From Collinsella tanakaei (GTDB taxonomy: Bacteria > Actinomycetota > Coriobacteriia > Coriobacteriales > Coriobacteriaceae): a stretch of 64,000 nucleotides of DNA. Below, one piece after another: positions 1-64,000 of this stretch. Made by a program: the position numbers and the translations under genes. The notes under the pieces were generated by a model. It was not told where the DNA came from. It worked only from the letters and a program-made list of their open reading frames with translations, and did not search any database. Location of the stretch: contig NZ_JACJMB010000009.1 of the NCBI RefSeq assembly GCF_016902615.1, forward strand, positions 1-64,000. The letters run 5' to 3'. Positions within the stretch are counted from its first letter, which is position 1. Each line of letters starts with the position of its first letter.

Positions 1-1
1 A

Positions 2-505
2 ATATTTGGGCGACGGATGTCCCATCCTATGCCCCCTTTCCCCGTTTACGACATCATGCCGAAACGGAACTCCGTGTGTCAACGGGAATGGGGCAGATTC
101 AGATTCACGGCGCCCGCGCCGGTCGGGCGCGTCCGCTCCGCCATCGACCGCGCGGACGGCATCTGGATATTCACCCCTGAGTACAACTACAGCTACCCCG
201 GGGTCCTCAAGAACATGCTCGACTGGATGAGCCGCCCGGTCGTCGCGGGCGTGCGCTCGAGCGCGGTGACGAGCGGCAAGAAGCTCGCCCTGAGCTCCGC
301 CGCCGGCTCGTCGGCCGGCTCGGGGGCCCGCGCCAGGCTCGCGGAGCTCGCCGCCGCCATGGGGATGGACCTCATGGCGTCGCCGCAGGTGGGCGTGAAG
401 CTCGACCGCACGGCGTTCGAGACCGACTCCCTTGCGCTCACGGACGGCCAGCGCGCCGAGCTGGCAGCCCAGGCGGATGCGTTCCTCGCGTATCTGGAGG
501 AGTAG
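2..505 (+). CDS. NADPH-dependent FMN reductase, 5' part missing or disrupted
   Basis: The C-terminal two thirds is a flavodoxin-fold NADPH-dependent FMN reductase. It has the family signature TPEYNYSYPGVLKNMLDW followed by SRP, and then a glycine/serine-rich stretch typical of these small flavin reductases. The frame is open to the window edge, so the true start and the N-terminal FMN phosphate loop are not visible. The residues before the PAPVGRVRSAID helix do not look like the family in this frame. The next frame reads VNGNGADSDS just upstream, which resembles the usual segment better, so a frameshift near 100-120 is possible. The gene is convergent with the downstream prolyl-tRNA editing gene. 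Flavin reductase identity is secure; its substrate is unknown. Confidence 0.7.
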   Translation: MFGRRMSHPMPPFPVYDIMPKRNSVCQREWGRFRFTAPAPVGRVRSAIDRADGIWIFTPEYNYSYPGVLKNMLDWMSRPVVAGVRSSAVTSGKKLALSSAAGSSAGSGARARLAELAAAMGMDLMASPQVGVKLDRTAFETDSLALTDGQRAELAAQADAFLAYLEE

Positions 506-563
506 GGGGCGATGGGGCCGCGGCGAGACGGGGCGCCTGCCGCTTCCGCCGCGGCTGCCGCCC

Positions 564-1055
564 TCAGGCGAGCTCCGCGCAGCGCACGCGGCAGCCGTGG
601 CGGCGCAGCAGGTCGATGAGGTCGGCGGTGCCGAGCAGGAGGGTCGCGGTGTTGTCGCAGGGATGGACCGCGACGGAGCCGCGCTCGACGAGCCTCTGGT
701 CGAGGACGACCTCGACGGCGCGCTCGGTGTCGTTGAGTGCGCCGAGCGGGGTGACCGAGCCGGGGGCAAGCCCGAGCATGCGCCCCAGGTCCGCGGGGGA
801 GGCGAACGAGAGGCGGCGCGAGCCGATGCGGGATTGGATCTCCTTGAGGGGGACGTCGGCGTCGTCGGGAAGGCACACGAGGTAGTACGCGCGCTTCTTG
901 TCGTCGCGCAGAAAGAGGTTCTTCACGCCGAACGCGGCGAAGGGGATCTGCGCCCGCCTCGCCTCCTCGACCGTGCGGACCGCCTCGTGCTCGGCGATGC
1001 GGAAGGTGACGCCCTCGTTGCCGAGTAGCTTGATTACCCCTTGCCTGTCATACAT
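564..1055 (-). CDS. Prolyl-tRNA editing protein, YbaK/ProX family
   Basis: A 163-residue single-domain protein of the YbaK/ProX trans-editing family, which hydrolyses mischarged aminoacyl-tRNA such as Ala- or Cys-tRNA(Pro) in the cytoplasm. Family features are the KNLFLRD segment near residue 50, the LPDDADVPLKEI region, and the GSVTPLGALND motif near 105. The length is normal for a stand-alone ProX. I chose the ATG at 1055 because GGGGAG lies just upstream on the coding strand; a longer reading from 1133 would run into the preceding histidine kinase stop and adds non-conserved sequence. It follows the kinase gene by about 60 bp and may be read through from it. Whether it edits Ala or Cys cannot be told from sequence. 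Confidence 0.9.
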   Translation of the reverse strand: MYDRQGVIKLLGNEGVTFRIAEHEAVRTVEEARRAQIPFAAFGVKNLFLRDDKKRAYYLVCLPDDADVPLKEIQSRIGSRRLSFASPADLGRMLGLAPGSVTPLGALNDTERAVEVVLDQRLVERGSVAVHPCDNTATLLLGTADLIDLLRRHGCRVRCAELA

Positions 1056-1116
1056 ATGCTCCCCGCTCCCCGTCGCTTCCGCCCCATTGTGCCACAGGCG
1101 GGCGGCGGCTCGGCGC

Positions 1117-2604
1117 TCAGCGGGGTTTCGCACCCTCTGCCAGGGCTTCCCTCCAGCGCGTGACGACGGCGGCGCCGATGATGTCGCCGTCGTCGTCGGT
1201 CCGGTTGGCGAGCTCTATAGATCCTCCGTGGGCGCGCACTGCCTCGGCGGCGGCGCACAGGCCGAGCCCGTAATGCCGGGAGCCGCCTTTCGACGTGCGC
1301 GCCCCGTCTTCGGTGAAGAACCGCTCACAGCCGTGCTCGAGGGCGGCCGGCGAGAATCCCGCCCCGTCGTCGGACACCCGGACGATGAGGGCACCGTCGT
1401 CGAGGGAGCAGCGAAGCCCGATGCCCGTCCGCGCATGCTCGGCGGCGTTGGCGACGAGGTTCGCCACGGCGCGCGCCAGGGCGCTCCGGTCGACGGTCAT
1501 CGCGGACGCCGCGTCGACGGCGGGGTCGATGTCGACGGCGAGCTCGATGCCCTGTGCGCGGGCGGTCGCTTCCGCCTCTACGGCGACCTGCCGGCACAGC
1601 TCGCCTGGCTCGACGGCAGACGGGCGGGCGCTCGCGGCCCCGCGCGATGCGTCGATGAGGAGTCGCACGTAGCCGTCGAGCCGGTCCGCGCCGCAGGCTA
1701 TGTCGCGCGCCGCGCAGGCGAGCTCGTCTCGGTCGGGATCCGTCTTCCCGTCTGCGCAGGAGAGCTCCTCTGCCACGAAGTCGGCGTTGGCGCGCAGCAC
1801 CGTGAGGGGGGTCTTGAGGTCGTGCGCGAGCGCGGCGACCTGGTCGCGCTGCGCCTGCTCGGAGCGCCAGCGCGCCTCGAGCGACGAGGCGAGCTGGGCC
1901 CTCATGGCGTCCATCGCCGACAGGACGTCGTTCATCTCGCGCACGTTGGTGCGCCCGACGGTGAAGTCGAGCTCCTCGCGGCCGATGCGCTCCGCCGCCT
2001 CGGCGAGCGGTGCCATCTTTCGGGAGATCACGCGGCTCGCGCGCCGGGCCACGAGGGCGAGCGCGAGCGCGCTGCCCGCGATGCCGGCGACGAGCATGAG
2101 GTTCTGCGGGTTGGGGAGGCGTTCGGCCCATGCGCGGTCCCGCCACTGAGGCAGGTATTCCGAGACGAGCACGCAGGCGCCGCCGCCATCCAGCGGAAAC
2201 GACGCGAACGTGAGCCCGCTGCCGCCGCCCTCGATCGCGACGTCGCCCTCCTTCGCGGAGCGCGCCGCGAAGGCGGCCTTGCGCGCGCGGCCGAGCAGGT
2301 CTGCGGTGAGGTCGGTGTCGCGTTCGGCGCCCCGCCCGTCCACGATCAGGTACCGATAGGCGGTCGGGATGTCCTCGGCGCCGAGTTCCGGGGTGCCTGC
2401 CAGCTCCAAGGCGACCTCCCGTGCGTTAGCCGGGCCCCAGCTTGCCTCGTAGACGAGCCCGGCGCCTATGGCGGACGACAGGGCGAGGAACGCGACGAGC
2501 CAGGCGAGGGCGACCGCCGCGAACGAGTAGGCGAAGTAGCGCGCGATCACGAAGGCGAGGGGCATGCCGCGCCCGCCCGTCTCCCGGTGGTCTAGAGCTG
2601 CCAT
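1117..2604 (-). CDS. Membrane sensor histidine kinase
   Basis: A 495-residue two-component sensor kinase. Transmembrane helices lie near residues 17-50 and 168-187, enclosing an extracytoplasmic domain of about 115 residues. A HAMP-like linker follows, then the phospho-acceptor H-box (AHDLKTP, His at about 261), an N-box around NLVANAAEHA, and DDGAGF plus GLGLCAAAEA ATP-binding motifs. It overlaps the response regulator stop by 13 bp, so the two are translationally coupled. The start at 2604 is preceded by a G-rich SD inside the regulator gene; an internal ATG at 2565 is the alternative. It lies downstream of a lantibiotic-protection-like ABC cassette, so it probably senses a peptide or cell-envelope stress and controls that cassette. 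The signal is inferred. Confidence 0.88.
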   Translation of the reverse strand: MAALDHRETGGRGMPLAFVIARYFAYSFAAVALAWLVAFLALSSAIGAGLVYEASWGPANAREVALELAGTPELGAEDIPTAYRYLIVDGRGAERDTDLTADLLGRARKAAFAARSAKEGDVAIEGGGSGLTFASFPLDGGGACVLVSEYLPQWRDRAWAERLPNPQNLMLVAGIAGSALALALVARRASRVISRKMAPLAEAAERIGREELDFTVGRTNVREMNDVLSAMDAMRAQLASSLEARWRSEQAQRDQVAALAHDLKTPLTVLRANADFVAEELSCADGKTDPDRDELACAARDIACGADRLDGYVRLLIDASRGAASARPSAVEPGELCRQVAVEAEATARAQGIELAVDIDPAVDAASAMTVDRSALARAVANLVANAAEHARTGIGLRCSLDDGALIVRVSDDGAGFSPAALEHGCERFFTEDGARTSKGGSRHYGLGLCAAAEAVRAHGGSIELANRTDDDGDIIGAAVVTRWREALAEGAKPR

Positions 2605-3254
2605 TTGTATCCCATCCCCCAGACGGTTGCGATCGGGTCCGTCCCGGCGGCGGCGAGCTTCTTGCGCGCACGGCTGACCTGCATGGATATCGCCGTGTCA
2701 TCTGCGTCGCTGTCCCAACCGAGCACCGTCTCGCGAATCTGCGAGCGGCTCATCACCTGCCCGGGGCGCCGGGCGAGCAGCTCGCAGATGGCGTATTCGG
2801 TCGGGGTGAGGGAAACGACCGTATCGGCCACCGACAGCGTCCGTGCCCCGAGGTCGAGCCGCACGTCGCCGAAGGCCAGCGCATGGGCGCGGGGGCGGCG
2901 CTCGCGGCGCAGATGGGCATCCACCTTGGCGCGCAGCTCCGCCGCCCCGAAGGGCTTGCGCACGTAGTCGTCGGCCCCGAGCCCGTAACCGCAGATGGCG
3001 TCCTCCTCGGCGACCTTCGCGGTGAGGAAGACGATCGGCCCGTCGAAGACGGGCCGGATGCGCCGCACGAGCTCGAAGCCGTCGAGCGCGGGCATCATGA
3101 CGTCGCAGAGGATGAGGTCGAAGCGGGCGAGGTCCATGGCGGGGACCTGCTGCGGATCGTTCTGCGCGCAGACCTCGTGGCCAGCGCGTCCGAGCACGCG
3201 CCTGAGTGCGTCGAGAATCGCCCGCTCGTCATCTATCGCCAGTATCCGCGCCAT
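2592..3254 (-). CDS. OmpR/PhoB-family response regulator
   Basis: A 220-residue cytoplasmic regulator with an N-terminal receiver domain and a C-terminal winged helix. The receiver has the acidic pair DDE at 8-10, phospho-acceptor Asp at about 51 in LILCDVMMP, and Lys in VRKPFG. The DNA-binding part carries the typical LTPTEYAICELLARRPGQVMSR-type recognition region and ends in VWGMGYKW. The ATG at 3254 has a near-perfect SD (AAGGAGGT, 4 nt spacing). Its stop overlaps the kinase start. The gene begins 74 bp after the YxeA-like gene of the ABC cassette on the same strand, so it can be part of the same transcript or have its own promoter in that gap. The partner is certainly the adjacent kinase; the regulon is inferred to be the cassette. 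Confidence 0.92.
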   Translation of the reverse strand: MARILAIDDERAILDALRRVLGRAGHEVCAQNDPQQVPAMDLARFDLILCDVMMPALDGFELVRRIRPVFDGPIVFLTAKVAEEDAICGYGLGADDYVRKPFGAAELRAKVDAHLRRERRPRAHALAFGDVRLDLGARTLSVADTVVSLTPTEYAICELLARRPGQVMSRSQIRETVLGWDSDADDTAISMQVSRARKKLAAAGTDPIATVWGMGYKWQL

Positions 3255-3328
3255 CGCGACCTCCTTGCCCGCGCGTGATTATACCCGTCCCGCCCCTCAC
3301 GGCAGGTCCCGTCCGGAGGCGAGGGCCC

Positions 3329-3739
3329 CTAGCGCGGCGGGGGGGGCACGTCGGAGTCCGCGCACGGGCGGTAGCGCACGCCGCTGCCGCCCCTCGCCTC
3401 GATCTCGAGCCAGCCCTCTCCGTCGGGCTTGCCGCCGAAGAAGATGAGCTGGAGCTCGCGCACCCCACCGCGCCCGTCGGCGGCATCGACGAGGTACACA
3501 TAGTTCTCTCCCGCTCCCGTGGCGTCGGCGTACGCGGCCGTGAAGCTGTCCGGATCGGGTCTGGGCGCCCACATGGTGACCTGCGGGTTGGGCAGCAGAC
3601 GGTCGGATACCGAGCGCAGGGCGGCGCCCCAGCCGGTCTGCGCGAGCAGGTTCTGTGCGATCGGCGCGAGCGCGCAGACGAGCGCGCAGACGAGCGCGCA
3701 GACGAGCGCCGCGCGGGCGATGCGGGGCATCCTAGCCAT
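3329..3739 (-). CDS. Secreted YxeA-like (DUF1093) protein
   Basis: A 136-residue protein with an N-terminal signal peptide or membrane anchor and a small extracytoplasmic domain. The domain reads YVYLVDAADGRGGVRELQLIF, then GWLEIEARGGSGVRYRPC, and ends in a ...SDVPPPPR tail. This matches the pattern of the YxeA/DUF1093 family (Y..L..D..G....L.F....L.....GV...... DIP), usually encoded beside bacitracin- or lantibiotic-type exporters. The match is by pattern only. The ATG at 3739 has GGAGG upstream and overlaps the preceding permease stop by 8 bp. The hydrophobic core of the signal is built of three exact 12-bp repeats giving ALVC-ALVC-ALVC. The role is unknown; it may be an accessory to the transporter. 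Confidence 0.6.
   Translation of the reverse strand: MARMPRIARAALVCALVCALVCALAPIAQNLLAQTGWGAALRSVSDRLLPNPQVTMWAPRPDPDSFTAAYADATGAGENYVYLVDAADGRGGVRELQLIFFGGKPDGEGWLEIEARGGSGVRYRPCADSDVPPPPR
3668..3703. repeat. Three tandem 12-bp repeats in the signal-peptide region
   Basis: The unit GAGCGCGCAGAC occurs three times head to tail, with half a fourth unit following. Read on the minus strand it encodes the repeated ALVC/CALV core of the YxeA-like protein's hydrophobic segment. Unit number could change by slippage without breaking the frame, because 12 is a multiple of three. Confidence 0.9.
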
Positions 3740-4562
3740 CGTGCCTCCGATCCTCGAAACGGGTGAACCAGGCGATGAGCGCCGCGGCTGCGACGACTGA
3801 GAGGATGGCGCAGGCGGCACCCAGCCATGCCGCCTGCGCGCTCACGGCCGACGCCTCGGCGAAGCCGCGCTCGGCGGCGATGGCGGCCTCGATGGCGACC
3901 GATCCCAGCCGTGCCGGCCACGAGCAGGGCAGCAGGCCGAGCGGACCCGCGTTCGCCCCGGTGAGCTCGCCGGTCATGAGGCCGTGCGCGAGCCCGCCCA
4001 CGCTGAAGAAGGCGAGCAGCGTGCCGGCGGCACCCGCGCCGATCGCGACGTTTCGGCCGAACCTCAGCGCCAGTGCGAGCCCGAGCGCGTAGACGGGCAG
4101 GCTCCCCAGAAGGATTCCCGCACAGGCAGAGGCGAGATGCAGCGGGGAAAGCGCCAGGCGCCCGGCCGCGGCGAGCACGGTGCCGAAGACGCCGAGCGCC
4201 AGCGCCAAGGCGATACCGCCGGCAAGCGCCAGGGCGATCAGCTTCGCGGCGACCGCCAGGGCGCGCGAGGGCACGGCCGTCAGGTTCGCGAGCCGCCCGC
4301 AAGCCCGTTCCGCATCCACGGCGATGCCGCAGACGATGCCCGCCATGAGCGGCATGAGGGCCCCGAGGAGCTGCGCGAAGGCGTCCGCCCCCATGGCGGG
4401 GTCCCAGGCGGCGACGGAGAAGTACTCCCCGCAGGCGAGGCCCCCGGCGATCCCGCACGCCAGGTGCAGGCCGACGAGCGGGGAGCGGGCCAGGCGCATG
4501 AGCTCGGAGCGAAGCGCGCGCGACGGCGTCATGCGCAAGGATGCGGTGTCCGGCATCGCCAT
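3732..4562 (-). CDS. Lantibiotic-protection-type ABC permease (second subunit)
   Basis: A 276-residue integral membrane protein with about six hydrophobic helices and a C-terminal WFTRFEDRR tail. It resembles the MutG/EpiG-type permeases of lantibiotic self-protection exporters (ABC-2 type). The N-terminal RSELMRLARSPLVGLHLACG element is typical of that group. The ATG at 4562 has AGGAG upstream and overlaps the stop of the first permease in a TGATG arrangement, so the two subunits are translationally coupled. It is the third gene of the order ATPase, permease, permease, YxeA-like. It would pump peptide antibiotics out of the membrane together with its partners. No lantibiotic precursor or modification gene is visible nearby, so resistance rather than self-immunity is the likelier use. 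Confidence 0.78.
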   Translation of the reverse strand: MAMPDTASLRMTPSRALRSELMRLARSPLVGLHLACGIAGGLACGEYFSVAAWDPAMGADAFAQLLGALMPLMAGIVCGIAVDAERACGRLANLTAVPSRALAVAAKLIALALAGGIALALALGVFGTVLAAAGRLALSPLHLASACAGILLGSLPVYALGLALALRFGRNVAIGAGAAGTLLAFFSVGGLAHGLMTGELTGANAGPLGLLPCSWPARLGSVAIEAAIAAERGFAEASAVSAQAAWLGAACAILSVVAAAALIAWFTRFEDRRHDG

Positions 4563-5323
4563 CACCTCTCCTCGAAGCGCGCGAACCAAGCGGCCGACGC
4601 CGCCGTGAGCGCCGCGAAGGAGAGCGCGCAGACGGCGAGTCCCGTGAGTGTGAGCACGCCGTCGGCGGCAAGCGCCCCGCCGAGTGCGACATCCGTCCCG
4701 AGCGGCTCGCCGCTCGGGAGCACGGGGATGAAGCTCGTGGGGATGACGGTCGCGGCAGACGGCGGGAAGAGCTGGGGAAACGGGATGACAGACCATGCGA
4801 AGGCGCCCGCGAGCTGGATAGCGAGCGGGATGAAGATGCCTGCCAACATGCCTGCGAGCACCGTGAGGAGAAGCCCGACCGGGATCATCCACGCCACGGT
4901 CAGCGTGTTCACGCCGGCGCAGCAGAGCATCGTCAGGGTCCCCGCTGCCGTCATGCCCTGCTCGGTGAAGGCCGACCCTGCAAGGTAGATGGTGAAGACG
5001 ATGAGGTTGGAGAGCGCGAGAAGGGCTAGGCACCAGAGGGCCTTCGCCCACCATGCATGCACGAGCGGCACGCCCTGTCCCAAGACGCCTCGCATGCGCG
5101 TGCGCGCGTCCGCCTGGGCGACGCAGGCGACCGTAAGCGAGAGCGCGACCGGCAAAAACAACGTGTACCAGTAGTTCCACGCGCTGAAGGCCTGGTAGCC
5201 CCGGTAGGGCATGGCGCCCAGCAGCGGCATCGGGAGCGCCATGAGGACGGCGATGCGCACGGGTGCCGCGTGGCGGGATTTCTGCGCCTCGGCGCGCAGG
5301 GGGCGGGTGAGGGCTGCCATCAT
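4562..5323 (-). CDS. Lantibiotic-protection-type ABC permease (first subunit)
   Basis: A 253-residue polytopic membrane protein with about six helices. The element LGAMPYRGYQAFSAWNYWYTLFLP between helices one and two is characteristic of MutE/EpiE-type lantibiotic-protection permeases, and the C-terminus ends ASAAWFARFEER like its neighbour. Two start codons in tandem (5323 and 5320) overlap the ATPase stop, so translation is coupled. Together with the ATPase and the second permease it forms a three-component exporter of the LanFEG kind. The two permeases share end motifs (WF.RFE), suggesting an old duplication. Confidence 0.78.
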   Translation of the reverse strand: MMAALTRPLRAEAQKSRHAAPVRIAVLMALPMPLLGAMPYRGYQAFSAWNYWYTLFLPVALSLTVACVAQADARTRMRGVLGQGVPLVHAWWAKALWCLALLALSNLIVFTIYLAGSAFTEQGMTAAGTLTMLCCAGVNTLTVAWMIPVGLLLTVLAGMLAGIFIPLAIQLAGAFAWSVIPFPQLFPPSAATVIPTSFIPVLPSGEPLGTDVALGGALAADGVLTLTGLAVCALSFAALTAASAAWFARFEER

Positions 5324-6051
5324 GCCGCATGCGCCTCCCCGTTCGCGGTGCGGCCCGCGCGGCAGACGTCCATGAAGAGATCCTCGAGGTCCTCGCCCGC
5401 ATGGAGCCGGTCCTCGTAGGCGAGGCGTCCCCGGTAGATGATACCGACGGAGTCGGCCATCTGCTGCACCTCCGACAAGATATGGCTCGAGACGAGCACG
5501 GTCGTGCCCGCCGCCGCGAAACCGCGGATCTGATCGCGAAGCTCCTCGATGCCGATGGGGTCGAGGCCGTTGGTGGGCTCGTCGAGCACGAGCAGGCGCG
5601 GGCGCGAAAGCAGCGCGAGGCCGAGGCCGAGCCGCTGCTTCATGCCCATCGAGAAGCGCCCCGCGCGCTTCCGCCCGGTGTCGGAGAGGTCCACGAGCTC
5701 GAGCACCTCGTCGATGCGCGATGCGGGCAGGCCGAGCAGGGTCGTTCGCACGCGCAGGTTCTCGCGGGCGGTAAGGTTGGGGTACAGCGGCGCCTCCTCG
5801 ACCAGCGACCCGATGGCGTAAAGGTCCGAGCGGCTCCAGGGGTGCCCGGCGAAGACGATCTGCCCTGCGCTCGGGCGGAGCATGCCGCATATCATCTTGA
5901 GCGTGGTCGATTTGCCGGCGCCGTTGGGGCCGAGCAGGCCGTACACCTCTCCCTCGCGGATATGGAGGTTCACGTTCGCGACGGCGGTCTGCGCGTCGCG
6001 TCCGCGGCCGAAGCGCTTGGTCAGCTCCCGCGTCTCGAGCACATAGTCCAT
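5320..6051 (-). CDS. Lantibiotic-protection-type ABC transporter ATPase
   Basis: A 243-residue ATP-binding subunit of an ABC-2 exporter. Walker A is GPNGAGKST (residues 41-49), the signature is the FSMGMKQRLG variant seen in lantibiotic-protection and bacitracin-type ATPases, and Walker B is LLVLDEPTNGLD, followed by SSHILSEV with the H-loop. The ATG at 6051 is preceded by GGGAGATCCCC; an upstream in-frame ATG at 6078 lacks a good site. First gene of the minus-strand cassette that continues into two permeases, a YxeA-like protein, and a two-component system. The promoter should lie in 6052-6230, shared with the divergent tetR gene. Confidence 0.9.
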   Translation of the reverse strand: MDYVLETRELTKRFGRGRDAQTAVANVNLHIREGEVYGLLGPNGAGKSTTLKMICGMLRPSAGQIVFAGHPWSRSDLYAIGSLVEEAPLYPNLTARENLRVRTTLLGLPASRIDEVLELVDLSDTGRKRAGRFSMGMKQRLGLGLALLSRPRLLVLDEPTNGLDPIGIEELRDQIRGFAAAGTTVLVSSHILSEVQQMADSVGIIYRGRLAYEDRLHAGEDLEDLFMDVCRAGRTANGEAHAA

Positions 6052-6181
6052 GGGGATCTCCCTTCTGTCGCGGCGCACATGGGTGCGCCTTCCCTTCAGG
6101 CTCGCTTGCCATGATGGATTCCGAATCTAACGAAGCGGTAACGGTCGCGACGCGTCCGTGCTCCACCCGGTTCGCGTATAT

Positions 6182-6198
6182 ATTGACTAATGTTCAAT
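6182..6198. promoter_or_regulatory. Operator 1 of the TetR regulator, overlapping its promoter
   Basis: ATTGACTAATGTTCAAT is an ATTGA-N7-TCAAT palindrome. It covers the -35 of a good promoter: TTGACT at 6183-6188, a 17-bp spacer, and TAGCAT at 6206-6211. A near-identical site lies upstream of the methyltransferase at 6868. The position implies autorepression of the tetR gene and possibly control of the divergent ABC cassette. Confidence 0.72.
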
Positions 6199-6211
6199 TA
6201 AGGGGTAGCAT
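6183..6211 (+). promoter_or_regulatory. Promoter of the tetR gene
   Basis: TTGACT, a 17-bp spacer and TAGCAT form a sigma-70-type promoter about 22 bp ahead of the tetR start at 6234. The operator at 6182-6198 overlaps the -35 hexamer, so repressor binding would block RNA polymerase. Confidence 0.6.
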
Positions 6212-6233
6212 CGCGGTAGAAGGGGGTGCGCCC

Positions 6234-6824
6234 ATGCCGAGAACCGTGAAGGATCCCGAGGAGCGCAAGCGGGAGCTGCTTGCGTGCGCCATGAGGCTCT
6301 TTTCCGAGGAGGGGTACGATAACGTGTCGGTTCGCGCGGTGGCTCGGGCCGCCGGCGTGGCGCCGGGGCTCGCCTACCATTACTTCGACTCCAAGGAGAC
6401 GATGTTCGCCTCCGCCATCGAGGACTATGCCATGCGATGCGCCGGCAAGATCAACGCCGTGCTCGACGAGGGATCATCCCCACTGGACGAGAAGATCGAC
6501 CGCGCCGTGGCGGTAGCGACCGACCGGGACGCGTTTCCCTACGAGGGCTATTTCCACGCCGAGGGGCACGGGGCGCTCCACGACCGCCTGTCGCTCGCCA
6601 TGTGCGAGGCGGTGCGCCCCCATCTGAGACGTGCCCTCGAGGCCGATGCGGCGGCTCGCGGCGTGCGGACGGCCGATGCCGACGCTCTTGCCTCCATGAT
6701 GGTATACGGGTGTATCGGGCTTGCGTCCGGCGCCGGCATGCCCGATGGCGCTGCCGCCCGTGTCGCCCGCCGCTACCTGCATGCCCTGATCGCCGAGTTC
6801 CGTACCGAGAGGACTGGTAACTAG
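6234..6824 (+). CDS. TetR-family transcriptional regulator
   Basis: A 196-residue repressor with a TetR N-terminal helix-turn-helix (residues about 8-52: LFSEEGYDNVSVRAVARAAGVAPGLAYHYF in outline) and a variable ligand-binding C-terminal half. The ATG at 6234 follows AGGGGG and sits just downstream of a promoter whose -35 is buried in the operator. An almost identical operator precedes the next gene, a methyltransferase, so that gene is the clear target. Divergent from the lantibiotic-protection-like cassette, which could also be controlled. The ligand is unknown. Confidence 0.9.
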   Translation: MPRTVKDPEERKRELLACAMRLFSEEGYDNVSVRAVARAAGVAPGLAYHYFDSKETMFASAIEDYAMRCAGKINAVLDEGSSPLDEKIDRAVAVATDRDAFPYEGYFHAEGHGALHDRLSLAMCEAVRPHLRRALEADAAARGVRTADADALASMMVYGCIGLASGAGMPDGAAARVARRYLHALIAEFRTERTGN

Positions 6825-6864
6825 GAATCCCGCCCCGGCGCGAGCCGGGGTTGTTTTCACCTCT

Positions 6865-6884
6865 AATATTGAACAATGCTCAAC
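6865..6884 (+). promoter_or_regulatory. Operator 2 with -10 box ahead of the methyltransferase
   Basis: ATTGAACAATGCTCAAC (6868-6884) matches the tetR operator at 13 of 17 positions and keeps the TTGA-N7-TCAA symmetry. It overlaps a TAATAT hexamer (6865-6870) that can serve as the -10. The site ends 14 bp before the methyltransferase ATG, so binding would repress that gene. Confidence 0.68.
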
Positions 6885-6898
6885 AGAAGGGAGCGAAC

Positions 6899-7540
6899 AT
6901 GCACACAAGAGATGAGGGGTTGCTCAAGGGCCGTTCGCGCGCGGCTTTCGATGCGCAGGCTGCGACCTATGACGAGGGGGTGCAGGGGGAGCACGCGCGC
7001 GGGCTCTACCCGCACGTCATGGCGGAGGTGCTGCGCGCCGTCGCGGACATCCCCGAGCCGCGCCTGCTCGACCTGGGATGCGGGACGGGGGCGCTCGCGG
7101 CGCTCATCCTCGACGGGGTCCCGCGTGCGCGCCTGACATGCGTGGACCTGTCGCCCGAGATGTGCGCCACCGCGCGGGTGCGCCTGGGGGATGCCGTCGA
7201 GGTCCTGAACGCGGACGCGGAGCACCTACCGTTTCACGACGCCGCGTTCGATGCCGTGTGGTGCAACGATTCGTTCCACCACTATCCGGATCCCGGGCGC
7301 GCGGTCTTCCAGGTGTGGCGCGTCCTCGCGTCGGGAGGGGCCTTCGTCATCGGCGATGCGTGGCAGCCTGCGCCCGCCCGCGCGATCATGAACGCCTGGA
7401 TGCCCCATTCGCGGGAAGGCGATGTTCGGATGTATTCCGAGTCGGAGCTCAAGGGCCTGCTCGGCAGATGGTTCCCAGACGTCTTTTGGCGACGCGTCGG
7501 CACGACGGCGTGCGTCGCGGTGGCGCGAAAGGGCGCGTGA
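6899..7540 (+). CDS. Class I SAM-dependent methyltransferase
   Basis: A 213-residue methyltransferase of the Methyltransf_11/UbiE-like fold. Motif I is LLDLGCGTG (around residue 60), the acidic strand-2 end is VDLSPEM, and motif IV/post-I regions read NADAEHLPF and FDAVWCNDSFHHY. The ATG at 6899 is preceded by AGAAGGGAG. It follows the tetR gene by 75 bp, and its promoter region carries the same operator, so it is the regulated partner of that repressor. The small-molecule substrate cannot be inferred. A TetR-controlled methyltransferase of this type often detoxifies or modifies a small compound, but here that is a guess. Confidence 0.85.
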   Translation: MHTRDEGLLKGRSRAAFDAQAATYDEGVQGEHARGLYPHVMAEVLRAVADIPEPRLLDLGCGTGALAALILDGVPRARLTCVDLSPEMCATARVRLGDAVEVLNADAEHLPFHDAAFDAVWCNDSFHHYPDPGRAVFQVWRVLASGGAFVIGDAWQPAPARAIMNAWMPHSREGDVRMYSESELKGLLGRWFPDVFWRRVGTTACVAVARKGA

Positions 7541-7633
7541 GGCGGCGGCTCGGGCTGCGCGCGACCCGGCTTGCGACAGTCCACGCGGGCGGGTATCCTT
7601 GTTCAGCTTCGTACCCGACAGCAGGGGAGCCCT

Positions 7634-9790
7634 ATGGATATCATCGCAACACTTGCCGAGGAGCTCGGCCTGAAGAAGGCGGCCGTCCAAGCTGCGGTTG
7701 ACCTTATCGACGAGGGAAACACCATTCCCTTTATCGCTCGCTACCGCAAGGAGGCGACGGGCGGCATGGACGACGTCGCCCTGCGCGCGCTCGAGGACCG
7801 TTTGAGCTACCTGCGCAATCTCGAGCAGCGCAAGGCCGATGTCATCGCGCTCATCGGCGCTGCCGGCAAGCTCACGCCCGAGCTCGAGGCGGAGATCCGT
7901 GCGGCAACGCAGCTGCAGCGCGTCGAGGACCTCTACAAGCCCTACCGCAAGAAGCGCATGACGCGCGCGGGCAAGGCGCGCGCCGCCGGGCTCGAGCCGC
8001 TCGCCAACATGATCATCATGCAGGTCTCGACGAAGGGCTCGGCGCTCGATGCTGCCGGCGCCTACGTGACGCCCGAGGCCGTCGAGGCCGGTTTCGATAC
8101 GCCCGAGAAGGCGCTCGCCGGTGCGGCCGACATCGTGGCCGAGACGGTGGCGGAGGACGCCGAGAACGTGGCCGACCTGCGCTCCTTCACCGAGGGCACG
8201 GGCGAGATCGCTGCCGTGGCGGTCGATGCGGACGAGAAGACGCCCTACGAGCCGTACTACGACTTCTCCGAGCCTGCACGCAAGATCCCCAACCACCGTA
8301 TTCTGGCGATCGACCGCGGCGAGCGCGAGGGCAAGCTGCGCGTGCGCGTGAGCGTCGACACGGATGCCGCGGTGGCGCGCTTGGGGTCCCGCTGGCCGCG
8401 CCGCGCGGGCGTGTTCGCGCCGGTGCTCGACGCCGCCATCGCCGACGGCTACAAGCGCCTCATGGCGCCTTCGCTCGAGCGCGAGCTGCGCGCCAAGCTC
8501 ACGGTGCGCGCCCAGATGGACGCCATCAAGGTCTTTGCCAAGAACCTCGAGGGCCTGCTTTCGGCGCGACCCGTACGCGGCGCCCGCGTGATCGCCCTCG
8601 ACCCGGGATACCGCACGGGCTGCAAGGTGGCGGTGCTCGACGAGACGGGCAAGCTGCTCGATCACGGCGTGGTGTATCCCACGCCGCCGCGCCGCGACAT
8701 CGCGGGCACGAAGCGCACGCTCGCGCGCCTCGTCGAGCGCTACGCCATCAACACCGTGGTCATCGGCAACGGAACGGCGAGCCGCGAGACCGAGGAGGTC
8801 GTGTCCGACTTCATCGCCGAGCAGGCCCCGGACCTGCGCTACACCATCGTGAACGAGGCGGGGGCCTCGGTGTACTCGGCAAGCGAGCTCGCGAGCGAGG
8901 AGTATCCGGACCTCGACGTGACGACGCGTGGCGCCATGAGCCTCGGCCGTCGCCTGCAGGATCCGCTGGCCGAGCTCGTGAAGATCCCGCCGCAGTCCAT
9001 CGGCGTCGGCCAGTATCAGCACGACCTCGACCAGCATGAGCTCGCCCGCACGCTCGGCAACGTGGTCGAGGACGTGGTGAACCGCGTGGGCGTGGACGTG
9101 AACACGGCGAGCGCGAGCCTGCTCGCCTACGTGTCGGGCATCACCCCGACGGTTGCGAAGAATATCGTGGCCTATCGCGAGGAGCACGGCGCCTTCACCG
9201 ACCGCAAGCAGCTGAAGGACGTTCCCAAGCTCGGACCGAAGGCGTTTCTCAACTGCGCGGGCTTCATGCGCATCATCGGCGGCGACAACCCGCTCGACGC
9301 CACGAGCGTGCACCCCGAGAGCTACGCCGTGGCGCGCGAGCTGCTCCGCCGCGCGGGCGTGAGCGCGGCCGACCTGGCGCACGGGGGCATCTCCGATATC
9401 GAGCAGCGCCTGGGCAGCGTGTCCTCGCTTGCCGCCGACCTCGACTGCGGCGTGCTGACGCTGTTCGACATCATCGCCGAGCTCGAGAAGCCCGGCCGCG
9501 ACCCGCGTGACGACGCGCCGGAGGTCGTGTTCAGCAGCGCCGCCCGCAGCATCGACGACCTCGAGGTGGGCATGGAACTCACCGGCACGGTGCGCAACGT
9601 CGTCGACTTCGGCGCGTTCGTTGATATCGGTGTGCATCAGGACGGTCTCGTGCACATCTCGAAGCTGTCGCGCCGTTTCGTGAAGCACCCGAGCGACGTG
9701 GTGACCGTGGGCGACACGGTGACGGTCTGGGTCGACCGCATTGACCGGGACCGCGGCAAGATCTCCCTTACGATGGTGAAGGGCAAGTAG
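7634..9790 (+). CDS. tex: Tex-family RNA-binding transcription accessory protein
   Basis: A 718-residue protein matching Tex over its full length. The N-terminal helical region contains the hallmark TIPFIARYRKEATGG. A YqgF-like RNase H fold follows (IALDPGYRTGCKVAVLDETG), then a helix-hairpin-helix unit (NTASASLLAYVSGITPTVAKNIV) and a C-terminal S1 domain (about 640-715, VGMELTGTVRNVVDFGAFVDIG). Tex binds nucleic acid and affects transcription and RNA handling in the cytoplasm. The ATG at 7634 has GGGGAG upstream; the first residues DIIATLAEEL align with the usual start. It is monocistronic and ends 14 bp before a perfect hairpin terminator. Confidence 0.96.
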   Translation: MDIIATLAEELGLKKAAVQAAVDLIDEGNTIPFIARYRKEATGGMDDVALRALEDRLSYLRNLEQRKADVIALIGAAGKLTPELEAEIRAATQLQRVEDLYKPYRKKRMTRAGKARAAGLEPLANMIIMQVSTKGSALDAAGAYVTPEAVEAGFDTPEKALAGAADIVAETVAEDAENVADLRSFTEGTGEIAAVAVDADEKTPYEPYYDFSEPARKIPNHRILAIDRGEREGKLRVRVSVDTDAAVARLGSRWPRRAGVFAPVLDAAIADGYKRLMAPSLERELRAKLTVRAQMDAIKVFAKNLEGLLSARPVRGARVIALDPGYRTGCKVAVLDETGKLLDHGVVYPTPPRRDIAGTKRTLARLVERYAINTVVIGNGTASRETEEVVSDFIAEQAPDLRYTIVNEAGASVYSASELASEEYPDLDVTTRGAMSLGRRLQDPLAELVKIPPQSIGVGQYQHDLDQHELARTLGNVVEDVVNRVGVDVNTASASLLAYVSGITPTVAKNIVAYREEHGAFTDRKQLKDVPKLGPKAFLNCAGFMRIIGGDNPLDATSVHPESYAVARELLRRAGVSAADLAHGGISDIEQRLGSVSSLAADLDCGVLTLFDIIAELEKPGRDPRDDAPEVVFSSAARSIDDLEVGMELTGTVRNVVDFGAFVDIGVHQDGLVHISKLSRRFVKHPSDVVTVGDTVTVWVDRIDRDRGKISLTMVKGK

Positions 9791-9804
9791 GATCTGCGGC
9801 AAGC

Positions 9805-9846
9805 GAAGCGGGCCAGGCATGCTTCCCAGCATGCCTGGCCCGCTTC
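9805..9846. terminator. Perfect 19-bp-stem hairpin after tex
   Basis: Perfect inverted repeat with 19-bp arms (GAAGCGGGCCAGGCATGCT and its complement) and a TCCC loop. It lies between tex and the convergent tetR gene at 9869. No long T-run follows on either side, so it may stop both transcripts by hairpin strength or act as a 3' protecting structure. Confidence 0.75.
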
Positions 9847-9868
9847 ATGGTGCGGTAGGGGTCCCGTC

Positions 9869-10495
9869 TCAGGTATCTGCCGTCATCTTGCGGACGAATT
9901 GCTCCACAAGCTCGTAGATGCTCTTGTCGGGGAACGTGCCGCCGGCCGCCTCGATGGCGGCGCGCTGCTTGTCGGTCGCGTGCACATAGGGGTAGACGCC
10001 GTAGACGAAGGGGAGAAACGCGTAGATGAACCGATCGACCTGCGTCTCATCCCACTGCGGCTTGCATGCCCTGAGCAGCGATTCGAGCGTGTCGACGGCA
10101 TGCAGGTAGACGCGTTTGAGCGCGGTGAGGTTGTTCGGACGGCAGCCCTCCTCTATCTCATAGAGGTCCATGACCAGAAGGCGAAGCATCTGCTCGCGCT
10201 TCTGGAGGCTTGCGGCGAGTCCCGCGGCGAGCGCTTCGCCATCGAGCGCCCCGATGCTGTCGCGCAGGGCTGCGAGATCCTGCTCCCATAGCGTGTACTC
10301 GCGTTGGAGCAGGGCCAGAAAGATCTCATCCTTGCACTGGAAATAGTTGTAGATGTTGGCGCGGCCGAACGTGAGCTTGCCGGCTATCTGCGCCATCGTG
10401 ATGTCACGGTAGTTCTGGGTCTGGTAGAGGGTTTCCGCGGCGTTGACGATCTCGACGCAGCGTGCCCGTGATGCTTCTTCGGTGATGCGTGGCAT
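9869..10495 (-). CDS. TetR-family transcriptional regulator
   Basis: A 208-residue TetR-type regulator. The N-terminal HTH spans about residues 12-55, with ITMAQIAGKLTFGRANIYNYFQCKDEIF as the recognition region and NYF in place of the usual HYF. The C-terminal half matches the TetR group with a PFVYGVYPY segment. The ATG at 10495 follows GGAGGTGCACC. It sits downstream of a flavodoxin gene on the same strand, separated by 220 bp, and most likely controls that gene. The ligand is unknown. Confidence 0.88.
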   Translation of the reverse strand: MPRITEEASRARCVEIVNAAETLYQTQNYRDITMAQIAGKLTFGRANIYNYFQCKDEIFLALLQREYTLWEQDLAALRDSIGALDGEALAAGLAASLQKREQMLRLLVMDLYEIEEGCRPNNLTALKRVYLHAVDTLESLLRACKPQWDETQVDRFIYAFLPFVYGVYPYVHATDKQRAAIEAAGGTFPDKSIYELVEQFVRKMTADT

Positions 10496-10715
10496 GGTGC
10501 ACCTCCGCTGTGGGGTCGATCCCCGATCGTGCCTGCTTGCCCGGGTGTCTGTGCGCCCGCTTTACTGGATGTTGGATATGGCGGTGTCCGAACTGTTCGG
10601 GCGGTCATGCAGCGAGGGTGCCTCTCTGCTGGTCTCGCGTGACGTCTTGGTTTCGCGCCCGGCTCGCGCGCAGACCGCTGCAGGCGGCGTGCGGCCGAGC
10701 GGATGCGTGGATAAT

Positions 10716-11210
10716 CTACTCTGCGCTGCCGCAGCAGCCCAGATCGTCTGCCCAGGCGCGCAGGCTGTCGGCGTCGAAGGCGCCATTCAGCATCTTGCCC
10801 GGCAGCACCCGGGCGCCCGGGATGATGCTCTGCATGCGCGCGGGGGCCTGTCCAAGGCCGCTGCCGCCGCTCGTGGCGAAGGGGATGACGGTCTTGCCGG
10901 TGAAGTTATAGGTCTCGAGGAACGTGTCGATGATGCGCGGCTCGACGTACCACCAGATGGGGAAGCCGACGAATACCGTGTCGTAGCGATCCATATGGGT
11001 CATCGTGCCGACGATCGTCGGGCGCGCCGTCTCGTCGCGCTTCTCGACGGAGGTGCGGCTCGCTTCGTCTCGCCAATCGAGGTCGGCGGCGGTGTAGGGC
11101 TGTTGGGGCTTGATCTCGAAGGTATCGGCGCCCAGGGTGTCGGCCAAGGCGAGGGCTGCACGGGCGGTGGTGCCCGTTGGGGAGAAGAAGGCGACCAGGG
11201 TGGTGCTCAT
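10716..11210 (-). CDS. Flavodoxin-like protein
   Basis: A 164-residue single-domain flavodoxin. The FMN phosphate loop reads FFSPTGTTARAA at residues 8-19, and the VFVGFPIWWYVEPRIIDTFLE segment at about 78-98 is the classic isoalloxazine-side region. FATSGGSGLGQ matches the third FMN loop. It belongs to the flavodoxin_4-like group often annotated as flavodoxin or NAD(P)H:quinone reductase-like. The start at 11210 fits the family N-terminus, though the SD (AGAAAG at a distance) is weak. The tetR gene downstream is its probable regulator. Partner redox proteins are not in the window. Confidence 0.87.
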   Translation of the reverse strand: MSTTLVAFFSPTGTTARAALALADTLGADTFEIKPQQPYTAADLDWRDEASRTSVEKRDETARPTIVGTMTHMDRYDTVFVGFPIWWYVEPRIIDTFLETYNFTGKTVIPFATSGGSGLGQAPARMQSIIPGARVLPGKMLNGAFDADSLRAWADDLGCCGSAE

Positions 11211-11539
11211 GATGCGGTTTCTTTCTACTCGATGAATGGCTGCGTGCAAACATGACATGCTGCGGTTCGCCGCTCTGCCATGTCGATGAGACTTTCTTAT
11301 CTGTATACCCATAACAGTAGCGCAATTGTGATGACATGGTGTCAACGATGGGGAGTCGTTATTCCCGGATTGTTGCGCAACGACGGAGGGCGCACGTGCG
11401 ATAGGTTGTAATCAGGGCGGAGCCGGCGACTCGGCACGCTCGACAGCTTGCGGCGCGCGGGCGGAGGTGTCTTGCATTTCCGTTCGCGCGCATTTGTGCT
11501 GACCCGGTCTGGGCGGGGCGCCCTCGTTCGCCCGGCGCG
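11211..11539. other. Non-coding gap between the GH2 gene and the flavodoxin
   Basis: No protein with family character in either direction. On the minus strand TTGACA (11345-11340) resembles a -35 element for the flavodoxin, but the hexamer at the right distance is poor, so I do not assign a promoter. Confidence 0.5.
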
Positions 11540-13486
11540 CTATCCGTTGAGCTTGTTGACACGGCGATCAGCCGTGAGCAGCCCGTTGAGCTCCCCCTCG
11601 ACATCCGATACCTGCGTATAGACGAATCCCGCGAGGCCGCAGCGCTCGAGTGCGCGGGCCCGATTGATGAGATCCAGCACGGCGGCGCGCCATGCGTCCG
11701 CATCCGGGAAATCTCCATAGCCATAGGTCGAGGGCGTCGCCGTATGGCCCGCGACATGCAGCGTCAGCCCGCCGAACTCCGAAAGCGCAAAGGCCCGGAA
11801 GCCCCGCCGCGCGGCGTATCCGGAGAGCTTTGCGCAATCGCGCGCCACGCCGAGCGGGCGGAAGTAGTTATGGTGCGAGAGGAAGTCGCCGCATCCCTGG
11901 TCGTACCAGCCGCTCGTGGCGTCGATCGGGCGCGTGGCGTCGACGGCGTGGACGATCTCGGTGACCGTTCGGGCGTCGAACTGCCCCCAGCCCTCGTTGA
12001 AGAGCACCCAGGTCACGATCGACGGATGGCCTGCGAGCATGCGGACCATGCCGGTGCAGCCGCGCATCCACGCGCTCCGGTACGCCGCGCTGTCGCTCGA
12101 GAGCGCGGCGCGGTGGGCGGGCGTGTCGTCGGCGAAGCGCCCCCAGGTCGTCTGGAAGAGCGTCGGCTTTCGGCTCGTGTGCCAGGGGCTGTAGGTGCCG
12201 CCGCCCGAGACCGCGTCTTGCCAGACGAGCATGCCGAGCCGGTCGCAGTGGTAGTACCAGCGCGCGCATTCGACCTTGATGTGCTTGCGGAGCATGTTGT
12301 ACCCGGCAGCGCGCATCGCCTCGATATCGTGCACGAGCGCGGCATCCGCCGGTGCGGTCATGAGGCCATCGGGCCAGTAGCCCTGGTCGAGGACGCCGGC
12401 GACGAAGCGCGGCGATCCGTTCAGGAAAAGCCGCGGGAAGCCCTGTGCATCGCGCTGGATGGCCACGGAGCGAAACGCGCAGTAGGAGCGCACCGCATCG
12501 ACCGCCTCGTGTGCTCCTGCGGGCACCAAGGTGACCTCGACGTCGTAGAGATAGGGGTCTTCGGGCGACCAGGACCTCGTGCCGGCTATGTGCACGCGTT
12601 CATGTACGTGCAGCCCATCGGGGGTGTCGGCGCGCGCGGGAGCGAAGGGCAGCCGTGTTGTCGCCACGATGCCTCCCACGTTATCGAGAAGAGTGCATAC
12701 GAGTACGGCGCCCTGGGGGAGCATGCGGGCGGGATCGGCGACGCGCGCCTCGATGTCGAGCGTGCCGTCCGCCTCGCCTTTGAGCGTGAGCGTGTAGAGG
12801 TGGGCGGCGGGCACCACCTCATACCAGACGCTCTGCCAGATGCCGCTTTGGGCGGTATACCAGATGCCGCCCGGCTCGAGCTGCTGCTTGCCGCGCGGCT
12901 GCACGCCGGCGTCACTGGGGTCCGCGACGCACAGGGCGATCTCGAATTCCTCCGCTGTCCGGTGCAGGTAGGGCGTGACGTCGATATCGAAGGGCAGGTA
13001 TCCGTCGGCATGTGTGGCGACCAGCATGCCGTCGATGCGCAGGGCGCATACCCAGTCGACTGCCTCGAAGTGGAGGATGAGGCGCTGGCTGTCTTCCAGC
13101 GGGGGCATCGGGACGCGCCGGCGGTACCACAGAAACTCATCGGGACGAAGCGTGCGCTCGACGCCGGAGAGCGGCGCCTCGGGTGAGAAGGGGACGAGGA
13201 TGGTGCCGTCGAAGACGTCGGGCGGGGTCGCCGCGCCCGTCTCCTTGCGCAGACCGTCCTCAGAAAGCGCCTCCGTGCCGGCGGATGCTGCCACCTCGCG
13301 GGCGACGATCGCATAATCCCATCTGCCGTTGAGGCTGGTGTAGGAGGTGCGGACCATGGTGGGGCGCGGGTGCTCAGGCAGGATGCGGTCGGGGTCGAGG
13401 CACTCTCCCCATGGCGTGATCAGGCGGATGAGGTGGTCGAGCTTCGGCGCCTTGGCGCTTTTGAGTACACGTTTGATATCGAGCAT
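11540..13486 (-). CDS. Glycoside hydrolase family 2 (beta-galactosidase/glucuronidase type)
   Basis: A 648-residue retaining glycosidase with the GH2 order: N-terminal sugar-binding jelly roll (SYTSLNGRWDYAI near residue 55), an immunoglobulin-like middle domain, and a TIM barrel. The acid/base glutamate is in LFNEGWGQFD (about 497) and the nucleophile in ALSEFGG (about 570), so both catalytic residues are present. No signal peptide is seen, so the enzyme is probably cytoplasmic and works on imported oligosaccharides or glycosides. The ATG at 13486 has GGTGA close by; an ATG five codons upstream is possible. No sugar transporter is adjacent. Galactosidase and glucuronidase cannot be distinguished here. 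Confidence 0.85.
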   Translation of the reverse strand: MLDIKRVLKSAKAPKLDHLIRLITPWGECLDPDRILPEHPRPTMVRTSYTSLNGRWDYAIVAREVAASAGTEALSEDGLRKETGAATPPDVFDGTILVPFSPEAPLSGVERTLRPDEFLWYRRRVPMPPLEDSQRLILHFEAVDWVCALRIDGMLVATHADGYLPFDIDVTPYLHRTAEEFEIALCVADPSDAGVQPRGKQQLEPGGIWYTAQSGIWQSVWYEVVPAAHLYTLTLKGEADGTLDIEARVADPARMLPQGAVLVCTLLDNVGGIVATTRLPFAPARADTPDGLHVHERVHIAGTRSWSPEDPYLYDVEVTLVPAGAHEAVDAVRSYCAFRSVAIQRDAQGFPRLFLNGSPRFVAGVLDQGYWPDGLMTAPADAALVHDIEAMRAAGYNMLRKHIKVECARWYYHCDRLGMLVWQDAVSGGGTYSPWHTSRKPTLFQTTWGRFADDTPAHRAALSSDSAAYRSAWMRGCTGMVRMLAGHPSIVTWVLFNEGWGQFDARTVTEIVHAVDATRPIDATSGWYDQGCGDFLSHHNYFRPLGVARDCAKLSGYAARRGFRAFALSEFGGLTLHVAGHTATPSTYGYGDFPDADAWRAAVLDLINRARALERCGLAGFVYTQVSDVEGELNGLLTADRRVNKLNG

Positions 13487-13681
13487 AAGATCACCGGGCA
13501 TTCGATGCTGGTCGTGGGTGGCAGGCGTTCATCGACGCTTCCTTGGGGAAATGCCGATTGCATCATTTCGCATCCGGGGTGCCGCGCCGGGGGCCTTTCG
13601 GAGACTGACCGAGGCGACGCGGCTCCGCTGCGCCCCTCCCGTCCGCATCCGTCTCGCCCGCGCATCCCCGGCTGCGAACGG

Positions 13682-13987
13682 TCAATCAGCATCTCTCTTG
13701 GGGTAGTGATGGGAGGTGAGATGCCAGCCGCCGCAATACGAGCAGCGGTAGCACGTGAGGCCGCGCGTGCCGCGCGCCTCGCAGCGGGCGATGGCCGCAA
13801 GGGCCTCGCCTTTGGTCGCGTAGCGCATTTTCGAGGCGCAGGCCTTCTCGTAGAGCGCCTCCTCGCGGTGCTGCTCGAGTTCGCGCGTACGTTCCCGCTC
13901 TCGGTCGAACGCATTGCCGAAGTCTTCGGTTTCCGCCTTGAATGCGGCGATCTGCCGTGCCCGCGCAGACGGCTTTCTGCTTGTCAT
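13682..13987 (-). CDS. Small zinc-ribbon-like hypothetical protein
   Basis: A 101-residue basic protein. The first half is a charged, probably coiled helix (DRERERTRELEQHREEALYEKA). The C-terminus carries CYRCSYCGGWHLTSHH, a CxxC followed by GGWHLT-H that looks like a half zinc ribbon. Similar YRCxxCxxWHL tails occur in small proteins of actinobacterial phages and their hosts. The ATG at 13987 follows GGAG. It lies alone between the GH2 gene and a long non-coding region. The function is unknown; nucleic-acid binding is a reasonable inference. Confidence 0.6.
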   Translation of the reverse strand: MTSRKPSARARQIAAFKAETEDFGNAFDRERERTRELEQHREEALYEKACASKMRYATKGEALAAIARCEARGTRGLTCYRCSYCGGWHLTSHHYPKRDAD

Positions 13988-14194
13988 GGCGTCTCCTATC
14001 ACCTTGCTGCCGATGCAGTCATACCCTCATTGTGGCGCAATGCGGGACGCTCGACGCGCGGGAGGTCGCGCGCCCACAATCGGCATGGACGGCATCCGAT
14101 CACGCTGTACCGTTCACCGAGCGAATCGACCGTTCACGGGAGGTTCTCGGCATGCTGTTTATCAAGTCCATAGGGGGAAATAAACAGGGTGAGC

Positions 14195-14232
14195 AAAAAA
14201 CCAATTCGCTCCAGATTCGAAGCGACGAGTTA
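14195..14232 (-). terminator. Candidate terminator downstream of the structured RNA
   Basis: On the minus strand TCGCTTC, a GAATCT loop and GGAGCGA form a 7-bp stem with one G-U pair, followed by ATTGGTTTTTT. It lies about 40-75 nt past the 3' arm of the candidate RNA, in the right orientation to end it. Confidence 0.5.
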
Positions 14233-14268
14233 AGGAGGTGGGTCCAACGGGCAGTGAAGATATAGCAG

Positions 14269-14389
14269 CCTTCGGGCTCGTTCTCCACGTTACCGAGGCC
14301 CTTTAGGCATTTGGGGCGAGCGGACTCGCCCAACGCGAAGCGGGGCCATCCCGGTAGGAGCCTATGAGGTACGCCAGCGAGCCCGAAGG
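14269..14389 (-). ncRNA. Candidate structured non-coding RNA (6S-like architecture)
   Basis: CCTTCGGGCTCG and its exact complement (12 bp) close a 121-nt segment. Inside is an asymmetric open region, then a TACCG/CGGTA plus GGCC stem, and an apical hairpin around GGCGAG-CGGA-CTCGCC with a second small CGC-GAA-GCG loop. A long closing stem, a large central bubble and an apical stem is the layout of 6S RNA. A terminator-like hairpin with a T-run follows only on the minus strand, which favours that strand. No protein with family character covers the region. The 6S assignment is a guess from shape; another structured RNA is possible. Confidence 0.4.
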
Positions 14390-14454
14390 TGGACAACAGA
14401 ATTGCCAGTTCCTTCGGATATGAGGTTAGAGGCGATTCCAAAGTACATGTTGGT

Positions 14455-14480
14455 GGGGCGGAGCAACGGGGCTCCGCCCC
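14455..14480. other. GC-rich hairpin
   Basis: GGGGCGGAGC and its complement form a 10-bp stem with an AACGGG loop, within the 830-bp non-coding region. There is no clear T-run. The role is unknown. Confidence 0.55.
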
Positions 14481-14494
14481 GTGGTTTGTGTCGA

Positions 14495-14524
14495 GGCCGT
14501 CCGGTTTTTCCGGGCGGTCGTTTT
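14495..14524 (+). terminator. Hairpin with short T-run
   Basis: GGCCGTCCGG-TTTTT-CCGGGCGGTC followed by GTTTT gives a 10-bp stem (with a G-U pair) and a short T-run on the plus strand. No plus-strand gene precedes it nearby, so its transcript is unknown. Confidence 0.4.
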
Positions 14525-14570
14525 GCGCTGAGGCTGCGTGAAACCTGTCACTGCGTTTGGGGTTGGCGCC

Positions 14571-14680
14571 GGCCGCGACGGTGCGACGCCGTGCAACCAA
14601 CTTGCCAACAGTTTCACTGAGAAGGTCTGCTAGCGAGATTATTGGCAAGTTGGTTGCGGTGCGACTGCGCCGTGGCCGCC
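14571..14680. repeat. Imperfect ~100-bp palindrome with a perfect 16-bp core
   Basis: GCAACCAACTTGCCAA at 14593-14608 is repeated as its exact complement at 14642-14657 around a 33-bp centre. Weaker complementarity extends outward about 20 bp on each side. It lies between the candidate RNA and rsmJ. It looks like a small mobile or REP-like element; only one copy was noticed in the window. Confidence 0.6.
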
Positions 14681-14820
14681 GAGGTTGCCGCGGCCGCGTC
14701 GGGGCTGCGGTGGGAGCGCCGATGCCGCTTGAGTGCCTGCTTGCGCAAGCGCGGCGCCGTCCCCGTCTGGTTTTGGTACTGTGGAGACCGGACTGGACGT
14801 GAGGGCGAAAGGGGCACTGC

Positions 14821-15582
14821 ATGAGTGAGCGGGTGCTGGTGTGCGCGATGTCGGCTGCGTGCGATGAGCGCGCCCGGACGATCGCAGGCCGCGTCGGGGG
14901 CGTGCTCGTGGCTCCTGGGGACGTCGGGGCGGATGCGCTTGTGCTGCGCGTCGACAGAGACGGCCTCACGTTGGCGGGCGACGGGATGGAGCTGCGCCCG
15001 GATCTGACCCGCATGATGCCGCGCGTGCGCCCCGGGGCGCTCTCACGCGAGCTTCTGGTGCGCGCCGTCCGCGTGCGCGGGGTGGACCGTCCGCGCGCCG
15101 TCGACGCCACGGCGGGGCTCGGTGAGGATTCTTTGCTGCTCGCCGCGGCAGGGTTCGAAGTCGAGCTGTTCGAGCGCGACCCGGTGATCGCGGTGCTGCT
15201 CGAGGATGCCGTCGCCCGGGCACGCGAGGATGCCGGCTTGGCGTCCATCGCCTTGAGGATGCATGTGCACGCGGGCGACAGCGCCGAGGCGCTCGCGCGG
15301 ATGGGCGAGTGCGACGACGGTCCCGACGTGGTCTATCTCGACCCGATGTTCCCGGGGCGTACCAAGAGCGCGGCGGTGAAAAAGAAGTTCCAGCTGCTCC
15401 ATCATCTCGAGCACCCCTGCGATGACGAGGAGGCGCTCATGACGGCAGCGCTCGCCGCGCGCCCGCGCAAAATCGTCGTCAAGCGGCCGGTGAAAGGGCC
15501 GTATCTGGCCGGCGTCAAGCCGAGTCATTCGGTTGCGGGAAAGGCCGTGCGCTACGACTGCATCGTCGTGCCGCGCGCCTGA
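14821..15582 (+). CDS. rsmJ: 16S rRNA (guanine1516-N2)-methyltransferase
   Basis: A 253-residue class I methyltransferase matching RsmJ (YhiQ). SAM motif I is VDATAGLGEDSLLLA near residue 95, followed by the FERDPVIAVLLEDA helix. The catalytic-region signature VVYLDPMFPGRTKSAAVKKK is highly typical of RsmJ, and the KIVVKRPVKGPYLAGV stretch also fits. It modifies G1516 of 16S rRNA in the small subunit. The ATG at 14821 has AAGGGG upstream. The first 60 residues diverge from the enterobacterial protein but the catalytic core is complete. Confidence 0.9.
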   Translation: MSERVLVCAMSAACDERARTIAGRVGGVLVAPGDVGADALVLRVDRDGLTLAGDGMELRPDLTRMMPRVRPGALSRELLVRAVRVRGVDRPRAVDATAGLGEDSLLLAAAGFEVELFERDPVIAVLLEDAVARAREDAGLASIALRMHVHAGDSAEALARMGECDDGPDVVYLDPMFPGRTKSAAVKKKFQLLHHLEHPCDDEEALMTAALAARPRKIVVKRPVKGPYLAGVKPSHSVAGKAVRYDCIVVPRA

Positions 15583-15689
15583 TGCGGGAGCACGCCGGCA
15601 GGCGGGGTCATACGCCGGGAAAACGCCGATCAGGTCATCGTGCGCCCGGTGCGGCGTCCCGGCCGTGAGTGCGCGTATCCAGCGTTTCC

Positions 15690-15947
15690 CTAGACGGCTG
15701 CGCCCACGATCGCGATGATGAGGGCGAACAGCGGCGTGACGGCGCTCACCACGACGCCCGCGATGGAGCAGACGAAGCCGATGGTCGCCGGAAGGTCCTT
15801 GCGGTAGTCGGCGTGGCGGGCGCGGCGCGAGGCGACGATGCCGCAGATGCCGAGTGCGACGCCGACGAGCTGCAGCGGGACCACGGGCGCGAAACCGAGG
15901 GCGACGGCGATGACCCCGAGGGCGATCGATAGGTATTCCAAGGGCAT
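15690..15947 (-). CDS. Small membrane protein
   Basis: An 85-residue protein with two or three hydrophobic segments: LSIALGVIAVALGFAPVV, VGVALGICGIVAS and a C-terminal IGFVCSIAGVVVSAVTPLF that continues hydrophobic to the end. A short basic loop (RRARHADYRKD) separates them. It resembles small DUF4190-like membrane proteins, but the identity is not certain. The ATG at 15947 follows GGAGG at good spacing. It is a single gene, convergent with rsmJ. The function is unknown. Confidence 0.7.
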   Translation of the reverse strand: MPLEYLSIALGVIAVALGFAPVVPLQLVGVALGICGIVASRRARHADYRKDLPATIGFVCSIAGVVVSAVTPLFALIIAIVGAAV

Positions 15948-16350
15948 ATATGACCTCCGGGCGAGCTTCGGCATGACTGCGGCGCCGATGTGCCCTTCAC
16001 TCGACACCGTGGCCTGCAGGCCGCCGAAAACATGCACGGCGATCCGCATACGTGTCCGAATCTTTGCACGGCGCGCGCTTTCTGTATTCTCTCCTTACAG
16101 AGCATTTCCGATGAGATGAAAAACGATATCTAGCATATTGGCCGTTCACTAGCCGGTGTGCAGGACCCATATATCCATACTGCCCGCCGCCGTGTGAAGC
16201 TGCCGTGTTTCCCGCCACTCATCGCGGTGCCCGTGCACCCGTATGCAACGCGTCTTCCCCCGGCACAACCAAACGCGCTTGATCGCGTTGACGCCCAGGT
16301 GCGCCGACGACGATTCGTTATGGCTCATGTTCGGATGAAAGGGGAGGCCT
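15948..16350. other. Non-coding region upstream of the phosphonate-operon remnant
   Basis: About 400 bp without a credible gene. CTGTATTCTCTCCTTACAG (16079-16097) is a CTGTA-N9-TACAG palindrome that could be an operator. The binding-protein gene expected at the head of an aminoethylphosphonate transport operon is not here. Confidence 0.45.
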
Positions 16351-16683
16351 ATGCTGGAGCTCAGGCATCTCGGCAAGGCGTACGGCGACCACGTCGTGCT
16401 CGATGACATCAACCTTGCGATCGACGACGGGCAGATCGTGTCCATTCTCGGCCCGTCGGGCGGTGGCAAGACGACGCTTCTGAACGTGCTGCTCGGCATC
16501 ACCGAGGCGACGAGCGGTCAGATCGTGTGGGATGGACGGGACTTTACCCACCTGCCCATGGAGAAGCGCGGGTTCAACATCGTGTTTCAGGACTACGCGC
16601 TGTTCCCGAACCTGAACGCGCGCGACAACATCTACGCGCTGTTCGGGGGCGCCGCATCCGCCGTCGCGCCGACGATGGCGTAG
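16351..16683 (+). pseudogene. Truncated phosphonate-type ABC ATPase remnant
   Basis: The N-terminal 97 or so residues are a normal ABC ATPase: Walker A GPSGGGKTT, then the Q-loop stretch GFNIVFQDYALFPNLNARDNIYALFG. The protein then ends after a short AASAVAPTMA tail, 110 residues against about 340 expected. The signature, Walker B and H-loop are all missing, so it cannot hydrolyse ATP. The stop lies 13 bp before the permease start, with an AGAAGGGGG SD, so the original gene end seems preserved and the middle removed. Its start has AGGGGAGG upstream. The partner permease also carries a deletion. The family assignment to aminoethylphosphonate uptake rests on the neighbouring PhnX piece. Confidence 0.75.
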
Positions 16684-16696
16684 AAGGGGGCATCAG

Positions 16697-18547
16697 ATGT
16701 CTTCCGCTTCCGGCGCCGCGGCTGCTATGCCGCGCCAGGTCCTGCAGGAAAAGGAGCTGCGCGTCCTGTTCCTCCTGATCGTGCTGCTGTTCGTCGTCTT
16801 TCTGGCAGCGCCTCTCGCCCTCGTGCTCGTGCGCTCCCTCACCACGGGCGCGGGCGCGCTGACGCTCGCCAACTACCTCGAGGTGTTCAGCCGTCCCGAC
16901 TTCGTCCAGAGCATCGCGAACAGCTTCGCGGTCTCGGCGGCCTCGGCGTTCGTGGCCGTCCTGCTCGCGTTCCTTTTGTCCTATACCGTCAACTGCACGA
17001 ACGTGCCGGCACCGCTCAAGCGCGCCATCGGTCTTTTCGCGCAGCTGCCGATGCTCGTGCCCACGATCACCTACGGGTTCGCGATCATCTACACCTTCGG
17101 CCGCCAGGGCCTGCTCACGCGTCTTCTGGGCTTCCAGCTGTTCGACATCTACGGCTTCGGTGGCCTGATGCTCGGCTACGTGATCTACACGCTGCCCACG
17201 GCGTTTCTGCTCGTGGACAACAGCTTCCGCTTTATCGACAAGCGCTTCATGTTCGTGAGCCGCCTGATGGGCGACAGGCCGCTCGCCACGTTACTGACAA
17301 CGGTGGTGCGCCCGCTGGCAGGCGCCTTGAGCGTGGCGTTCGTCCAGTCGTTTTTCCTGGCGTTCACCGACTATGGCATCCCGACGTCGGTCGGCGGCCA
17401 GTACAACGTCGTCGCCCTCGAGCTGTTCAACCAGATGCTCGGCGCGCTGCCCGATTTCAACGAGGGCGCCGTCATCGCCGTGGTCATGCTTATCCCGTCC
17501 ATCGCGAGCATCATCCTCATGGCCGCGCTCGAGCGCTTCGCCATCCGCTACAACAAGATCACGCCCGTCGAGCTGTCGGCCAGCCGCGTGCGCGACGGCG
17601 TTGCGGGCGGTCTTTCGGTGGCGGTGCTCGTGTCCCTGCTGTCGGTGTTCGCCGTCATTCTCATCGTGCCGTTCGTGGAGATGTGGCCTTACCGCATGAC
17701 GTTCACGCTCGATCACGTGGCCTCGGTCATCACCGACCCCGACCTTGCGGGCGTGCTTGCGAACTCGCTGGTCGTGGCTGTGCCCACGGCGCTCGTCGGC
17801 TGCGCGCTCGCTTACGCGGCGGCGCTCGTCACGGCGCGCTCCAACCTGTCCGTGGCATCCAAGCGCATCGTCGACTCCGTCTCGGGCGTCATCAGCACCG
17901 TGCCCGGCATGGTGCTCGGCATCGCCTTTCTGTTCGCGTTTTCCGGCACGCCCATCCAGGGCACGTTCGCGATCCTTATCATCTGCAACGTCGTGCATTA
18001 CTTCGCCACGCCCTACCAGATGATGAAGGACTCCCTCACCAAGATGAACGCCAGCTGGGAGACCACGGCCAAGCTTATGGGCGACTCGTGGATCAAGACG
18101 ATCGTGCGCGTCGTGACGCCGAACGCCTGGCCCACCATCCTGCAGGTTTTCGAGATGATGGCGATCGTTAAGCCCGAGGCCGCCCGCGCCGGGTACAAAC
18201 CGGACTTCTCCATCACGCCGGACAGCACGGGCGGGCACGGGCGTCCCTTCCCCTACATGGTGTTCCGCAACCTCGAGGCGCTCGGCGTGAGCTGCGTGCG
18301 CAAGGCCGCCAAGGTGGGCGATACCGTGTCCGACATCAAGGAGGGCACGGCCGCCGGCGTCATCTCCATCGGCGTGGTGGAGGGCAGCTCCGAGATGGGC
18401 CTTACGCAGGACGAGTACGAGGGGCTCGCTCCCGCCGAGCGCGATGCCGTCTGCGAGCGCGTCGCCGCGACGTTTCGCGCGGCGGGCGCCGATGCGGTCA
18501 TCCGCAATCTCTCTGAGCTGCCGACGCTGCTCGCAGAGATCGCGTAG
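16697..18547 (+). pseudogene. Chimeric ORF: two-domain ABC permease fused to C-terminal half of PhnX
   Basis: One 616-residue open frame joins two unrelated proteins. Residues 1 to about 487 are a duplicated binding-protein-dependent permease with about 12 helices, of the kind used for 2-aminoethylphosphonate, and both halves carry the inner-membrane coupling segment. It stops within the last domain at LQVFEMMAI. From about 488 on, KPEAARAGYKPDF, then GRPFPYMVFRNLEALGV, KVGDTVSDIKEGTAAG and GVVEGSSEMGL are the C-terminal half of phosphonoacetaldehyde hydrolase. The PhnX nucleophile domain and start are lost. The junction is near 18155-18175 and stays in frame. A deletion between the genes explains it. 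Neither activity is likely to survive intact, though the permease half could still insert. Confidence 0.8.
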
Positions 18548-18570
18548 GCGCCCGTGCCCGACTCCATGTG

Positions 18571-18620
18571 AAAACGACCCCTGCGTCCATCTTGCCCGAA
18601 GGACACAGGGGTCGTTTTTT
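18571..18620 (+). terminator. Rho-independent terminator
   Basis: AAAACGACCCCTG pairs with CAGGGGTCGTTTT, with GTCC/GGAC adding to the stem, and the run ends in TTTTTT. It follows the chimeric ORF and faces the convergent thpR gene, for which the leading A-run also gives a T-run on the minus strand. It is likely bidirectional. Confidence 0.85.
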
Positions 18621-18640
18621 GATGCGAGCGGCTTTGCGCT

Positions 18641-19177
18641 CTATGCGCGGCCGTCGAGCGCGACGGTGTAGAGCGGTTTGTAGGTGGCACCCGTCTCGTC
18701 GAGGAAGCTGCGGAACAGCGTGACCGCGCTCGCCTTCGCCGGCGTGGGGAAGGCGAGGTCGGGCAAGGCGTCGCGACCGATGCGCGCCCGGCGCGCCAAG
18801 GTGATGTGCGGGCGGAAGGCCTTGCGGTGATAGGGGATCTGCCGCGCGTCGAGTTCTTCGCGCACGCGCTCGGCAAGGTCCATGAGGGACGTCGCGCGGG
18901 CGAGTCCGAGCCAGAGGGTGGCGTCGCGCGACTTGCCGAACGTGCCCAGGCCGTCGGGGACTAAGGGCGCAGGCGGGCGGTCGGCGCAGGCGGCATCGAG
19001 GGCGTCCATGGCGCGCCGTGCCTCGCCCTCGTCGATCTCGCCGAGAAAGGCGAGCGTGACGTGGTAGGTCGCGCGCTTCATGAAGCGCCCCGGCACGGCG
19101 CCGGCAAGCTGACGGGAGCACGCCGCCAGCTCATCGACGAAATCAGGGGGCGGCTCAAGTGCGATAAACGTCCTCAT
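18641..19177 (-). CDS. thpR: RNA 2',3'-cyclic phosphodiesterase
   Basis: A 178-residue member of the 2H phosphoesterase superfamily. Both catalytic HxT motifs are present: YHVTLAFLG at about residue 38 and FRPHITLAR at about 125. The N-terminal MRTFIALEPP is typical of ThpR/LigT proteins, which open 2',3'-cyclic phosphates on RNA ends. The length is normal. It lies 33 bp downstream of a small HTH gene on the same strand and probably shares its transcript. Confidence 0.92.
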   Translation of the reverse strand: MRTFIALEPPPDFVDELAACSRQLAGAVPGRFMKRATYHVTLAFLGEIDEGEARRAMDALDAACADRPPAPLVPDGLGTFGKSRDATLWLGLARATSLMDLAERVREELDARQIPYHRKAFRPHITLARRARIGRDALPDLAFPTPAKASAVTLFRSFLDETGATYKPLYTVALDGRA

Positions 19178-19209
19178 GGCAACCGGTGGCCTCCTCGGGG
19201 CGAGGCGGC

Positions 19210-19536
19210 CTATACGCCGGCCTGCCGGTCGTGTTCGGTGCGCTGCTGGAAATCGAGCACGTCGGCGAGGCGCACGCTGCGATGGTGGTTGGGGCCGAGC
19301 CGGATGCCCTGAATCTCGCCGCGGTCGAGCATGCGCGTGACCGTGCGGCGCGAGACGCCGAGGATCTCGGCCGCCTTGCCTGTTGAGATGAGCGTATCGC
19401 CCGATGCGCCGACATCCGGGACGACGTCGAGTCCCAGGCGCGCTGCCATGGCGATGATGACTTCATATTGACGCTGCGTCAGGTCGTGTCTGCCTCCGTT
19501 GGTATCGATCAGGGCGGGTCCCATATGCTCGGGCAT
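19210..19536 (-). CDS. Excisionase-type helix-turn-helix protein
   Basis: A 108-residue protein with a MerR/excisionase-like DNA-binding domain at residues about 48-95: LISTGKAAEILGVSRRTVTRMLDRGEIQGIRLGPNHHRSV in outline, a helix-turn-helix plus wing. The N-terminal 45 residues (LTQRQYEVIIAMAARLGLDVV) form a helix that may dimerise. The ATG at 19536 follows GGAGGAGCT. The family includes phage excisionases and antitoxin-like regulators, but no integrase or toxin is nearby. It leads directly into thpR, so it may regulate that gene. Confidence 0.75.
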   Translation of the reverse strand: MPEHMGPALIDTNGGRHDLTQRQYEVIIAMAARLGLDVVPDVGASGDTLISTGKAAEILGVSRRTVTRMLDRGEIQGIRLGPNHHRSVRLADVLDFQQRTEHDRQAGV

Positions 19537-19764
19537 AGCTCCTCCTCGCTCCTAGCACACTCCCTTGCATTGTATGCCCACAATCTGTTCACAATTGCGC
19601 AACATCTGCCAGCGGGGGTGGTTGGTAATGCAAGCGTAAAACGCGTGCTCCCGACCGGCGCAAAGTCTTCTTTACGATGGGTTGCGCGCAAGGTGCGGGG
19701 CGGGAGGGAGGATGAGAGCGGCTGTTGGCGACTCCTGCGGGAGAAGGGGCGCCGCGACCGCCGA

Positions 19765-20643
19765 TCAGTCGCCGGAGATATAGGCCTCAAGGGTGCCGAG
19801 GGTCGCTTCGGCGTCGGCGCGGCCGACCTGGTAGGCGCGCTCGAGGATCTCGGGGTCGCGCACCATCATGGGCATGCGCACCGACTCGCTCGGACGGATG
19901 ATGAAGACCTTGCCGGCGCGCTCAAGGCGCGCAAGCTCGTCAAGCTGCGCGTTGTAGCGCTCGTGGCGGTTTGCCAGCAGCTCCACCAGGCGCGGATAGC
20001 GCTTGAGCCAGAGGCGCAGCACGGGCATGAGGCTGTTCGGCTCCTTGCGGTAGCCTGCAGGCTGCGTCAGGACGACGACCGTCCGGTCGAGCCCCTGCTC
20101 GAGCATCCAGGCGAAGGGTATCGAATCGGCGACGCCGCCGTCGAGCAGCTCGCGCCCCTCGAGCTTTACCGGGTGCGACACCATGGGGATGGATGCCGAG
20201 GCGCGGATCCACTCGATATCGCCCTTGTCGCCCGGACCGAGATCGTGGTAGACAGGGACGCCCTCGTTGATGTCGGTGGCGACCACGGTGAAGCGCATGG
20301 GGTTGCGCGCGAACGCCTCCTGATCGAAGACGTCGAGCCTCCAGGGCAGCTCGTCGTAGGCGAAATCGCGGCTGAACAAGTCGCCTTTGAACAGCCAGTT
20401 GCGAATGCTGCAATAGCGGGGGTCGGCGCAGTACTTCTTGTTGTAGCGCAGCGCGCGCCCGATTTGCTCCGATTTGAAGTTGCAGCCGAACGTGGCGCCC
20501 GCCGAGACGCCGACCGTCGCGGTGGCCGTGATGCCGTGCTCCATCCAGACGTCGATGACGCCTGAGGTATACATGCCGCGAAACCCGCCGCCCTCGAGCA
20601 CGACGCCTACGGTCGACTTGCTGTGAGATGCGCTTGGATCCAT
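19765..20643 (-). CDS. Patatin-like phospholipase
   Basis: A 292-residue patatin-family hydrolase. The oxyanion loop is LEGGGFRGMY near residue 17, the nucleophile elbow is GVSAG (serine about 47), and the Asp of the Ser-Asp dyad lies in LLDGGVADSIP near 170. The family deacylates lipids; bacterial members of this YjjU/RssA-like group are cytoplasmic. The ATG at 20643 follows AGGGGGCACG. It is preceded on the minus strand by the Ski2-like helicase terminator, so it has its own promoter. The substrate is not predictable. Confidence 0.88.
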   Translation of the reverse strand: MDPSASHSKSTVGVVLEGGGFRGMYTSGVIDVWMEHGITATATVGVSAGATFGCNFKSEQIGRALRYNKKYCADPRYCSIRNWLFKGDLFSRDFAYDELPWRLDVFDQEAFARNPMRFTVVATDINEGVPVYHDLGPGDKGDIEWIRASASIPMVSHPVKLEGRELLDGGVADSIPFAWMLEQGLDRTVVVLTQPAGYRKEPNSLMPVLRLWLKRYPRLVELLANRHERYNAQLDELARLERAGKVFIIRPSESVRMPMMVRDPEILERAYQVGRADAEATLGTLEAYISGD

Positions 20644-20740
20644 CGTGCCCCCTGTCTTCTCGTTGCTGCAGCACAGTATAGTCGCTTGGCCGTCGCACGC
20701 TGTGAGGGCGGCTTTCTTTGGCGCCCCTGCATTCGCGTGA

Positions 20741-20780
20741 AACGAGCCGCCCCGAGCGCGCGGGCTCGGGGCGGCTTTTC
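20741..20780. terminator. Hairpin terminator between the helicase and the patatin
   Basis: AGCCGCCCCGAGC and GCTCGGGGCGGCT form a 13-bp stem with a GCGCGG loop. Short T-tracts lie on both sides (TTTT on plus, CGTTTC on minus). It sits 20 bp past the helicase stop. Confidence 0.75.
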
Positions 20781-20799
20781 GGCGTCGGCTGTGTTCCCC

Positions 20800-23412
20800 T
20801 TAGGCGAGCAGGTCCTCGATGAAGCCCACGCGGTAGTTCTTGAAGACGGCCTCGCCCGTCTCGGCGGTCGCGTCGAGGTCGAGGTCGGCCATGATGCCGA
20901 AATCGTGGTCGCCGGCCTCGTCGGAGAAGATCTGGTGGACATGCCAGACGTGCGCGGCCTGCTCGTCGGCCTCGTCGATGGAGAAGAAGGCGGCGGAGCG
21001 CGCGTCCGCGTCGAGGATGATCTCGTCGTGCGCCTCGAAGTAGGTGTCGAGTGCACGGGCCCAGCGCGCCGCCGTCATGCCCCAGTCCGCATCGAGCTCG
21101 CCGAGCTCGTCGGTGCGCTCGTGTGCGGCGAGGGTGACGCGGTGGATGAGCGCGTTGCGCACGAGCAGCGTCATGCCGCGGCGGTCGACCACCACGGCGT
21201 CGGCGGCTTGGGGCGGCGCGGCGTCGAGCGCGGCGGGGTCGCCCGCCGCCTGCCACTCGTCCACGAGGCTCGAGTCGACGGAGCGGACGACGAAGCCGAG
21301 CCACGAGATGATGTCGCAGAGCTGGTCGTTGCGCTTCTCGAGCGGCACGGTGCGGTCGAGCGAGCGGAACGCCTCGGCGAGGTAGCGCAAAAGGATGCCC
21401 TCGGAGCGGGCAATCTTGAGCTTCTGGATGTAGCCCTTGAAGTCAGAGGCGCTCTCGAGCATGTCGCGCAGCACCGATTTCGGCGACAGCGCGTAGTCGT
21501 TCGCCCACGGCACCTTCTCGCAGTACTGCGCAAACGCGGCGTCGAGCATGTCCTCGAGCGGCTTGGGGTAGGTGATGTCGGCGAGTTTCTCCAGGCGCTC
21601 CTCGTAGTCGACGCCGTCGGCCTTCATTTCGGCGAGGGCTCGGTCGCGCTCGATGCGCTCCTGTGCGCGCAGCACCTGCTTGGGATCCTCAAGCGTCGCC
21701 TCGACCATGGAGATGAGGTCGAAGGTGTAGGTCTCGCTGTCGGGGTCGAGCAGCTCCAGCGCGGCGAGCAAAAACGGCGAGAGCGGCTGGTCGAGGGCGA
21801 AGTCGTCGGGCAGGTCGACCGTCAGGGCGTAGGACACCGCGCCGTCATCGGCCACATCGCGCACGACCACGCCCGTGTCGATGAGCGTGGCGAAGATCTC
21901 GTCGGCACGCGCGGAGAGGGCGAGCTTCTCCTCGGGCGTCTGCAGCGAGCGCTCGATGAGCTCATCCACGTGCGCGCGGGCGTCGCCGCCCTGCTCGACC
22001 ATCGACAGGACCATGGAGTGGGTGATGCGCAGCCGCGGCTTCAGGGTCTCAGGCTCCGACTCGATGAGCTTCGTGAACGTCTGCTCGTTCCATGTGACGA
22101 AGCCCTCGGGCGGTTTTTTCTTCTTGAGCTTGCGGAGCTTCTTGGGGTCGCCGCCCGCCTTGGCGACGAGCTTGGCGTTCTCGATCTCGTGTTCGGGGGC
22201 CTCGGCGATGACGTTGCCCTCGGTGTCGAAGCCGGCGCGTCCGGCGCGGCCGGCGATCTGGTGGAACTCGCGGGCGCGCAGGCGGCGCATGCGGTGCCCG
22301 TCGAACTTCGTGAGCGCGGTCAGCACGACGGTGTGGATGGGCACGTTGATGCCGACGCCCAGCGTGTCGGTGCCGCAGATGACCGGCAGCAGGCCCTGCT
22401 GGGCGAGCTTCTCTACGAGCAGGCGATAGCGCGGCAGCATGCCCGCGTGGTGCACGCCGACGCCGCAGGAGAGCAGGCGCTTCAAGATCTTGCCGAACGC
22501 CGTGGTGAAGCGCGTCCCCTTCGACGCCTCCTTGATGGCCTCGCGCTGCTCCTTCGTGGCGATGCCGAAGTTCGCCAGCGAGCTGGCGGTGCTGAGCGCG
22601 GCGTCCTGCGAGAAGTGAACGATATAGAGCGGCGCCTCGCCACGGCGCATGGCGAGTTCCACGGTCGCCTCGAGCGGCGTGTCGACGTATTCGTAGCTGA
22701 GCGGGACGGGGCGCGGTGCGTCGGTGACGCGGTCGACCGGAACGCCCGTCTGGTCCTCGAGGGCGCGCGCGATGGCCGTGACGTCACCGAGCGTGGCGCT
22801 CATGAGCATGAACTGCGCCTGCGGCAGCGTGAGCAGGGGGACCTGCCAGGCCCAACCGCGGTCCGGGTCGGCGAAGTAGTGGAACTCGTCCATGGCGACG
22901 CAGCTGACGTCGGAGTCGGCCCCCTCGCGCAGCGCCTGATTGGCGAGGATCTCCGCGGTGCAGCAGATGACCGGAGCCGCGGTGTTGATGTGCGTGTCGC
23001 CGGTGATCATGCCGACGTTGTCGCGGCCGAGCACCTCCACGAGGTCGAAGAACTTCTCGCTGACGAGCGCCTTGATGGGGGCGGTGTAGTAGGCGCGCTT
23101 GCCCTGGCACATGCCCATGAACAGCATGCCGAGCGCGACGAGCGACTTGCCCGATCCAGTCGGCGTGCCCAAGATGACGTGGTCGCCGGCGGCGAGGTCC
23201 ATGAGGGCCTCCTCCTGGTGCGGCCACAGCTCGATGCCCTGGGCTTCCGTCCAGCTCAAGAAGCGCTCGAACGCCTCGTCGGGGGTGAGCCACGGCTCTG
23301 GTGCGCTGCCGTCCTCCGGCTCCCACCAGCTGGGGGAGAGCTTGCCGAGCGCTCCTGCCGTGAGCTCCCCGGTGCCGCCCGAGAACGAGCTCGCGGATGC
23401 CGTCGTGTTCAT
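20800..23412 (-). CDS. Ski2/Mtr4-like DEAD/DEAH-box RNA helicase with DUF3516
   Basis: An 870-residue superfamily II helicase. Domain 1 has the Walker A GTPTGSGKS, motif Ia TAPIKALVSEKF, motif II DEFHYF and motif III MSATLGD. Domain 2 has VHHAGMLPRYR, TDTLGVGINVPIHTVV and motif VI QIAGRAGRAGFD. The C-terminal 400 residues match the DUF3516 extension of actinobacterial Ski2-like helicases. It probably unwinds RNA for turnover or ribosome processing in the cytoplasm. I prefer the ATG at 23412: a CATAAT -10-like box about 55 bp upstream would put the transcript start after the alternative ATG at 23463. Monocistronic. Confidence 0.9.
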   Translation of the reverse strand: MNTTASASSFSGGTGELTAGALGKLSPSWWEPEDGSAPEPWLTPDEAFERFLSWTEAQGIELWPHQEEALMDLAAGDHVILGTPTGSGKSLVALGMLFMGMCQGKRAYYTAPIKALVSEKFFDLVEVLGRDNVGMITGDTHINTAAPVICCTAEILANQALREGADSDVSCVAMDEFHYFADPDRGWAWQVPLLTLPQAQFMLMSATLGDVTAIARALEDQTGVPVDRVTDAPRPVPLSYEYVDTPLEATVELAMRRGEAPLYIVHFSQDAALSTASSLANFGIATKEQREAIKEASKGTRFTTAFGKILKRLLSCGVGVHHAGMLPRYRLLVEKLAQQGLLPVICGTDTLGVGINVPIHTVVLTALTKFDGHRMRRLRAREFHQIAGRAGRAGFDTEGNVIAEAPEHEIENAKLVAKAGGDPKKLRKLKKKKPPEGFVTWNEQTFTKLIESEPETLKPRLRITHSMVLSMVEQGGDARAHVDELIERSLQTPEEKLALSARADEIFATLIDTGVVVRDVADDGAVSYALTVDLPDDFALDQPLSPFLLAALELLDPDSETYTFDLISMVEATLEDPKQVLRAQERIERDRALAEMKADGVDYEERLEKLADITYPKPLEDMLDAAFAQYCEKVPWANDYALSPKSVLRDMLESASDFKGYIQKLKIARSEGILLRYLAEAFRSLDRTVPLEKRNDQLCDIISWLGFVVRSVDSSLVDEWQAAGDPAALDAAPPQAADAVVVDRRGMTLLVRNALIHRVTLAAHERTDELGELDADWGMTAARWARALDTYFEAHDEIILDADARSAAFFSIDEADEQAAHVWHVHQIFSDEAGDHDFGIMADLDLDATAETGEAVFKNYRVGFIEDLLA

Positions 23413-23681
23413 GGTGCCTGCCACAGGTTCATCCTTTACAACAAACAATCGATCGGCACTCATTATGTCGCATCGGGGGTGTGCGTGCCGGGCTGGTGCG
23501 CGCATCCCCACAGGATGGCCCCTGTCCGCCACTCGTTGCCCTTGGCGGCAACCTGAGGGCAGGGCAGGGGCGGCCGGAGCATGCTATGCATTTCGGTGCC
23601 AGCTTTATGCGCTGTCGGCGCGCGGTCGAGATGCGTTCCGTCTTCATGCGGCCGCCGCCGGGTCGTGCTGCCGAGCGCGCT

Positions 23682-23863
23682 GGACAAAAACGCGTTGAGT
23701 GGGACGGTTGGTGGTGCGCCGATCTGCTCCGACGTGTGTCTGTGTATCGTTTGCTATGCGAATCGTCGGCAAACGATGCTGCGGACGCATAAAATTGCCC
23801 CTGGAAGCGCCGTATATAATCCCACAGAACGAGTGAGGAGTCCCACTCAAGGCGTTTTTGTCC
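23682..23863 (+). mobile_element. TIR element copy 1 (182 bp)
   Basis: The left end reads GGACAAAAACGCG-TTGAGTGGGAC and the right end is its complement with one mismatch (24 bp). There is no ORF of any kind inside. The interior holds a second inverted pair near TATCGTTTGC and GCAAACGATG. Two relatives lie at 35150 and 43261. The right end is 10 bp from the stop of the DUF559-like gene. It could be a MITE or a structured RNA or terminator module; no target duplication is evident. Confidence 0.78.
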
Positions 23864-23873
23864 AGCGGGATGC

Positions 23874-24938
23874 TCAGCAGGCGCTCTCGGGATCGACGTC
23901 GCCTGATTCTTCGGCCTGCTCGGCTGCGGTTCCGGGCTCCTCACCGCGGAAATCCTCGAGAAGCGCGGCCTGGAGCGTTGCCTGGCGCAGCAAGCGCTTT
24001 TTCGCGCGCGGGCGATAGCGTGCCCCCGAGCGCGCCGCGATGGTCTTGGCGATGCGTTCGAGTTTGTTCAGATCGGTGAGCTGGGATATCGAGACGGGAA
24101 GAACGAGGATGTCCATGGAGGCCAACGCCGAGGCGCGCTCGTCGTCAAGTTGGCGCTGGTGCTCATTGTTGTGGTAGCGGCTGTTGCACTCGACATCGAC
24201 CCGGGCGTCCTCGAAGTACAGGTCGCACTCGATGGCCTGCCTTCCGAAGGCTTCGGCAACCTCGGAATCGAGCTCAACCTTGTAGTTCAGGCTCGGCATC
24301 TTGAGACCAAACCCACCGTGTGCTCCCGGTGTGGTCAGCAGCAGCGTGGTGGCGGTCTCGAGGGGAGAGCGCGAGCGCTCGGCAAGGTGGGGGAGAAGGT
24401 CGCGCACGATCCCGGAGCCCTTGGTTTTTGGCAGCCGGCGTAGATATTGTTTGAGCGACGGGATGGTCAGGGCCTGTGCGGCCCGGCTGGCCTCGCCGTC
24501 CTGCTCGGCGGGCAGCGTGTAGAGCCCCATGAACTCGTAGGCGATCTTCAGGATGTCTGCGCGCTCGGCGGTGGCGGCAAGCTGGACGAGCGTGAGCGCG
24601 GGGCTGCAGACGTAACAGTCCGTGGCGACTTCGAGCAGTGAACCTTCAGGCAGATCGATCGAGCACTGATGCGTTCTGATACCCGGGCGCTTCGCATGGA
24701 CGGAACGGTTGGCGACAAGAAGGTGCATGGGCCCTGGCGCGTCGCCCTCGCGTTTGGGGATGATGCCAAGCCCCTCGAGCCAAGGGACATCGATGCGGTC
24801 GCGATGACCGTTGGCAGCGCGAAGGACATCCCGCTGCCGCTCGGAAAAAAGAGCTGGCCAGGGGATGCAGCCGCGCCAGGTGCGTGAGGAGCGCAGGGCG
24901 TGCAGGGCGGTGGTGTGGCAGAAGATCGTCGGTTCCAT
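23874..24938 (-). CDS. DUF559/AbiEi-like protein with nuclease-type C-terminus
   Basis: A 354-residue protein of a family common in Actinobacteria. The N-terminal half has the AbiEi/DUF559-protein pattern (MHLLVANRSVHAKRPGIRTHQ, then YVCSPALTLVQLAA). The C-terminal part (about 225-300) reads IECDLYFEDARVDVECNSRYHN and ASMDILVLPVSISQL, the shape of a DUF559/Vsr-like PD-(D/E)xK nuclease core, although the usual lysine is not clear. It may be an orphan anti-phage or DNA-repair nuclease; no toxin partner lies beside it. The start at 24938 has no good SD but lies 10 nt from an AT-rich promoter-like stretch (TAATACTAT), so it might be leaderless. Confidence 0.6.
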   Translation of the reverse strand: MEPTIFCHTTALHALRSSRTWRGCIPWPALFSERQRDVLRAANGHRDRIDVPWLEGLGIIPKREGDAPGPMHLLVANRSVHAKRPGIRTHQCSIDLPEGSLLEVATDCYVCSPALTLVQLAATAERADILKIAYEFMGLYTLPAEQDGEASRAAQALTIPSLKQYLRRLPKTKGSGIVRDLLPHLAERSRSPLETATTLLLTTPGAHGGFGLKMPSLNYKVELDSEVAEAFGRQAIECDLYFEDARVDVECNSRYHNNEHQRQLDDERASALASMDILVLPVSISQLTDLNKLERIAKTIAARSGARYRPRAKKRLLRQATLQAALLEDFRGEEPGTAAEQAEESGDVDPESAC

Positions 24939-25010
24939 GGTGATAGTATTACATATCAACATGAGTATGATACAAACTAAAATATATAAAACTAAACCGA
25001 CAAAATCAGC

Positions 25011-25874
25011 TTAGGAGCGGGTGTTTCCGGGGATGCGCGCCTTGCCCTTGCGCTCGCGGTTGCGGAAGTTCTCGACGGCGGCCTCCATGCCGAGGGGCAC
25101 GTAGTCGAGCGAGAAGAGGTCGGCGGGCAGGTAGCACATGAGGCTTTGCTCCGCGTCGCGTCCGCGCTGGATGCCGGCGGCGTCGGGTTCGCTGCCCGGC
25201 TCGGCGCAGATGCCGAAGACCGTGGCGCCACGCTCGGTGAGACGGCGCTCGTACTCGGTGACAGGGGTTTCCGGATGGTCGGCGCGCGTGTCAGAAGAGG
25301 CCCATCTGATTGTGTACCCTGCGGCTTTGAACTGGCCTTTGGCGTATTCCCACAGCGGCTGGCTGTCGGTGCGCAGCGTGATGGTTGCGCCCGGCGCAAG
25401 CAGGCGGCGGAATCCGAGGAGATGGTCGACATTGACCAGGCGACGCCGCGCATGGTGGCGCTTCGGATAGGGGGTGGGGAAGTTCAGCGTGATGGCGGAA
25501 AGCTCGCCTTCGCAGAATATCTCGGGGAGCGCGTTCGCACCGCGCGGAACGATGACCATGTTGCGCAGCCCCTCGTCGCACGCGCGCTGGGCGGCATAGG
25601 CGATGCAGATGGGCTCGACGTCCATGCCGATGAACAGGATATCGGGGTACAGCTGTGCGCACTGGGCGATAAAGGCGCCCTTGCCGCAGCCAAGATCGAG
25701 CCTGACCTCTCGAAAGCGGTCGCGCCCGTCAGAACGCTGCGGGTCGATGGGCCAGCAGGCCTGCGCCCATCGGCCTACGAGACCCGGTGCGTTCGTCTCG
25801 ATGGCGTCGGCGTAGCGCTCGAGGCGCTCGTCGAGATCGAAGTTCTTCGGCGTGCGGATATGCGTGAGGCCCAT
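25011..25874 (-). CDS. trmB: tRNA (guanine46-N7)-methyltransferase
   Basis: A 287-residue TrmB. SAM motif I is LDLGCGKGAFIAQCA near residue 63, followed by FIGMDVEPICIAYA. The active-site segment is ITLNFPTPYPKRHHARRR, matching the family NFPDPWPKKRH.KRR pattern. TLRTDSQPLWEYA and ASSDTRAD...PVTEYERRL complete the match. It forms m7G46 in tRNA variable loops. The ATG at 25874 follows GAAGGGGAGCCC. The C-terminal 60 residues beyond the core are an extension. It lies downstream of the GNAT and Trm9-like genes on the same strand, in a tRNA-modification neighbourhood. Confidence 0.93.
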   Translation of the reverse strand: MGLTHIRTPKNFDLDERLERYADAIETNAPGLVGRWAQACWPIDPQRSDGRDRFREVRLDLGCGKGAFIAQCAQLYPDILFIGMDVEPICIAYAAQRACDEGLRNMVIVPRGANALPEIFCEGELSAITLNFPTPYPKRHHARRRLVNVDHLLGFRRLLAPGATITLRTDSQPLWEYAKGQFKAAGYTIRWASSDTRADHPETPVTEYERRLTERGATVFGICAEPGSEPDAAGIQRGRDAEQSLMCYLPADLFSLDYVPLGMEAAVENFRNRERKGKARIPGNTRS

Positions 25875-25923
25875 GGGCTCCCCTTCGGCGAGTATGGCGA
25901 TGCGTGAGGATTGTATACGAAGA

Positions 25924-26691
25924 TCACGCGCGCTCGATGAGATACGCGGTATACGCATGGTCGAGGGCGTATCCGAGCTGTCGGGCCAGCGTAAGCGATG
26001 CCTCCGTGTGGGCGTCCCAGCTCGCTCGGATGCCACGGGCCGCGCAGGAGAGGATGAGCGCGGCGGAGCAGGCGCGCGCCAGGCCGCGCCGGCGCCAGGC
26101 GGGGTGCGTGTCGACCTCGATCTCGATGGCAGAGCGGCTGCGGGCGTACGTCGAGGCCCCGGAGACGACGCGCCCGCTCGCCAAAGCGACGACGCCCAGG
26201 GCAGAGGTGTCGAAGCGCTCGGCAGAAGGGAACTGCGAGACCAGGTCGCAGCTCCAAGTCTCCGTGCGGCACAGCGCATACGTGGAGGCATCCAGGGGCT
26301 GCAGCACGGTGCCTTCAGGCGGGTTCGCGAGCCAGCGCAGGCGATCACAGTCAAACGCAGCGGGTGCCATCGTGGCGTAGCGCGTGTGCCGAACGAGGCC
26401 GTGCCCCGCCTGCTCCTCGAGAAGGCGGGTCCAGCCTGGGTTGCAGGGGATGAGGATCTGCGGCGACACGGGGAAGGGGCCTGCGGCCATGAGGCCCTCG
26501 AGGAAGGCGGCGCTTCGCGCTCCCGCGAGGTAGGCGAAATCGCCGAGCACGGCCGCGGCGGTGCGTGGGTCGGGTTCGCGATCGATAAGGACGCGGCCCT
26601 GTGCGCCCTCAATGCAGCTCTGGACGATGACCGGCCGCGGTGTCGCGAACAAGGGCGCCGCGATGGCGGGGTTGCGGGCGACGCGCATCAT
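25924..26691 (-). CDS. GNAT-family N-acetyltransferase
   Basis: A 255-residue protein with a C-terminal GNAT domain. The acetyl-CoA loop is EIEVDTHPAWRRRGLARACSAALI (about 190-213), and the following SWDAHTEASLTLARQLGYALD is the typical conserved helix and strand. The N-terminal 110 residues match the GNAT_acetyltr_2 style. Translation is coupled to the Trm9-like gene by an ATGA overlap. Because the partner is a probable wobble-uridine methyltransferase and Elp3 is divergent, a role in tRNA modification or protein acetylation is possible but unproven. Confidence 0.82.
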   Translation of the reverse strand: MMRVARNPAIAAPLFATPRPVIVQSCIEGAQGRVLIDREPDPRTAAAVLGDFAYLAGARSAAFLEGLMAAGPFPVSPQILIPCNPGWTRLLEEQAGHGLVRHTRYATMAPAAFDCDRLRWLANPPEGTVLQPLDASTYALCRTETWSCDLVSQFPSAERFDTSALGVVALASGRVVSGASTYARSRSAIEIEVDTHPAWRRRGLARACSAALILSCAARGIRASWDAHTEASLTLARQLGYALDHAYTAYLIERA

Positions 26692-27458
26692 GCGCCATCG
26701 CCCATACGGCAGATGAGGTAGCGGTTGAGCGCGCCGCTGCGCCCGTCTGCCGAGAAGCGGCAGACCTCATGCGCGCCCGCGTCCGCAAGATGCTCGGCGC
26801 AGGCGTCGACGTCGGCCTCGCTGAAATGGTGGCAGTAGCGCCACGCGTCGCGATCATCCTGCCAGCCGAGATAACGGTCGCCCTCATCAAGATCGGTCGT
26901 CGGCAGGCCGAAGGCGGCCGCGCGCGCATCGGCGGCGTCAGCCTTCGCGGCGAGGCGCTCGTCATCCAAAAAACGCCAGAACGACAGCGCGATGAGCCCA
27001 TGCGGGCGGGTGTGTGCGGCGAGCAGGTCGCCCACGGCGGCACGCAGCCGTGCGCCCGGCACGTGGTGCATGAAGCCGAAGCAGACGGAAAGGTCGCAGG
27101 CGGGAATGCCCGCCAGGGGGTCGTGCCCCTCCAGCAGCGCGCCCAGGATGTCCGCATGGCGATACCTCAGCGCGTCGCCGCGCGGGGCATCGGCGCTAAG
27201 CTCGTCTGCCGCGTCGACCGCCCAGCAGGCAGGCGTGGTGGCGAGGCGACTGGAGAGGAAGCGCTCGAAGCGCAGATTTCCGCAGGCGAGGTCGAGCACG
27301 CGCGGCGCATCGCATGCTGCCAGATGCGGCGCCGCCTCGTCGAGCACACGTTCCCATCCCGGCCAGGGCGCCTGCCGCGTCGCTGAAAACGAGGCGGCGT
27401 GGTCGCGGTAGAACCGGTTGTTGAGCTCGATGAGGAAGCGCGCGGTCTTGGTATCCAT
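26688..27458 (-). CDS. Trm9/ALKBH8-like tRNA wobble-uridine methyltransferase
   Basis: A 256-residue class I methyltransferase. The N-terminus NNRFYRDHAASFSATRQAPWPGW matches the Trm9/ALKBH8 element (Y....HFS.TR..PWP) closely. SAM motif I is VLDLACGN (54-61). FGFMHHVPG corresponds to the Trm9 VHHWST region, and RYCHHFSEADVDACAEHLADAG matches its RYYHLY...EL C-terminal block. Trm9 makes mcm5U from cm5U at the wobble position after Elongator has acted. Elp3 lies divergent 98 bp away, so the pair could form a bacterial cm5U/mcm5U route. The ATG at 27458 follows GGGAG. The exact product is inferred. Confidence 0.72.
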   Translation of the reverse strand: MDTKTARFLIELNNRFYRDHAASFSATRQAPWPGWERVLDEAAPHLAACDAPRVLDLACGNLRFERFLSSRLATTPACWAVDAADELSADAPRGDALRYRHADILGALLEGHDPLAGIPACDLSVCFGFMHHVPGARLRAAVGDLLAAHTRPHGLIALSFWRFLDDERLAAKADAADARAAAFGLPTTDLDEGDRYLGWQDDRDAWRYCHHFSEADVDACAEHLADAGAHEVCRFSADGRSGALNRYLICRMGDGA

Positions 27459-27556
27459 GGGTCTCCCGGCAAACGTGTGGAACATCCCCATCATAGCGCC
27501 CTGCAGGGGCCGAACGGCCCGGCCTGCCGGCACCCCCTACGCTAGAATAGCGGGCT
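27459..27556. promoter_or_regulatory. Shared divergent promoter region of the Trm9-like gene and elp3
   Basis: This is the only gap between the two divergent genes. TAGAAT at 27543-27548 lies 8 nt before the elp3 ATG, and no SD lies between, so elp3 may be transcribed as a leaderless mRNA. The -35 element is not convincing. Confidence 0.45.
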
Positions 27557-29452
27557 ATGGAGCAGATTATCTTGAACATACTCGACGCGCTCAAGCGCGG
27601 CGAGACGGTTGACGACACCGCGCTCGTGCGTCTCGTCCACGCACAGGCGAAGCGTGCGGGCGGCGATAAGCGGGCGTTCGCGAAGCGGCGCCTGCTGCCG
27701 TACTACCAGCGTGTGAAGCGCGAGGATCCCGAGCGCTGGCGCAGCTGGGGTGTCACGCCGGAGCTCGAGCGTGGCCTGTTGCGGGTCCTGCGGATGAAAC
27801 CGCGCCGCTCGGCATCGGGCGTGGCGACCATCACGGTCATCACCAAGCCGTGGCCGTGTGCAAGCGATTGCCGCTACTGTCCCTGTGACGTGCGCATGCC
27901 CAAAAGCTACCTGCACGGCGAGCCCGCATGCGCGCGGGCGGAGCAGAACTGGTTCGACCCGTACCTGCAGGTGGCGACGCGTCTCACGGCGCTCGCGCAG
28001 ATGGGGCACGCCACCGACAAGATCGAGCTCATCATCCTCGGGGGCACGTGGAGCGACTACCCGCGCGCCTACCAGATCTGGTTCGTGACCGAGCTGTTTC
28101 GCGCGCTGAACGACGATGCGATCTCGGGCGTGGCGGCGAATCCCATGCTTGCCGCACCGGGTGAGGACCCCGGAGCGGTTCTGGCGAGCGCGACCGATGT
28201 CCCCGCGGGCGTGGCGCGGCGGCGCGAGCGCTATCGCGCGCTCGGCATCCCGCGCGACGAAGACGAGCTGCACGCGCTGACCGCGGACATGCAGGCGCAG
28301 GTCAGCAGACATGTGCGCAGCTACAACGAGGCGGTTCGCGAACTCTACGGTCCGCATTCGGCATATGCGCGGCTTGCCCTCGAACAGACTGGCACGCTCG
28401 AGGAGCTCGAGCGCGTGCAGCGCGAGAACGAGCATGCGCGCCATCGCGTGGTGGGGCTCGTCGTCGAGACGCGGCCGGACGCCATCACGCCGGAGGCGCT
28501 CACGCTGATCCGGCGCCTGGGAGCCACGAAGGTGCAGATGGGCATCCAGAGCACCGATCAGGCGATCCTGGACGCCAACCGGCGCTCGATCCCGGTCGCG
28601 CGCATCGCCGAAGCGTTCTCGTGGCTGCGCGCGTTCGGCTTCAAGATCCATGCGCATGCCATGGTGAACCTGTTGGGCGCCACGCCGGCATCCGATCGCG
28701 CCGACTACCGGCGGCTCGTGGAGGACCCCGCGTTCATGCCCGACGAGGTGAAGCTCTATCCGTGCGCCCTCATCGAGGGGACGCGCCTCGGTGACGACTT
28801 CGCGCGCGGGACGTGGGCGCCCTACCGGAACGAGGAGCTCGTCGCCGTGCTGCGCGATGACGTGCTGGCGACGCCGGCGTTCTGCCGCATCTCCCGCATG
28901 ATCAGGGACTTCTCGACGCGCGACATCAAAGCGGGCAACAAGCACCCGAACCTGCGGCAGCTGGTCGAGGCGGGCATCGAGGCGGACGGGGATGCGTCCC
29001 GCGCGGTGCGCGAGATCAGGTTCCGCGAGGTCGGGACCGCGGAGGTGCCGCTCGATGAGCTCAAGCTCGAGACCTGCGCGTACACGACGGCGAACACGCG
29101 CGAGCGCTTCTTGCAGTGGGTGCTGCCCGACGGCCGCATCGCGGGCTTTTTGCGCCTGTCGCTACCAGATGCCACGTTTATCGCAGCGCATGCGGATGCG
29201 TTGCCCATAGGTGCAGGCGAGGCGATGATCCGCGAGGTCCACGTCTACGGCATGGCGACGAACGTGGGCGAGGAGGGTCGGGCGGCACAGCACCAGGGTT
29301 TGGGGCGCCGCCTGGTCGAGCGCGCCTGCGAGCTCGCGCGCGCGGCGGGCTATGAGCGCATCAACGTCATCAGCGCTGTGGGCACGCGGGAGTACTATCG
29401 GGCCCTCGGTTTTTCCGATCGCGGGCTCTATCAGCAAAAGGAGTTGTCATGA
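27557..29452 (+). CDS. elp3: Elp3-family tRNA uridine-34 modification enzyme
   Basis: A 631-residue full-length Elp3: a radical-SAM domain with the cluster cysteines at 101, 105 and 108 (CASDCRYC), followed by a GNAT domain (about 540-631, IREVHVYGMATNVGE, GLGRRLVERACELARAAGYERI, REYYRALGF). The SAM domain contains ELIILGGTWSDYP and IRDFSTRDIKAGNKHPNLRQ, as in archaeal and eukaryotic Elp3. It attaches the carboxymethyl group at C5 of wobble uridine. The stop overlaps the next gene by four bases (ATGA). It is divergent from a Trm9-like methyltransferase. Elp3 is scattered in bacteria, so this is a notable locus. Confidence 0.93.
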   Translation: MEQIILNILDALKRGETVDDTALVRLVHAQAKRAGGDKRAFAKRRLLPYYQRVKREDPERWRSWGVTPELERGLLRVLRMKPRRSASGVATITVITKPWPCASDCRYCPCDVRMPKSYLHGEPACARAEQNWFDPYLQVATRLTALAQMGHATDKIELIILGGTWSDYPRAYQIWFVTELFRALNDDAISGVAANPMLAAPGEDPGAVLASATDVPAGVARRRERYRALGIPRDEDELHALTADMQAQVSRHVRSYNEAVRELYGPHSAYARLALEQTGTLEELERVQRENEHARHRVVGLVVETRPDAITPEALTLIRRLGATKVQMGIQSTDQAILDANRRSIPVARIAEAFSWLRAFGFKIHAHAMVNLLGATPASDRADYRRLVEDPAFMPDEVKLYPCALIEGTRLGDDFARGTWAPYRNEELVAVLRDDVLATPAFCRISRMIRDFSTRDIKAGNKHPNLRQLVEAGIEADGDASRAVREIRFREVGTAEVPLDELKLETCAYTTANTRERFLQWVLPDGRIAGFLRLSLPDATFIAAHADALPIGAGEAMIREVHVYGMATNVGEEGRAAQHQGLGRRLVERACELARAAGYERINVISAVGTREYYRALGFSDRGLYQQKELS

Positions 29453-30327
29453 GGCGAACGGGCACGCGCGCCGTCAGGCGGGGTGCGGCTGCGCTTGCGC
29501 TCGCGGCTGCGGGGCTTGCGGGCGCGGTCGCGTGGGTGAAGGCCGATGCGCACCTCGCGCGCACACGGTCCGGCTGGGCGCTCATCCGCACGCGGCGCCT
29601 GCCGGACGGCACGCGCGTACGCGTGCTGCGCCAGGGCGGGGTCTACCAGTCGGCGACCTATCTCGATGAGCGGCGCTTCGAGCCGCCGTTTGCCTATCAA
29701 CGCGCCTTTGATGTCATGTTCGAGGCGGAAGGCGATATGAGGCGCGCGCGTGTCCACGGTCTCGGGAACGTGCTGGCGATCGGGGGCGGCGGGTACGCGT
29801 GGCCGAAGCATACGCTGTGCGCGCAACGCGACCTGCGGATGGACGTGGTGGAGATCGATGCCGCGGTGACGCGCATCGCCCGTCGCTGGTTTTTCGTCGA
29901 CGAGCTCGAGCGGCTCGCGTGCGGTCGTTTGCGGCTCATCGAGGCCGACGGGCGCACCTATCTGGAGGGCGCGGCGCCCGGTTCCTACGATGCGATCGTG
30001 AACGATACGTTTGCCGGCAGCGAGCCCGTGGTCGCCTTGGCCACGCGCGAGGCCATGCAAGCCGCCCATGCGTGCCTTCGCGCCGGTGGGCTCTATCTCG
30101 CCAACGTCGTCTCGCGCGACGAGGGCGAGGATCTGTCGTTTCTCCGCGACGTGGTGGCGACGTGCGCTGAGGTGTTCGCGCACGTGTGGGTGGTGCCGGC
30201 GACCGACGAGGAGCTGGGCGGCGAGGACAACTACATCGTCATCGCAAGCGACGACGCGTACCGTTTCGAGGAGGCCATTCCCTTCGATGACTCGTTTCTG
30301 GGCAATGTGATGCGCGACCGCGCATAA
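29449..30327 (+). CDS. Spermidine-synthase-like protein
   Basis: A 292-residue protein with an N-terminal hydrophobic helix (about 10-32) and a spermidine/spermine-synthase-type Rossmann domain: VLAIGGGGYAWPKHTL (cofactor loop), MDVVEIDAAVTRIARRWF, and DAIVNDTFAGSEPV. The D..Y..W polyamine-binding residues of true spermidine synthases are not evident, so it may transfer a different group. It overlaps elp3 by four bases, so it is translated with it. The link to tRNA modification is from position only. The N-terminal helix suggests membrane attachment. Confidence 0.65.
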   Translation: MRRTGTRAVRRGAAALALAAAGLAGAVAWVKADAHLARTRSGWALIRTRRLPDGTRVRVLRQGGVYQSATYLDERRFEPPFAYQRAFDVMFEAEGDMRRARVHGLGNVLAIGGGGYAWPKHTLCAQRDLRMDVVEIDAAVTRIARRWFFVDELERLACGRLRLIEADGRTYLEGAAPGSYDAIVNDTFAGSEPVVALATREAMQAAHACLRAGGLYLANVVSRDEGEDLSFLRDVVATCAEVFAHVWVVPATDEELGGEDNYIVIASDDAYRFEEAIPFDDSFLGNVMRDRA

Positions 30328-30418
30328 TGGCCAGGTGCGGGTCCGGTGCCGCTCCTTTGCGGCGTCGCTGGTATCATCGGAGTGTGATGGTCCCGAATAC
30401 TGCTTGGGGTGCTTGTTG

Positions 30419-31654
30419 ATGAAACGACGGATCGCTGCGGGTCACAGCGCGCCAGCCGTCTCGCGGCGCGGCGTCGCTGCCGGGGCGCTGCTCGCGCTCG
30501 GTGCGCTCGGGGGCTGCGCGGCGCCCGGTGCCCACCGGACGGGGGCGGATACGGCGGGCATCATCGAGCCCGCGCTCGCGACGGTGTTCGACAGCGACGT
30601 GCCCGTGTCGCGCGCCACGCTCATGATGGTGGGCGACATGCTCATTCACCAGGGCGTATGGCTTTCAGGCGAGCGCGCGGACGGCACATACAACTACGAT
30701 CATTTCTTCACGCACGTAAGCTCAGATTTCGCCGATGCGGACATCGCGATCGTGAACCAGGAGACGGTACTCGGCGGTGTCGAGCGCGGCCTGGCGAGCT
30801 TTCCCGACTTCAACAGCCCGCAGGAGCTGGGCGATGCCGAGGCGGCGGCGGGCGTCGATGTTGCCCTGAGCGCGACGAACCATGCGCTCGACCACGGTTT
30901 CGACGGTATCCGCTGGACGCTCGACTACTGGCGCGCGAACCATCCCGCGATGCTCACGCCGGGTATCGCGACCTCGCCCGAGGATGCCGAGCGCATCTGT
31001 CTCATCGAGCGCCAGGGGATGACGTTCGCCATCCTCAACTACACCGAGTTCTCCAACTACGAGCTGCCTGCTGAGTCGTGGTGCCTGCGGATGCTGCGCC
31101 ATGCGGACCTTGCCGGCGATGTCGCGCGGGCGCGCGAGCTCGGGGCCGATTTCGTGGTGGCGTGCGTGCACTGGGGGACCGAGTATGTCTACGAGCCCGA
31201 TGACGGGCAGCTGCGCTGGGCAGACGAGCTCGTTTCGGCGGGGGTCGATGCCGTGCTCGGGACGCATCCCCACGTTCTGCAGCCGGTGGATGTCTATACC
31301 GCGCCGGATGGGCGGGGCGTGCCGGTGTTCTGGTCGCTCGGCAACTTCGTGTCTTGGCAGATCGAGAAGCCGCGCATGCTCGGTGGCATGGCGAAGCTCG
31401 TGTTCGCGAAACGCTCGGACGAGCACCGGATCGTGGAATGGTCGCTCGAGCCGGTCGTGACCCATAAGGCGACCGACCCGAGCATGAGCGTGTACCGGCT
31501 TGCGGAGTATACCGAGGAGCTGGCGACGGCAAACGCCATCCGCTGGGCGGAGGGATGCGGGGACTTCACGGCCTCATTCTGCCGCGACCTCGCAGCGCAG
31601 ATCCTCGGCCCTGCCTACGACCCGACCGCGTGCATCCTGCGCGGCACGCTGTGA
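30419..31654 (+). CDS. CapA-family metallophosphatase-like lipoprotein
   Basis: A 411-residue protein with a twin-basic N-terminus, a hydrophobic core and lipobox LGGC (Cys at about 39), so it is probably lipid-anchored outside the membrane. The rest is the PGA_cap/CapA fold: MMVGDMLIHQGV, NQETVLGG, SATNHALDHG, ACVHWGTEY and LGTHPHVLQPVDVY, with FWSLGNFV, matching the metal-binding and structural residues of the calcineurin-like superfamily. CapA proteins join or anchor poly-gamma-glutamate in some species; many homologs lack that pathway, and no capBCE gene is here. The ATG at 30419 has only a weak GGGGTG ahead. Confidence 0.85.
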   Translation: MKRRIAAGHSAPAVSRRGVAAGALLALGALGGCAAPGAHRTGADTAGIIEPALATVFDSDVPVSRATLMMVGDMLIHQGVWLSGERADGTYNYDHFFTHVSSDFADADIAIVNQETVLGGVERGLASFPDFNSPQELGDAEAAAGVDVALSATNHALDHGFDGIRWTLDYWRANHPAMLTPGIATSPEDAERICLIERQGMTFAILNYTEFSNYELPAESWCLRMLRHADLAGDVARARELGADFVVACVHWGTEYVYEPDDGQLRWADELVSAGVDAVLGTHPHVLQPVDVYTAPDGRGVPVFWSLGNFVSWQIEKPRMLGGMAKLVFAKRSDEHRIVEWSLEPVVTHKATDPSMSVYRLAEYTEELATANAIRWAEGCGDFTASFCRDLAAQILGPAYDPTACILRGTL

Positions 31655-31664
31655 TGTCCTCATT

Positions 31665-31688
31665 GGGGACGGGGTAGTTTGGTGCCAC
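31665..31688. repeat. Partial copy of the 56950 repeat motif
   Basis: The stretch GGGGACGGGGTAGTTTGG closely matches one arm of the perfect palindrome at 56950-57015 (GGGACGGGGCAGTTTGG). It lies in the convergent gap between the CapA-like gene and the helicase. It looks like a dispersed repeat fragment. Confidence 0.55.
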
Positions 31689-31814
31689 GTTGTCCTCATG
31701 CGGAACAGGCCTTGCCGCCTGATGGGAAGGCATTCCAGCCGACGCGGCCCTATCGTGCGTCGCCCGAAGCACCCCGTGCGGGCGTGCCGGGCACCTCATC
31801 TTTGCGGCAGGCCA

Positions 31815-34262
31815 TCAGCACCAGCGATCGCGCCAGCTGGCGACGCGCTTTCGCATGCCCTCGATATCGAGCACGCCCTCGGCGAAGCCCTTGCGCACGA
31901 GCTCGGCGGGGAGCAGCTCGTCATACTTGTCGAAGTAGGGCGCCTCGCCGGGGTACACAAGCTCGATGGGGTCGAAATCCCGCTCCGCCTCGTCGGCGAC
32001 CACCTGGTAGAACGTCTTCTCGTCGGCATTCATGCGGAACTGCATGAAGTAGGGACGCGAGGGGTCGAGCCCCTTCAGGCCGAGCTCGGCGGCGCATTTG
32101 ATCTTGAGAAGGCGCTCGAGCGCCAAAAACGCGTAGCTGCCGAGCCAGGGGAGCAAAGCCCAGGTGTCGCCGCCTAGGTTGATGAGGGGCCGCTCCACCA
32201 AGTGCGAGTTTTCCGCCACGTGCCGGGCTTGCGCCAGGCGCGCGCGGGCGTTCGTCATGAGGTAGGGGTAGCCGCAGCGCTCGGTGAGCACGCGGCGCAT
32301 GCGCTCGAGCACATGGGTGTCGATGTCGCCCGGGCAGTCGCCGAAATAGGCCGGTACGCGCCCCTTCACCTGCGTGCAGTAGACAAGGTGGCGCTTCCAG
32401 TCGACCTCCTCCACGATCCAGCAGTGTCCGGCGATGGCGATGCGCTCGCCGGCGGGCGGCGGGTTGACGATGGTGCCGAGTTCGGCGGATTCGGATCGGA
32501 CCGTGAACTCTTCGTTCTCTTGGAACACGGCGTAGAACTTGAAGGAGTTCACGATCCGCTCGCCTGTAATACCGACGATGAGGCCGCCGGATTCGGTCCG
32601 CTCGATATGGTCGGTCTCGAGGAGATGGCGCAAAAGGACACGCAGATCGTCGGTGGAGACGCGGTGGAAGTAGGCGAGGGTGAGCACGCGGTTCGCAAGC
32701 TCTGCCGGCGTGAGCTCGCCGCAGCCCGCGAGGGTCGCCATCACCTGGTGGTAGAGCAGGCTATAAGGCAGTCGGTCGAGCCGGGGCGGCTCCACCCATT
32801 TCTCTTCGCGATAGAGCTGGACCAACGCGATGCCCTGCAGGAGCTTCCAGGGGATGGTCTCGGGCAGCATGGCGCGCGGTTCGGGCTGCTCCTCGCGCAT
32901 GACGAAGTGCATCTCGGGCGGCAGGTCGCGTCGGCCGGTGCGACCCATGCGCTGTAGGAACGACGAGACCGTGAACGGCGCGTCGATCTGGAAGGCGCGC
33001 TCGAGGCGGCCGATGTCGATGCCGAGCTCAAGCGTGGCGGTCGTCACGGTGGTGAGGGCGAGCTCCTCGTCGCGCATGAGTTCCTCTGCCGTCTGGCGGA
33101 AGGACGCCGACAGGTTGCCGTGGTGGATGAGGAATCGGTCGGGTTCGCGGTTGGCCTCGCAATATTGGCGCAGTACCGTGCAGACGGCCTCGGCCTCCTC
33201 GCGTGAGTTGACGAACACGAGGCACTTGCGGCCGCGCGTGTGCTCGAAGATGTAGGCGAGGCCCGGGTCGGCATCGCGCGGAGCGGTATCGGTGGTCGCC
33301 ATGAGCTCGGTCTCGGAGACCGGCGGGACGGACACCTCGTCTTCGGCAGCGCGTGCCTGAGCTCCGGGGCCGCCCTCTGGTTCCGGGGTGGGTCTCGTTC
33401 CCGGGCGCGCGGGCGCGAGGGCATGCGCGTGCCCGTCTTCCGCCATGGCGCGCCTGAGCGCTTCGTCGACGTCGGGTGCGCCCGTGCCCAGCCGCTCGCA
33501 GCTGACGACCTCCGCTTCCAGCGGGCCGGCGTTTTGCCGGGCGCGCTCGGTGGCCTGCGGCCCCGTGATGTAGAAATGCTCCATGGATAGGCGCCAGACG
33601 CGGCGGGGCTCCTCGAAGCGCGGGATGATGCAGCCACGCCCCGTGCCGGCAGACAAGAAGGCACCGGTGCGCTCGGGTTCGCCGATCGTCGCGGAGAGGC
33701 CGATGCGGCGCGGGTTCACGTTCGCCATGCGCGAGAGGCGCTCGATCAGGCAGAGGGTCTGCCCGCCGCGGTCGCCGCGCAGCAGCGAATGGACCTCGTC
33801 GATGACGACGTAGCGCAGGTCCCCGAAGAGGCGCCCGACCGCCGCGTGCTTATGCAGCAGCAGCGCCTCGAGCGACTCGGGCGTGATCTGAAGGATGCCC
33901 GAGGGCTGCTTCATGAGCTTGCGCTTGTGGGACGAGGCGACATCGCCGTGCCAGTGCCAGACGGGAATGTCCGCCTCCTCGCACAGGTCGTTCAGGCGAT
34001 AGAACTGGTCGTTGATGAGCGCCTTCAGCGGGCCGATGTAGAGGGCGCCCACGGTGGCGGGCGGGTCTTCCCAGAACTCGGTCAGGATGGGGAAGAACGC
34101 CGCCTCGGTCTTGCCCGATGCGGTCTGGCCTGTGAGCAGGACGTTCTCGTCGGTGTTGAAGATGGCGTCAGCGGCGGCGACCTGGATGGAGCGCAGGTTC
34201 TCCCAGCCGTGGCTGTAGATGAAGTCCTGGATGAACGGTGCATAGCGATCGAAGACGTTCAC
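31815..34262 (-). CDS. Lhr/BrxHII-like DEAD/DEAH-box helicase
   Basis: An 815-residue superfamily II helicase. Domain 1 has LTGQTASGKTEA (Walker A), GPLKALINDQF, VIDEVHSLL (motif II), and GLSATIGEPE. Domain 2 has CLVFVNSREEAEAV, TTVTTATLELGIDIG and QRMGRTGRR. The two are separated by a ~70-residue Ala/Pro/Glu-rich insert near 290-350 that looks unstructured. The architecture fits Lhr-like/BrxHII helicases, the kind often found with BrxD-type ATPases and TerB-domain proteins; both of these occur at 40.0-43.1 kb. I chose the GTG at 34262 because AAAGGAG lies just ahead; ATG at 34304 lacks a site. It is divergent from a small methyltransferase. Confidence 0.82.
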   Translation of the reverse strand: MNVFDRYAPFIQDFIYSHGWENLRSIQVAAADAIFNTDENVLLTGQTASGKTEAAFFPILTEFWEDPPATVGALYIGPLKALINDQFYRLNDLCEEADIPVWHWHGDVASSHKRKLMKQPSGILQITPESLEALLLHKHAAVGRLFGDLRYVVIDEVHSLLRGDRGGQTLCLIERLSRMANVNPRRIGLSATIGEPERTGAFLSAGTGRGCIIPRFEEPRRVWRLSMEHFYITGPQATERARQNAGPLEAEVVSCERLGTGAPDVDEALRRAMAEDGHAHALAPARPGTRPTPEPEGGPGAQARAAEDEVSVPPVSETELMATTDTAPRDADPGLAYIFEHTRGRKCLVFVNSREEAEAVCTVLRQYCEANREPDRFLIHHGNLSASFRQTAEELMRDEELALTTVTTATLELGIDIGRLERAFQIDAPFTVSSFLQRMGRTGRRDLPPEMHFVMREEQPEPRAMLPETIPWKLLQGIALVQLYREEKWVEPPRLDRLPYSLLYHQVMATLAGCGELTPAELANRVLTLAYFHRVSTDDLRVLLRHLLETDHIERTESGGLIVGITGERIVNSFKFYAVFQENEEFTVRSESAELGTIVNPPPAGERIAIAGHCWIVEEVDWKRHLVYCTQVKGRVPAYFGDCPGDIDTHVLERMRRVLTERCGYPYLMTNARARLAQARHVAENSHLVERPLINLGGDTWALLPWLGSYAFLALERLLKIKCAAELGLKGLDPSRPYFMQFRMNADEKTFYQVVADEAERDFDPIELVYPGEAPYFDKYDELLPAELVRKGFAEGVLDIEGMRKRVASWRDRWC

Positions 34263-34308
34263 GCGCGCTCCTTTCTGCCGGTCGTCGCGATGCCGTCGGT
34301 TCATTGGG

Positions 34309-34322
34309 CTATGGTACCATAG
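34309..34322. promoter_or_regulatory. Perfect 14-bp palindrome between helicase and methyltransferase
   Basis: CTATGGTACCATAG is a perfect palindrome centred between the divergent starts at 34262 and 34369. It could be an operator controlling either gene. No regulator is adjacent, and no other copy was noticed. Confidence 0.5.
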
Positions 34323-34368
34323 ATGAGAACATGTGTTCTATATGGGCAGTGGGATGGAGAGGTGCGCG

Positions 34369-35022
34369 ATGGAGCTCCATACAGGGCGTGTCGCACATGC
34401 GGCGGAGCTGTTCTGCGCCGACGAGCGTCGCGATATCGCGACGTGCGGCGTCTCGCTTCGCTGCGATCGCGCGACGAGATGCGGCGATAAGGGGGCACAT
34501 GATCCGACGGCAACGCCCTATGTTGTGCTCGACGAGCTGTTCTCGCACGTCTTTTTCGGTCCCGATGCGCATCTGCTCGATGTGGGGTGCAGCTGCGGCC
34601 GCGTCCTCGCGTATGCGGTGAGCGCCTTGCCCGATCTCAAGGTCACGGGCATCGAACTCGATCCTTCGTTGGCCTCATACGCCGCGGCGTGGGCGGCGCG
34701 ATTCGACCGGCTCGAGGTCCGTTGCGGCAACGTGCTCGACGAGCCGCTTGCCCCCTATACGCATCTGTATCTGTTCAACCCGTTCGACACGGCGGTCCTC
34801 GTGCGTCTGATCGACAAGCTTGAGCGCGAGGCCACCGCCCCGGTCACGGTCATCCATATGTCCGATAACGGCGAGCAATACGCCTACCTCGGGCGAGCCG
34901 GATGGCGCATCCTGGCGCAGGGCAGCTATCAGGATTATCGGCAGTCGGGGGCGCCGGCGGTGCGCATCTACGGCTGCCCGCAGACCTATACGGTCTGGGA
35001 GTACACCCCGCACGGCCTCTGA
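34369..35022 (+). CDS. Class I SAM-dependent methyltransferase
   Basis: A 217-residue protein with the class I fold: VLDELFSHVFFGPDAHLLDVGCSCGRVLAYA holds motif I (LLDVGCSCG at about 70), followed by VTGIELDPSLASYA and YTHLYLFNPFDTAVL, where NPF occupies motif IV. NP(F/Y) at motif IV is seen in some nucleic-acid and small-molecule methyltransferases. The ATG at 34369 follows GGAGAGGTG; upstream ATGs at 34333, 34342 and 34354 are possible but less well placed. Divergent from the Lhr-like helicase. The target is unknown. Confidence 0.75.
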   Translation: MELHTGRVAHAAELFCADERRDIATCGVSLRCDRATRCGDKGAHDPTATPYVVLDELFSHVFFGPDAHLLDVGCSCGRVLAYAVSALPDLKVTGIELDPSLASYAAAWAARFDRLEVRCGNVLDEPLAPYTHLYLFNPFDTAVLVRLIDKLEREATAPVTVIHMSDNGEQYAYLGRAGWRILAQGSYQDYRQSGAPAVRIYGCPQTYTVWEYTPHGL

Positions 35023-35149
35023 TTGCCAGAGCCTGCGTCTCGATGGCGGGTCCAGCATGCGCCACGGGGCGGAGTATGCGCGGGCGCGGTGCGCAGCAAC
35101 GGTTCTATACATGGCTCGGACGGGACGCGCGCCCGGCGCCAGGTGGCCG

Positions 35150-35330
35150 GGACAAAAACGCCTTGAGTGGGACTCCCGAGTGAGCCAATGGGTTGATGGC
35201 CTTGGCCGAAGGGCACATTTTCATGCAGTAAGGGAAATAAACCAGCAGGTCGTATTGATTTATTATGCATTGGAATATCGGGCACGAGCGCGGGGCGCAT
35301 GTATAGGTCCCACTTAAGGGAAATTTGACC
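35150..35330 (-). mobile_element. TIR element copy 2 (181 bp)
   Basis: The left end reads GGACAAAAACGCC-TTGAGTGGGAC, the form found at the right ends of copies 1 and 3, so this copy is inverted relative to them. Its far end is degenerate (GTCCCACTTAAGGGAAATT then TGACC). The interior is AT-richer than the flanks and shares a GGGCACATTTTCATGC-type stretch with the complement of copy 1. No ORF. It lies in the 480-bp gap between the methyltransferase and the permease-ATPase gene. Confidence 0.72.
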
Positions 35331-35502
35331 AGGGGAGCTCGGAAGGGATGCGGTGTGCGGCATAATCGCTCCGGTCAGGCCGGGCGATATGCTCGTGAGC
35401 ATGTCCGCGTCGGCGCGGCGGGGGTGCGATCCCTTGCCGTCTGCATGCGCATCACCGCTTCGGGTGGTGCCGTAGGCGTAAAGGTTGCGAGCCGGCGCGT
35501 GT

Positions 35503-36894
35503 TCAGCTGTGGATGCGCAGGGTCTGAGCGCCGAGTGTTTGGGGGTCGTGCTCGTCGTGCGTGCTCACGATGAGCAGGCGACGCTCGCGATGACGCTCGA
35601 TAAAAGCGAGCGCCCGCCGGTGCGCTTCCGCATCGAGACCGGAAAAGGGCTCGTCAAGCAGGGTGATGTCCGCCGGGGCGGCGAACGCGCGGACGAGCTC
35701 GGCGCGCCGGCGCTGCCCGCCCGAAAGCGAGCGGACCGGCACATCGAGTGCGGAGGGCGGAAGAACCTCTTCAGCGAGTGCGCGCGCATCGACGCCCGCT
35801 CGGGCGAACAGCATGATGTTCTCGATGGCGGTCAGGTCCTCGATGAGGTGGGACTCCTGGAAGACAGCGGAGAAGCGGGGGCTCGGGACGACCTCGAGCG
35901 AGCCCGCGACCGGAGGGATGAACCCGGCGATCGAATACAGGACGGTGGTCTTGCCCGCGCCCGAGGGGCCGAGCAGACAAAGCGCGTCTCCCGCCTGCAG
36001 GCGGCAGTCGATAGGGGCGCATGCGGCGCGTCCGTCATGCCCCACGACAAGCTCGCGCGCCTCGAGCGTGCAGGTGTTCGCCGCAGGCTCGGATGGTGCC
36101 GGGGGCATGTTCGCGGCGGTCCGTCCGCAGGCCGGCCACAGCGCGCGCAGCCCCGCGAGCGCCGCGTGCTCGAAGGCCCATGCGATGATGACGACAACGA
36201 TGGTCCACGCGAACAGATCTGCTGTCTCGAGCAGAAGCTTTGCCTGGTAAATGCGCTCGCCGATCGACCCGTCGGGCACGCCGATGAGCTCGGCGGCAAC
36301 ACCTGCCTTCCAGCTCATGGAGAGCACGGTGGCGCTCGCTGACACGAGGTAGGGCAGGACGCCGGGGACGATGTGGGCGAGCAGCGTGCGACGGGTGCCC
36401 GCGCGATAGAGCCGGAAGAGCTCGCCTTGCTTCGCATCGAGCGTCTCGAGGCCCTTGAGGACCGGGAAGTAGATGCCGGGAAGGGCCATGAGGAAGACGG
36501 CGATGGCGCTGACGTTGCGCGAGCCGAACCAAATGAGCAGCACCACGACCACGCAGGCGACCGGCGTGCTCTTGATGGCGGAAAGCGCTGGCGCCGCGAG
36601 CGTGCGGGCGAGGCGCGAGCGCCACGAGAGGGCGGCAAGCGCGATGGCGACGAGATAGCCGGCGGCGGTACCGCCTATGATGCGCACGGCGGAGAAGAGC
36701 ACCTCGTGCCAAAAATCCGCCGTAGGGAGGAGGTCGATAAGGGCACCCAGCGCGTCGAGGGGGCCGGCGAGGATGAACTCGCTATCGACCACCATGCTCG
36801 CGACCTGCCAGATGACCACCCAGAACAGAACGGCGAGCGCGCCGGAAAGCCGGCGGGTCGAGCGGGTATCGTCCTGCGTGTTCGGGCGCGTCAT
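35503..36894 (-). CDS. Fused ABC permease-ATPase, nitrate/sulfonate/taurine type
   Basis: A 463-residue fusion. Residues 1 to about 265 are a SsuC/ThiX-like permease with about six helices and the cytoplasmic coupling motif (LETLDAKQGELFRLYRAG). Residues about 280-463 are an ATPase: GPSGAGKTT (Walker A), RSLSGGQRRRAELV signature, DITLLDEPFSGLD (Walker B) and STHDEHDP. The ATPase is short, and its start merges directly with the permease tail, so the fusion seems a genuine single gene: the ORF is uninterrupted. The ATG at 36894 follows GAGGAG. The binding lipoprotein gene lies just upstream on the same strand, giving a complete importer. Confidence 0.85.
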   Translation of the reverse strand: MTRPNTQDDTRSTRRLSGALAVLFWVVIWQVASMVVDSEFILAGPLDALGALIDLLPTADFWHEVLFSAVRIIGGTAAGYLVAIALAALSWRSRLARTLAAPALSAIKSTPVACVVVVLLIWFGSRNVSAIAVFLMALPGIYFPVLKGLETLDAKQGELFRLYRAGTRRTLLAHIVPGVLPYLVSASATVLSMSWKAGVAAELIGVPDGSIGERIYQAKLLLETADLFAWTIVVVIIAWAFEHAALAGLRALWPACGRTAANMPPAPSEPAANTCTLEARELVVGHDGRAACAPIDCRLQAGDALCLLGPSGAGKTTVLYSIAGFIPPVAGSLEVVPSPRFSAVFQESHLIEDLTAIENIMLFARAGVDARALAEEVLPPSALDVPVRSLSGGQRRRAELVRAFAAPADITLLDEPFSGLDAEAHRRALAFIERHRERRLLIVSTHDEHDPQTLGAQTLRIHS

Positions 36895-36912
36895 GCACAC
36901 TCCTCATCAATA

Positions 36913-36950
36913 GGGGCGAAAACGACACCGCTTGACGTCGTTTCCGCCCC
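36913..36950 (-). terminator. Intergenic hairpin between binding protein and permease
   Basis: GGGGCGAAAACGAC pairs with GTCGTTTCCGCCCC with one bulge or mismatch around a 10-nt loop. It lies between the lipoprotein stop and the permease-ATPase start. It probably attenuates transcription, or shields the upstream message, so that more binding protein than permease is made. Confidence 0.6.
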
Positions 36951-36993
36951 GTCTCATCAGATCGCTTGCGGATTATCGCGTATTCGCTTCGCG

Positions 36994-38076
36994 TTACGCG
37001 TCGACGGAATCGTAGAAGTCCGCCTCAGGAAGGGCGCCGCCCACGGAGGAGGGGTCGGCGTTGTACAGCACGTCAAGGTAGCCGGAGAGCGCATCGGTCA
37101 TCTCATCGCCGGTGATGCACACCAAATGGCAGCTGGGAATCGCCTTGGCGGCAACCGCGTCGTTGTCGATGATGCCCAGATCGACCACGAGCGGCGCGGC
37201 CATATCGGGGTTGTCGTTGACGACGCCGACCGAATCGGCCTGGGCGTTCGCGAACTCGGTGATCACGTCGGGGTGCTCCTCGGCGAACTCACGGCGCGCG
37301 ATGGTGACGCCCGTCACCATCTGGCTGCCCTCTTCGGCGTACTCGTCCCACACGTCGTTCAGGTCGACGGGGGCGCTCAGGGCCTCGTTCTTTTCGAGCG
37401 CGGCAGTCACGAAGGGCTGCGGCAGGACGCCCACGGCGGACGCGTCGGCGGCGAGCACGCTCACGACCTCGGCGGCCTCGCTTTTGAACTCAAGGGTGAC
37501 GCTGCCGGCGATGCCGGCGGCGTCGAGCAGGTAGTTCATGGTGTATTCGGGTGTGGTGCCCTTGCCGGTGAGGTAGACGGTGCGGCCAGCCAGGTCGGAG
37601 AAGCTCGTGACGGAGGCGTCGCCGGTCACGACGGAGAGCACGCCCAGCGTGTTGATGTCGAAGCAGACGATGCCGCCCTCAGTCTTGTTGTAGAGCACCG
37701 AGGCGGCGTTGGCGGGAATGAGCGCGATGTCGATATCGCCCTTGATGACCTGGGGCAGGATCTCGTCGGCAGCGGTCATGATCTGGAAGTCGTAGCTGTT
37801 GGCGAAACCGCCATCGCCCGTCTGAACCAGGTTGATGAAGTCGACGAGGCCGATGGAAGTCGGGCCCTTGAGGGAGGCGACGCGAACCTGGACGCCCTTT
37901 TTGGAAGAGGCGTCGGCAGAACCCGCCGAGGCGGCGGATCCGGTGGCCCCGTCGTCTTTGGACTCCTGCCCGCAACCGGCGAGTGCGCCGGCCACGGTGA
38001 CGATACCGAGGCCCGCTGCGGCGACGAACGAGCGGCGACCGAGAGGCTGGATCGCGATGGATGAGAGATGAAGCAT
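36994..38076 (-). CDS. ABC substrate-binding lipoprotein, NMT1/THI5/TauA type
   Basis: A 360-residue secreted lipoprotein. The signal runs LGRRSFVAAAGLGIVTVAGALAGC with lipobox LAGC (Cys about 35), then an Asp/Ser/Ala-rich linker. The mature domain is a type II periplasmic-binding fold: VRVASLKGPTSIGLVDF, GDIDIALIPANAASVLY, LAGRTVYLTGKGTTPEY, and VGVLPQPFVTAALEKNE, matching the NMT1/TauA/SsuA group. The ATG at 38076 follows AAAGGAACGGTT. It is coupled by operon position to the fused permease-ATPase. The ligand could be an aromatic, pyrimidine or sulfonate; it cannot be determined. Confidence 0.85.
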   Translation of the reverse strand: MLHLSSIAIQPLGRRSFVAAAGLGIVTVAGALAGCGQESKDDGATGSAASAGSADASSKKGVQVRVASLKGPTSIGLVDFINLVQTGDGGFANSYDFQIMTAADEILPQVIKGDIDIALIPANAASVLYNKTEGGIVCFDINTLGVLSVVTGDASVTSFSDLAGRTVYLTGKGTTPEYTMNYLLDAAGIAGSVTLEFKSEAAEVVSVLAADASAVGVLPQPFVTAALEKNEALSAPVDLNDVWDEYAEEGSQMVTGVTIARREFAEEHPDVITEFANAQADSVGVVNDNPDMAAPLVVDLGIIDNDAVAAKAIPSCHLVCITGDEMTDALSGYLDVLYNADPSSVGGALPEADFYDSVDA

Positions 38077-38180
38077 AACCGTTCCTTTCTTGCTGTGACG
38101 GTTTTAGGTTCTCATACCCGAATATGAACCTCCCGCGTGCTCATTTCGTGCACTAATTTGCTCAAGGGGGCGTCAATATG

Positions 38181-38208
38181 CGGACAAATCTGCCCATCTG
38201 ATTATAAA
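38181..38208 (+). promoter_or_regulatory. Putative promoter of the [FeFe] hydrogenase gene
   Basis: CGGACA, a 16-bp spacer and TATAAA in an AT-rich stretch give a plausible sigma-70 promoter about 40 bp ahead of the hydrogenase ATG at 38249. The -35 hexamer is weak. Confidence 0.4.
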
Positions 38209-38248
38209 ATATTGAGTGCCTGACAAACGTCCGAGAGGGGACACCGAT

Positions 38249-39871
38249 ATGAGCAACTCCATGCGTGGGGTCTATACGAATCTCACCAAGATTCGCCGTA
38301 CCGTCTTCAAGGAAGTCGCCCGCATCGCCTACCAGGGCGGCGTCGACGTCGATGGTGACGGCATCGTCGACAGCGACGACTACGGCTGGGTCGACAACCT
38401 GCCCTACGAGATCATTCCCGGAGACGTCGCGACCTACCGCGAGAGCGTCTTTATCGAGCGCGCCGTCGTGGGCGAGCGCATCCGCCTGGCGATGGGCCTG
38501 CCGCTGCAGGGTGTCGATAAGCCCGCGATGCTCTCCGAGGGCGTTGCCGAGGCCGCGAAGCCCGAGACCTATTACGAGCCGCCGCTGATCAACGTCATCA
38601 GCTTCGCCTGCAACGCCTGCGAGGACAACGTCTACCGCGTGAGCGATGCCTGCCAGGGCTGCATGGCGCATCCCTGCCGCGAGATCTGCCCCAAGGGCGC
38701 CATCTCGTTCGTCGACGGCAAGGCGCATATCGACCAGTCCAAGTGCATCAAGTGCGGCCGCTGCGCCAGCGTGTGCCCCTACTCCGCCATCCACCACTAC
38801 GAGCGCCCCTGCGCCGCCGCCTGCGGCATGAACGCGATCGGCTCCGATGAGCAGGGCCGCGCCAAGATCGATTACGACAAGTGCGTCTCCTGCGGCCAGT
38901 GCCTCGTGAACTGCCCGTTCGGCGCCATCGCGGACAAGAGCCAGATCTTCCAGGTCATCCAGGCCATCCGCGCGGGCGAGGAGGTTATCGCCGAGGTCGC
39001 GCCCGCCTTCGTCGGCCAGTTCGGCGGCAAGGGCAACGTCGACAAGCTGCGCCAGGCCTTCAAGGAGCTCGGCTTCTCCGGCATGGAGGAGGTCGCGCTC
39101 GGCGCCGACCTGTGCGCCGTGCAGGAGGCGGGCGACTTCCTCGAGGAGGTTCCCGACAAGATCCCGTTCATGGGCACCTCCTGCTGCCCGGCTTGGTCGG
39201 TGATGGCCAAGATGGAGTTCCCGGAGCACTCCGAGTGCATCTCCATGGCGCTCACCCCCATGACGCTGACCGCGCGCCTGATCCGCAAGCAGCACCCCAA
39301 CGCCAAGATCGTGTTCGTGGGCCCCTGCTCGGCCAAGAAGCTCGAGGCGCAGCGCAAGTCCGTGAAGTCCGAGGTCGATTTCGTGCTCACCTTCGAGGAG
39401 ATGGCGGGCATGATGGAGGCCAAGGAGATCGACTACACCAAGCTGGCCGGCGAGGGTGCGAGCGACTTCGAGGTCGCCTCGACCGACGGCCGTAACTTCG
39501 CGGTCGCGGGCGGCGTGGCGAATGCCGTGGTGAACGCGATCCACCGCGACGACCCGTCGCGCATCGTCAAGATTGCGAACGCTGAGGGCCTCGACAACTG
39601 CCGCAAGATGCTCAAGGACGCCATCAAGGGCAAGTACGACGGTTACCTGCTCGAGGGCATGGCCTGCCCGGGCGGCTGCGTCGCGGGTGCCGGCACCCTG
39701 CAGTCCATCACCAAGACCTCTGCCATGGTGAAGGCCTATGCGAAGCGCTCGCCGCACAAGAACGCCCCGGACGATGCCTACATCGATTGGATTCCTGAGC
39801 TCGAGCGCCCCGAGGACGGCAAGTCCGACGCCGTCGCCGAGGCCCACGAGGCGCTGACGCCGGAGGCGTAA
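38249..39871 (+). CDS. [FeFe] hydrogenase, group-B-like monomer
   Basis: A 540-residue iron-only hydrogenase. The N-terminal ~120 residues are unusual for the core fold; a cysteine-rich ferredoxin part follows (CNACEDN, CQGCMAHPCREICP, CIKCGRCASVCP, CVSCGQCLVNCP). The H-cluster domain has L1 TSCCPAW, L2 VGPCSAKK and L3 EGMACPGGCVAG, so every H-cluster cysteine is present. This variant set fits group B hydrogenases, which occur in anaerobic Actinobacteria and Firmicutes and have mostly unknown roles. The ATG at 38249 follows GAGGGG. Monocistronic, with a terminator downstream. The HydEFG maturases are not in the window. Confidence 0.88.
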   Translation: MSNSMRGVYTNLTKIRRTVFKEVARIAYQGGVDVDGDGIVDSDDYGWVDNLPYEIIPGDVATYRESVFIERAVVGERIRLAMGLPLQGVDKPAMLSEGVAEAAKPETYYEPPLINVISFACNACEDNVYRVSDACQGCMAHPCREICPKGAISFVDGKAHIDQSKCIKCGRCASVCPYSAIHHYERPCAAACGMNAIGSDEQGRAKIDYDKCVSCGQCLVNCPFGAIADKSQIFQVIQAIRAGEEVIAEVAPAFVGQFGGKGNVDKLRQAFKELGFSGMEEVALGADLCAVQEAGDFLEEVPDKIPFMGTSCCPAWSVMAKMEFPEHSECISMALTPMTLTARLIRKQHPNAKIVFVGPCSAKKLEAQRKSVKSEVDFVLTFEEMAGMMEAKEIDYTKLAGEGASDFEVASTDGRNFAVAGGVANAVVNAIHRDDPSRIVKIANAEGLDNCRKMLKDAIKGKYDGYLLEGMACPGGCVAGAGTLQSITKTSAMVKAYAKRSPHKNAPDDAYIDWIPELERPEDGKSDAVAEAHEALTPEA

Positions 39872-39909
39872 CCGAAACGGTGCGTACCGATTTTCGAGCT
39901 GCGTATGAG

Positions 39910-39946
39910 AGCGGCCGGTCCCAGAAGGGCCGGCCGCTTTTGTCTT
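39910..39946 (+). terminator. Rho-independent terminator after the hydrogenase
   Basis: AGCGGCCGGTCCC and GGGCCGGCCGCT form a stem with an AGAA loop, followed by TTTTGTCTT. It lies 38 bp past the hydrogenase stop and faces the convergent DUF2791 gene. Confidence 0.85.
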
Positions 39947-39989
39947 CCGATGGAACGTGGCGGATATGGTGGCTGCCGCCGTATGTTCC

Positions 39990-41303
39990 CTAGATCGTGA
40001 ACTCCGCGAAGGGCGCCGCGTCGCCTGTGTCCGCGCCAGCGGGCGCCGTGGCGCTCACGTCCGCAATGGCCCCTTCGTCTCGCAGCAGGTCCGAGAGGGA
40101 CCGGTCGGGGTTCTGGTAGGCGATGTCGAGCAGCTCGATGAAGTCGCGGATGACCTCGCGCGGAGTGAGGTGCGTCTCGGCGCCCACGCGGCCGAATTCG
40201 ATCTGCAGGAAGGCCACCAGGTCCTCGTCGCGCACGGTGTCCTCGTAGCCGAAGTAGCCGGCGTGGATCTGGGCGAGCTTCTCGATCAGGACGAGCAGCT
40301 CCTCGTGGGAGAGCGGGTGCAGGCGGATGATGGGGGCGAGCATGTCGCGCATGTCCTCGCGGGCGAAGCGCCCCTGCGTGAGGCGGCTGCGAAGCGCCTC
40401 GTAGGAGAACACGCCGCGGCGGCGGTCTTCGATGGAGGTCGGCGTGCCGCCCATGATGATGCCCAGGTGGTGCGCCTTGCCCTGCAGCGTGTCGTTGTAC
40501 ATCGTGAGGATCTTCTCGTAGTTGTACTGGCGCGTGATGGCGTTCGGAATCTTGTAGAGATTCACGAGCTCGTCGATAAGCACGATGAGGCCCCGGTACC
40601 CGGCGTTCGTGAGGAACGCGGCGAAGAGCTTCACGTAGTCGTACCAGTCATCGTCGGTGATGATGGTCGAGCAGCCGAGGTCGCTTCTCGCCTCGGTCTT
40701 CGTACGGTACTCGCCACGCAGCCAGCGCATGACGCATGATTTCGTCTCGTCGTCGCCTTCAGCGTCGGCGCACACGTACGCCATGAGCATGCGGGTGAAG
40801 TCGAATCCGTGGACAAGCTCCTCGAGGTTCGCGATGCTGCGCCGTGCCTGCTCCTCCACACTGCCGTCGGCCGCTTCCTCGCGGATGCGGGCAACCCATC
40901 GATCGAGCACAAGGCCGAGCGCGCCGCCTTCGGGCCTGGTCTTGGTGGAGAGGTTGCGGATGAGCTCGCGGTAGGTGGCAAGTCCCTGGCCTTGGCCGCC
41001 CTGCAGGCGCCGCTCGGGCGAAAGGTCGGCGTCTGCCACGACGAAGTTCTCGCCCATCGCGTGGGTGCGGATCGTCTGGAGCAGAAAGCTCTTGCCCGCG
41101 CCGTAGCTGCCCACCAGGAAACGGAAGCTCGCGCCGCCGTCGGCGATGAGGTCGAGGTCGGTGAGCAGCGCTCGGATTTCGACCTCGCGGCCGACGGTGA
41201 TATAGGGCAGTCCGATGCGCGGTACGACGCCGCCTTTGAGCGAATTCAGGATGACGGCGGCAACGCGCTTGGGCACGCGGACGGGTGCGGCGGTGTCAGG
41301 CAT
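39990..41303 (-). CDS. DUF2791 (BrxD-like) P-loop ATPase
   Basis: A 437-residue AAA-type ATPase. The N-terminal VAAVILNSLKGGVVPRIGLPYITVGRE leads to Walker A GSYGAGKSF (65-73). Walker B is LIVLIDELVNLY (about 230), with sensor-like GGTPTSIEDRRRGVFSYEALRSRL after it. This is the DUF2791 family that includes BREX protein BrxD. The ATG at 41303 follows GAGGAG and overlaps the TerB-protein stop by 8 bp, so the two are coupled. With the TerB-N/C protein and a Lhr/BrxHII-like helicase, comparable triads occur in anti-phage or DNA-processing islands. No other BREX gene (PglX, PglZ, BrxC) is visible here. Confidence 0.87.
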   Translation of the reverse strand: MPDTAAPVRVPKRVAAVILNSLKGGVVPRIGLPYITVGREVEIRALLTDLDLIADGGASFRFLVGSYGAGKSFLLQTIRTHAMGENFVVADADLSPERRLQGGQGQGLATYRELIRNLSTKTRPEGGALGLVLDRWVARIREEAADGSVEEQARRSIANLEELVHGFDFTRMLMAYVCADAEGDDETKSCVMRWLRGEYRTKTEARSDLGCSTIITDDDWYDYVKLFAAFLTNAGYRGLIVLIDELVNLYKIPNAITRQYNYEKILTMYNDTLQGKAHHLGIIMGGTPTSIEDRRRGVFSYEALRSRLTQGRFAREDMRDMLAPIIRLHPLSHEELLVLIEKLAQIHAGYFGYEDTVRDEDLVAFLQIEFGRVGAETHLTPREVIRDFIELLDIAYQNPDRSLSDLLRDEGAIADVSATAPAGADTGDAAPFAEFTI

Positions 41304-43098
41304 GATGCAACAGCTCCTCAATATCGGGCAGGTAATCTTCAACGGGTTCGGGTCCGGCGGTACCGAACTCGATGGCGGTGTCGCCGATCAGGTCGAACAG
41401 CGCCTCATTGATGGCGTCGACGAACAGGTCCTCGGTCGTGTTGGCCGCATCGAGTGCGCGCGCGGCGGCCGCGGTGTCGCCCGCGCAGAGGGCCGCGAGG
41501 TAGGCTTGTTGCGCCGGCGTGAGCGGGTGGGCACCATCGGGAGCGAGCTGGGGCTCGGTTGGCTCCGATGCAGGTTGCGGCGCATCTGCGTACAGGCCCC
41601 CGACGACCTGCGCCTCGAAGGCCGCGGCGGGATCCGGTCGCGCCGCGGCGTTGCTCGCGGGCGCGGGCGGTACCGGGCGCGCGTTCGAGGAGCCCGGTGC
41701 CGTTTCCTTCGCTGGTTGGTCCGCGCGCGTCGACCCCGCCGGTGCGTAATTCGGCACGAGGGCATCATCATGATTGATGGGGGTATCTTCGCGCTCCTCG
41801 TCGATTAGGAGAGCCTCGCGCGTCTCGGCGGCGACGGCGCGGATGCCCGAGAGCTTGGAGAGGTCGATGTCGATGTGCCGCGGCGCGTGCGCCTCGCTCC
41901 ATGCGAGCCAGGCGGCAACCTCGCGCTCGACGATCTGCTCGAGATACCGCGGAATCTTCTCGTCCTTCAGGGGATGGGGATAGGCGCTGGCGTTGCGCAG
42001 GCTGCGGTCGATAGTGCGCAGGACCTCGCCGAGCTTGGCGCTGCGCGACCGGCTACCGTGCAGGCGATCGCAGGTCCACAGCCCGTCTTTGCACCGGAAG
42101 TGGCAAAGGGGGTTCAGGGCGACCTCGGTATCGGGGTGTCGCACGGGGTCGAAGAACACCGCGGAGGCGAACATGGTGTAGGGCAGCTCTGCGCTCTCGC
42201 CGAACATGCTTTCTATGATTCCCGCCTTGCGATGCTTGTCGTAGTAGCGATGCAGCTGGACCCACACGGCGGTCACCACGTGACATGCGGCTTCGGGGTG
42301 CTCGCGGCCGAATTTCCCGTCGAGGATGCGATAGGTCGACAGTGTATCGACGGCATGCGCGAGGCGCCCTTCCAGCTTGGGGTCGGGCGGCAGCAGCGTG
42401 CCCTGCTTGGCGCTCCGGCGCGGTGCGCGGGCCGCATCGGAGCCGGCGCGGCCGAGCGCCTCCGTTTGAACCTCGATGAGCGCGGCGACGGCCCGGTCGA
42501 ATCGCATGCCCTTCTGGTCCGCAACAAGCTTGGGGTCGAGCCCATGGTAGACCACATAGTCTTGCAGCCAGACGCGCGCGAAGCGGTCGATCTCGGGGGA
42601 GAACTCGCGGTAGGCGCGCCAAAACGACGACAGGCGCCCGAATCCGTCTGCGGCGCCCTCGACGCCGATGCCGCAGATGAGCTCGTAGAGATACACGTAG
42701 GCAAAGGACAGGGACGTCTCCTCGATCGTGCCGCGCCGAACGGCGGCGCGCCAGGTGAAGTAGCCGCGCAGCTGTCGGTCGCTCATGGCGTTGTAGGTGG
42801 GGTAATAGGACTTGAACGTTCCGTGGTAGGGACAGTCATCCTCGAAGTCGGCCATGAACATGCCCTGGCGGTAGAAAAGCTCCGCCTCGGATAACCAGCG
42901 CCCCTGGCCGCCTTCGCGTCCGGGTTGCCAACGCGAGATGGCGCGCATCTCCCGATACCGGTCAGGCAGGTAGGTTTTCATCTGGCGGCCGGTCGTGAGA
43001 ATGGGCTCGTCGGCGTAGACCTTATTCGAAAAGCGCGCGACCCGTTGGAAGCGCTCGTCGTTCATGAGGCGGTCGATGATGTCCTGCGCGTCAGCCAT
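41296..43098 (-). CDS. TerB-N/TerB-C domain protein
   Basis: A 600-residue soluble protein. Residues about 90-200 form a TerB-N domain (YNAMSDRQLRGYFTWRAAVRRG, LSFAYVYLYELICGIG). The middle (200-430) contains mixed helical sequence with DPVRHPDTEV and LHGSRSRSAKL. A low-complexity Ala/Pro linker (about 460-530) precedes a TerB-C-like tail (LFVDAINEALFDLIGDTAIEF, then a DYLPDIEELL end). The ATG at 43098 follows AGAGGGGGCGCA. It precedes and overlaps the BrxD-like ATPase, so they are made together. TerB domains bind metal at membranes or act as scaffolds in DNA-processing complexes; here a scaffold for the ATPase and a helicase is the likely role. Confidence 0.8.
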   Translation of the reverse strand: MADAQDIIDRLMNDERFQRVARFSNKVYADEPILTTGRQMKTYLPDRYREMRAISRWQPGREGGQGRWLSEAELFYRQGMFMADFEDDCPYHGTFKSYYPTYNAMSDRQLRGYFTWRAAVRRGTIEETSLSFAYVYLYELICGIGVEGAADGFGRLSSFWRAYREFSPEIDRFARVWLQDYVVYHGLDPKLVADQKGMRFDRAVAALIEVQTEALGRAGSDAARAPRRSAKQGTLLPPDPKLEGRLAHAVDTLSTYRILDGKFGREHPEAACHVVTAVWVQLHRYYDKHRKAGIIESMFGESAELPYTMFASAVFFDPVRHPDTEVALNPLCHFRCKDGLWTCDRLHGSRSRSAKLGEVLRTIDRSLRNASAYPHPLKDEKIPRYLEQIVEREVAAWLAWSEAHAPRHIDIDLSKLSGIRAVAAETREALLIDEEREDTPINHDDALVPNYAPAGSTRADQPAKETAPGSSNARPVPPAPASNAAARPDPAAAFEAQVVGGLYADAPQPASEPTEPQLAPDGAHPLTPAQQAYLAALCAGDTAAAARALDAANTTEDLFVDAINEALFDLIGDTAIEFGTAGPEPVEDYLPDIEELLHHA

Positions 43099-43260
43099 TG
43101 CGCCCCCTCTCGCTGTGCCTCCTATCATTTCCAGCAGCTTTTTATTTTAGCATAGACACAAACATCTGTTCGTATGCGCTGCGGCCGGGCGCGGGACGCC
43201 TGGCCGCACGATGCCGATCGAGCCTTCTGGGCCAAGTCGTGCCGTTTCCGGATCTCCCAT

Positions 43261-43440
43261 GGACAAAAACGCGTTGAGTGGGACCTATACAGCGCCGTTT
43301 TCTGGTGCCCCGGAAGAGCAATGAATAATTATCAGCAATATCTAGGTTATATTTTAGAATCAATGAGAAATTATCGCTGATGTTGGAGCTCGTAAATCCT
43401 ACTGAAATGATGGGAAGTCCCAATCAAGGCATTTTTGTCC
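43261..43440 (+). mobile_element. TIR element copy 3 (180 bp)
   Basis: The left end is identical to copy 1 (GGACAAAAACGCG-TTGAGTGGGAC); the right end is its complement with four mismatches. The interior is strikingly AT-rich for this chromosome (ATGAATAATTATCAGC, TTATATTTTAGAATC). An inner inverted pair, CATTGATT/AATCAATG-like, is present. It sits 160 bp upstream of the TerB-protein start, in the promoter region of that operon, so it may affect its expression. Confidence 0.78.
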
Positions 43441-43590
43441 CGAGAGGCGAAGGCGACTTCGCACGGATCTTCCGCGGATGGATATTTGCGCCCGTGCGGG
43501 CGCAAAATGCGTATCGGATGAGGCTGGGGTTCGCCTCTCGGGGCGATTCGGCACGACGGCGTATCGGCGGGGCGGCGAGAGGGCGCCTTG

Positions 43591-44823
43591 TTAGGATGGG
43601 CTGCGCAGCCAGAGGCGCCTTGCTGCTATGCGTAAGACCGGTCGCGGAAGAGGGCAGCGGGCGAGGATGGCGTCGGGATCGGCGGCACACGCCGTGCGCC
43701 CGATGCGCTCTGCCGCCTCGCTGACGGTCTCACCTAGGCGAACGGCGGCGATGAGGGCGTCGATGGCCTCGGAGCGCTTGCGACGCCATGTGCCCATGCG
43801 GGGACTGCGGGAAGCCGGGAGGATCATCGCGCCCCCGGCGGCGGTGAGCCCGCCGCACCACGCGAGGCCTGCGTGCCGGCAGAGGGATTCCAGCGCCGCG
43901 AACGAGGGCAGGGCGCGCTCAGGGTCATAAGAGGCGAGGTTGCAGATGGCGTACACGTTCGCCTGGGGTGCAAAGGTCCTAGCGTCGGCAGCGCCCTCGA
44001 GCCACGCGAGGAGGTGCGAGGGGAGCGAACCGAAGTAGAGGGGGTACCCGATGACGATGGTGTCGCATTGCGCGAGGACGCCCTCGGCATCGCCATGTTG
44101 GCCGAATCCAGATGCGCGCAGCGATCCGTCTCGCCCGCAGACAATATCGTTGATGGCAGGCTGCGGGCTTCCGGACAGGCGGGTGTAGGCGCCGAGGGCG
44201 TCGGCGAAATCGGCTAGCAGGTGGGCGGTAGCCGACGGGCCCGTCTTGGGGCTGGCGTTGATGAGGGCGATGCGCTCCGGCGCGCTGCCACGGGCGGGTG
44301 CCACTTCGCAGACGTTGCCGGCTGATGCGGGATCGGATTGATGCTCCGCGCATGTCAGGTCGGTGCGGCCTGCGTCTTCAATGCTGGCTGGAAACCAGAT
44401 GCCGTCGACCTCAAGGGCGAGGTCGCGTGCCAGGGCTTGGATGGCGCGTGCAGCCTGCATGCGCTCCGCCGGATCGGGGGCTCCGTAAAGCCATATACAG
44501 AGATGCAGGGTGCGCTCCGTTGCGCGTGGAGCCATAAAGAACGGAAGCGAGCGGTCGACGACGCGCTTGACAAGCGGGCTTGCGCCGGCGGGCGTCCAGC
44601 GCGCGATGATGTCGAGGCGGTCGGTGGCGCGCAGCACGTCGGCGAGACCTTGCAGGCTATCGGGCATAACGCAGCGTCCCGGGCATTCGGTTCGGCAGCG
44701 CATGCAGCCGCAGCAGGCGCCGGCGGTCTCGAGATCCTCGCGTGCGATAACTGTGTCGGGCACGTGCGACAGCTGGAGCCCATCGACCGTGCGGGCAGTC
44801 AGATCGCAGATGAGCGTGTGCAC
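43591..44823 (-). CDS. Two-part flavodoxin-like oxidoreductase with cysteine cluster
   Basis: A 410-residue protein. The N-terminal part holds ACCGCMRCRTECPGRC, a dense cysteine group near residues 35-50 that could bind an iron-sulfur cluster or metal, followed by a flavodoxin-like segment (DIIARWTPAGASPLVKRVVDRSLPF). The second half is an NADPH-dependent FMN reductase-like domain: IALINASPKTGPSATAHLL (FMN loop), CDTIVIGYPLYFGSLPSHLL. Two flavodoxin folds in one chain suggest internal duplication. The GTG at 44823 follows AAAGGAG; an ATG at 44841 is the alternative. No partner gene is adjacent. The substrate is unknown. Confidence 0.72.
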   Translation of the reverse strand: MHTLICDLTARTVDGLQLSHVPDTVIAREDLETAGACCGCMRCRTECPGRCVMPDSLQGLADVLRATDRLDIIARWTPAGASPLVKRVVDRSLPFFMAPRATERTLHLCIWLYGAPDPAERMQAARAIQALARDLALEVDGIWFPASIEDAGRTDLTCAEHQSDPASAGNVCEVAPARGSAPERIALINASPKTGPSATAHLLADFADALGAYTRLSGSPQPAINDIVCGRDGSLRASGFGQHGDAEGVLAQCDTIVIGYPLYFGSLPSHLLAWLEGAADARTFAPQANVYAICNLASYDPERALPSFAALESLCRHAGLAWCGGLTAAGGAMILPASRSPRMGTWRRKRSEAIDALIAAVRLGETVSEAAERIGRTACAADPDAILARCPLPRPVLRIAARRLWLRSPS

Positions 44824-44987
44824 GGTGGGGCTCCTTTGCATCGTGGGATCGTGCCCGCATTGTAACGCGCCCGTGCGCACGACGGCGCGCATCGATTAAA
44901 TCATTCGGGCGCGGTCTGTACGTGATGCGGTACGCGAGGTTAGGGGAGTATGCTCGAGACGAACGCTATCGACGGGGAGGAGCCGTG

Positions 44988-46127
44988 ATGTTGAAGGCGA
45001 CCAATAGGAATCTGGCGCAGCTTGCGCCCTCGGGCATCCGGCGTATCAGCGCGCTAGCCGCGGCACGGCAAGGCTGCATCTCGCTTGCGTTGGGTGAACC
45101 TGATTTCACAACGCCCGATGCCATTTGCGACGAGGTCACCCGCGCGCTCGCGCGTGGGGAGACCCATTACCCGCCGAACAACGGTACGGCCGAGCTTCGT
45201 CGGGCAATCGCGGCGTACATGACGGGGCAGGGGATCGAGCGCGCCGCGGAGGACATCATCGTGACGGTGGGCGCGACCGAGGCGCTGTCCTCGACGTTCC
45301 GGGCGCTGATCGATCCCGGCGACGAGGTCATCGTGCCCGTTCCCGCGTTCACCGTGTACGCGTCGGACGTGCGCGCATGCGGGGGCACCGTGGTCGAGCT
45401 CGACACGACGCGCTCCGCGTTCCAGATCACGCCCGATGACCTCGCTGCCTGCGTGAGCGCGGCCACGAAGGCCATCGTCATCTGCTCGCCGAACAATCCC
45501 ACGGGTTGCGTGCTCGACACCCCCTCGCTCGATGCCGTGGCGCAGCTCGCTGCCGCCCACGGCGTGTACGTGGTATGCGACGACGTCTACAACCGCTTGG
45601 TATACGAGGGAGCCTATGAGCGCTTCGCGGCACGCCATCCCGAACTCGCCGACCGCACGGTCGTGATCGACAGCTTCTCCAAGCCGTGGGCGATGACTGG
45701 ATGGCGCGTGGGCTGGCTTGCGGCGACGCCTCCTGTCGTCGACGAGATCGCGAAGGCGCATCAGTTCGCGGTGTCGTCGGTGCCGGCGTTCATCATGCCC
45801 GCGGCTGCCCGTGCGCTCGAGGTCGACCCCGCACCCATGGTCGCGGCCTTCCGCGCGCGACGGGAGCGCGTCGTGCACGCGCTTGCGGACATGGGTCTCG
45901 GCTGCAACGTTCCGACCGGCGCGTTCTACGCGTTCCCCTCGATTGCGCAGACCGGCCTGGACGATGAGGCGTTTTGCGAACGCGCTATCCGCGAGGCGGG
46001 CGTGGCGCTTGTGCCGGGCGGGTGCTTCGGGGTGCCGGGCCATGTGCGCTTGTCCTACTGCGTGGCGGATGACGCGCTCGATGAGGGGCTCTCGCGTCTC
46101 GCGGGATTCGTGGACACGCTTATCTGA
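44988..46127 (+). CDS. Class I/II PLP-dependent aminotransferase
   Basis: A 379-residue aspartate-aminotransferase-family enzyme. It has ISLALGEPDFTTPDAI near the start, GATEALSSTF, CSPNNPTGCV, VCDDVYNRLVY and the PLP lysine in SFSKPWAMTGWRVGW (about 233). C-terminal LVPGGCFGVPGHVRLSYC includes the substrate-carboxylate arginine. The ATG at 44988 follows GAGGAGCCGTG. This Iota-type subgroup includes aromatic- and aspartate-using enzymes; the amino-acid specificity is not clear. It is alone, convergent with the LytTR regulator. Confidence 0.9.
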   Translation: MLKATNRNLAQLAPSGIRRISALAAARQGCISLALGEPDFTTPDAICDEVTRALARGETHYPPNNGTAELRRAIAAYMTGQGIERAAEDIIVTVGATEALSSTFRALIDPGDEVIVPVPAFTVYASDVRACGGTVVELDTTRSAFQITPDDLAACVSAATKAIVICSPNNPTGCVLDTPSLDAVAQLAAAHGVYVVCDDVYNRLVYEGAYERFAARHPELADRTVVIDSFSKPWAMTGWRVGWLAATPPVVDEIAKAHQFAVSSVPAFIMPAAARALEVDPAPMVAAFRARRERVVHALADMGLGCNVPTGAFYAFPSIAQTGLDDEAFCERAIREAGVALVPGGCFGVPGHVRLSYCVADDALDEGLSRLAGFVDTLI

Positions 46128-46160
46128 CAGCGGTAGCGCGCGGCGGCGCGGCAGCGGCGC

Positions 46161-46898
46161 CTATACGAGCCCGAGGCGCTCTTTCACCAGGGCGGCGCGG
46201 CGCCGCGATACGGGGACGACCGCGTCGATGCGGGTGCAGCGCAGCTCCATCGTGCCGCCCCGCGAGATCTCGACGTCATGGACCTCGTCGAGGTTCACCA
46301 GAAAGCTGCGGTGCACGCGCAGGAAGCCCTCGGCCTCCAGGCACTGCTCGAGCGACGAGATCGATTCGTTCGCCAGGTAGGTGCCACCCGGGCAGATGAC
46401 GTTCGAGTAGTCGGCGTTCGCTTCGATGTAGCAGATGTCGCCGACGGGCATGAACGCATGGTTTCCGGCGCGCTCGACGGCAAGGCGCCGCACGCGCGCT
46501 GCCGGTGCCGCGGCGCGCTTGGCCGCAAGCAGGCTGCCGACCTTGTCGAGGGCGCGGGTGAGGCGCGCCTCCTCGACGGGCTTCAAGACGTAGTCGACGG
46601 CGTCGAGCTCGAACGCCTCGGCGGCGTACTCGGCAAACGCCGTCACGAAGACGACGGCGGGCGGCGTCTTCAGGCCAGCAAGGGTCTCAGCGAGCTTGAT
46701 GCCGCTCGTGCCGGGCATCTGGATGTCGAGAAACAGCACGTCGGGCCTGCCGGCCAGCAGCTTCTCGACCGCCTCGGTACCGTTGCCCGCCTCGTCGATA
46801 GCGCCGATGCGGGCATCGCGCGACAGCAGATAGCGCAGCTCGGACCGGATGGGCGGCTCGTCGTCGACGATCAGGACGTTCCAGAGTCCGTTATCCAT
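46161..46898 (-). CDS. LytTR-family response regulator
   Basis: A 245-residue regulator. The receiver domain has VDDEP (11-15), phospho-acceptor Asp at about 57 in VLFLDIQMPG, and Lys in YVLKPVEE. The C-terminal LytTR DNA-binding domain (about 140-240) reads VGDICYIEANADYSN, then LEQCLEAEGFLRVHRSFLVNLDEV, typical of the group. The ATG at 46898 follows AGAAGGGGAACC. It lies 45 bp downstream of the kinase gene, so the two are one operon. Targets of LytTR regulators are usually nearby membrane or transport genes; the APC permease/amidohydrolase unit is a candidate. Confidence 0.92.
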   Translation of the reverse strand: MDNGLWNVLIVDDEPPIRSELRYLLSRDARIGAIDEAGNGTEAVEKLLAGRPDVLFLDIQMPGTSGIKLAETLAGLKTPPAVVFVTAFAEYAAEAFELDAVDYVLKPVEEARLTRALDKVGSLLAAKRAAAPAARVRRLAVERAGNHAFMPVGDICYIEANADYSNVICPGGTYLANESISSLEQCLEAEGFLRVHRSFLVNLDEVHDVEISRGGTMELRCTRIDAVVPVSRRRAALVKERLGLV

Positions 46899-46943
46899 GG
46901 GTTCCCCTTCTGACGGTTACGGGTTCAAAGGAAAGCGGCGAGC

Positions 46944-48335
46944 TCAGGTGTGGCTCGGTTCGTGGGGCTCGCCGATGAGGTCGATGGTCACGCGCGTTCC
47001 GACGCCCTCGTGCGAGGCGACGCGGATGCCCGACGCCTCGCCGTAGAAGAAGCGGATGCGCATGAGGACGTTGGAGAGCGCAAGGCCGCAGCCGCGCTTG
47101 ATGGAGCCGTCCGCGGTAAGGGTTTCCGGCTCCTCGGCCACCGTTTCGCGCGGGTCGAACAGGTGCGCACGCACTTCTTCGCTCATGCCGATGCCGTTGT
47201 CATCGACCGAGATGGCGAGGCCGCTTTCTGTCACGCGCGACGAGATGACGATCGAGAGCGGCTCGGTCTCGCGCATGGCGTGGCGGATGCAGTTCTCGAG
47301 CAGCGGTTGCAGGATGAACGGGGGCACGCGCGCGTCGAGCGTTGCGGGGTCGATGCACATGCGGGCGCGCAGGCGGTCGGCCCCGTAGCGCGCCTGCATG
47401 AGGTTGATGTAGCGGACGCCCTGGTCGACCTCGTGCTCAAGCGAGGTGAGCGAATCGGAGTCCGAAAGCGTCGTGCGGTAGTAGTTCGAGAAGTCGATCA
47501 GCAGCGAGCGCGCCTTCTCGGGGTCGGTGCGCACGAGTGAGACGATGGTGCCGATCGTGTTGAACAGAAAGTGCGGGTCGACTTGCGACTGCAGGGCGCG
47601 CAGCTCGACGCGGGCGGTCAGCTCGTCTTGCCGCTCGAGCTCGAAGCTCGCGAGCTGGGTGGAAATAAGATCCGCGAAACCGCCGGCAAGTGCGGTCTGG
47701 CGCATATCGATGTTGCCGAAGCGCGGGTAGAACAGCTCGAAGGTACCTACGCAGCGGCCGCGCACGGTGAGGGGCGCCACGACGCCGGCACGCAGGCGCG
47801 GGAAGAAGCGCAGCTCCTCGGCGGCCGCCGCGTCGCGCGTGAAGACGCTCATGGTGCCGCCCTCGATGACGCGCTTCGTCGTCTCGAGGGTGACCGGGGT
47901 GCCGGCCGGGCAGCGGTCGGCACCCTCGCCCCAGCAGGCGAGGACCTGCTTGCCATCGGTGATGCAGATGGCCGACGCGAGGGTCTCGGGCAGGATGATC
48001 TTGCAGGCACCGAGTGCCGCCTCGGGTGTCATGCCGTGGCGCGTGTGGACGAAGATCTGCGAGGCGATGGCGAGCGTGCGGTCGGTGGCGCTCGAGGTGA
48101 TGTCATCGGGGGCCACGAAGACATACGAGAAGAAGAAACAGAGAAGGACGAGACCGGCGATGGTGACGACGGCGGGCACGGGGTGCGGGTTTCCCACGAG
48201 GTCGAGCACGAGCAGCACCGCGAGCATGGGGACGCAGAGCCCCAACAGCACGGTCATGGCGAGCTGGCTTTGGCGCATCACCTTCGTCGGGTTGAGCTGA
48301 CGCGACCATCGTATGGGGTGCGGCACGATACCCAC
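46944..48335 (-). CDS. LytS-type sensor histidine kinase
   Basis: About 463 residues. Two transmembrane helices near the N-terminus (SQLAMTVLLGLCVPMLAVLLVLDLV; VVTIAGLVLLCFFFSYVFVA) are followed by a GAF-like sensing domain (about 95-240: GACKIILPETLASAICITDG and cysteine-bearing CWGEGADRCPAGTPV) and a His_kinase domain: ALQSQVDPHFLFNTIGTIVSLV, with phospho-acceptor His in PHFLFN, then PPFILQPLLENCIRHA and VDDNGIGM. The GTG at 48335 follows AGGAGG; ATGs at 48353 and 48488 are alternatives. It pairs with the LytTR regulator. Confidence 0.85.
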   Translation of the reverse strand: MGIVPHPIRWSRQLNPTKVMRQSQLAMTVLLGLCVPMLAVLLVLDLVGNPHPVPAVVTIAGLVLLCFFFSYVFVAPDDITSSATDRTLAIASQIFVHTRHGMTPEAALGACKIILPETLASAICITDGKQVLACWGEGADRCPAGTPVTLETTKRVIEGGTMSVFTRDAAAAEELRFFPRLRAGVVAPLTVRGRCVGTFELFYPRFGNIDMRQTALAGGFADLISTQLASFELERQDELTARVELRALQSQVDPHFLFNTIGTIVSLVRTDPEKARSLLIDFSNYYRTTLSDSDSLTSLEHEVDQGVRYINLMQARYGADRLRARMCIDPATLDARVPPFILQPLLENCIRHAMRETEPLSIVISSRVTESGLAISVDDNGIGMSEEVRAHLFDPRETVAEEPETLTADGSIKRGCGLALSNVLMRIRFFYGEASGIRVASHEGVGTRVTIDLIGEPHEPSHT

Positions 48336-48636
48336 GAGACCTCCTAATACCATAAAAGGGCCGGTCGGCCCTCGGGAAACAACGGGTGCATCGCTTCGCG
48401 CCCGCCCCGCTGCCCCAGGCGCCCGTGATCTTTGGCTGCGCTGGCGCCGCGCTGCGGCATCCTCCTCGTTTCCGGTTACATCCGTCACACCTCGGCGGCC
48501 TGAGCGCGAGGCGCTTCGCCATCGGCTCTATGCGCACTAGATTCTACCGTGTGCGGCGCCGCCGCGCCTGGTCGGCCGCGCAGGCGGCAGCGCAGCTGAA
48601 TGGATCGCGCGTGCGCCTGCATGGTTTCAAGCTAAA

Positions 48637-48707
48637 AGGGGCCCCGGGCACATCGTCCGGGCGCGACTCGCAAGCGAGCATGCGCGCGGACGAGGCCCGG
48701 GGCCCCT
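48637..48707 (-). terminator. Large hairpin terminator after the amidohydrolase gene
   Basis: AGGGGCCCCGGGC and GCCCGGGGCCCCT form a perfect 13-bp stem around a 45-nt middle that pairs further (CGTCCG with CGGACG). On the minus strand it is followed by TTTT. It lies about 180 bp past the amidohydrolase stop and separates that unit from the kinase gene. Confidence 0.7.
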
Positions 48708-48886
48708 ATTCAGTAGCTGTCAGGCTGGGGAAACCCTGATCAAATCATTCCGCGCCCGGCGCCGTCGTGCCGGGCGCCTGCGGGCTCAGGCTGCGTCGGC
48801 GCAGCTCCACGGTACCTTCCTCGCCTTCGCCCGCATCCGCCTCGCCACGGCGCCCCCGGCCGCAAAAGCCTTTAATCAGTGTTTCC

Positions 48887-50161
48887 CTAGGCGGAGTACT
48901 TGTTGCGCTCGCCGAAGGTGCCGGACTCGACGATCCAGCCGTCTTTCATGATGACGTCCATGTTCTCGGGGGTGAGGTCGTGGATGTTCACGGCCGGGTC
49001 GCCGTTTACGATGAGGAGGTCTGCGCACTTGCCGACCTCGAGCGAGCCGGTCTCGTCGTCGCAATGGGCCATCTTGGCGCCGTTGATGGTGGCGCAGGTG
49101 ATGGTCTCGAGCGGGGTGATGCCGACCTTGTCGACGAAGTCGTACATCTCGTCGATGGTGACGTAGCCGTAGGGGGTCACGAAGCTGAAGGAGTCGGACC
49201 CGATCGTGAAGATGACGCCGCGCTTCTTGGCCTCGCGCAGGCAGTCGTAGTTGCGCTGGAGCTCCTTCTCCACGAGCGTGCCCTCGTACTTGTCGTGGAT
49301 CTCGGGCACGTAGACCGGCGGATAGGTGGAGTACCAGGTGGGCAGGAAGCCGATGGTGGGCGTGAAGAACGTGCCCTGCTCGGCCATGAGGTCCATGGTG
49401 CGCTCGTCGATGTCGAAGCCGTGGATCAGCTGCTCGCAGCCGAAGCGGACCGAATCGTAGGCGGCGGAGTGGGAGTTGTAGCAGTGGCTCCACACCGGGA
49501 TGCCGACCATCTTGGCCTCATCGACCACAGCCTTGATCTCCTCGGCGCAGTAGTGCTGGTCGCGGCCGGAGTCCCAGCGCCAGATGCCGCCGCCGGTCGC
49601 CCAGATCTTGATGGCATCGGGGTTCTCGCGCAGACGACGGCGCACGGCGCGGCGCAGGTCCCACGGACCGTCGACCTGGTCGCCCCAGGGGTGAGATTCC
49701 TTGTTCTCGAGCTGGCTGCAGTGATGCGAGTCGCCGTGGCCGGCGGTGCGGCAGAAGCCCAGGCCGGTGGCGTAGACGCGCGGGCCCTTGAAGACGCCGT
49801 TGTTGATGCAGTCGCGGACGTGGATGCCGAAGCGGCCGATCTCGCACACGGTGGTGAGGCCGTGGGTGAGGCAGTCGTAGGCCTGCTTGACGGCGACGGC
49901 CTGCTTCTCCAGCAGCGGCTGCATGACCCAGTCGGTGTCGTCGTCGGTCAGGTTGCCGGAGAAGTGCAGGTGGGTGTCGATAAGGCCGGGCATGACGGTC
50001 TTGCCGGTGGCGTCGATGACCTCGAAGCCCTCGGGGGCATCCTGATAGGTGCCGGCGTAGGTGATCTTGCCGTCCTCGACGAGCACGAGCGAGTTCTCGA
50101 CCGGGGTGCCGCCCAGGCCGTCGACGAGCTTGCCGTGGACGATCGCGTAGTTGGTGGACAT
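48887..50161 (-). CDS. Metal-dependent amidohydrolase, imidazolonepropionase/prolidase-like
   Basis: A 424-residue amidohydrolase-superfamily enzyme. The metal ligands are present: DTHLHF (His 64 and 66), IKIWATGG (carboxylated lysine near 188), VWSHCYN (His about 225), LIHGFDI (His about 245) and GSDSFSF (Asp about 317). The subgroup includes Xaa-Pro dipeptidase-like and imidazolonepropionase-like hydrolases. There is no signal peptide, so it is cytoplasmic. The ATG at 50161 has a perfect SD, AAGGAGGAACC. It lies 114 bp downstream of an APC permease on the same strand, so the permease probably imports its substrate, a small amide, dipeptide or N-acyl amino acid. The exact substrate is unknown. 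Confidence 0.85.
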   Translation of the reverse strand: MSTNYAIVHGKLVDGLGGTPVENSLVLVEDGKITYAGTYQDAPEGFEVIDATGKTVMPGLIDTHLHFSGNLTDDDTDWVMQPLLEKQAVAVKQAYDCLTHGLTTVCEIGRFGIHVRDCINNGVFKGPRVYATGLGFCRTAGHGDSHHCSQLENKESHPWGDQVDGPWDLRRAVRRRLRENPDAIKIWATGGGIWRWDSGRDQHYCAEEIKAVVDEAKMVGIPVWSHCYNSHSAAYDSVRFGCEQLIHGFDIDERTMDLMAEQGTFFTPTIGFLPTWYSTYPPVYVPEIHDKYEGTLVEKELQRNYDCLREAKKRGVIFTIGSDSFSFVTPYGYVTIDEMYDFVDKVGITPLETITCATINGAKMAHCDDETGSLEVGKCADLLIVNGDPAVNIHDLTPENMDVIMKDGWIVESGTFGERNKYSA

Positions 50162-50275
50162 GGTTCCTCCTTAATAGTTAGAAGACCGTTTCGATGGGCG
50201 CCGTCGCGTGAGGGGGCGCGGCGGCGCCGATATCCGAAGGTGGGGTGGCCGCGTGAGGGCGGCCGGCGGCGTGCG

Positions 50276-51715
50276 CTAGGCGCGCTTGGCCTTGGTGGCG
50301 AACATCAGGATGAGTCCGACCACGAGCCAGCCGAGGACGATGGACCACTCGACGAGGTTCAGCGACGCGGGGCTGAAGGGAAGCACGAGCAGGCCGATGA
50401 TGATGCAGCCGGCGGCGCAGGCGAGCAGGATGCCGAACTTGCCGCCAGGCACCTTGTAGGGGCGCGGCAGGTCGGGCTCGGTGTAGCGCATGCGCAGGCA
50501 CGCGAAGGCGACCATCGTGCAGGAGAAGATGAAGGCAAGGGCGCTCACGTTCGTCAGCGGGATGAGCATGTTCTTGCCCAGGAAGGGGCCGATGACGGTG
50601 ATGATGGCGAGCACGATGCAGGCCAGGCGCGGGGCGCCGGACTTCGGGTCGACCTCGGCGAACTGCTCGGGCAGCTGGCCCTTGCGGCCCATGGCGAGCA
50701 TGATGCGGCTCGTGGCGCCGTAGAAGGAGTTCATGGGGCCCATGGGTCCAAGCGTGGCGATGCACAGCATGATGATGTAGAGGATCATGTTGATGTTCTT
50801 CAGGCACGCGAGGGCCGGGACGGGCTGCTCGACGAAGTCATGCCAGGGCAGGATCGTGCCGAACGAGTAGATGCACACGATGTAGAAACCGCCGGCGGCA
50901 AGCAGGGCGAGCGAGATGATCTTGCCGAACTTGTTCCAGTTGAGGCCCTCGGCGGCCTCCTCTGCCTGCTGGGGGATGGTGTCGAAGCCCGCATAGAAGA
51001 ACGGGGTGAGCACGAGCACGCTGACGACGCCGGCGAACAGGTTGTTCGCCGAGGTGGCGGACTCGGAGCCGCCCGCACCGGTCACCTGCGAGAACACGGG
51101 CATGGCGTTGTCCGGCGAACCGGTGACGATGGAGATGCCCATGGCGAGCAGCATGCCGCACAAAAGCGCCTTCGTGAGGAACGCCTGCAGCTTGGCCGCC
51201 GAGCTCGCGCCGCGGAAGTTGAGGTAGATGACGTAGGCCGCAAAACCCAGGGCGATAAGCGTCGGGATGAGGTAGACGTCGGCGCCCATGATGGTGTAGA
51301 GCTTGAAGGCGCGCAGCCACTCGAGTCCGGGCAGGCTGCCGAACATGTCGGAGACGAGCGTGGAGATGGCGATCGCCTCCCACGGGCACAGGATGCCGTT
51401 GCCAAGCGCCAAGAACCAACCCGTGATATAGGACGGGATGCGTCCGAAGCTGCGGTCGACGTACTCCACGATTCCGCCCGAGATGGGGATGGCCGCGGTG
51501 AGCTCGCCGAAGACCGCTCCGATGGGGACGAGGAAGATGGCGCCGAGCAAAAACGCGATCATCGCCGGGACGGGACCGCCGCCGACGACCATCCAGTCGC
51601 CGACCTGAAGGACCCAGCCGGTGCCGATGATGGCGCCGAAGCCGATGGTGAAGAAGTTCCACAGCGAAAGGGTCTTCTTCATGCCGCCCTGAGCGGCGGC
51701 TTGTGCTTCTGCCAT
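50276..51715 (-). CDS. APC-superfamily amino-acid permease
   Basis: A 479-residue permease with about 12 transmembrane helices. The first helix has the APC hallmark FFTIGFGAIIGTGWVLQVGDW, and the GGIVEYVDRSFG segment follows helix two. It belongs to the amino acid/polyamine/organocation superfamily. The N-terminus (AEAQAAAQGGMKKTLSLW) is cytoplasmic. The ATG at 51715 follows AGGAGG. It is the first gene of a two-gene unit with the amidohydrolase. The transport substrate is probably what the hydrolase cleaves. Confidence 0.9.
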   Translation of the reverse strand: MAEAQAAAQGGMKKTLSLWNFFTIGFGAIIGTGWVLQVGDWMVVGGGPVPAMIAFLLGAIFLVPIGAVFGELTAAIPISGGIVEYVDRSFGRIPSYITGWFLALGNGILCPWEAIAISTLVSDMFGSLPGLEWLRAFKLYTIMGADVYLIPTLIALGFAAYVIYLNFRGASSAAKLQAFLTKALLCGMLLAMGISIVTGSPDNAMPVFSQVTGAGGSESATSANNLFAGVVSVLVLTPFFYAGFDTIPQQAEEAAEGLNWNKFGKIISLALLAAGGFYIVCIYSFGTILPWHDFVEQPVPALACLKNINMILYIIMLCIATLGPMGPMNSFYGATSRIMLAMGRKGQLPEQFAEVDPKSGAPRLACIVLAIITVIGPFLGKNMLIPLTNVSALAFIFSCTMVAFACLRMRYTEPDLPRPYKVPGGKFGILLACAAGCIIIGLLVLPFSPASLNLVEWSIVLGWLVVGLILMFATKAKRA

Positions 51716-52006
51716 GTAAGTTCCTCCTTTCCTAAAGATGCCTCTCGATACCGATGAACGCAGAAGCGCTCCCGTGTGGCCACGAGCTTGCGCGCGAGTT
51801 CGTGGCCCTGCGCATACAAAGTAGGGGCGGGAGAGGCCGTCAGCGGCCCACAAACCGACCGAGGGCGGCATGGAGGTATAAACGGCGGCGATTTTGGGAC
51901 GAGCGGTTGGGCGGGCGCGAGAAGCGCGGGCCGTGTCGCGCCGTGTTCTGGGCGGGCCTCATCGGGATGGAGAGCTTGTGCAGATGGGGGATTCGACCGC
52001 CTGCGC
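51716..52006. other. Non-coding stretch upstream of the rplJ promoter
   Basis: About 290 bp with no recognisable gene. The permease promoter must lie here on the minus strand, but no convincing pair of hexamers was found. Confidence 0.4.
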
Positions 52007-52035
52007 TTGACGCCTGCCTGACGCCGGGCCATACT
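52007..52035 (+). promoter_or_regulatory. Promoter of the rplJL operon
   Basis: TTGACG, a 17-bp spacer and CATACT give a good sigma-70 promoter. Transcription would begin near 52042, just before the L10 leader structure. Confidence 0.65.
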
Positions 52036-52041
52036 ACATGA

Positions 52042-52148
52042 GGTTCACGCACGAATCCGCTGCCAGAGACAGCCGGTGCCGAGGGGATAACCCCGAAGGC
52101 TCAATGGGGTAACCCGCCAGCCGAGGTGGTCGAGATGATATGTCTTCT
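52042..52148 (+). promoter_or_regulatory. Ribosomal protein L10 leader (autoregulatory mRNA element)
   Basis: The 5' UTR has the conserved L10-leader elements CTGCCAGAGACAGCCGGTGC and a later AACCCGCCAGCCGAGGTGG, which pair to form the L10(L12)4 binding site as in other bacteria. Free L10-L12 complex binds and reduces expression. It ends next to an attenuator-like hairpin. Confidence 0.8.
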
Positions 52149-52186
52149 CGCCCCCGTCGCTTCTGCAGCGCGGGGGCTTTTCTTTT
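52149..52186 (+). terminator. Attenuator hairpin in the rplJ leader
   Basis: GCCCCCG (52150-52156) pairs with CGGGGGC (52171-52177), with an inner CGC/GCG, followed by TTTTCTTTTCTT. It lies between the L10 leader and the rplJ start. L10 binding may favour this hairpin. Confidence 0.75.
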
Positions 52187-52260
52187 CTTCAAGGCATACG
52201 CCCCCGTCACGTCCTGCACGGGTCCGTGCCCGAAGAAAAGAGAGAAGGAGGTGTAACCAC

Positions 52261-52782
52261 ATGCCACAGCAGTACAAAATCGATATGGTCGCCGAGATCG
52301 AGTCTCGTATCGAGAACAACGGCGGTATGTTCGTCGTCAACTACAAGGGTCTGACCGTTAAGCAGGCCCAGGAGCTGCGTCATCAGCTCCGCGAGACCGG
52401 CGCCGAGATGAAGGTCTACAAGAACAACCTCGTCCGTATCGCCCTCGAGAACCAGGAGCAGCCGAACATCGAGGATCTCCTCGTCGGCCCCGTCGCCTAC
52501 GTGTTCTATGAGAACGAGCCCGTCGAGGCTGCAAAGGCGCTCAAGGAGTTCGCTACGAAGTCCAAGGGCGTGCTCGAGATCAAGGGCGGTATTTCCGAGG
52601 GCAAGGCGGTCACGGCCGAGGAGGTCAACGCTATCGCCGAGCTCCCCACGAAGGACCAGCTCCTGGGTCAGATTGCCGGCCTCATCTCTGGTTTCGCGCG
52701 CGACATCGCTGTTTGCGTCAACGGCGTTTCCAGCGGTCTTGCTCGCTCGATCCAGCAGGTCTTCGAGCAGAAGGCGGCCTAA
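52261..52782 (+). CDS. rplJ: 50S ribosomal protein L10
   Basis: A 173-residue L10. The N-terminal rRNA-binding domain has MFVVNYKGLTVKQAQELRHQLRETGAEMKVYKNNLVRIALE, and the C-terminal helix ends SSGLARSIQQVFEQ, which holds L7/L12 dimers. The ATG at 52261 follows AAGGAGGTG. It is under the L10 leader and attenuator, and lies 102 bp before rplL. Confidence 0.98.
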   Translation: MPQQYKIDMVAEIESRIENNGGMFVVNYKGLTVKQAQELRHQLRETGAEMKVYKNNLVRIALENQEQPNIEDLLVGPVAYVFYENEPVEAAKALKEFATKSKGVLEIKGGISEGKAVTAEEVNAIAELPTKDQLLGQIAGLISGFARDIAVCVNGVSSGLARSIQQVFEQKAA

Positions 52783-52884
52783 GGTCGCCTGCTCGCGGGT
52801 GCAAGCCCGCATCTATCCGGCGCATACCGCGCCATGCAAACAAGATCTCCCTGGTTGCCAGGGAAACCGAAAGGATTGCTTAAA

Positions 52885-53262
52885 ATGGCTAAGCTTACCA
52901 CCGATGAGATCATCGAGGCTCTGAAGGAAATGACCCTGCTCGAGGCTTCCGAGCTCGTCAAGGCTATCGAGGACACCTTCGGCGTGTCCGCCGCTGCTCC
53001 GGCTGCCGTCGTGGCCGCTCCGGCTGCTGGCGCTGCCGAGGAGGAGGAGAAGACCGAGTTTGACGTCGTGCTCGAGGGCTTCGGCGACAACAAGATCCAG
53101 GTCATCAAGGTCGTCCGTGAGCTCACCTCCCTTGGCCTGAAGGAGGCCAAGGAGGTCGTCGAGGGCGCTCCCAAGGCCGTTCTCGAGGGTGTCAAGAAGG
53201 AGGACGCCGAGGCTGCCAAGGAGAAGCTCGAGGCTGCCGGCGCCGCCGTCTCCCTCAAGTAG
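52885..53262 (+). CDS. rplL: 50S ribosomal protein L7/L12
   Basis: A 125-residue L7/L12. The N-terminal dimer domain ([26 protein letters not shown]) is followed by an alanine-rich hinge and the factor-binding C-terminal domain ([41 protein letters not shown]). It forms the stalk that recruits translation factors. The ATG at 52885 has GAAAGGA upstream. A terminator follows 52 bp after the stop, so rpoB is not directly linked. Confidence 0.98.
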
Positions 53263-53313
53263 CTTCTTGCAGGCTTCACGTCTGCTTGATACGGCGGCAT
53301 AACGCCGTCTACC

Positions 53314-53350
53314 AAGGGGTTTCGTCCATCTGGGCGAAACCCCTTTTGCG
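53314..53350 (+). terminator. Rho-independent terminator after rplL
   Basis: AAGGGGTTTCG and CGAAACCCCTT form an 11-bp stem with a TCCATCTGGG loop, followed by TTTTGCG. It ends the rplJL transcript. Confidence 0.85.
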
Positions 53351-53717
53351 TTTGGATGCGATTCAAGCGGGATTATTCGTACCGGAATTCGTACCGCCCC
53401 AAGGATAAGGTGGCGGTCCTCTTGCAGGGCTGCCCACCGTTCTTTTGGAGGCGTATGCGACATACCGTGCGCAGCGCGCCTCACTTCACGCATCCGTGAG
53501 CGGTCGATTGAAGAGCCTGACCGGCACCATTTCGTGACAATCGCTTGGTTTTTTAGGTATATCTGCGCTTTTCCAGAGCAATTTAACCGGGGCGGTTCAT
53601 ACCAACCACCCCTTTGGGGTACCCTGCTGCCATATAGTGAACCTCGGTGCGATGCGACCGCGCCGTCTCGGATAAGCGGGCATGCTCCCGCTCCCGTGAA
53701 AGGATTAGAACCCAATC
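53351..53717. other. Non-coding region before galU
   Basis: About 365 bp without a gene. TATAGT at 53633-53638 could be the galU -10, but no matching -35 is evident. ACCCCTTTGGGGT (53607-53621 region) is a small palindrome. Confidence 0.4.
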
Positions 53718-54623
53718 ATGAAGGCCATCATTCCTGCCGCCGGTCTCGGCACGCGTTTTCTGCCCTCGACCAAGTGCACTCCCAAAGAGATGCTGCCGGT
53801 GCTCGACAAGCCGGTCATCCAGTACGTGGTGGAGGAGGCGCTCGAGCCCGAGGAGGTCGACGACGTTATCATCGTGACCTCGCCCGGCAAGCCCGAGCTG
53901 CTGAGCTATTTCCAGCCCGATCGCTCCCTTGAGGGGTTGCTGCGCGAGCGCGGCAAGGCCGCCTACGCCGATGCCGTCGCCAACGCCGGCTCGCTGCCGG
54001 TCGATTTCCGTTATCAGTACGAGCCGAAGGGCCTCGGCCATGCGATCCGTTCGGCGGCAGACGCCGTCGCCGGCGAGAGCTTCCTGGTCCTTCTGGGCGA
54101 CTACGTCGTGCCCGCCCGCGACATCTGCACGAAGATGATGGCGGTGTCGCGCGCGCATGCCGGCGCTTCCGTCATCGCCGTCGCGCCCTGCTCGCCCGAT
54201 GAGGTGAGCCGCTACGGTGTCATCGCCGGCGAGCGCGTGGGTACCGTGCCCGAGTCGGGCACGCCGGCAGATGACGAGCCGGGTGCCGTATGGCGCGTTT
54301 CCGGCCTCGTGGAGAAGCCTGCGCCCGAGGACGCCCCCTCGAACCTCTACATCGTCGGCCGCTACCTGTTGAGCCCGCTCGTGATGGAGCTTCTGGGCGA
54401 CCAGCAGCCGGGCAAGGGCGGCGAGATCCAGCTCACCGACGCCATGGCGCGCAGTCTCGAGCGCGAAGCCATGTACGCCGTCGTGATCGACCCGCTGTCC
54501 GGCTACGACACCGGCACGCCGTCCGGCTGGATGGCCACGAACGCGCTCATGGCCGCCGAGGACCCGCGGTTCCGCGATGCCTTCTGGGAGGCCATCGACG
54601 AGCGCGGCGGCCTTCGTCGCTAG
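53718..54623 (+). CDS. galU: UTP-glucose-1-phosphate uridylyltransferase
   Basis: A 301-residue GalU of the nucleotidyltransferase family. The N-terminal nucleotide loop is KAIIPAAGLGTRFLPSTK, followed by KEMLPVLDKPVIQYVVEEA. Later features are EPKGLGHAIRSA, LLGDYVVP, VSGLVEKPAPEDAPSNLYIVGRYLL and GGEIQLTDAM, all standard. It makes UDP-glucose for cell-surface polysaccharide and galactose use. The ATG at 53718 follows AAAGGATTAG. It lies between rplL and rpoB, which are usually adjacent. Confidence 0.97.
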   Translation: MKAIIPAAGLGTRFLPSTKCTPKEMLPVLDKPVIQYVVEEALEPEEVDDVIIVTSPGKPELLSYFQPDRSLEGLLRERGKAAYADAVANAGSLPVDFRYQYEPKGLGHAIRSAADAVAGESFLVLLGDYVVPARDICTKMMAVSRAHAGASVIAVAPCSPDEVSRYGVIAGERVGTVPESGTPADDEPGAVWRVSGLVEKPAPEDAPSNLYIVGRYLLSPLVMELLGDQQPGKGGEIQLTDAMARSLEREAMYAVVIDPLSGYDTGTPSGWMATNALMAAEDPRFRDAFWEAIDERGGLRR

Positions 54624-54643
54624 CAGATAGCCATACGTTTTCG

Positions 54644-54676
54644 AGGGCGGGGTCGCTTCGGCGGCCCCGCCCTTTG
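54644..54676 (+). terminator. Terminator after galU
   Basis: AGGGCGGGGTCGC, TTCG tetraloop, GCGGCCCCGCCCT, then TTT: a 13-bp stem with a stable loop, 20 bp past the galU stop. Confidence 0.85.
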
Positions 54677-54806
54677 CATACGGGGCCCATGCGCGGCGGG
54701 GCCGTGCATGAACCAGCCGTTGACCGTGTTGCTCCCCTTTGGGCGCCCTGATGTAATACTGCGCGTTTGAGTCGCGATGGGCGCGGCTCGGGATAGGAGG
54801 AACACC

Positions 54807-55526
54807 TTGGATTCTGTGTCTGTCAAGAAATACGTCGCGGAGGCGTTCGGTACGTTCACGCTCATGTTTTTCGGCTGCGGTAGCGCCGCGGTCGCAGGTG
54901 CCGCGCTCGGCAACCTCGGCATCGCGTTCGCGTTCGGCCTGTCGATCGTCGCCATGGCGTTCGCCATCGGCAACGTCTCCGGCTGCCATATCAACCCGGC
55001 TGTGACGCTCGGCCAGTTCATCGACGGGCGCCTGTCGGTTGGGGGCCTGATCGGCTACCGGATCGGTCAGTTTGCGGGAGCCATCATCGCCGCGCTCGCG
55101 CTCATGCTCGTGATCGAGAACTGCGCCGACCTCGGCGGGGTGGCTGCGACCGGCCTGGGCTGCAACGGGTTCGGCGAGGCCTCCAGCTCGGGCATCAGCA
55201 TGTTCGGCGCCGTACTCGTCGAGGTGATCCTCACCTGCGTGTTCGTGCTGGCTGTCTTGGGTGTGACCGCTGACGGCAAGACCGGTCACTTCGCCGGTAT
55301 CGTGATCGGGCTTACCCTGACGTTCGTCCACATCATGGGCATCCCCCTGACGGGCACGTCGGTGAACCCCGCGCGCAGCTTCGGTCCCGCGCTCGTGATG
55401 GCCTTCGAGGGCAACACGCTTGCGCTCGACCAGGTCTGGGTCTTCATCTGCGCACCGCTCGTGGGCGCCGCGCTCGCTGCGGTCATCTTCCGCGCGTACA
55501 AGAGCTTCTACAGCGCTCAGGCGTAA
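54807..55526 (+). CDS. aqpZ: Aquaporin Z-type water channel
   Basis: A 239-residue MIP-family channel with six helices and two half-helices. Both NPA boxes are intact: CHINPAVT (about 65) and SVNPARS (about 185). FGTFTLMFFGCGSA, GCNGFGEASSSGISM and FVHIMGIPLTGTSVNP resemble AqpZ more than GlpF, so it likely passes water rather than glycerol. I chose the TTG at 54807 because AGGAGG lies six bases ahead; the in-frame ATG at 54777 has no site. Monocistronic, with a terminator after it. Confidence 0.92.
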   Translation: MDSVSVKKYVAEAFGTFTLMFFGCGSAAVAGAALGNLGIAFAFGLSIVAMAFAIGNVSGCHINPAVTLGQFIDGRLSVGGLIGYRIGQFAGAIIAALALMLVIENCADLGGVAATGLGCNGFGEASSSGISMFGAVLVEVILTCVFVLAVLGVTADGKTGHFAGIVIGLTLTFVHIMGIPLTGTSVNPARSFGPALVMAFEGNTLALDQVWVFICAPLVGAALAAVIFRAYKSFYSAQA

Positions 55527-55562
55527 GCGACGCCTGCGGATGCGCGATCGTCGCGTATGCCG

Positions 55563-55598
55563 GCCCGTCGCCCCTTCTGGGGTGCGGGCATTTTTGTT
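55563..55598 (+). terminator. Terminator after aqpZ
   Basis: GCCCGTCGCCCC pairs with GGGGTGCGGGC around TTCT, followed by ATTTTTGTTCT. It ends the aqpZ message and faces the convergent AlbA_2 gene. Confidence 0.85.
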
Positions 55599-55623
55599 CT
55601 GGGGTGGATGCCACAGCAGGGCG

Positions 55624-56895
55624 CTACCTCGATGCGCCGTGCGCGCCGCGCAGCAGGGTGTCGACGAGGTCGTTGTCGCGCGGGTCGGGGGAGCCCAGGG
55701 GCAGACCGCAGGCTTCGAAGAAGTGGCTGCCGGCGAACTGACGGGCACGGAAGGAGTCGTGCGCGCCGTCGTCGAGATAGCGCACGCGCGACAGGCAGTC
55801 GGTCGTGGCGCAGAACAGCGGCCCGCGTTCGCGGACGTATGAGAGGTAGAGCGGCTCATCGCTCCACAGGATCACGCCGGCGAGGTTCTCGAGCTCGTAG
55901 GCGACGGCGTATTGGCGCCAGGTGAGGCCGCGCTCGCGCACGTAGCGGTCGAGTATGGCCGCCATCTGCGTGACGCGGGCAAGCGTGTCGGCGGCGCTCA
56001 TGATGCGCAGGCCCCCGCGCGAGGTGTCTTCGGTACTATCTGGCCGTGCGGCCGTGAGGCCAAGTCCATCGACGGCGCGCTCGTAGTCGCCCGGTCCTAC
56101 GAGCACGGCTGGCACGGACAGCTTGATGGACTCGTCGCCGAACAGCTCGATGGCGGAGTGGGGGATGCGGGGGTCGTCGCGCGTTGGCACGCTGAAGATG
56201 AGGGAGTCATGCGCATGGTGCGTGCGGCAGGCGAGGCCCTGGCGGCGAAACGCCTCGCCCATGGCCTGCGCGTGCTGCATGACCTCGTCGCGCGAGGGGG
56301 CCTCGGTCACGCGGCGGCCCATGCGGAACATGTAGAGGTTGAACAGCGGCGTCTGAGGCGCGGCATAGAAGACCGTGCGCCTGCAGAAATCCGCGACCTC
56401 GAGCTTGCGCCGGGTCGCTTTCCCATAGAGCTCGACGAGCGCCGCGCTCGCAGCGGGCCCCGAGGTCGAGCCCTCGCGCACGTCGACGACGCCGTCGGCG
56501 ATATAGGGCGGGAAGTCGCCTTCGAGAACCTGGATGACGACGACGCCCAGGTCAGGGTTGTCCGGATCCGCGATGAAGCGCGCGTCGAAGCGCGGGGCGG
56601 GCGTGATGTGACGACGGCAGAGCTCGCCGATGATCTGGCTGTAGTCGGCCGCCAGGCGCGGGACGGGGCAGAGGGTGTGGTCGTCGTCGGCGATGCCGAT
56701 GACAAGCCAGCCGCCTGCCGAGTTGGCGAACGACGCGATGATCTTCGGGAGCTTCTTCTGCACGGTGGGGGAGAAGTTGCGCTTGAACTCGAGCGCGTAG
56801 CCCTCGTCGAGGTCGCGCAGCTGGGAAAGGTCTGCGAAGGCGATGTCCGCGAGACCCTTCGGGTGTCCCTGGTCGTCGTGTATCGGGCTGAACAT
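55624..56895 (-). CDS. AlbA_2 (Schlafen-type) domain protein
   Basis: A 423-residue protein. The N-terminal 130 residues form an AlbA_2/Schlafen-AlbA domain: YALEFKRNFSPTVQKKLPKIIASFANSAGGWLVIGIADDD, the typical E.K........ I.AFAN..GG.L.IGV pattern. Later parts are unassigned, with VVIQVLEGDFPPYIADGVVDVREGSTSG closing the domain and a mixed helical C-terminus. Such proteins are putative nucleic-acid-binding regulators or effectors. The ATG at 56895 follows AAAGG at a distance. It is an isolated gene, convergent with aqpZ. Confidence 0.75.
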   Translation of the reverse strand: MFSPIHDDQGHPKGLADIAFADLSQLRDLDEGYALEFKRNFSPTVQKKLPKIIASFANSAGGWLVIGIADDDHTLCPVPRLAADYSQIIGELCRRHITPAPRFDARFIADPDNPDLGVVVIQVLEGDFPPYIADGVVDVREGSTSGPAASAALVELYGKATRRKLEVADFCRRTVFYAAPQTPLFNLYMFRMGRRVTEAPSRDEVMQHAQAMGEAFRRQGLACRTHHAHDSLIFSVPTRDDPRIPHSAIELFGDESIKLSVPAVLVGPGDYERAVDGLGLTAARPDSTEDTSRGGLRIMSAADTLARVTQMAAILDRYVRERGLTWRQYAVAYELENLAGVILWSDEPLYLSYVRERGPLFCATTDCLSRVRYLDDGAHDSFRARQFAGSHFFEACGLPLGSPDPRDNDLVDTLLRGAHGASR

Positions 56896-56949
56896 GCGCA
56901 CCGCCTTTCTCGAACCTTGTGCGCAGTATACCCACAGGTGTCCTCCGCA

Positions 56950-57015
56950 GGGACGGGGCAGTTTGGGGACATCGGGGCGCACTCGCGCCCCGATGTCCCC
57001 AAACTGCCCCGTCCC
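56950..57015. repeat. Perfect 66-bp palindrome
   Basis: Two exactly complementary 31-bp arms (56950-56980 and 56985-57015) enclose an ACTC loop. The arm begins GGGACGGGGCAGTTTGGGG. A partial copy lies at 31665. It sits between the AlbA_2 start and rpoB, so it could be in the rpoB upstream region. It is probably a mobile or REP-like element rather than a terminator, because no T-run follows. Confidence 0.85.
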
Positions 57016-57142
57016 CCCGGAGGCCCCCCGCACCGATTCATTGAAAAATCATGAACGTATGTTCGCTCTATAGCGTTCTACCTGCAGAAACTACCAAAAA
57101 GAATTTTGCTACCCCAAAAGAGTCCACGAGTCAAGACTTTTC

Positions 57143-57170
57143 TTGCCGAACGGAAGGCACCTGTTAAACT
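57143..57170 (+). promoter_or_regulatory. Putative rpoB promoter
   Basis: TTGCCG, a 16-bp spacer and TAAACT lie 78 bp ahead of the rpoB GTG. Reasonable hexamers, though the spacer is short. Confidence 0.45.
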
Positions 57171-57247
57171 TATAGGTTGCGATAACTGGCAAGAGCCTCC
57201 GCGCGCTTGCCGACCAACCGTTTTTCCCGCGAAGGAGGAAACACCTG

Positions 57248-60742
<3,495 letters not shown>

Positions 60743-60748
60743 CTGACT

Positions 60749-64000
<3,252 letters not shown>

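Follow-up and report, generated by a model that had tools for sequence, protein, structure and literature searches.

Elp3 and a linked Trm9-like methyltransferase as a probable two-enzyme route to mcm5U34 in Coriobacteriia

Here, we analysed a 64,000-nucleotide stretch of a Collinsella tanakaei contig (NZ_JACJMB010000009.1), referred to below as the window, in which an Elp3 gene and a gene for a SAM-dependent methyltransferase, denoted MT, lie divergently with 98 bp between their start codons. Recomputation of the coordinates, the divergent orientation and the spacing reproduced those of the preliminary description. Inspection of the 98-bp intergenic region revealed no convincing promoter. The features of the locus are as follows.

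26688-27458, minus strand: Trm9-like SAM-dependent methyltransferase (MT), 256 aa, predicted tRNA cm5U34 carboxyl methyltransferase; coding sequence 26691-27458, stop codon 26688-26690
27557-29452, plus strand: Elp3 (radical SAM and KAT/GNAT domains), 631 aa, predicted tRNA U34 carboxymethyltransferase
27459-27556, no strand: divergent MT/Elp3 intergenic region, 98 bp, presumably holding both promoters
27857-27880, plus strand: CASDCRYC, the Elp3 [4Fe-4S] motif (C101, C105, C108), with Cys in 19/19 homologues
28112-28405, plus strand: clade-specific Elp3 insertion, roughly residues 186-283
25924-26691, minus strand: GNAT acetyltransferase (PF12746), with a 4-nt overlap with the MT stop
29449-30327, plus strand: spermidine-synthase-like protein, matching the C-terminal domain of NF037959

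The start of the GNAT gene overlaps the MT stop codon in the sequence ATGA, but the gene is found beside MT in some Collinsella only and was therefore placed outside the core pair. The spermidine-synthase-like gene adjoins Elp3 mainly in Collinsella and Enorma. The earlier suggestion that these two neighbours add steps to the pathway is not supported, as their conservation is limited to Collinsella or close relatives.

The description of the 631-residue protein as a full radical-SAM/GNAT Elp3 holds: it passes TIGR01211 (389.8 bits, cut-off 350) and contains the Radical_SAM, Radical_SAM_C and GNAT domains, and the top 11 PDB matches of its model (pLDDT 86.9) are all Elp3 structures, with E-values of about 1e-29 or better. 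The radical SAM residues of archaeal Elp3 include E207, K302 and Y304 in Methanocaldococcus infernus numbering (PMC13315578), and those of the KAT domain are K150, K266, Q461 (E386 in the Dehalococcoides protein) and Y517 (PMC6367351). In the Collinsella protein, C101, C105, C108, E304, K399 and Y401 are invariant across 19/19 homologues, K155, K363, E560 and Y613 occupy the KAT positions and are conserved in 18-19 of 19, and all seven residues with mutational importance in archaeal Elp3 are kept. The region equivalent to the Zn site contains no Cys in any of the 19 homologues; however, these cysteines are confined to bacterial and archaeal proteins and are absent in eukaryotes, so that they are neither universal nor defining for Elp3. 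The insertion comprises 97 aa in the window and is partly helical in the model.

The association between the two genes extends far beyond the window. A survey across Coriobacteriia, which the preliminary description had proposed, bore out the pairing: among 198 genomes, 110 encode both proteins, 86 neither, 2 only Elp3 and none only MT, and in both Elp3-only genomes the genes are at contig ends (Fisher p 9e-55, without phylogenetic correction). In two genera, the presence of the pair varies within the genus, the two genes being either jointly present or jointly absent, and two genomes retain both genes although these are unlinked. Elp3 adjoins MT in 77 of the 80 named MT loci (76 divergent, 1 tandem). 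At the remaining three, the contig breaks off on the side where Elp3 is expected, so that 77/77 assessable loci are linked, which argues against chance adjacency. Linked loci outside the genus (n=71) include 64 divergent and 7 tandem arrangements. A second lineage of Actinomycetota, with an archaeal-type Elp3 that lacks the insertion, has the same divergent pair with a member of the MT family in 4/4 assessable loci. One genome in which both genes appeared broken was set aside as a case of joint natural loss, a run of N spanning both genes and making it uninformative; four apparent exceptions to co-occurrence were likewise discarded, their loci ending at contig edges.

The divergence of the coriobacterial Elp3 bears on the nature of its product. 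Conceivably, the enzyme, its specificity changed by the insertion and by sequence divergence, uses another acyl donor or yields a product other than cm5U, with MT esterifying that side chain, or methylating it in another way, into a new nucleoside. The score on TIGR01211, compared with about 600 bits for archaeal-type Elp3 of other Actinomycetota, the insertion of 64-128 residues across the homologues, the missing Zn cysteines and the replacement of Trm9 Y243 by Cys in MT are all compatible with such a change. Nevertheless, every residue shown to be required for hydrolysing acetyl-CoA and for handling acetate is kept, and the same MT family accompanies the insertion-free archaeal-type Elp3, which favours the same product in both lineages. 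We therefore regard an altered product as unlikely; equally doubtful is an undescribed wobble-uridine side chain that would arise through an acyl donor altered by the insertion, followed by methylation of that side chain and combined with MnmA thiolation.

MT matched no curated family in Pfam, NCBIfam or PHROGs, and MnmM (YtqB) or rRNA_methylase families were not among the Pfam and NCBIfam matches of 22 members of the family. A profile of MT and bridging homologues (MT2), compared with all PDB chains, retrieved yeast Trm9 as the top match (E 1.8e-12; runner-up 6e-8), whereas a profile of the window MT family alone placed Trm9 second (E 1.5e-4). Both signatures of Trm9 claimed previously are present, namely, the N-terminal element HAASFSATRQAPWPGW (residues 20-35) and the RY.HH block near the C-terminus (RYCHH, residues 207-211). 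Residue assignments relied on a yeast Trm9 sequence that was verified against 5cm2_Z (E 2.7e-72) and on which all five published mutant positions land on the correct residues; the profile comparison with PDB chains did not use this sequence. Among the tRNA-binding and catalytic residues of Trm9, R29, H115, R241, Y243 and N271 (PMC5372719), four correspond to R28, H131, R207 and N245 of MT and are kept in 20/20 MT and 4/4 MT2 proteins; the complete quartet occurs in 0/17 control methyltransferases from these genomes, which came from searching the relatives reciprocally with a profile of Trm9 and MT2. The Y243 position is C209 in the window protein, Cys or, in a few members, Ala or Val in the MT family, and Cys, Tyr or Phe in MT2. 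The reciprocal search returned mostly generic SAM-binding cores, and in the own genome the best match of the mixed profile was such a core in another methyltransferase, with the window MT below threshold. In the phylogenetic tree, the branch uniting MT with Trm9 is weak (support 80/50). The MT model (pLDDT 95.7) adopts the class I SAM methyltransferase fold, and a Foldseek search placed Trm9 (5cm2) at rank 9 (E 1.8e-10); the fold comparison does not discriminate among class I methyltransferases and says nothing about specificity.

Eukaryotic Trm9 requires the activator Trm112. A search for Trm112 (PF03966) gave no match in the own genome or in most MT-positive relatives, and the matches elsewhere sit inside long ORFs. 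For this reason, we refer to MT as Trm9-like rather than as Trm9.

The non-specific fold matches, with the tRNA methyltransferase METTL6 among the top ones, leave some room for a reading in which Elp3 yields cm5U34 and MT is merely co-regulated, methylating another tRNA or rRNA position. This appears improbable, given that the Trm9 residues that position cm5U34 are invariant in MT and that MT without Elp3 occurs in 0/198 genomes. Still less credible is a CmoM- or CmoA-type activity on cmo5U34 instead of cm5U34: CmoM is a fold neighbour that structural comparison does not separate from Trm9, and CmoA structures do appear in the PDB profile list, but at E 1.7e-4, far behind Trm9, and MT is strictly tied to Elp3. 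Finally, that MT is a small-molecule methyltransferase adjacent to Elp3 by accident, as its generic fold and lack of a curated family match might allow, is very unlikely in view of a linkage that spans many families and recurs in a second lineage, the co-occurrence with Elp3 and the Trm9 signature missing from the 17 controls; the clustering with small-molecule enzymes that the preliminary description had named as evidence against its own reading was not seen.

MnmE was detected above cut-off in 0/198 Coriobacteriia genomes, and MnmG in 1/198 genomes of the class and 0/60 relatives, with positive controls in both cases. Sub-cut-off MnmE matches in 114 genomes are confined to the GTPase region, between positions 148 and 397, and the ORFs behind them, mostly of 440-500 aa, are probably Der/EngA. 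The own genome encodes MnmA and U34 tRNAs for Lys, Glu, Gln, Arg-UCU, Gly and Leu-UAA, among others.

With the Elp3/MT pair present in Collinsella and in most of its gut-dwelling relatives, and the usual bacterial MnmE/MnmG pathway absent, production of mcm5U is probable, and we propose, at a probability of roughly 0.78, that Elp3 and MT constitute a two-enzyme route to mcm5U34 in Coriobacteriia. The proposal of such a bacterial pathway in the preliminary description is thus supported, at the level of sequence, by co-occurrence, linkage, the absence of MnmE/MnmG and the catalytic residues. As its conserved catalytic residues suggest, the KAT domain of Elp3 would hydrolyse acetyl-CoA, and a 5'-deoxyadenosyl radical would serve to attach the acetate so released to C5 of U34, yielding cm5U34; Elp3 would accomplish this step alone, as the archaeal enzyme does. 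MT would then move the methyl group of SAM onto the cm5U carboxylate to form mcm5U34, apparently without Trm112, a step to which the Trm9-type residues, linkage and co-occurrence point. More tentatively, MnmA may add the s2 group on Lys-UUU, Glu-UUC and Gln-UUG tRNAs, yielding mcm5s2U34. The system would stand in for MnmE/MnmG.

In eukaryotes, Elongator (Elp1-6) together with Trm9-Trm112 or ALKBH8-TRMT112 makes mcm5U34 and mcm5s2U34. The coriobacterial system shares with it the Elp3 catalytic core, the R29, H115, R241 and N271 positions of the methyltransferase and the predicted order from cm5U to mcm5U, but differs in the single-gene Elp3 linked to MT, the lack of a detectable Trm112 and the Cys at Y243, and thiolation is predicted to involve the bacterial MnmA instead of Ncs6/Ncs2. 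A further parallel is offered by the archaeal Elp3 and Trm9 orthologues, clustered in Sulfolobus and also present in Haloferax, for which a two-enzyme system was proposed in work reviewed previously (PMC5372719). There, as predicted for Coriobacteriia, Elp3 acts without the other Elongator subunits and alongside a Trm9-like gene. The archaeal Trm9, however, has a link to Trm112, whereas the Elp3 of Coriobacteriia contains the insertion and no Zn cysteines, and a different domain of life is involved. Thus, of the novelty claimed for the two-enzyme system, only the bacterial setting is new. Among bacteria, the Elp3 of Dehalococcoides mccartyi (5L7J, a solved structure) likewise has radical SAM and KAT domains with the same active residues, but its N-terminus is short, it retains the Zn cysteines and it lacks the insertion. 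MnmE-MnmG, which forms cmnm5U34, and MnmL/MnmM also target C5 of U34, and MnmL belongs to the radical SAM proteins related to Elp3; however, MnmE/MnmG are missing from the class save for the single MnmG, and the coriobacterial Elp3 scores only 45.6 bits on the MnmL model TIGR01212 (cut-off 180).

One review restricts bacterial Elp3 to Dehalococcoides (PMC7663514), and a later one places it in numerous bacteria (PMC13315578); mcm5U has been attributed to archaea and eukaryotes only (PMC7694415), and the available reviews contain no direct evidence for cm5U derivatives in bacteria. If our reading is correct, a group of bacteria common in the human gut would decode with a wobble ester of the eukaryotic and archaeal type, one that takes very few enzymes to make and is probably combined with thiolation by the bacterial route. 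This would explain how many Coriobacteriia cope without MnmE/MnmG. MT would provide a minimal, Trm112-free model of a Trm9-like enzyme, and mcm5U nucleosides in gut or stool would not necessarily be of host or fungal origin.

The genes for the SAM methyltransferase (hereafter MT) and Elp3 are divergently arranged, with start codons 98 bp apart, at the positions reported in the preliminary description:

26688-27458, minus strand: MT, 256 aa, read from 27458 down to the stop at 26688
27557-29452, plus strand: Elp3, 631 aa
28112-28405, plus strand: clade-specific insertion within Elp3, residues ~186-283, with the conserved core YN.A...LYG

The two MT sequence blocks noted in that description were also borne out, namely, HAASFSATRQAPWPGW at residues 20-35 and RYCHH at residues 207-211. 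By contrast, the suggestion that the neighboring GNAT and spermidine-synthase-like genes add steps to the pathway was not supported: comparison of neighbors across loci found the former in only some Collinsella and the latter mainly in Collinsella and Enorma, and because of these restricted distributions, both are placed outside the core. At other loci (e.g., L077, L097, L106, and L109), the divergent reading frames are often separated by exactly 23 bp, a gap too short for two ordinary promoters; the starts may be misassigned or the mRNAs leaderless. Elsewhere in the window, a ~180-bp dispersed MITE-like element occurs at 23682-23863, 35150-35325 (with a degenerate 3′ end, at 35.3 kb), and 43261-43440; its inverted ends, GGACAAAAACGC(C/G)TTGAGTGGGAC ... 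GTCCCACTCAAGGCGTTTTTGTCC, gave five matches against 0.01 expected.

The window Elp3, which comprises radical SAM, radical-SAM C-terminal, and GNAT domains, is classified as a true Elp3: it scores 389.8 bits against TIGR01211 (cut-off, 350), and the eleven best structure matches to its predicted fold are all Elp3 (E ~1e-29 or better). Functional residues known from published mutants (PMC13315578, PMC6367351) were carried over via sequence alignments. Across 19 homologs from many families, the [4Fe-4S]-type cluster cysteines C101, C105, and C108 are kept, as are the radical-SAM residues E304, K399, and Y401 (counterparts of E207, K302, and Y304) and, on the KAT side, K155, K363, E560, and Y613 (counterparts of K150, K266, Q461, and Y517). 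The sole deviating homolog, from genome G059 (L057), carries three KAT-side changes, K155R, K363Q, and Y613F, and may be degenerate. The Zn-site cysteines are absent from coriobacterial Elp3, and a 64-128-residue insertion, which archaeal, Dehalococcoides, and other actinobacterial Elp3 lack, follows the first part of the radical SAM domain and precedes the second.

In family-profile scans, MT (METHYLTRANSFERASE) was claimed by no curated family. Its invariant residues among 22 homologs include F24, T27, R28, W32, G60-N61, H131-H132, R207, H210, and N245. Mutation of yeast Trm9 showed that both its catalysis and its binding of tRNA depend on R29, H115, R241, Y243, and N271 (PMC5372719); these residues align with R28, H131, R207, C209, and N245 of MT, four of the five being identical, whereas the tyrosine is replaced by cysteine. 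The R29/H115/R241/N271 quartet was found together in none of 17 control SAM methyltransferases from the surveyed genomes. When the MT-family profile alone was compared with all PDB sequences, Trm9 was the second-best match (E 1.5e-4). The link to Trm9 is provided by a second actinobacterial lineage. Six genomes outside the class, found in the phylum survey, encode an archaeal-type Elp3 (~600 bits, no insertion), and in all 4 loci with enough contig, it adjoins a divergent MT homolog, MT2 (E ~1e-22). The best PDB match of MT2 alone is Trm9, which it matches along almost the entire length of MT2 (E 5.5e-17), and so is that of the joint MT and MT2 profile (E 1.8e-12; next, 6e-8); MT aligns with a profile of MT2 and yeast Trm9 over 234 columns at 99.6% probability. 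In a tree, MT, MT2, and Trm9 are separated from the controls by a branch with weak support (80/50). Given that Trm112 was not found in the genome that contains the window and that Y243 is replaced, MT is assigned to a Trm9-like branch rather than to Trm9 itself.

Co-occurrence of the two genes across Coriobacteriia is evident in 198 genomes, each at least 90% complete: 110 encode both, 86 neither, 2 Elp3 only, and none MT only, and in both Elp3-only genomes, the locus ends at a contig edge. Fisher's test gives p 9e-55, a statistic that ignores phylogeny; more telling is the joint presence or absence within genera g30 and g40, each of which includes species with both genes and a species with neither. 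The pair was found in 77 of 77 assessable loci (named Collinsella, Enorma, Slackia, and Atopobium, and Eggerthellaceae and Atopobiaceae MAGs). Outside the genus, it stays while nearly all other neighbors differ, with 64 of 71 linked pairs divergent and 7 tandem, and two genomes retain both genes despite separation of 78 and 242 kb. Genome G098 carries two full-length MT copies (C6 and C4; L272, L273), one adjoining Elp3 and one alone elsewhere. A coriobacterial pair also occurs in a MAG labeled Propionibacteriaceae (L135), probably a misassigned bin.

With control searches positive, MnmE exceeded the cut-off in 0 and MnmG in 1 of the 198 genomes. The lone true MnmG (G112, C8:4785-6362; L179, L277), in a genome without Elp3 or an above-cut-off MnmE, may represent horizontal transfer or contamination. 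The 86 genomes without the pair (e.g., G048, G053, and G056) also lack MnmE and, except for G112, MnmG. In them, U34 apparently receives no known modification at C5 through either route; thus, part of the class has neither system. MnmA is encoded in the Collinsella genome studied here and in 50 of 50 good-quality relatives. The U34 tRNAs of this genome include those for Lys, Glu, Gln, Arg-UCU, Gly-UCC, and Leu-UAA, along with those of four-codon boxes.

Archaeal Elp3/Trm9 pairs, clustered in Sulfolobus, have been proposed previously (PMC5372719). Elp3 is present in numerous bacteria (PMC13315578), Dehalococcoides being the only bacterial holder named in a report that described direct evidence for cm5U derivatives in bacteria as lacking (PMC7663514), and mcm5U has been assigned to archaea and eukaryotes only (PMC7694415). 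Coriobacteria were not represented in a 2024 survey that covered 23 pathogens by LC-MS (PMC11708014), and among open-licence papers, we found none on the pair described here. The identities of the two enzymes and their linkage are established by sequence; the chemistry is inferred. Most likely, Elp3 would make cm5U34, and MT would then methylate its carboxyl group to yield mcm5U34, with optional thiolation by MnmA. The bacterial pair, with this well-supported predicted function, thus appears to be new relative to the archaeal Elp3/Trm9 pairs.
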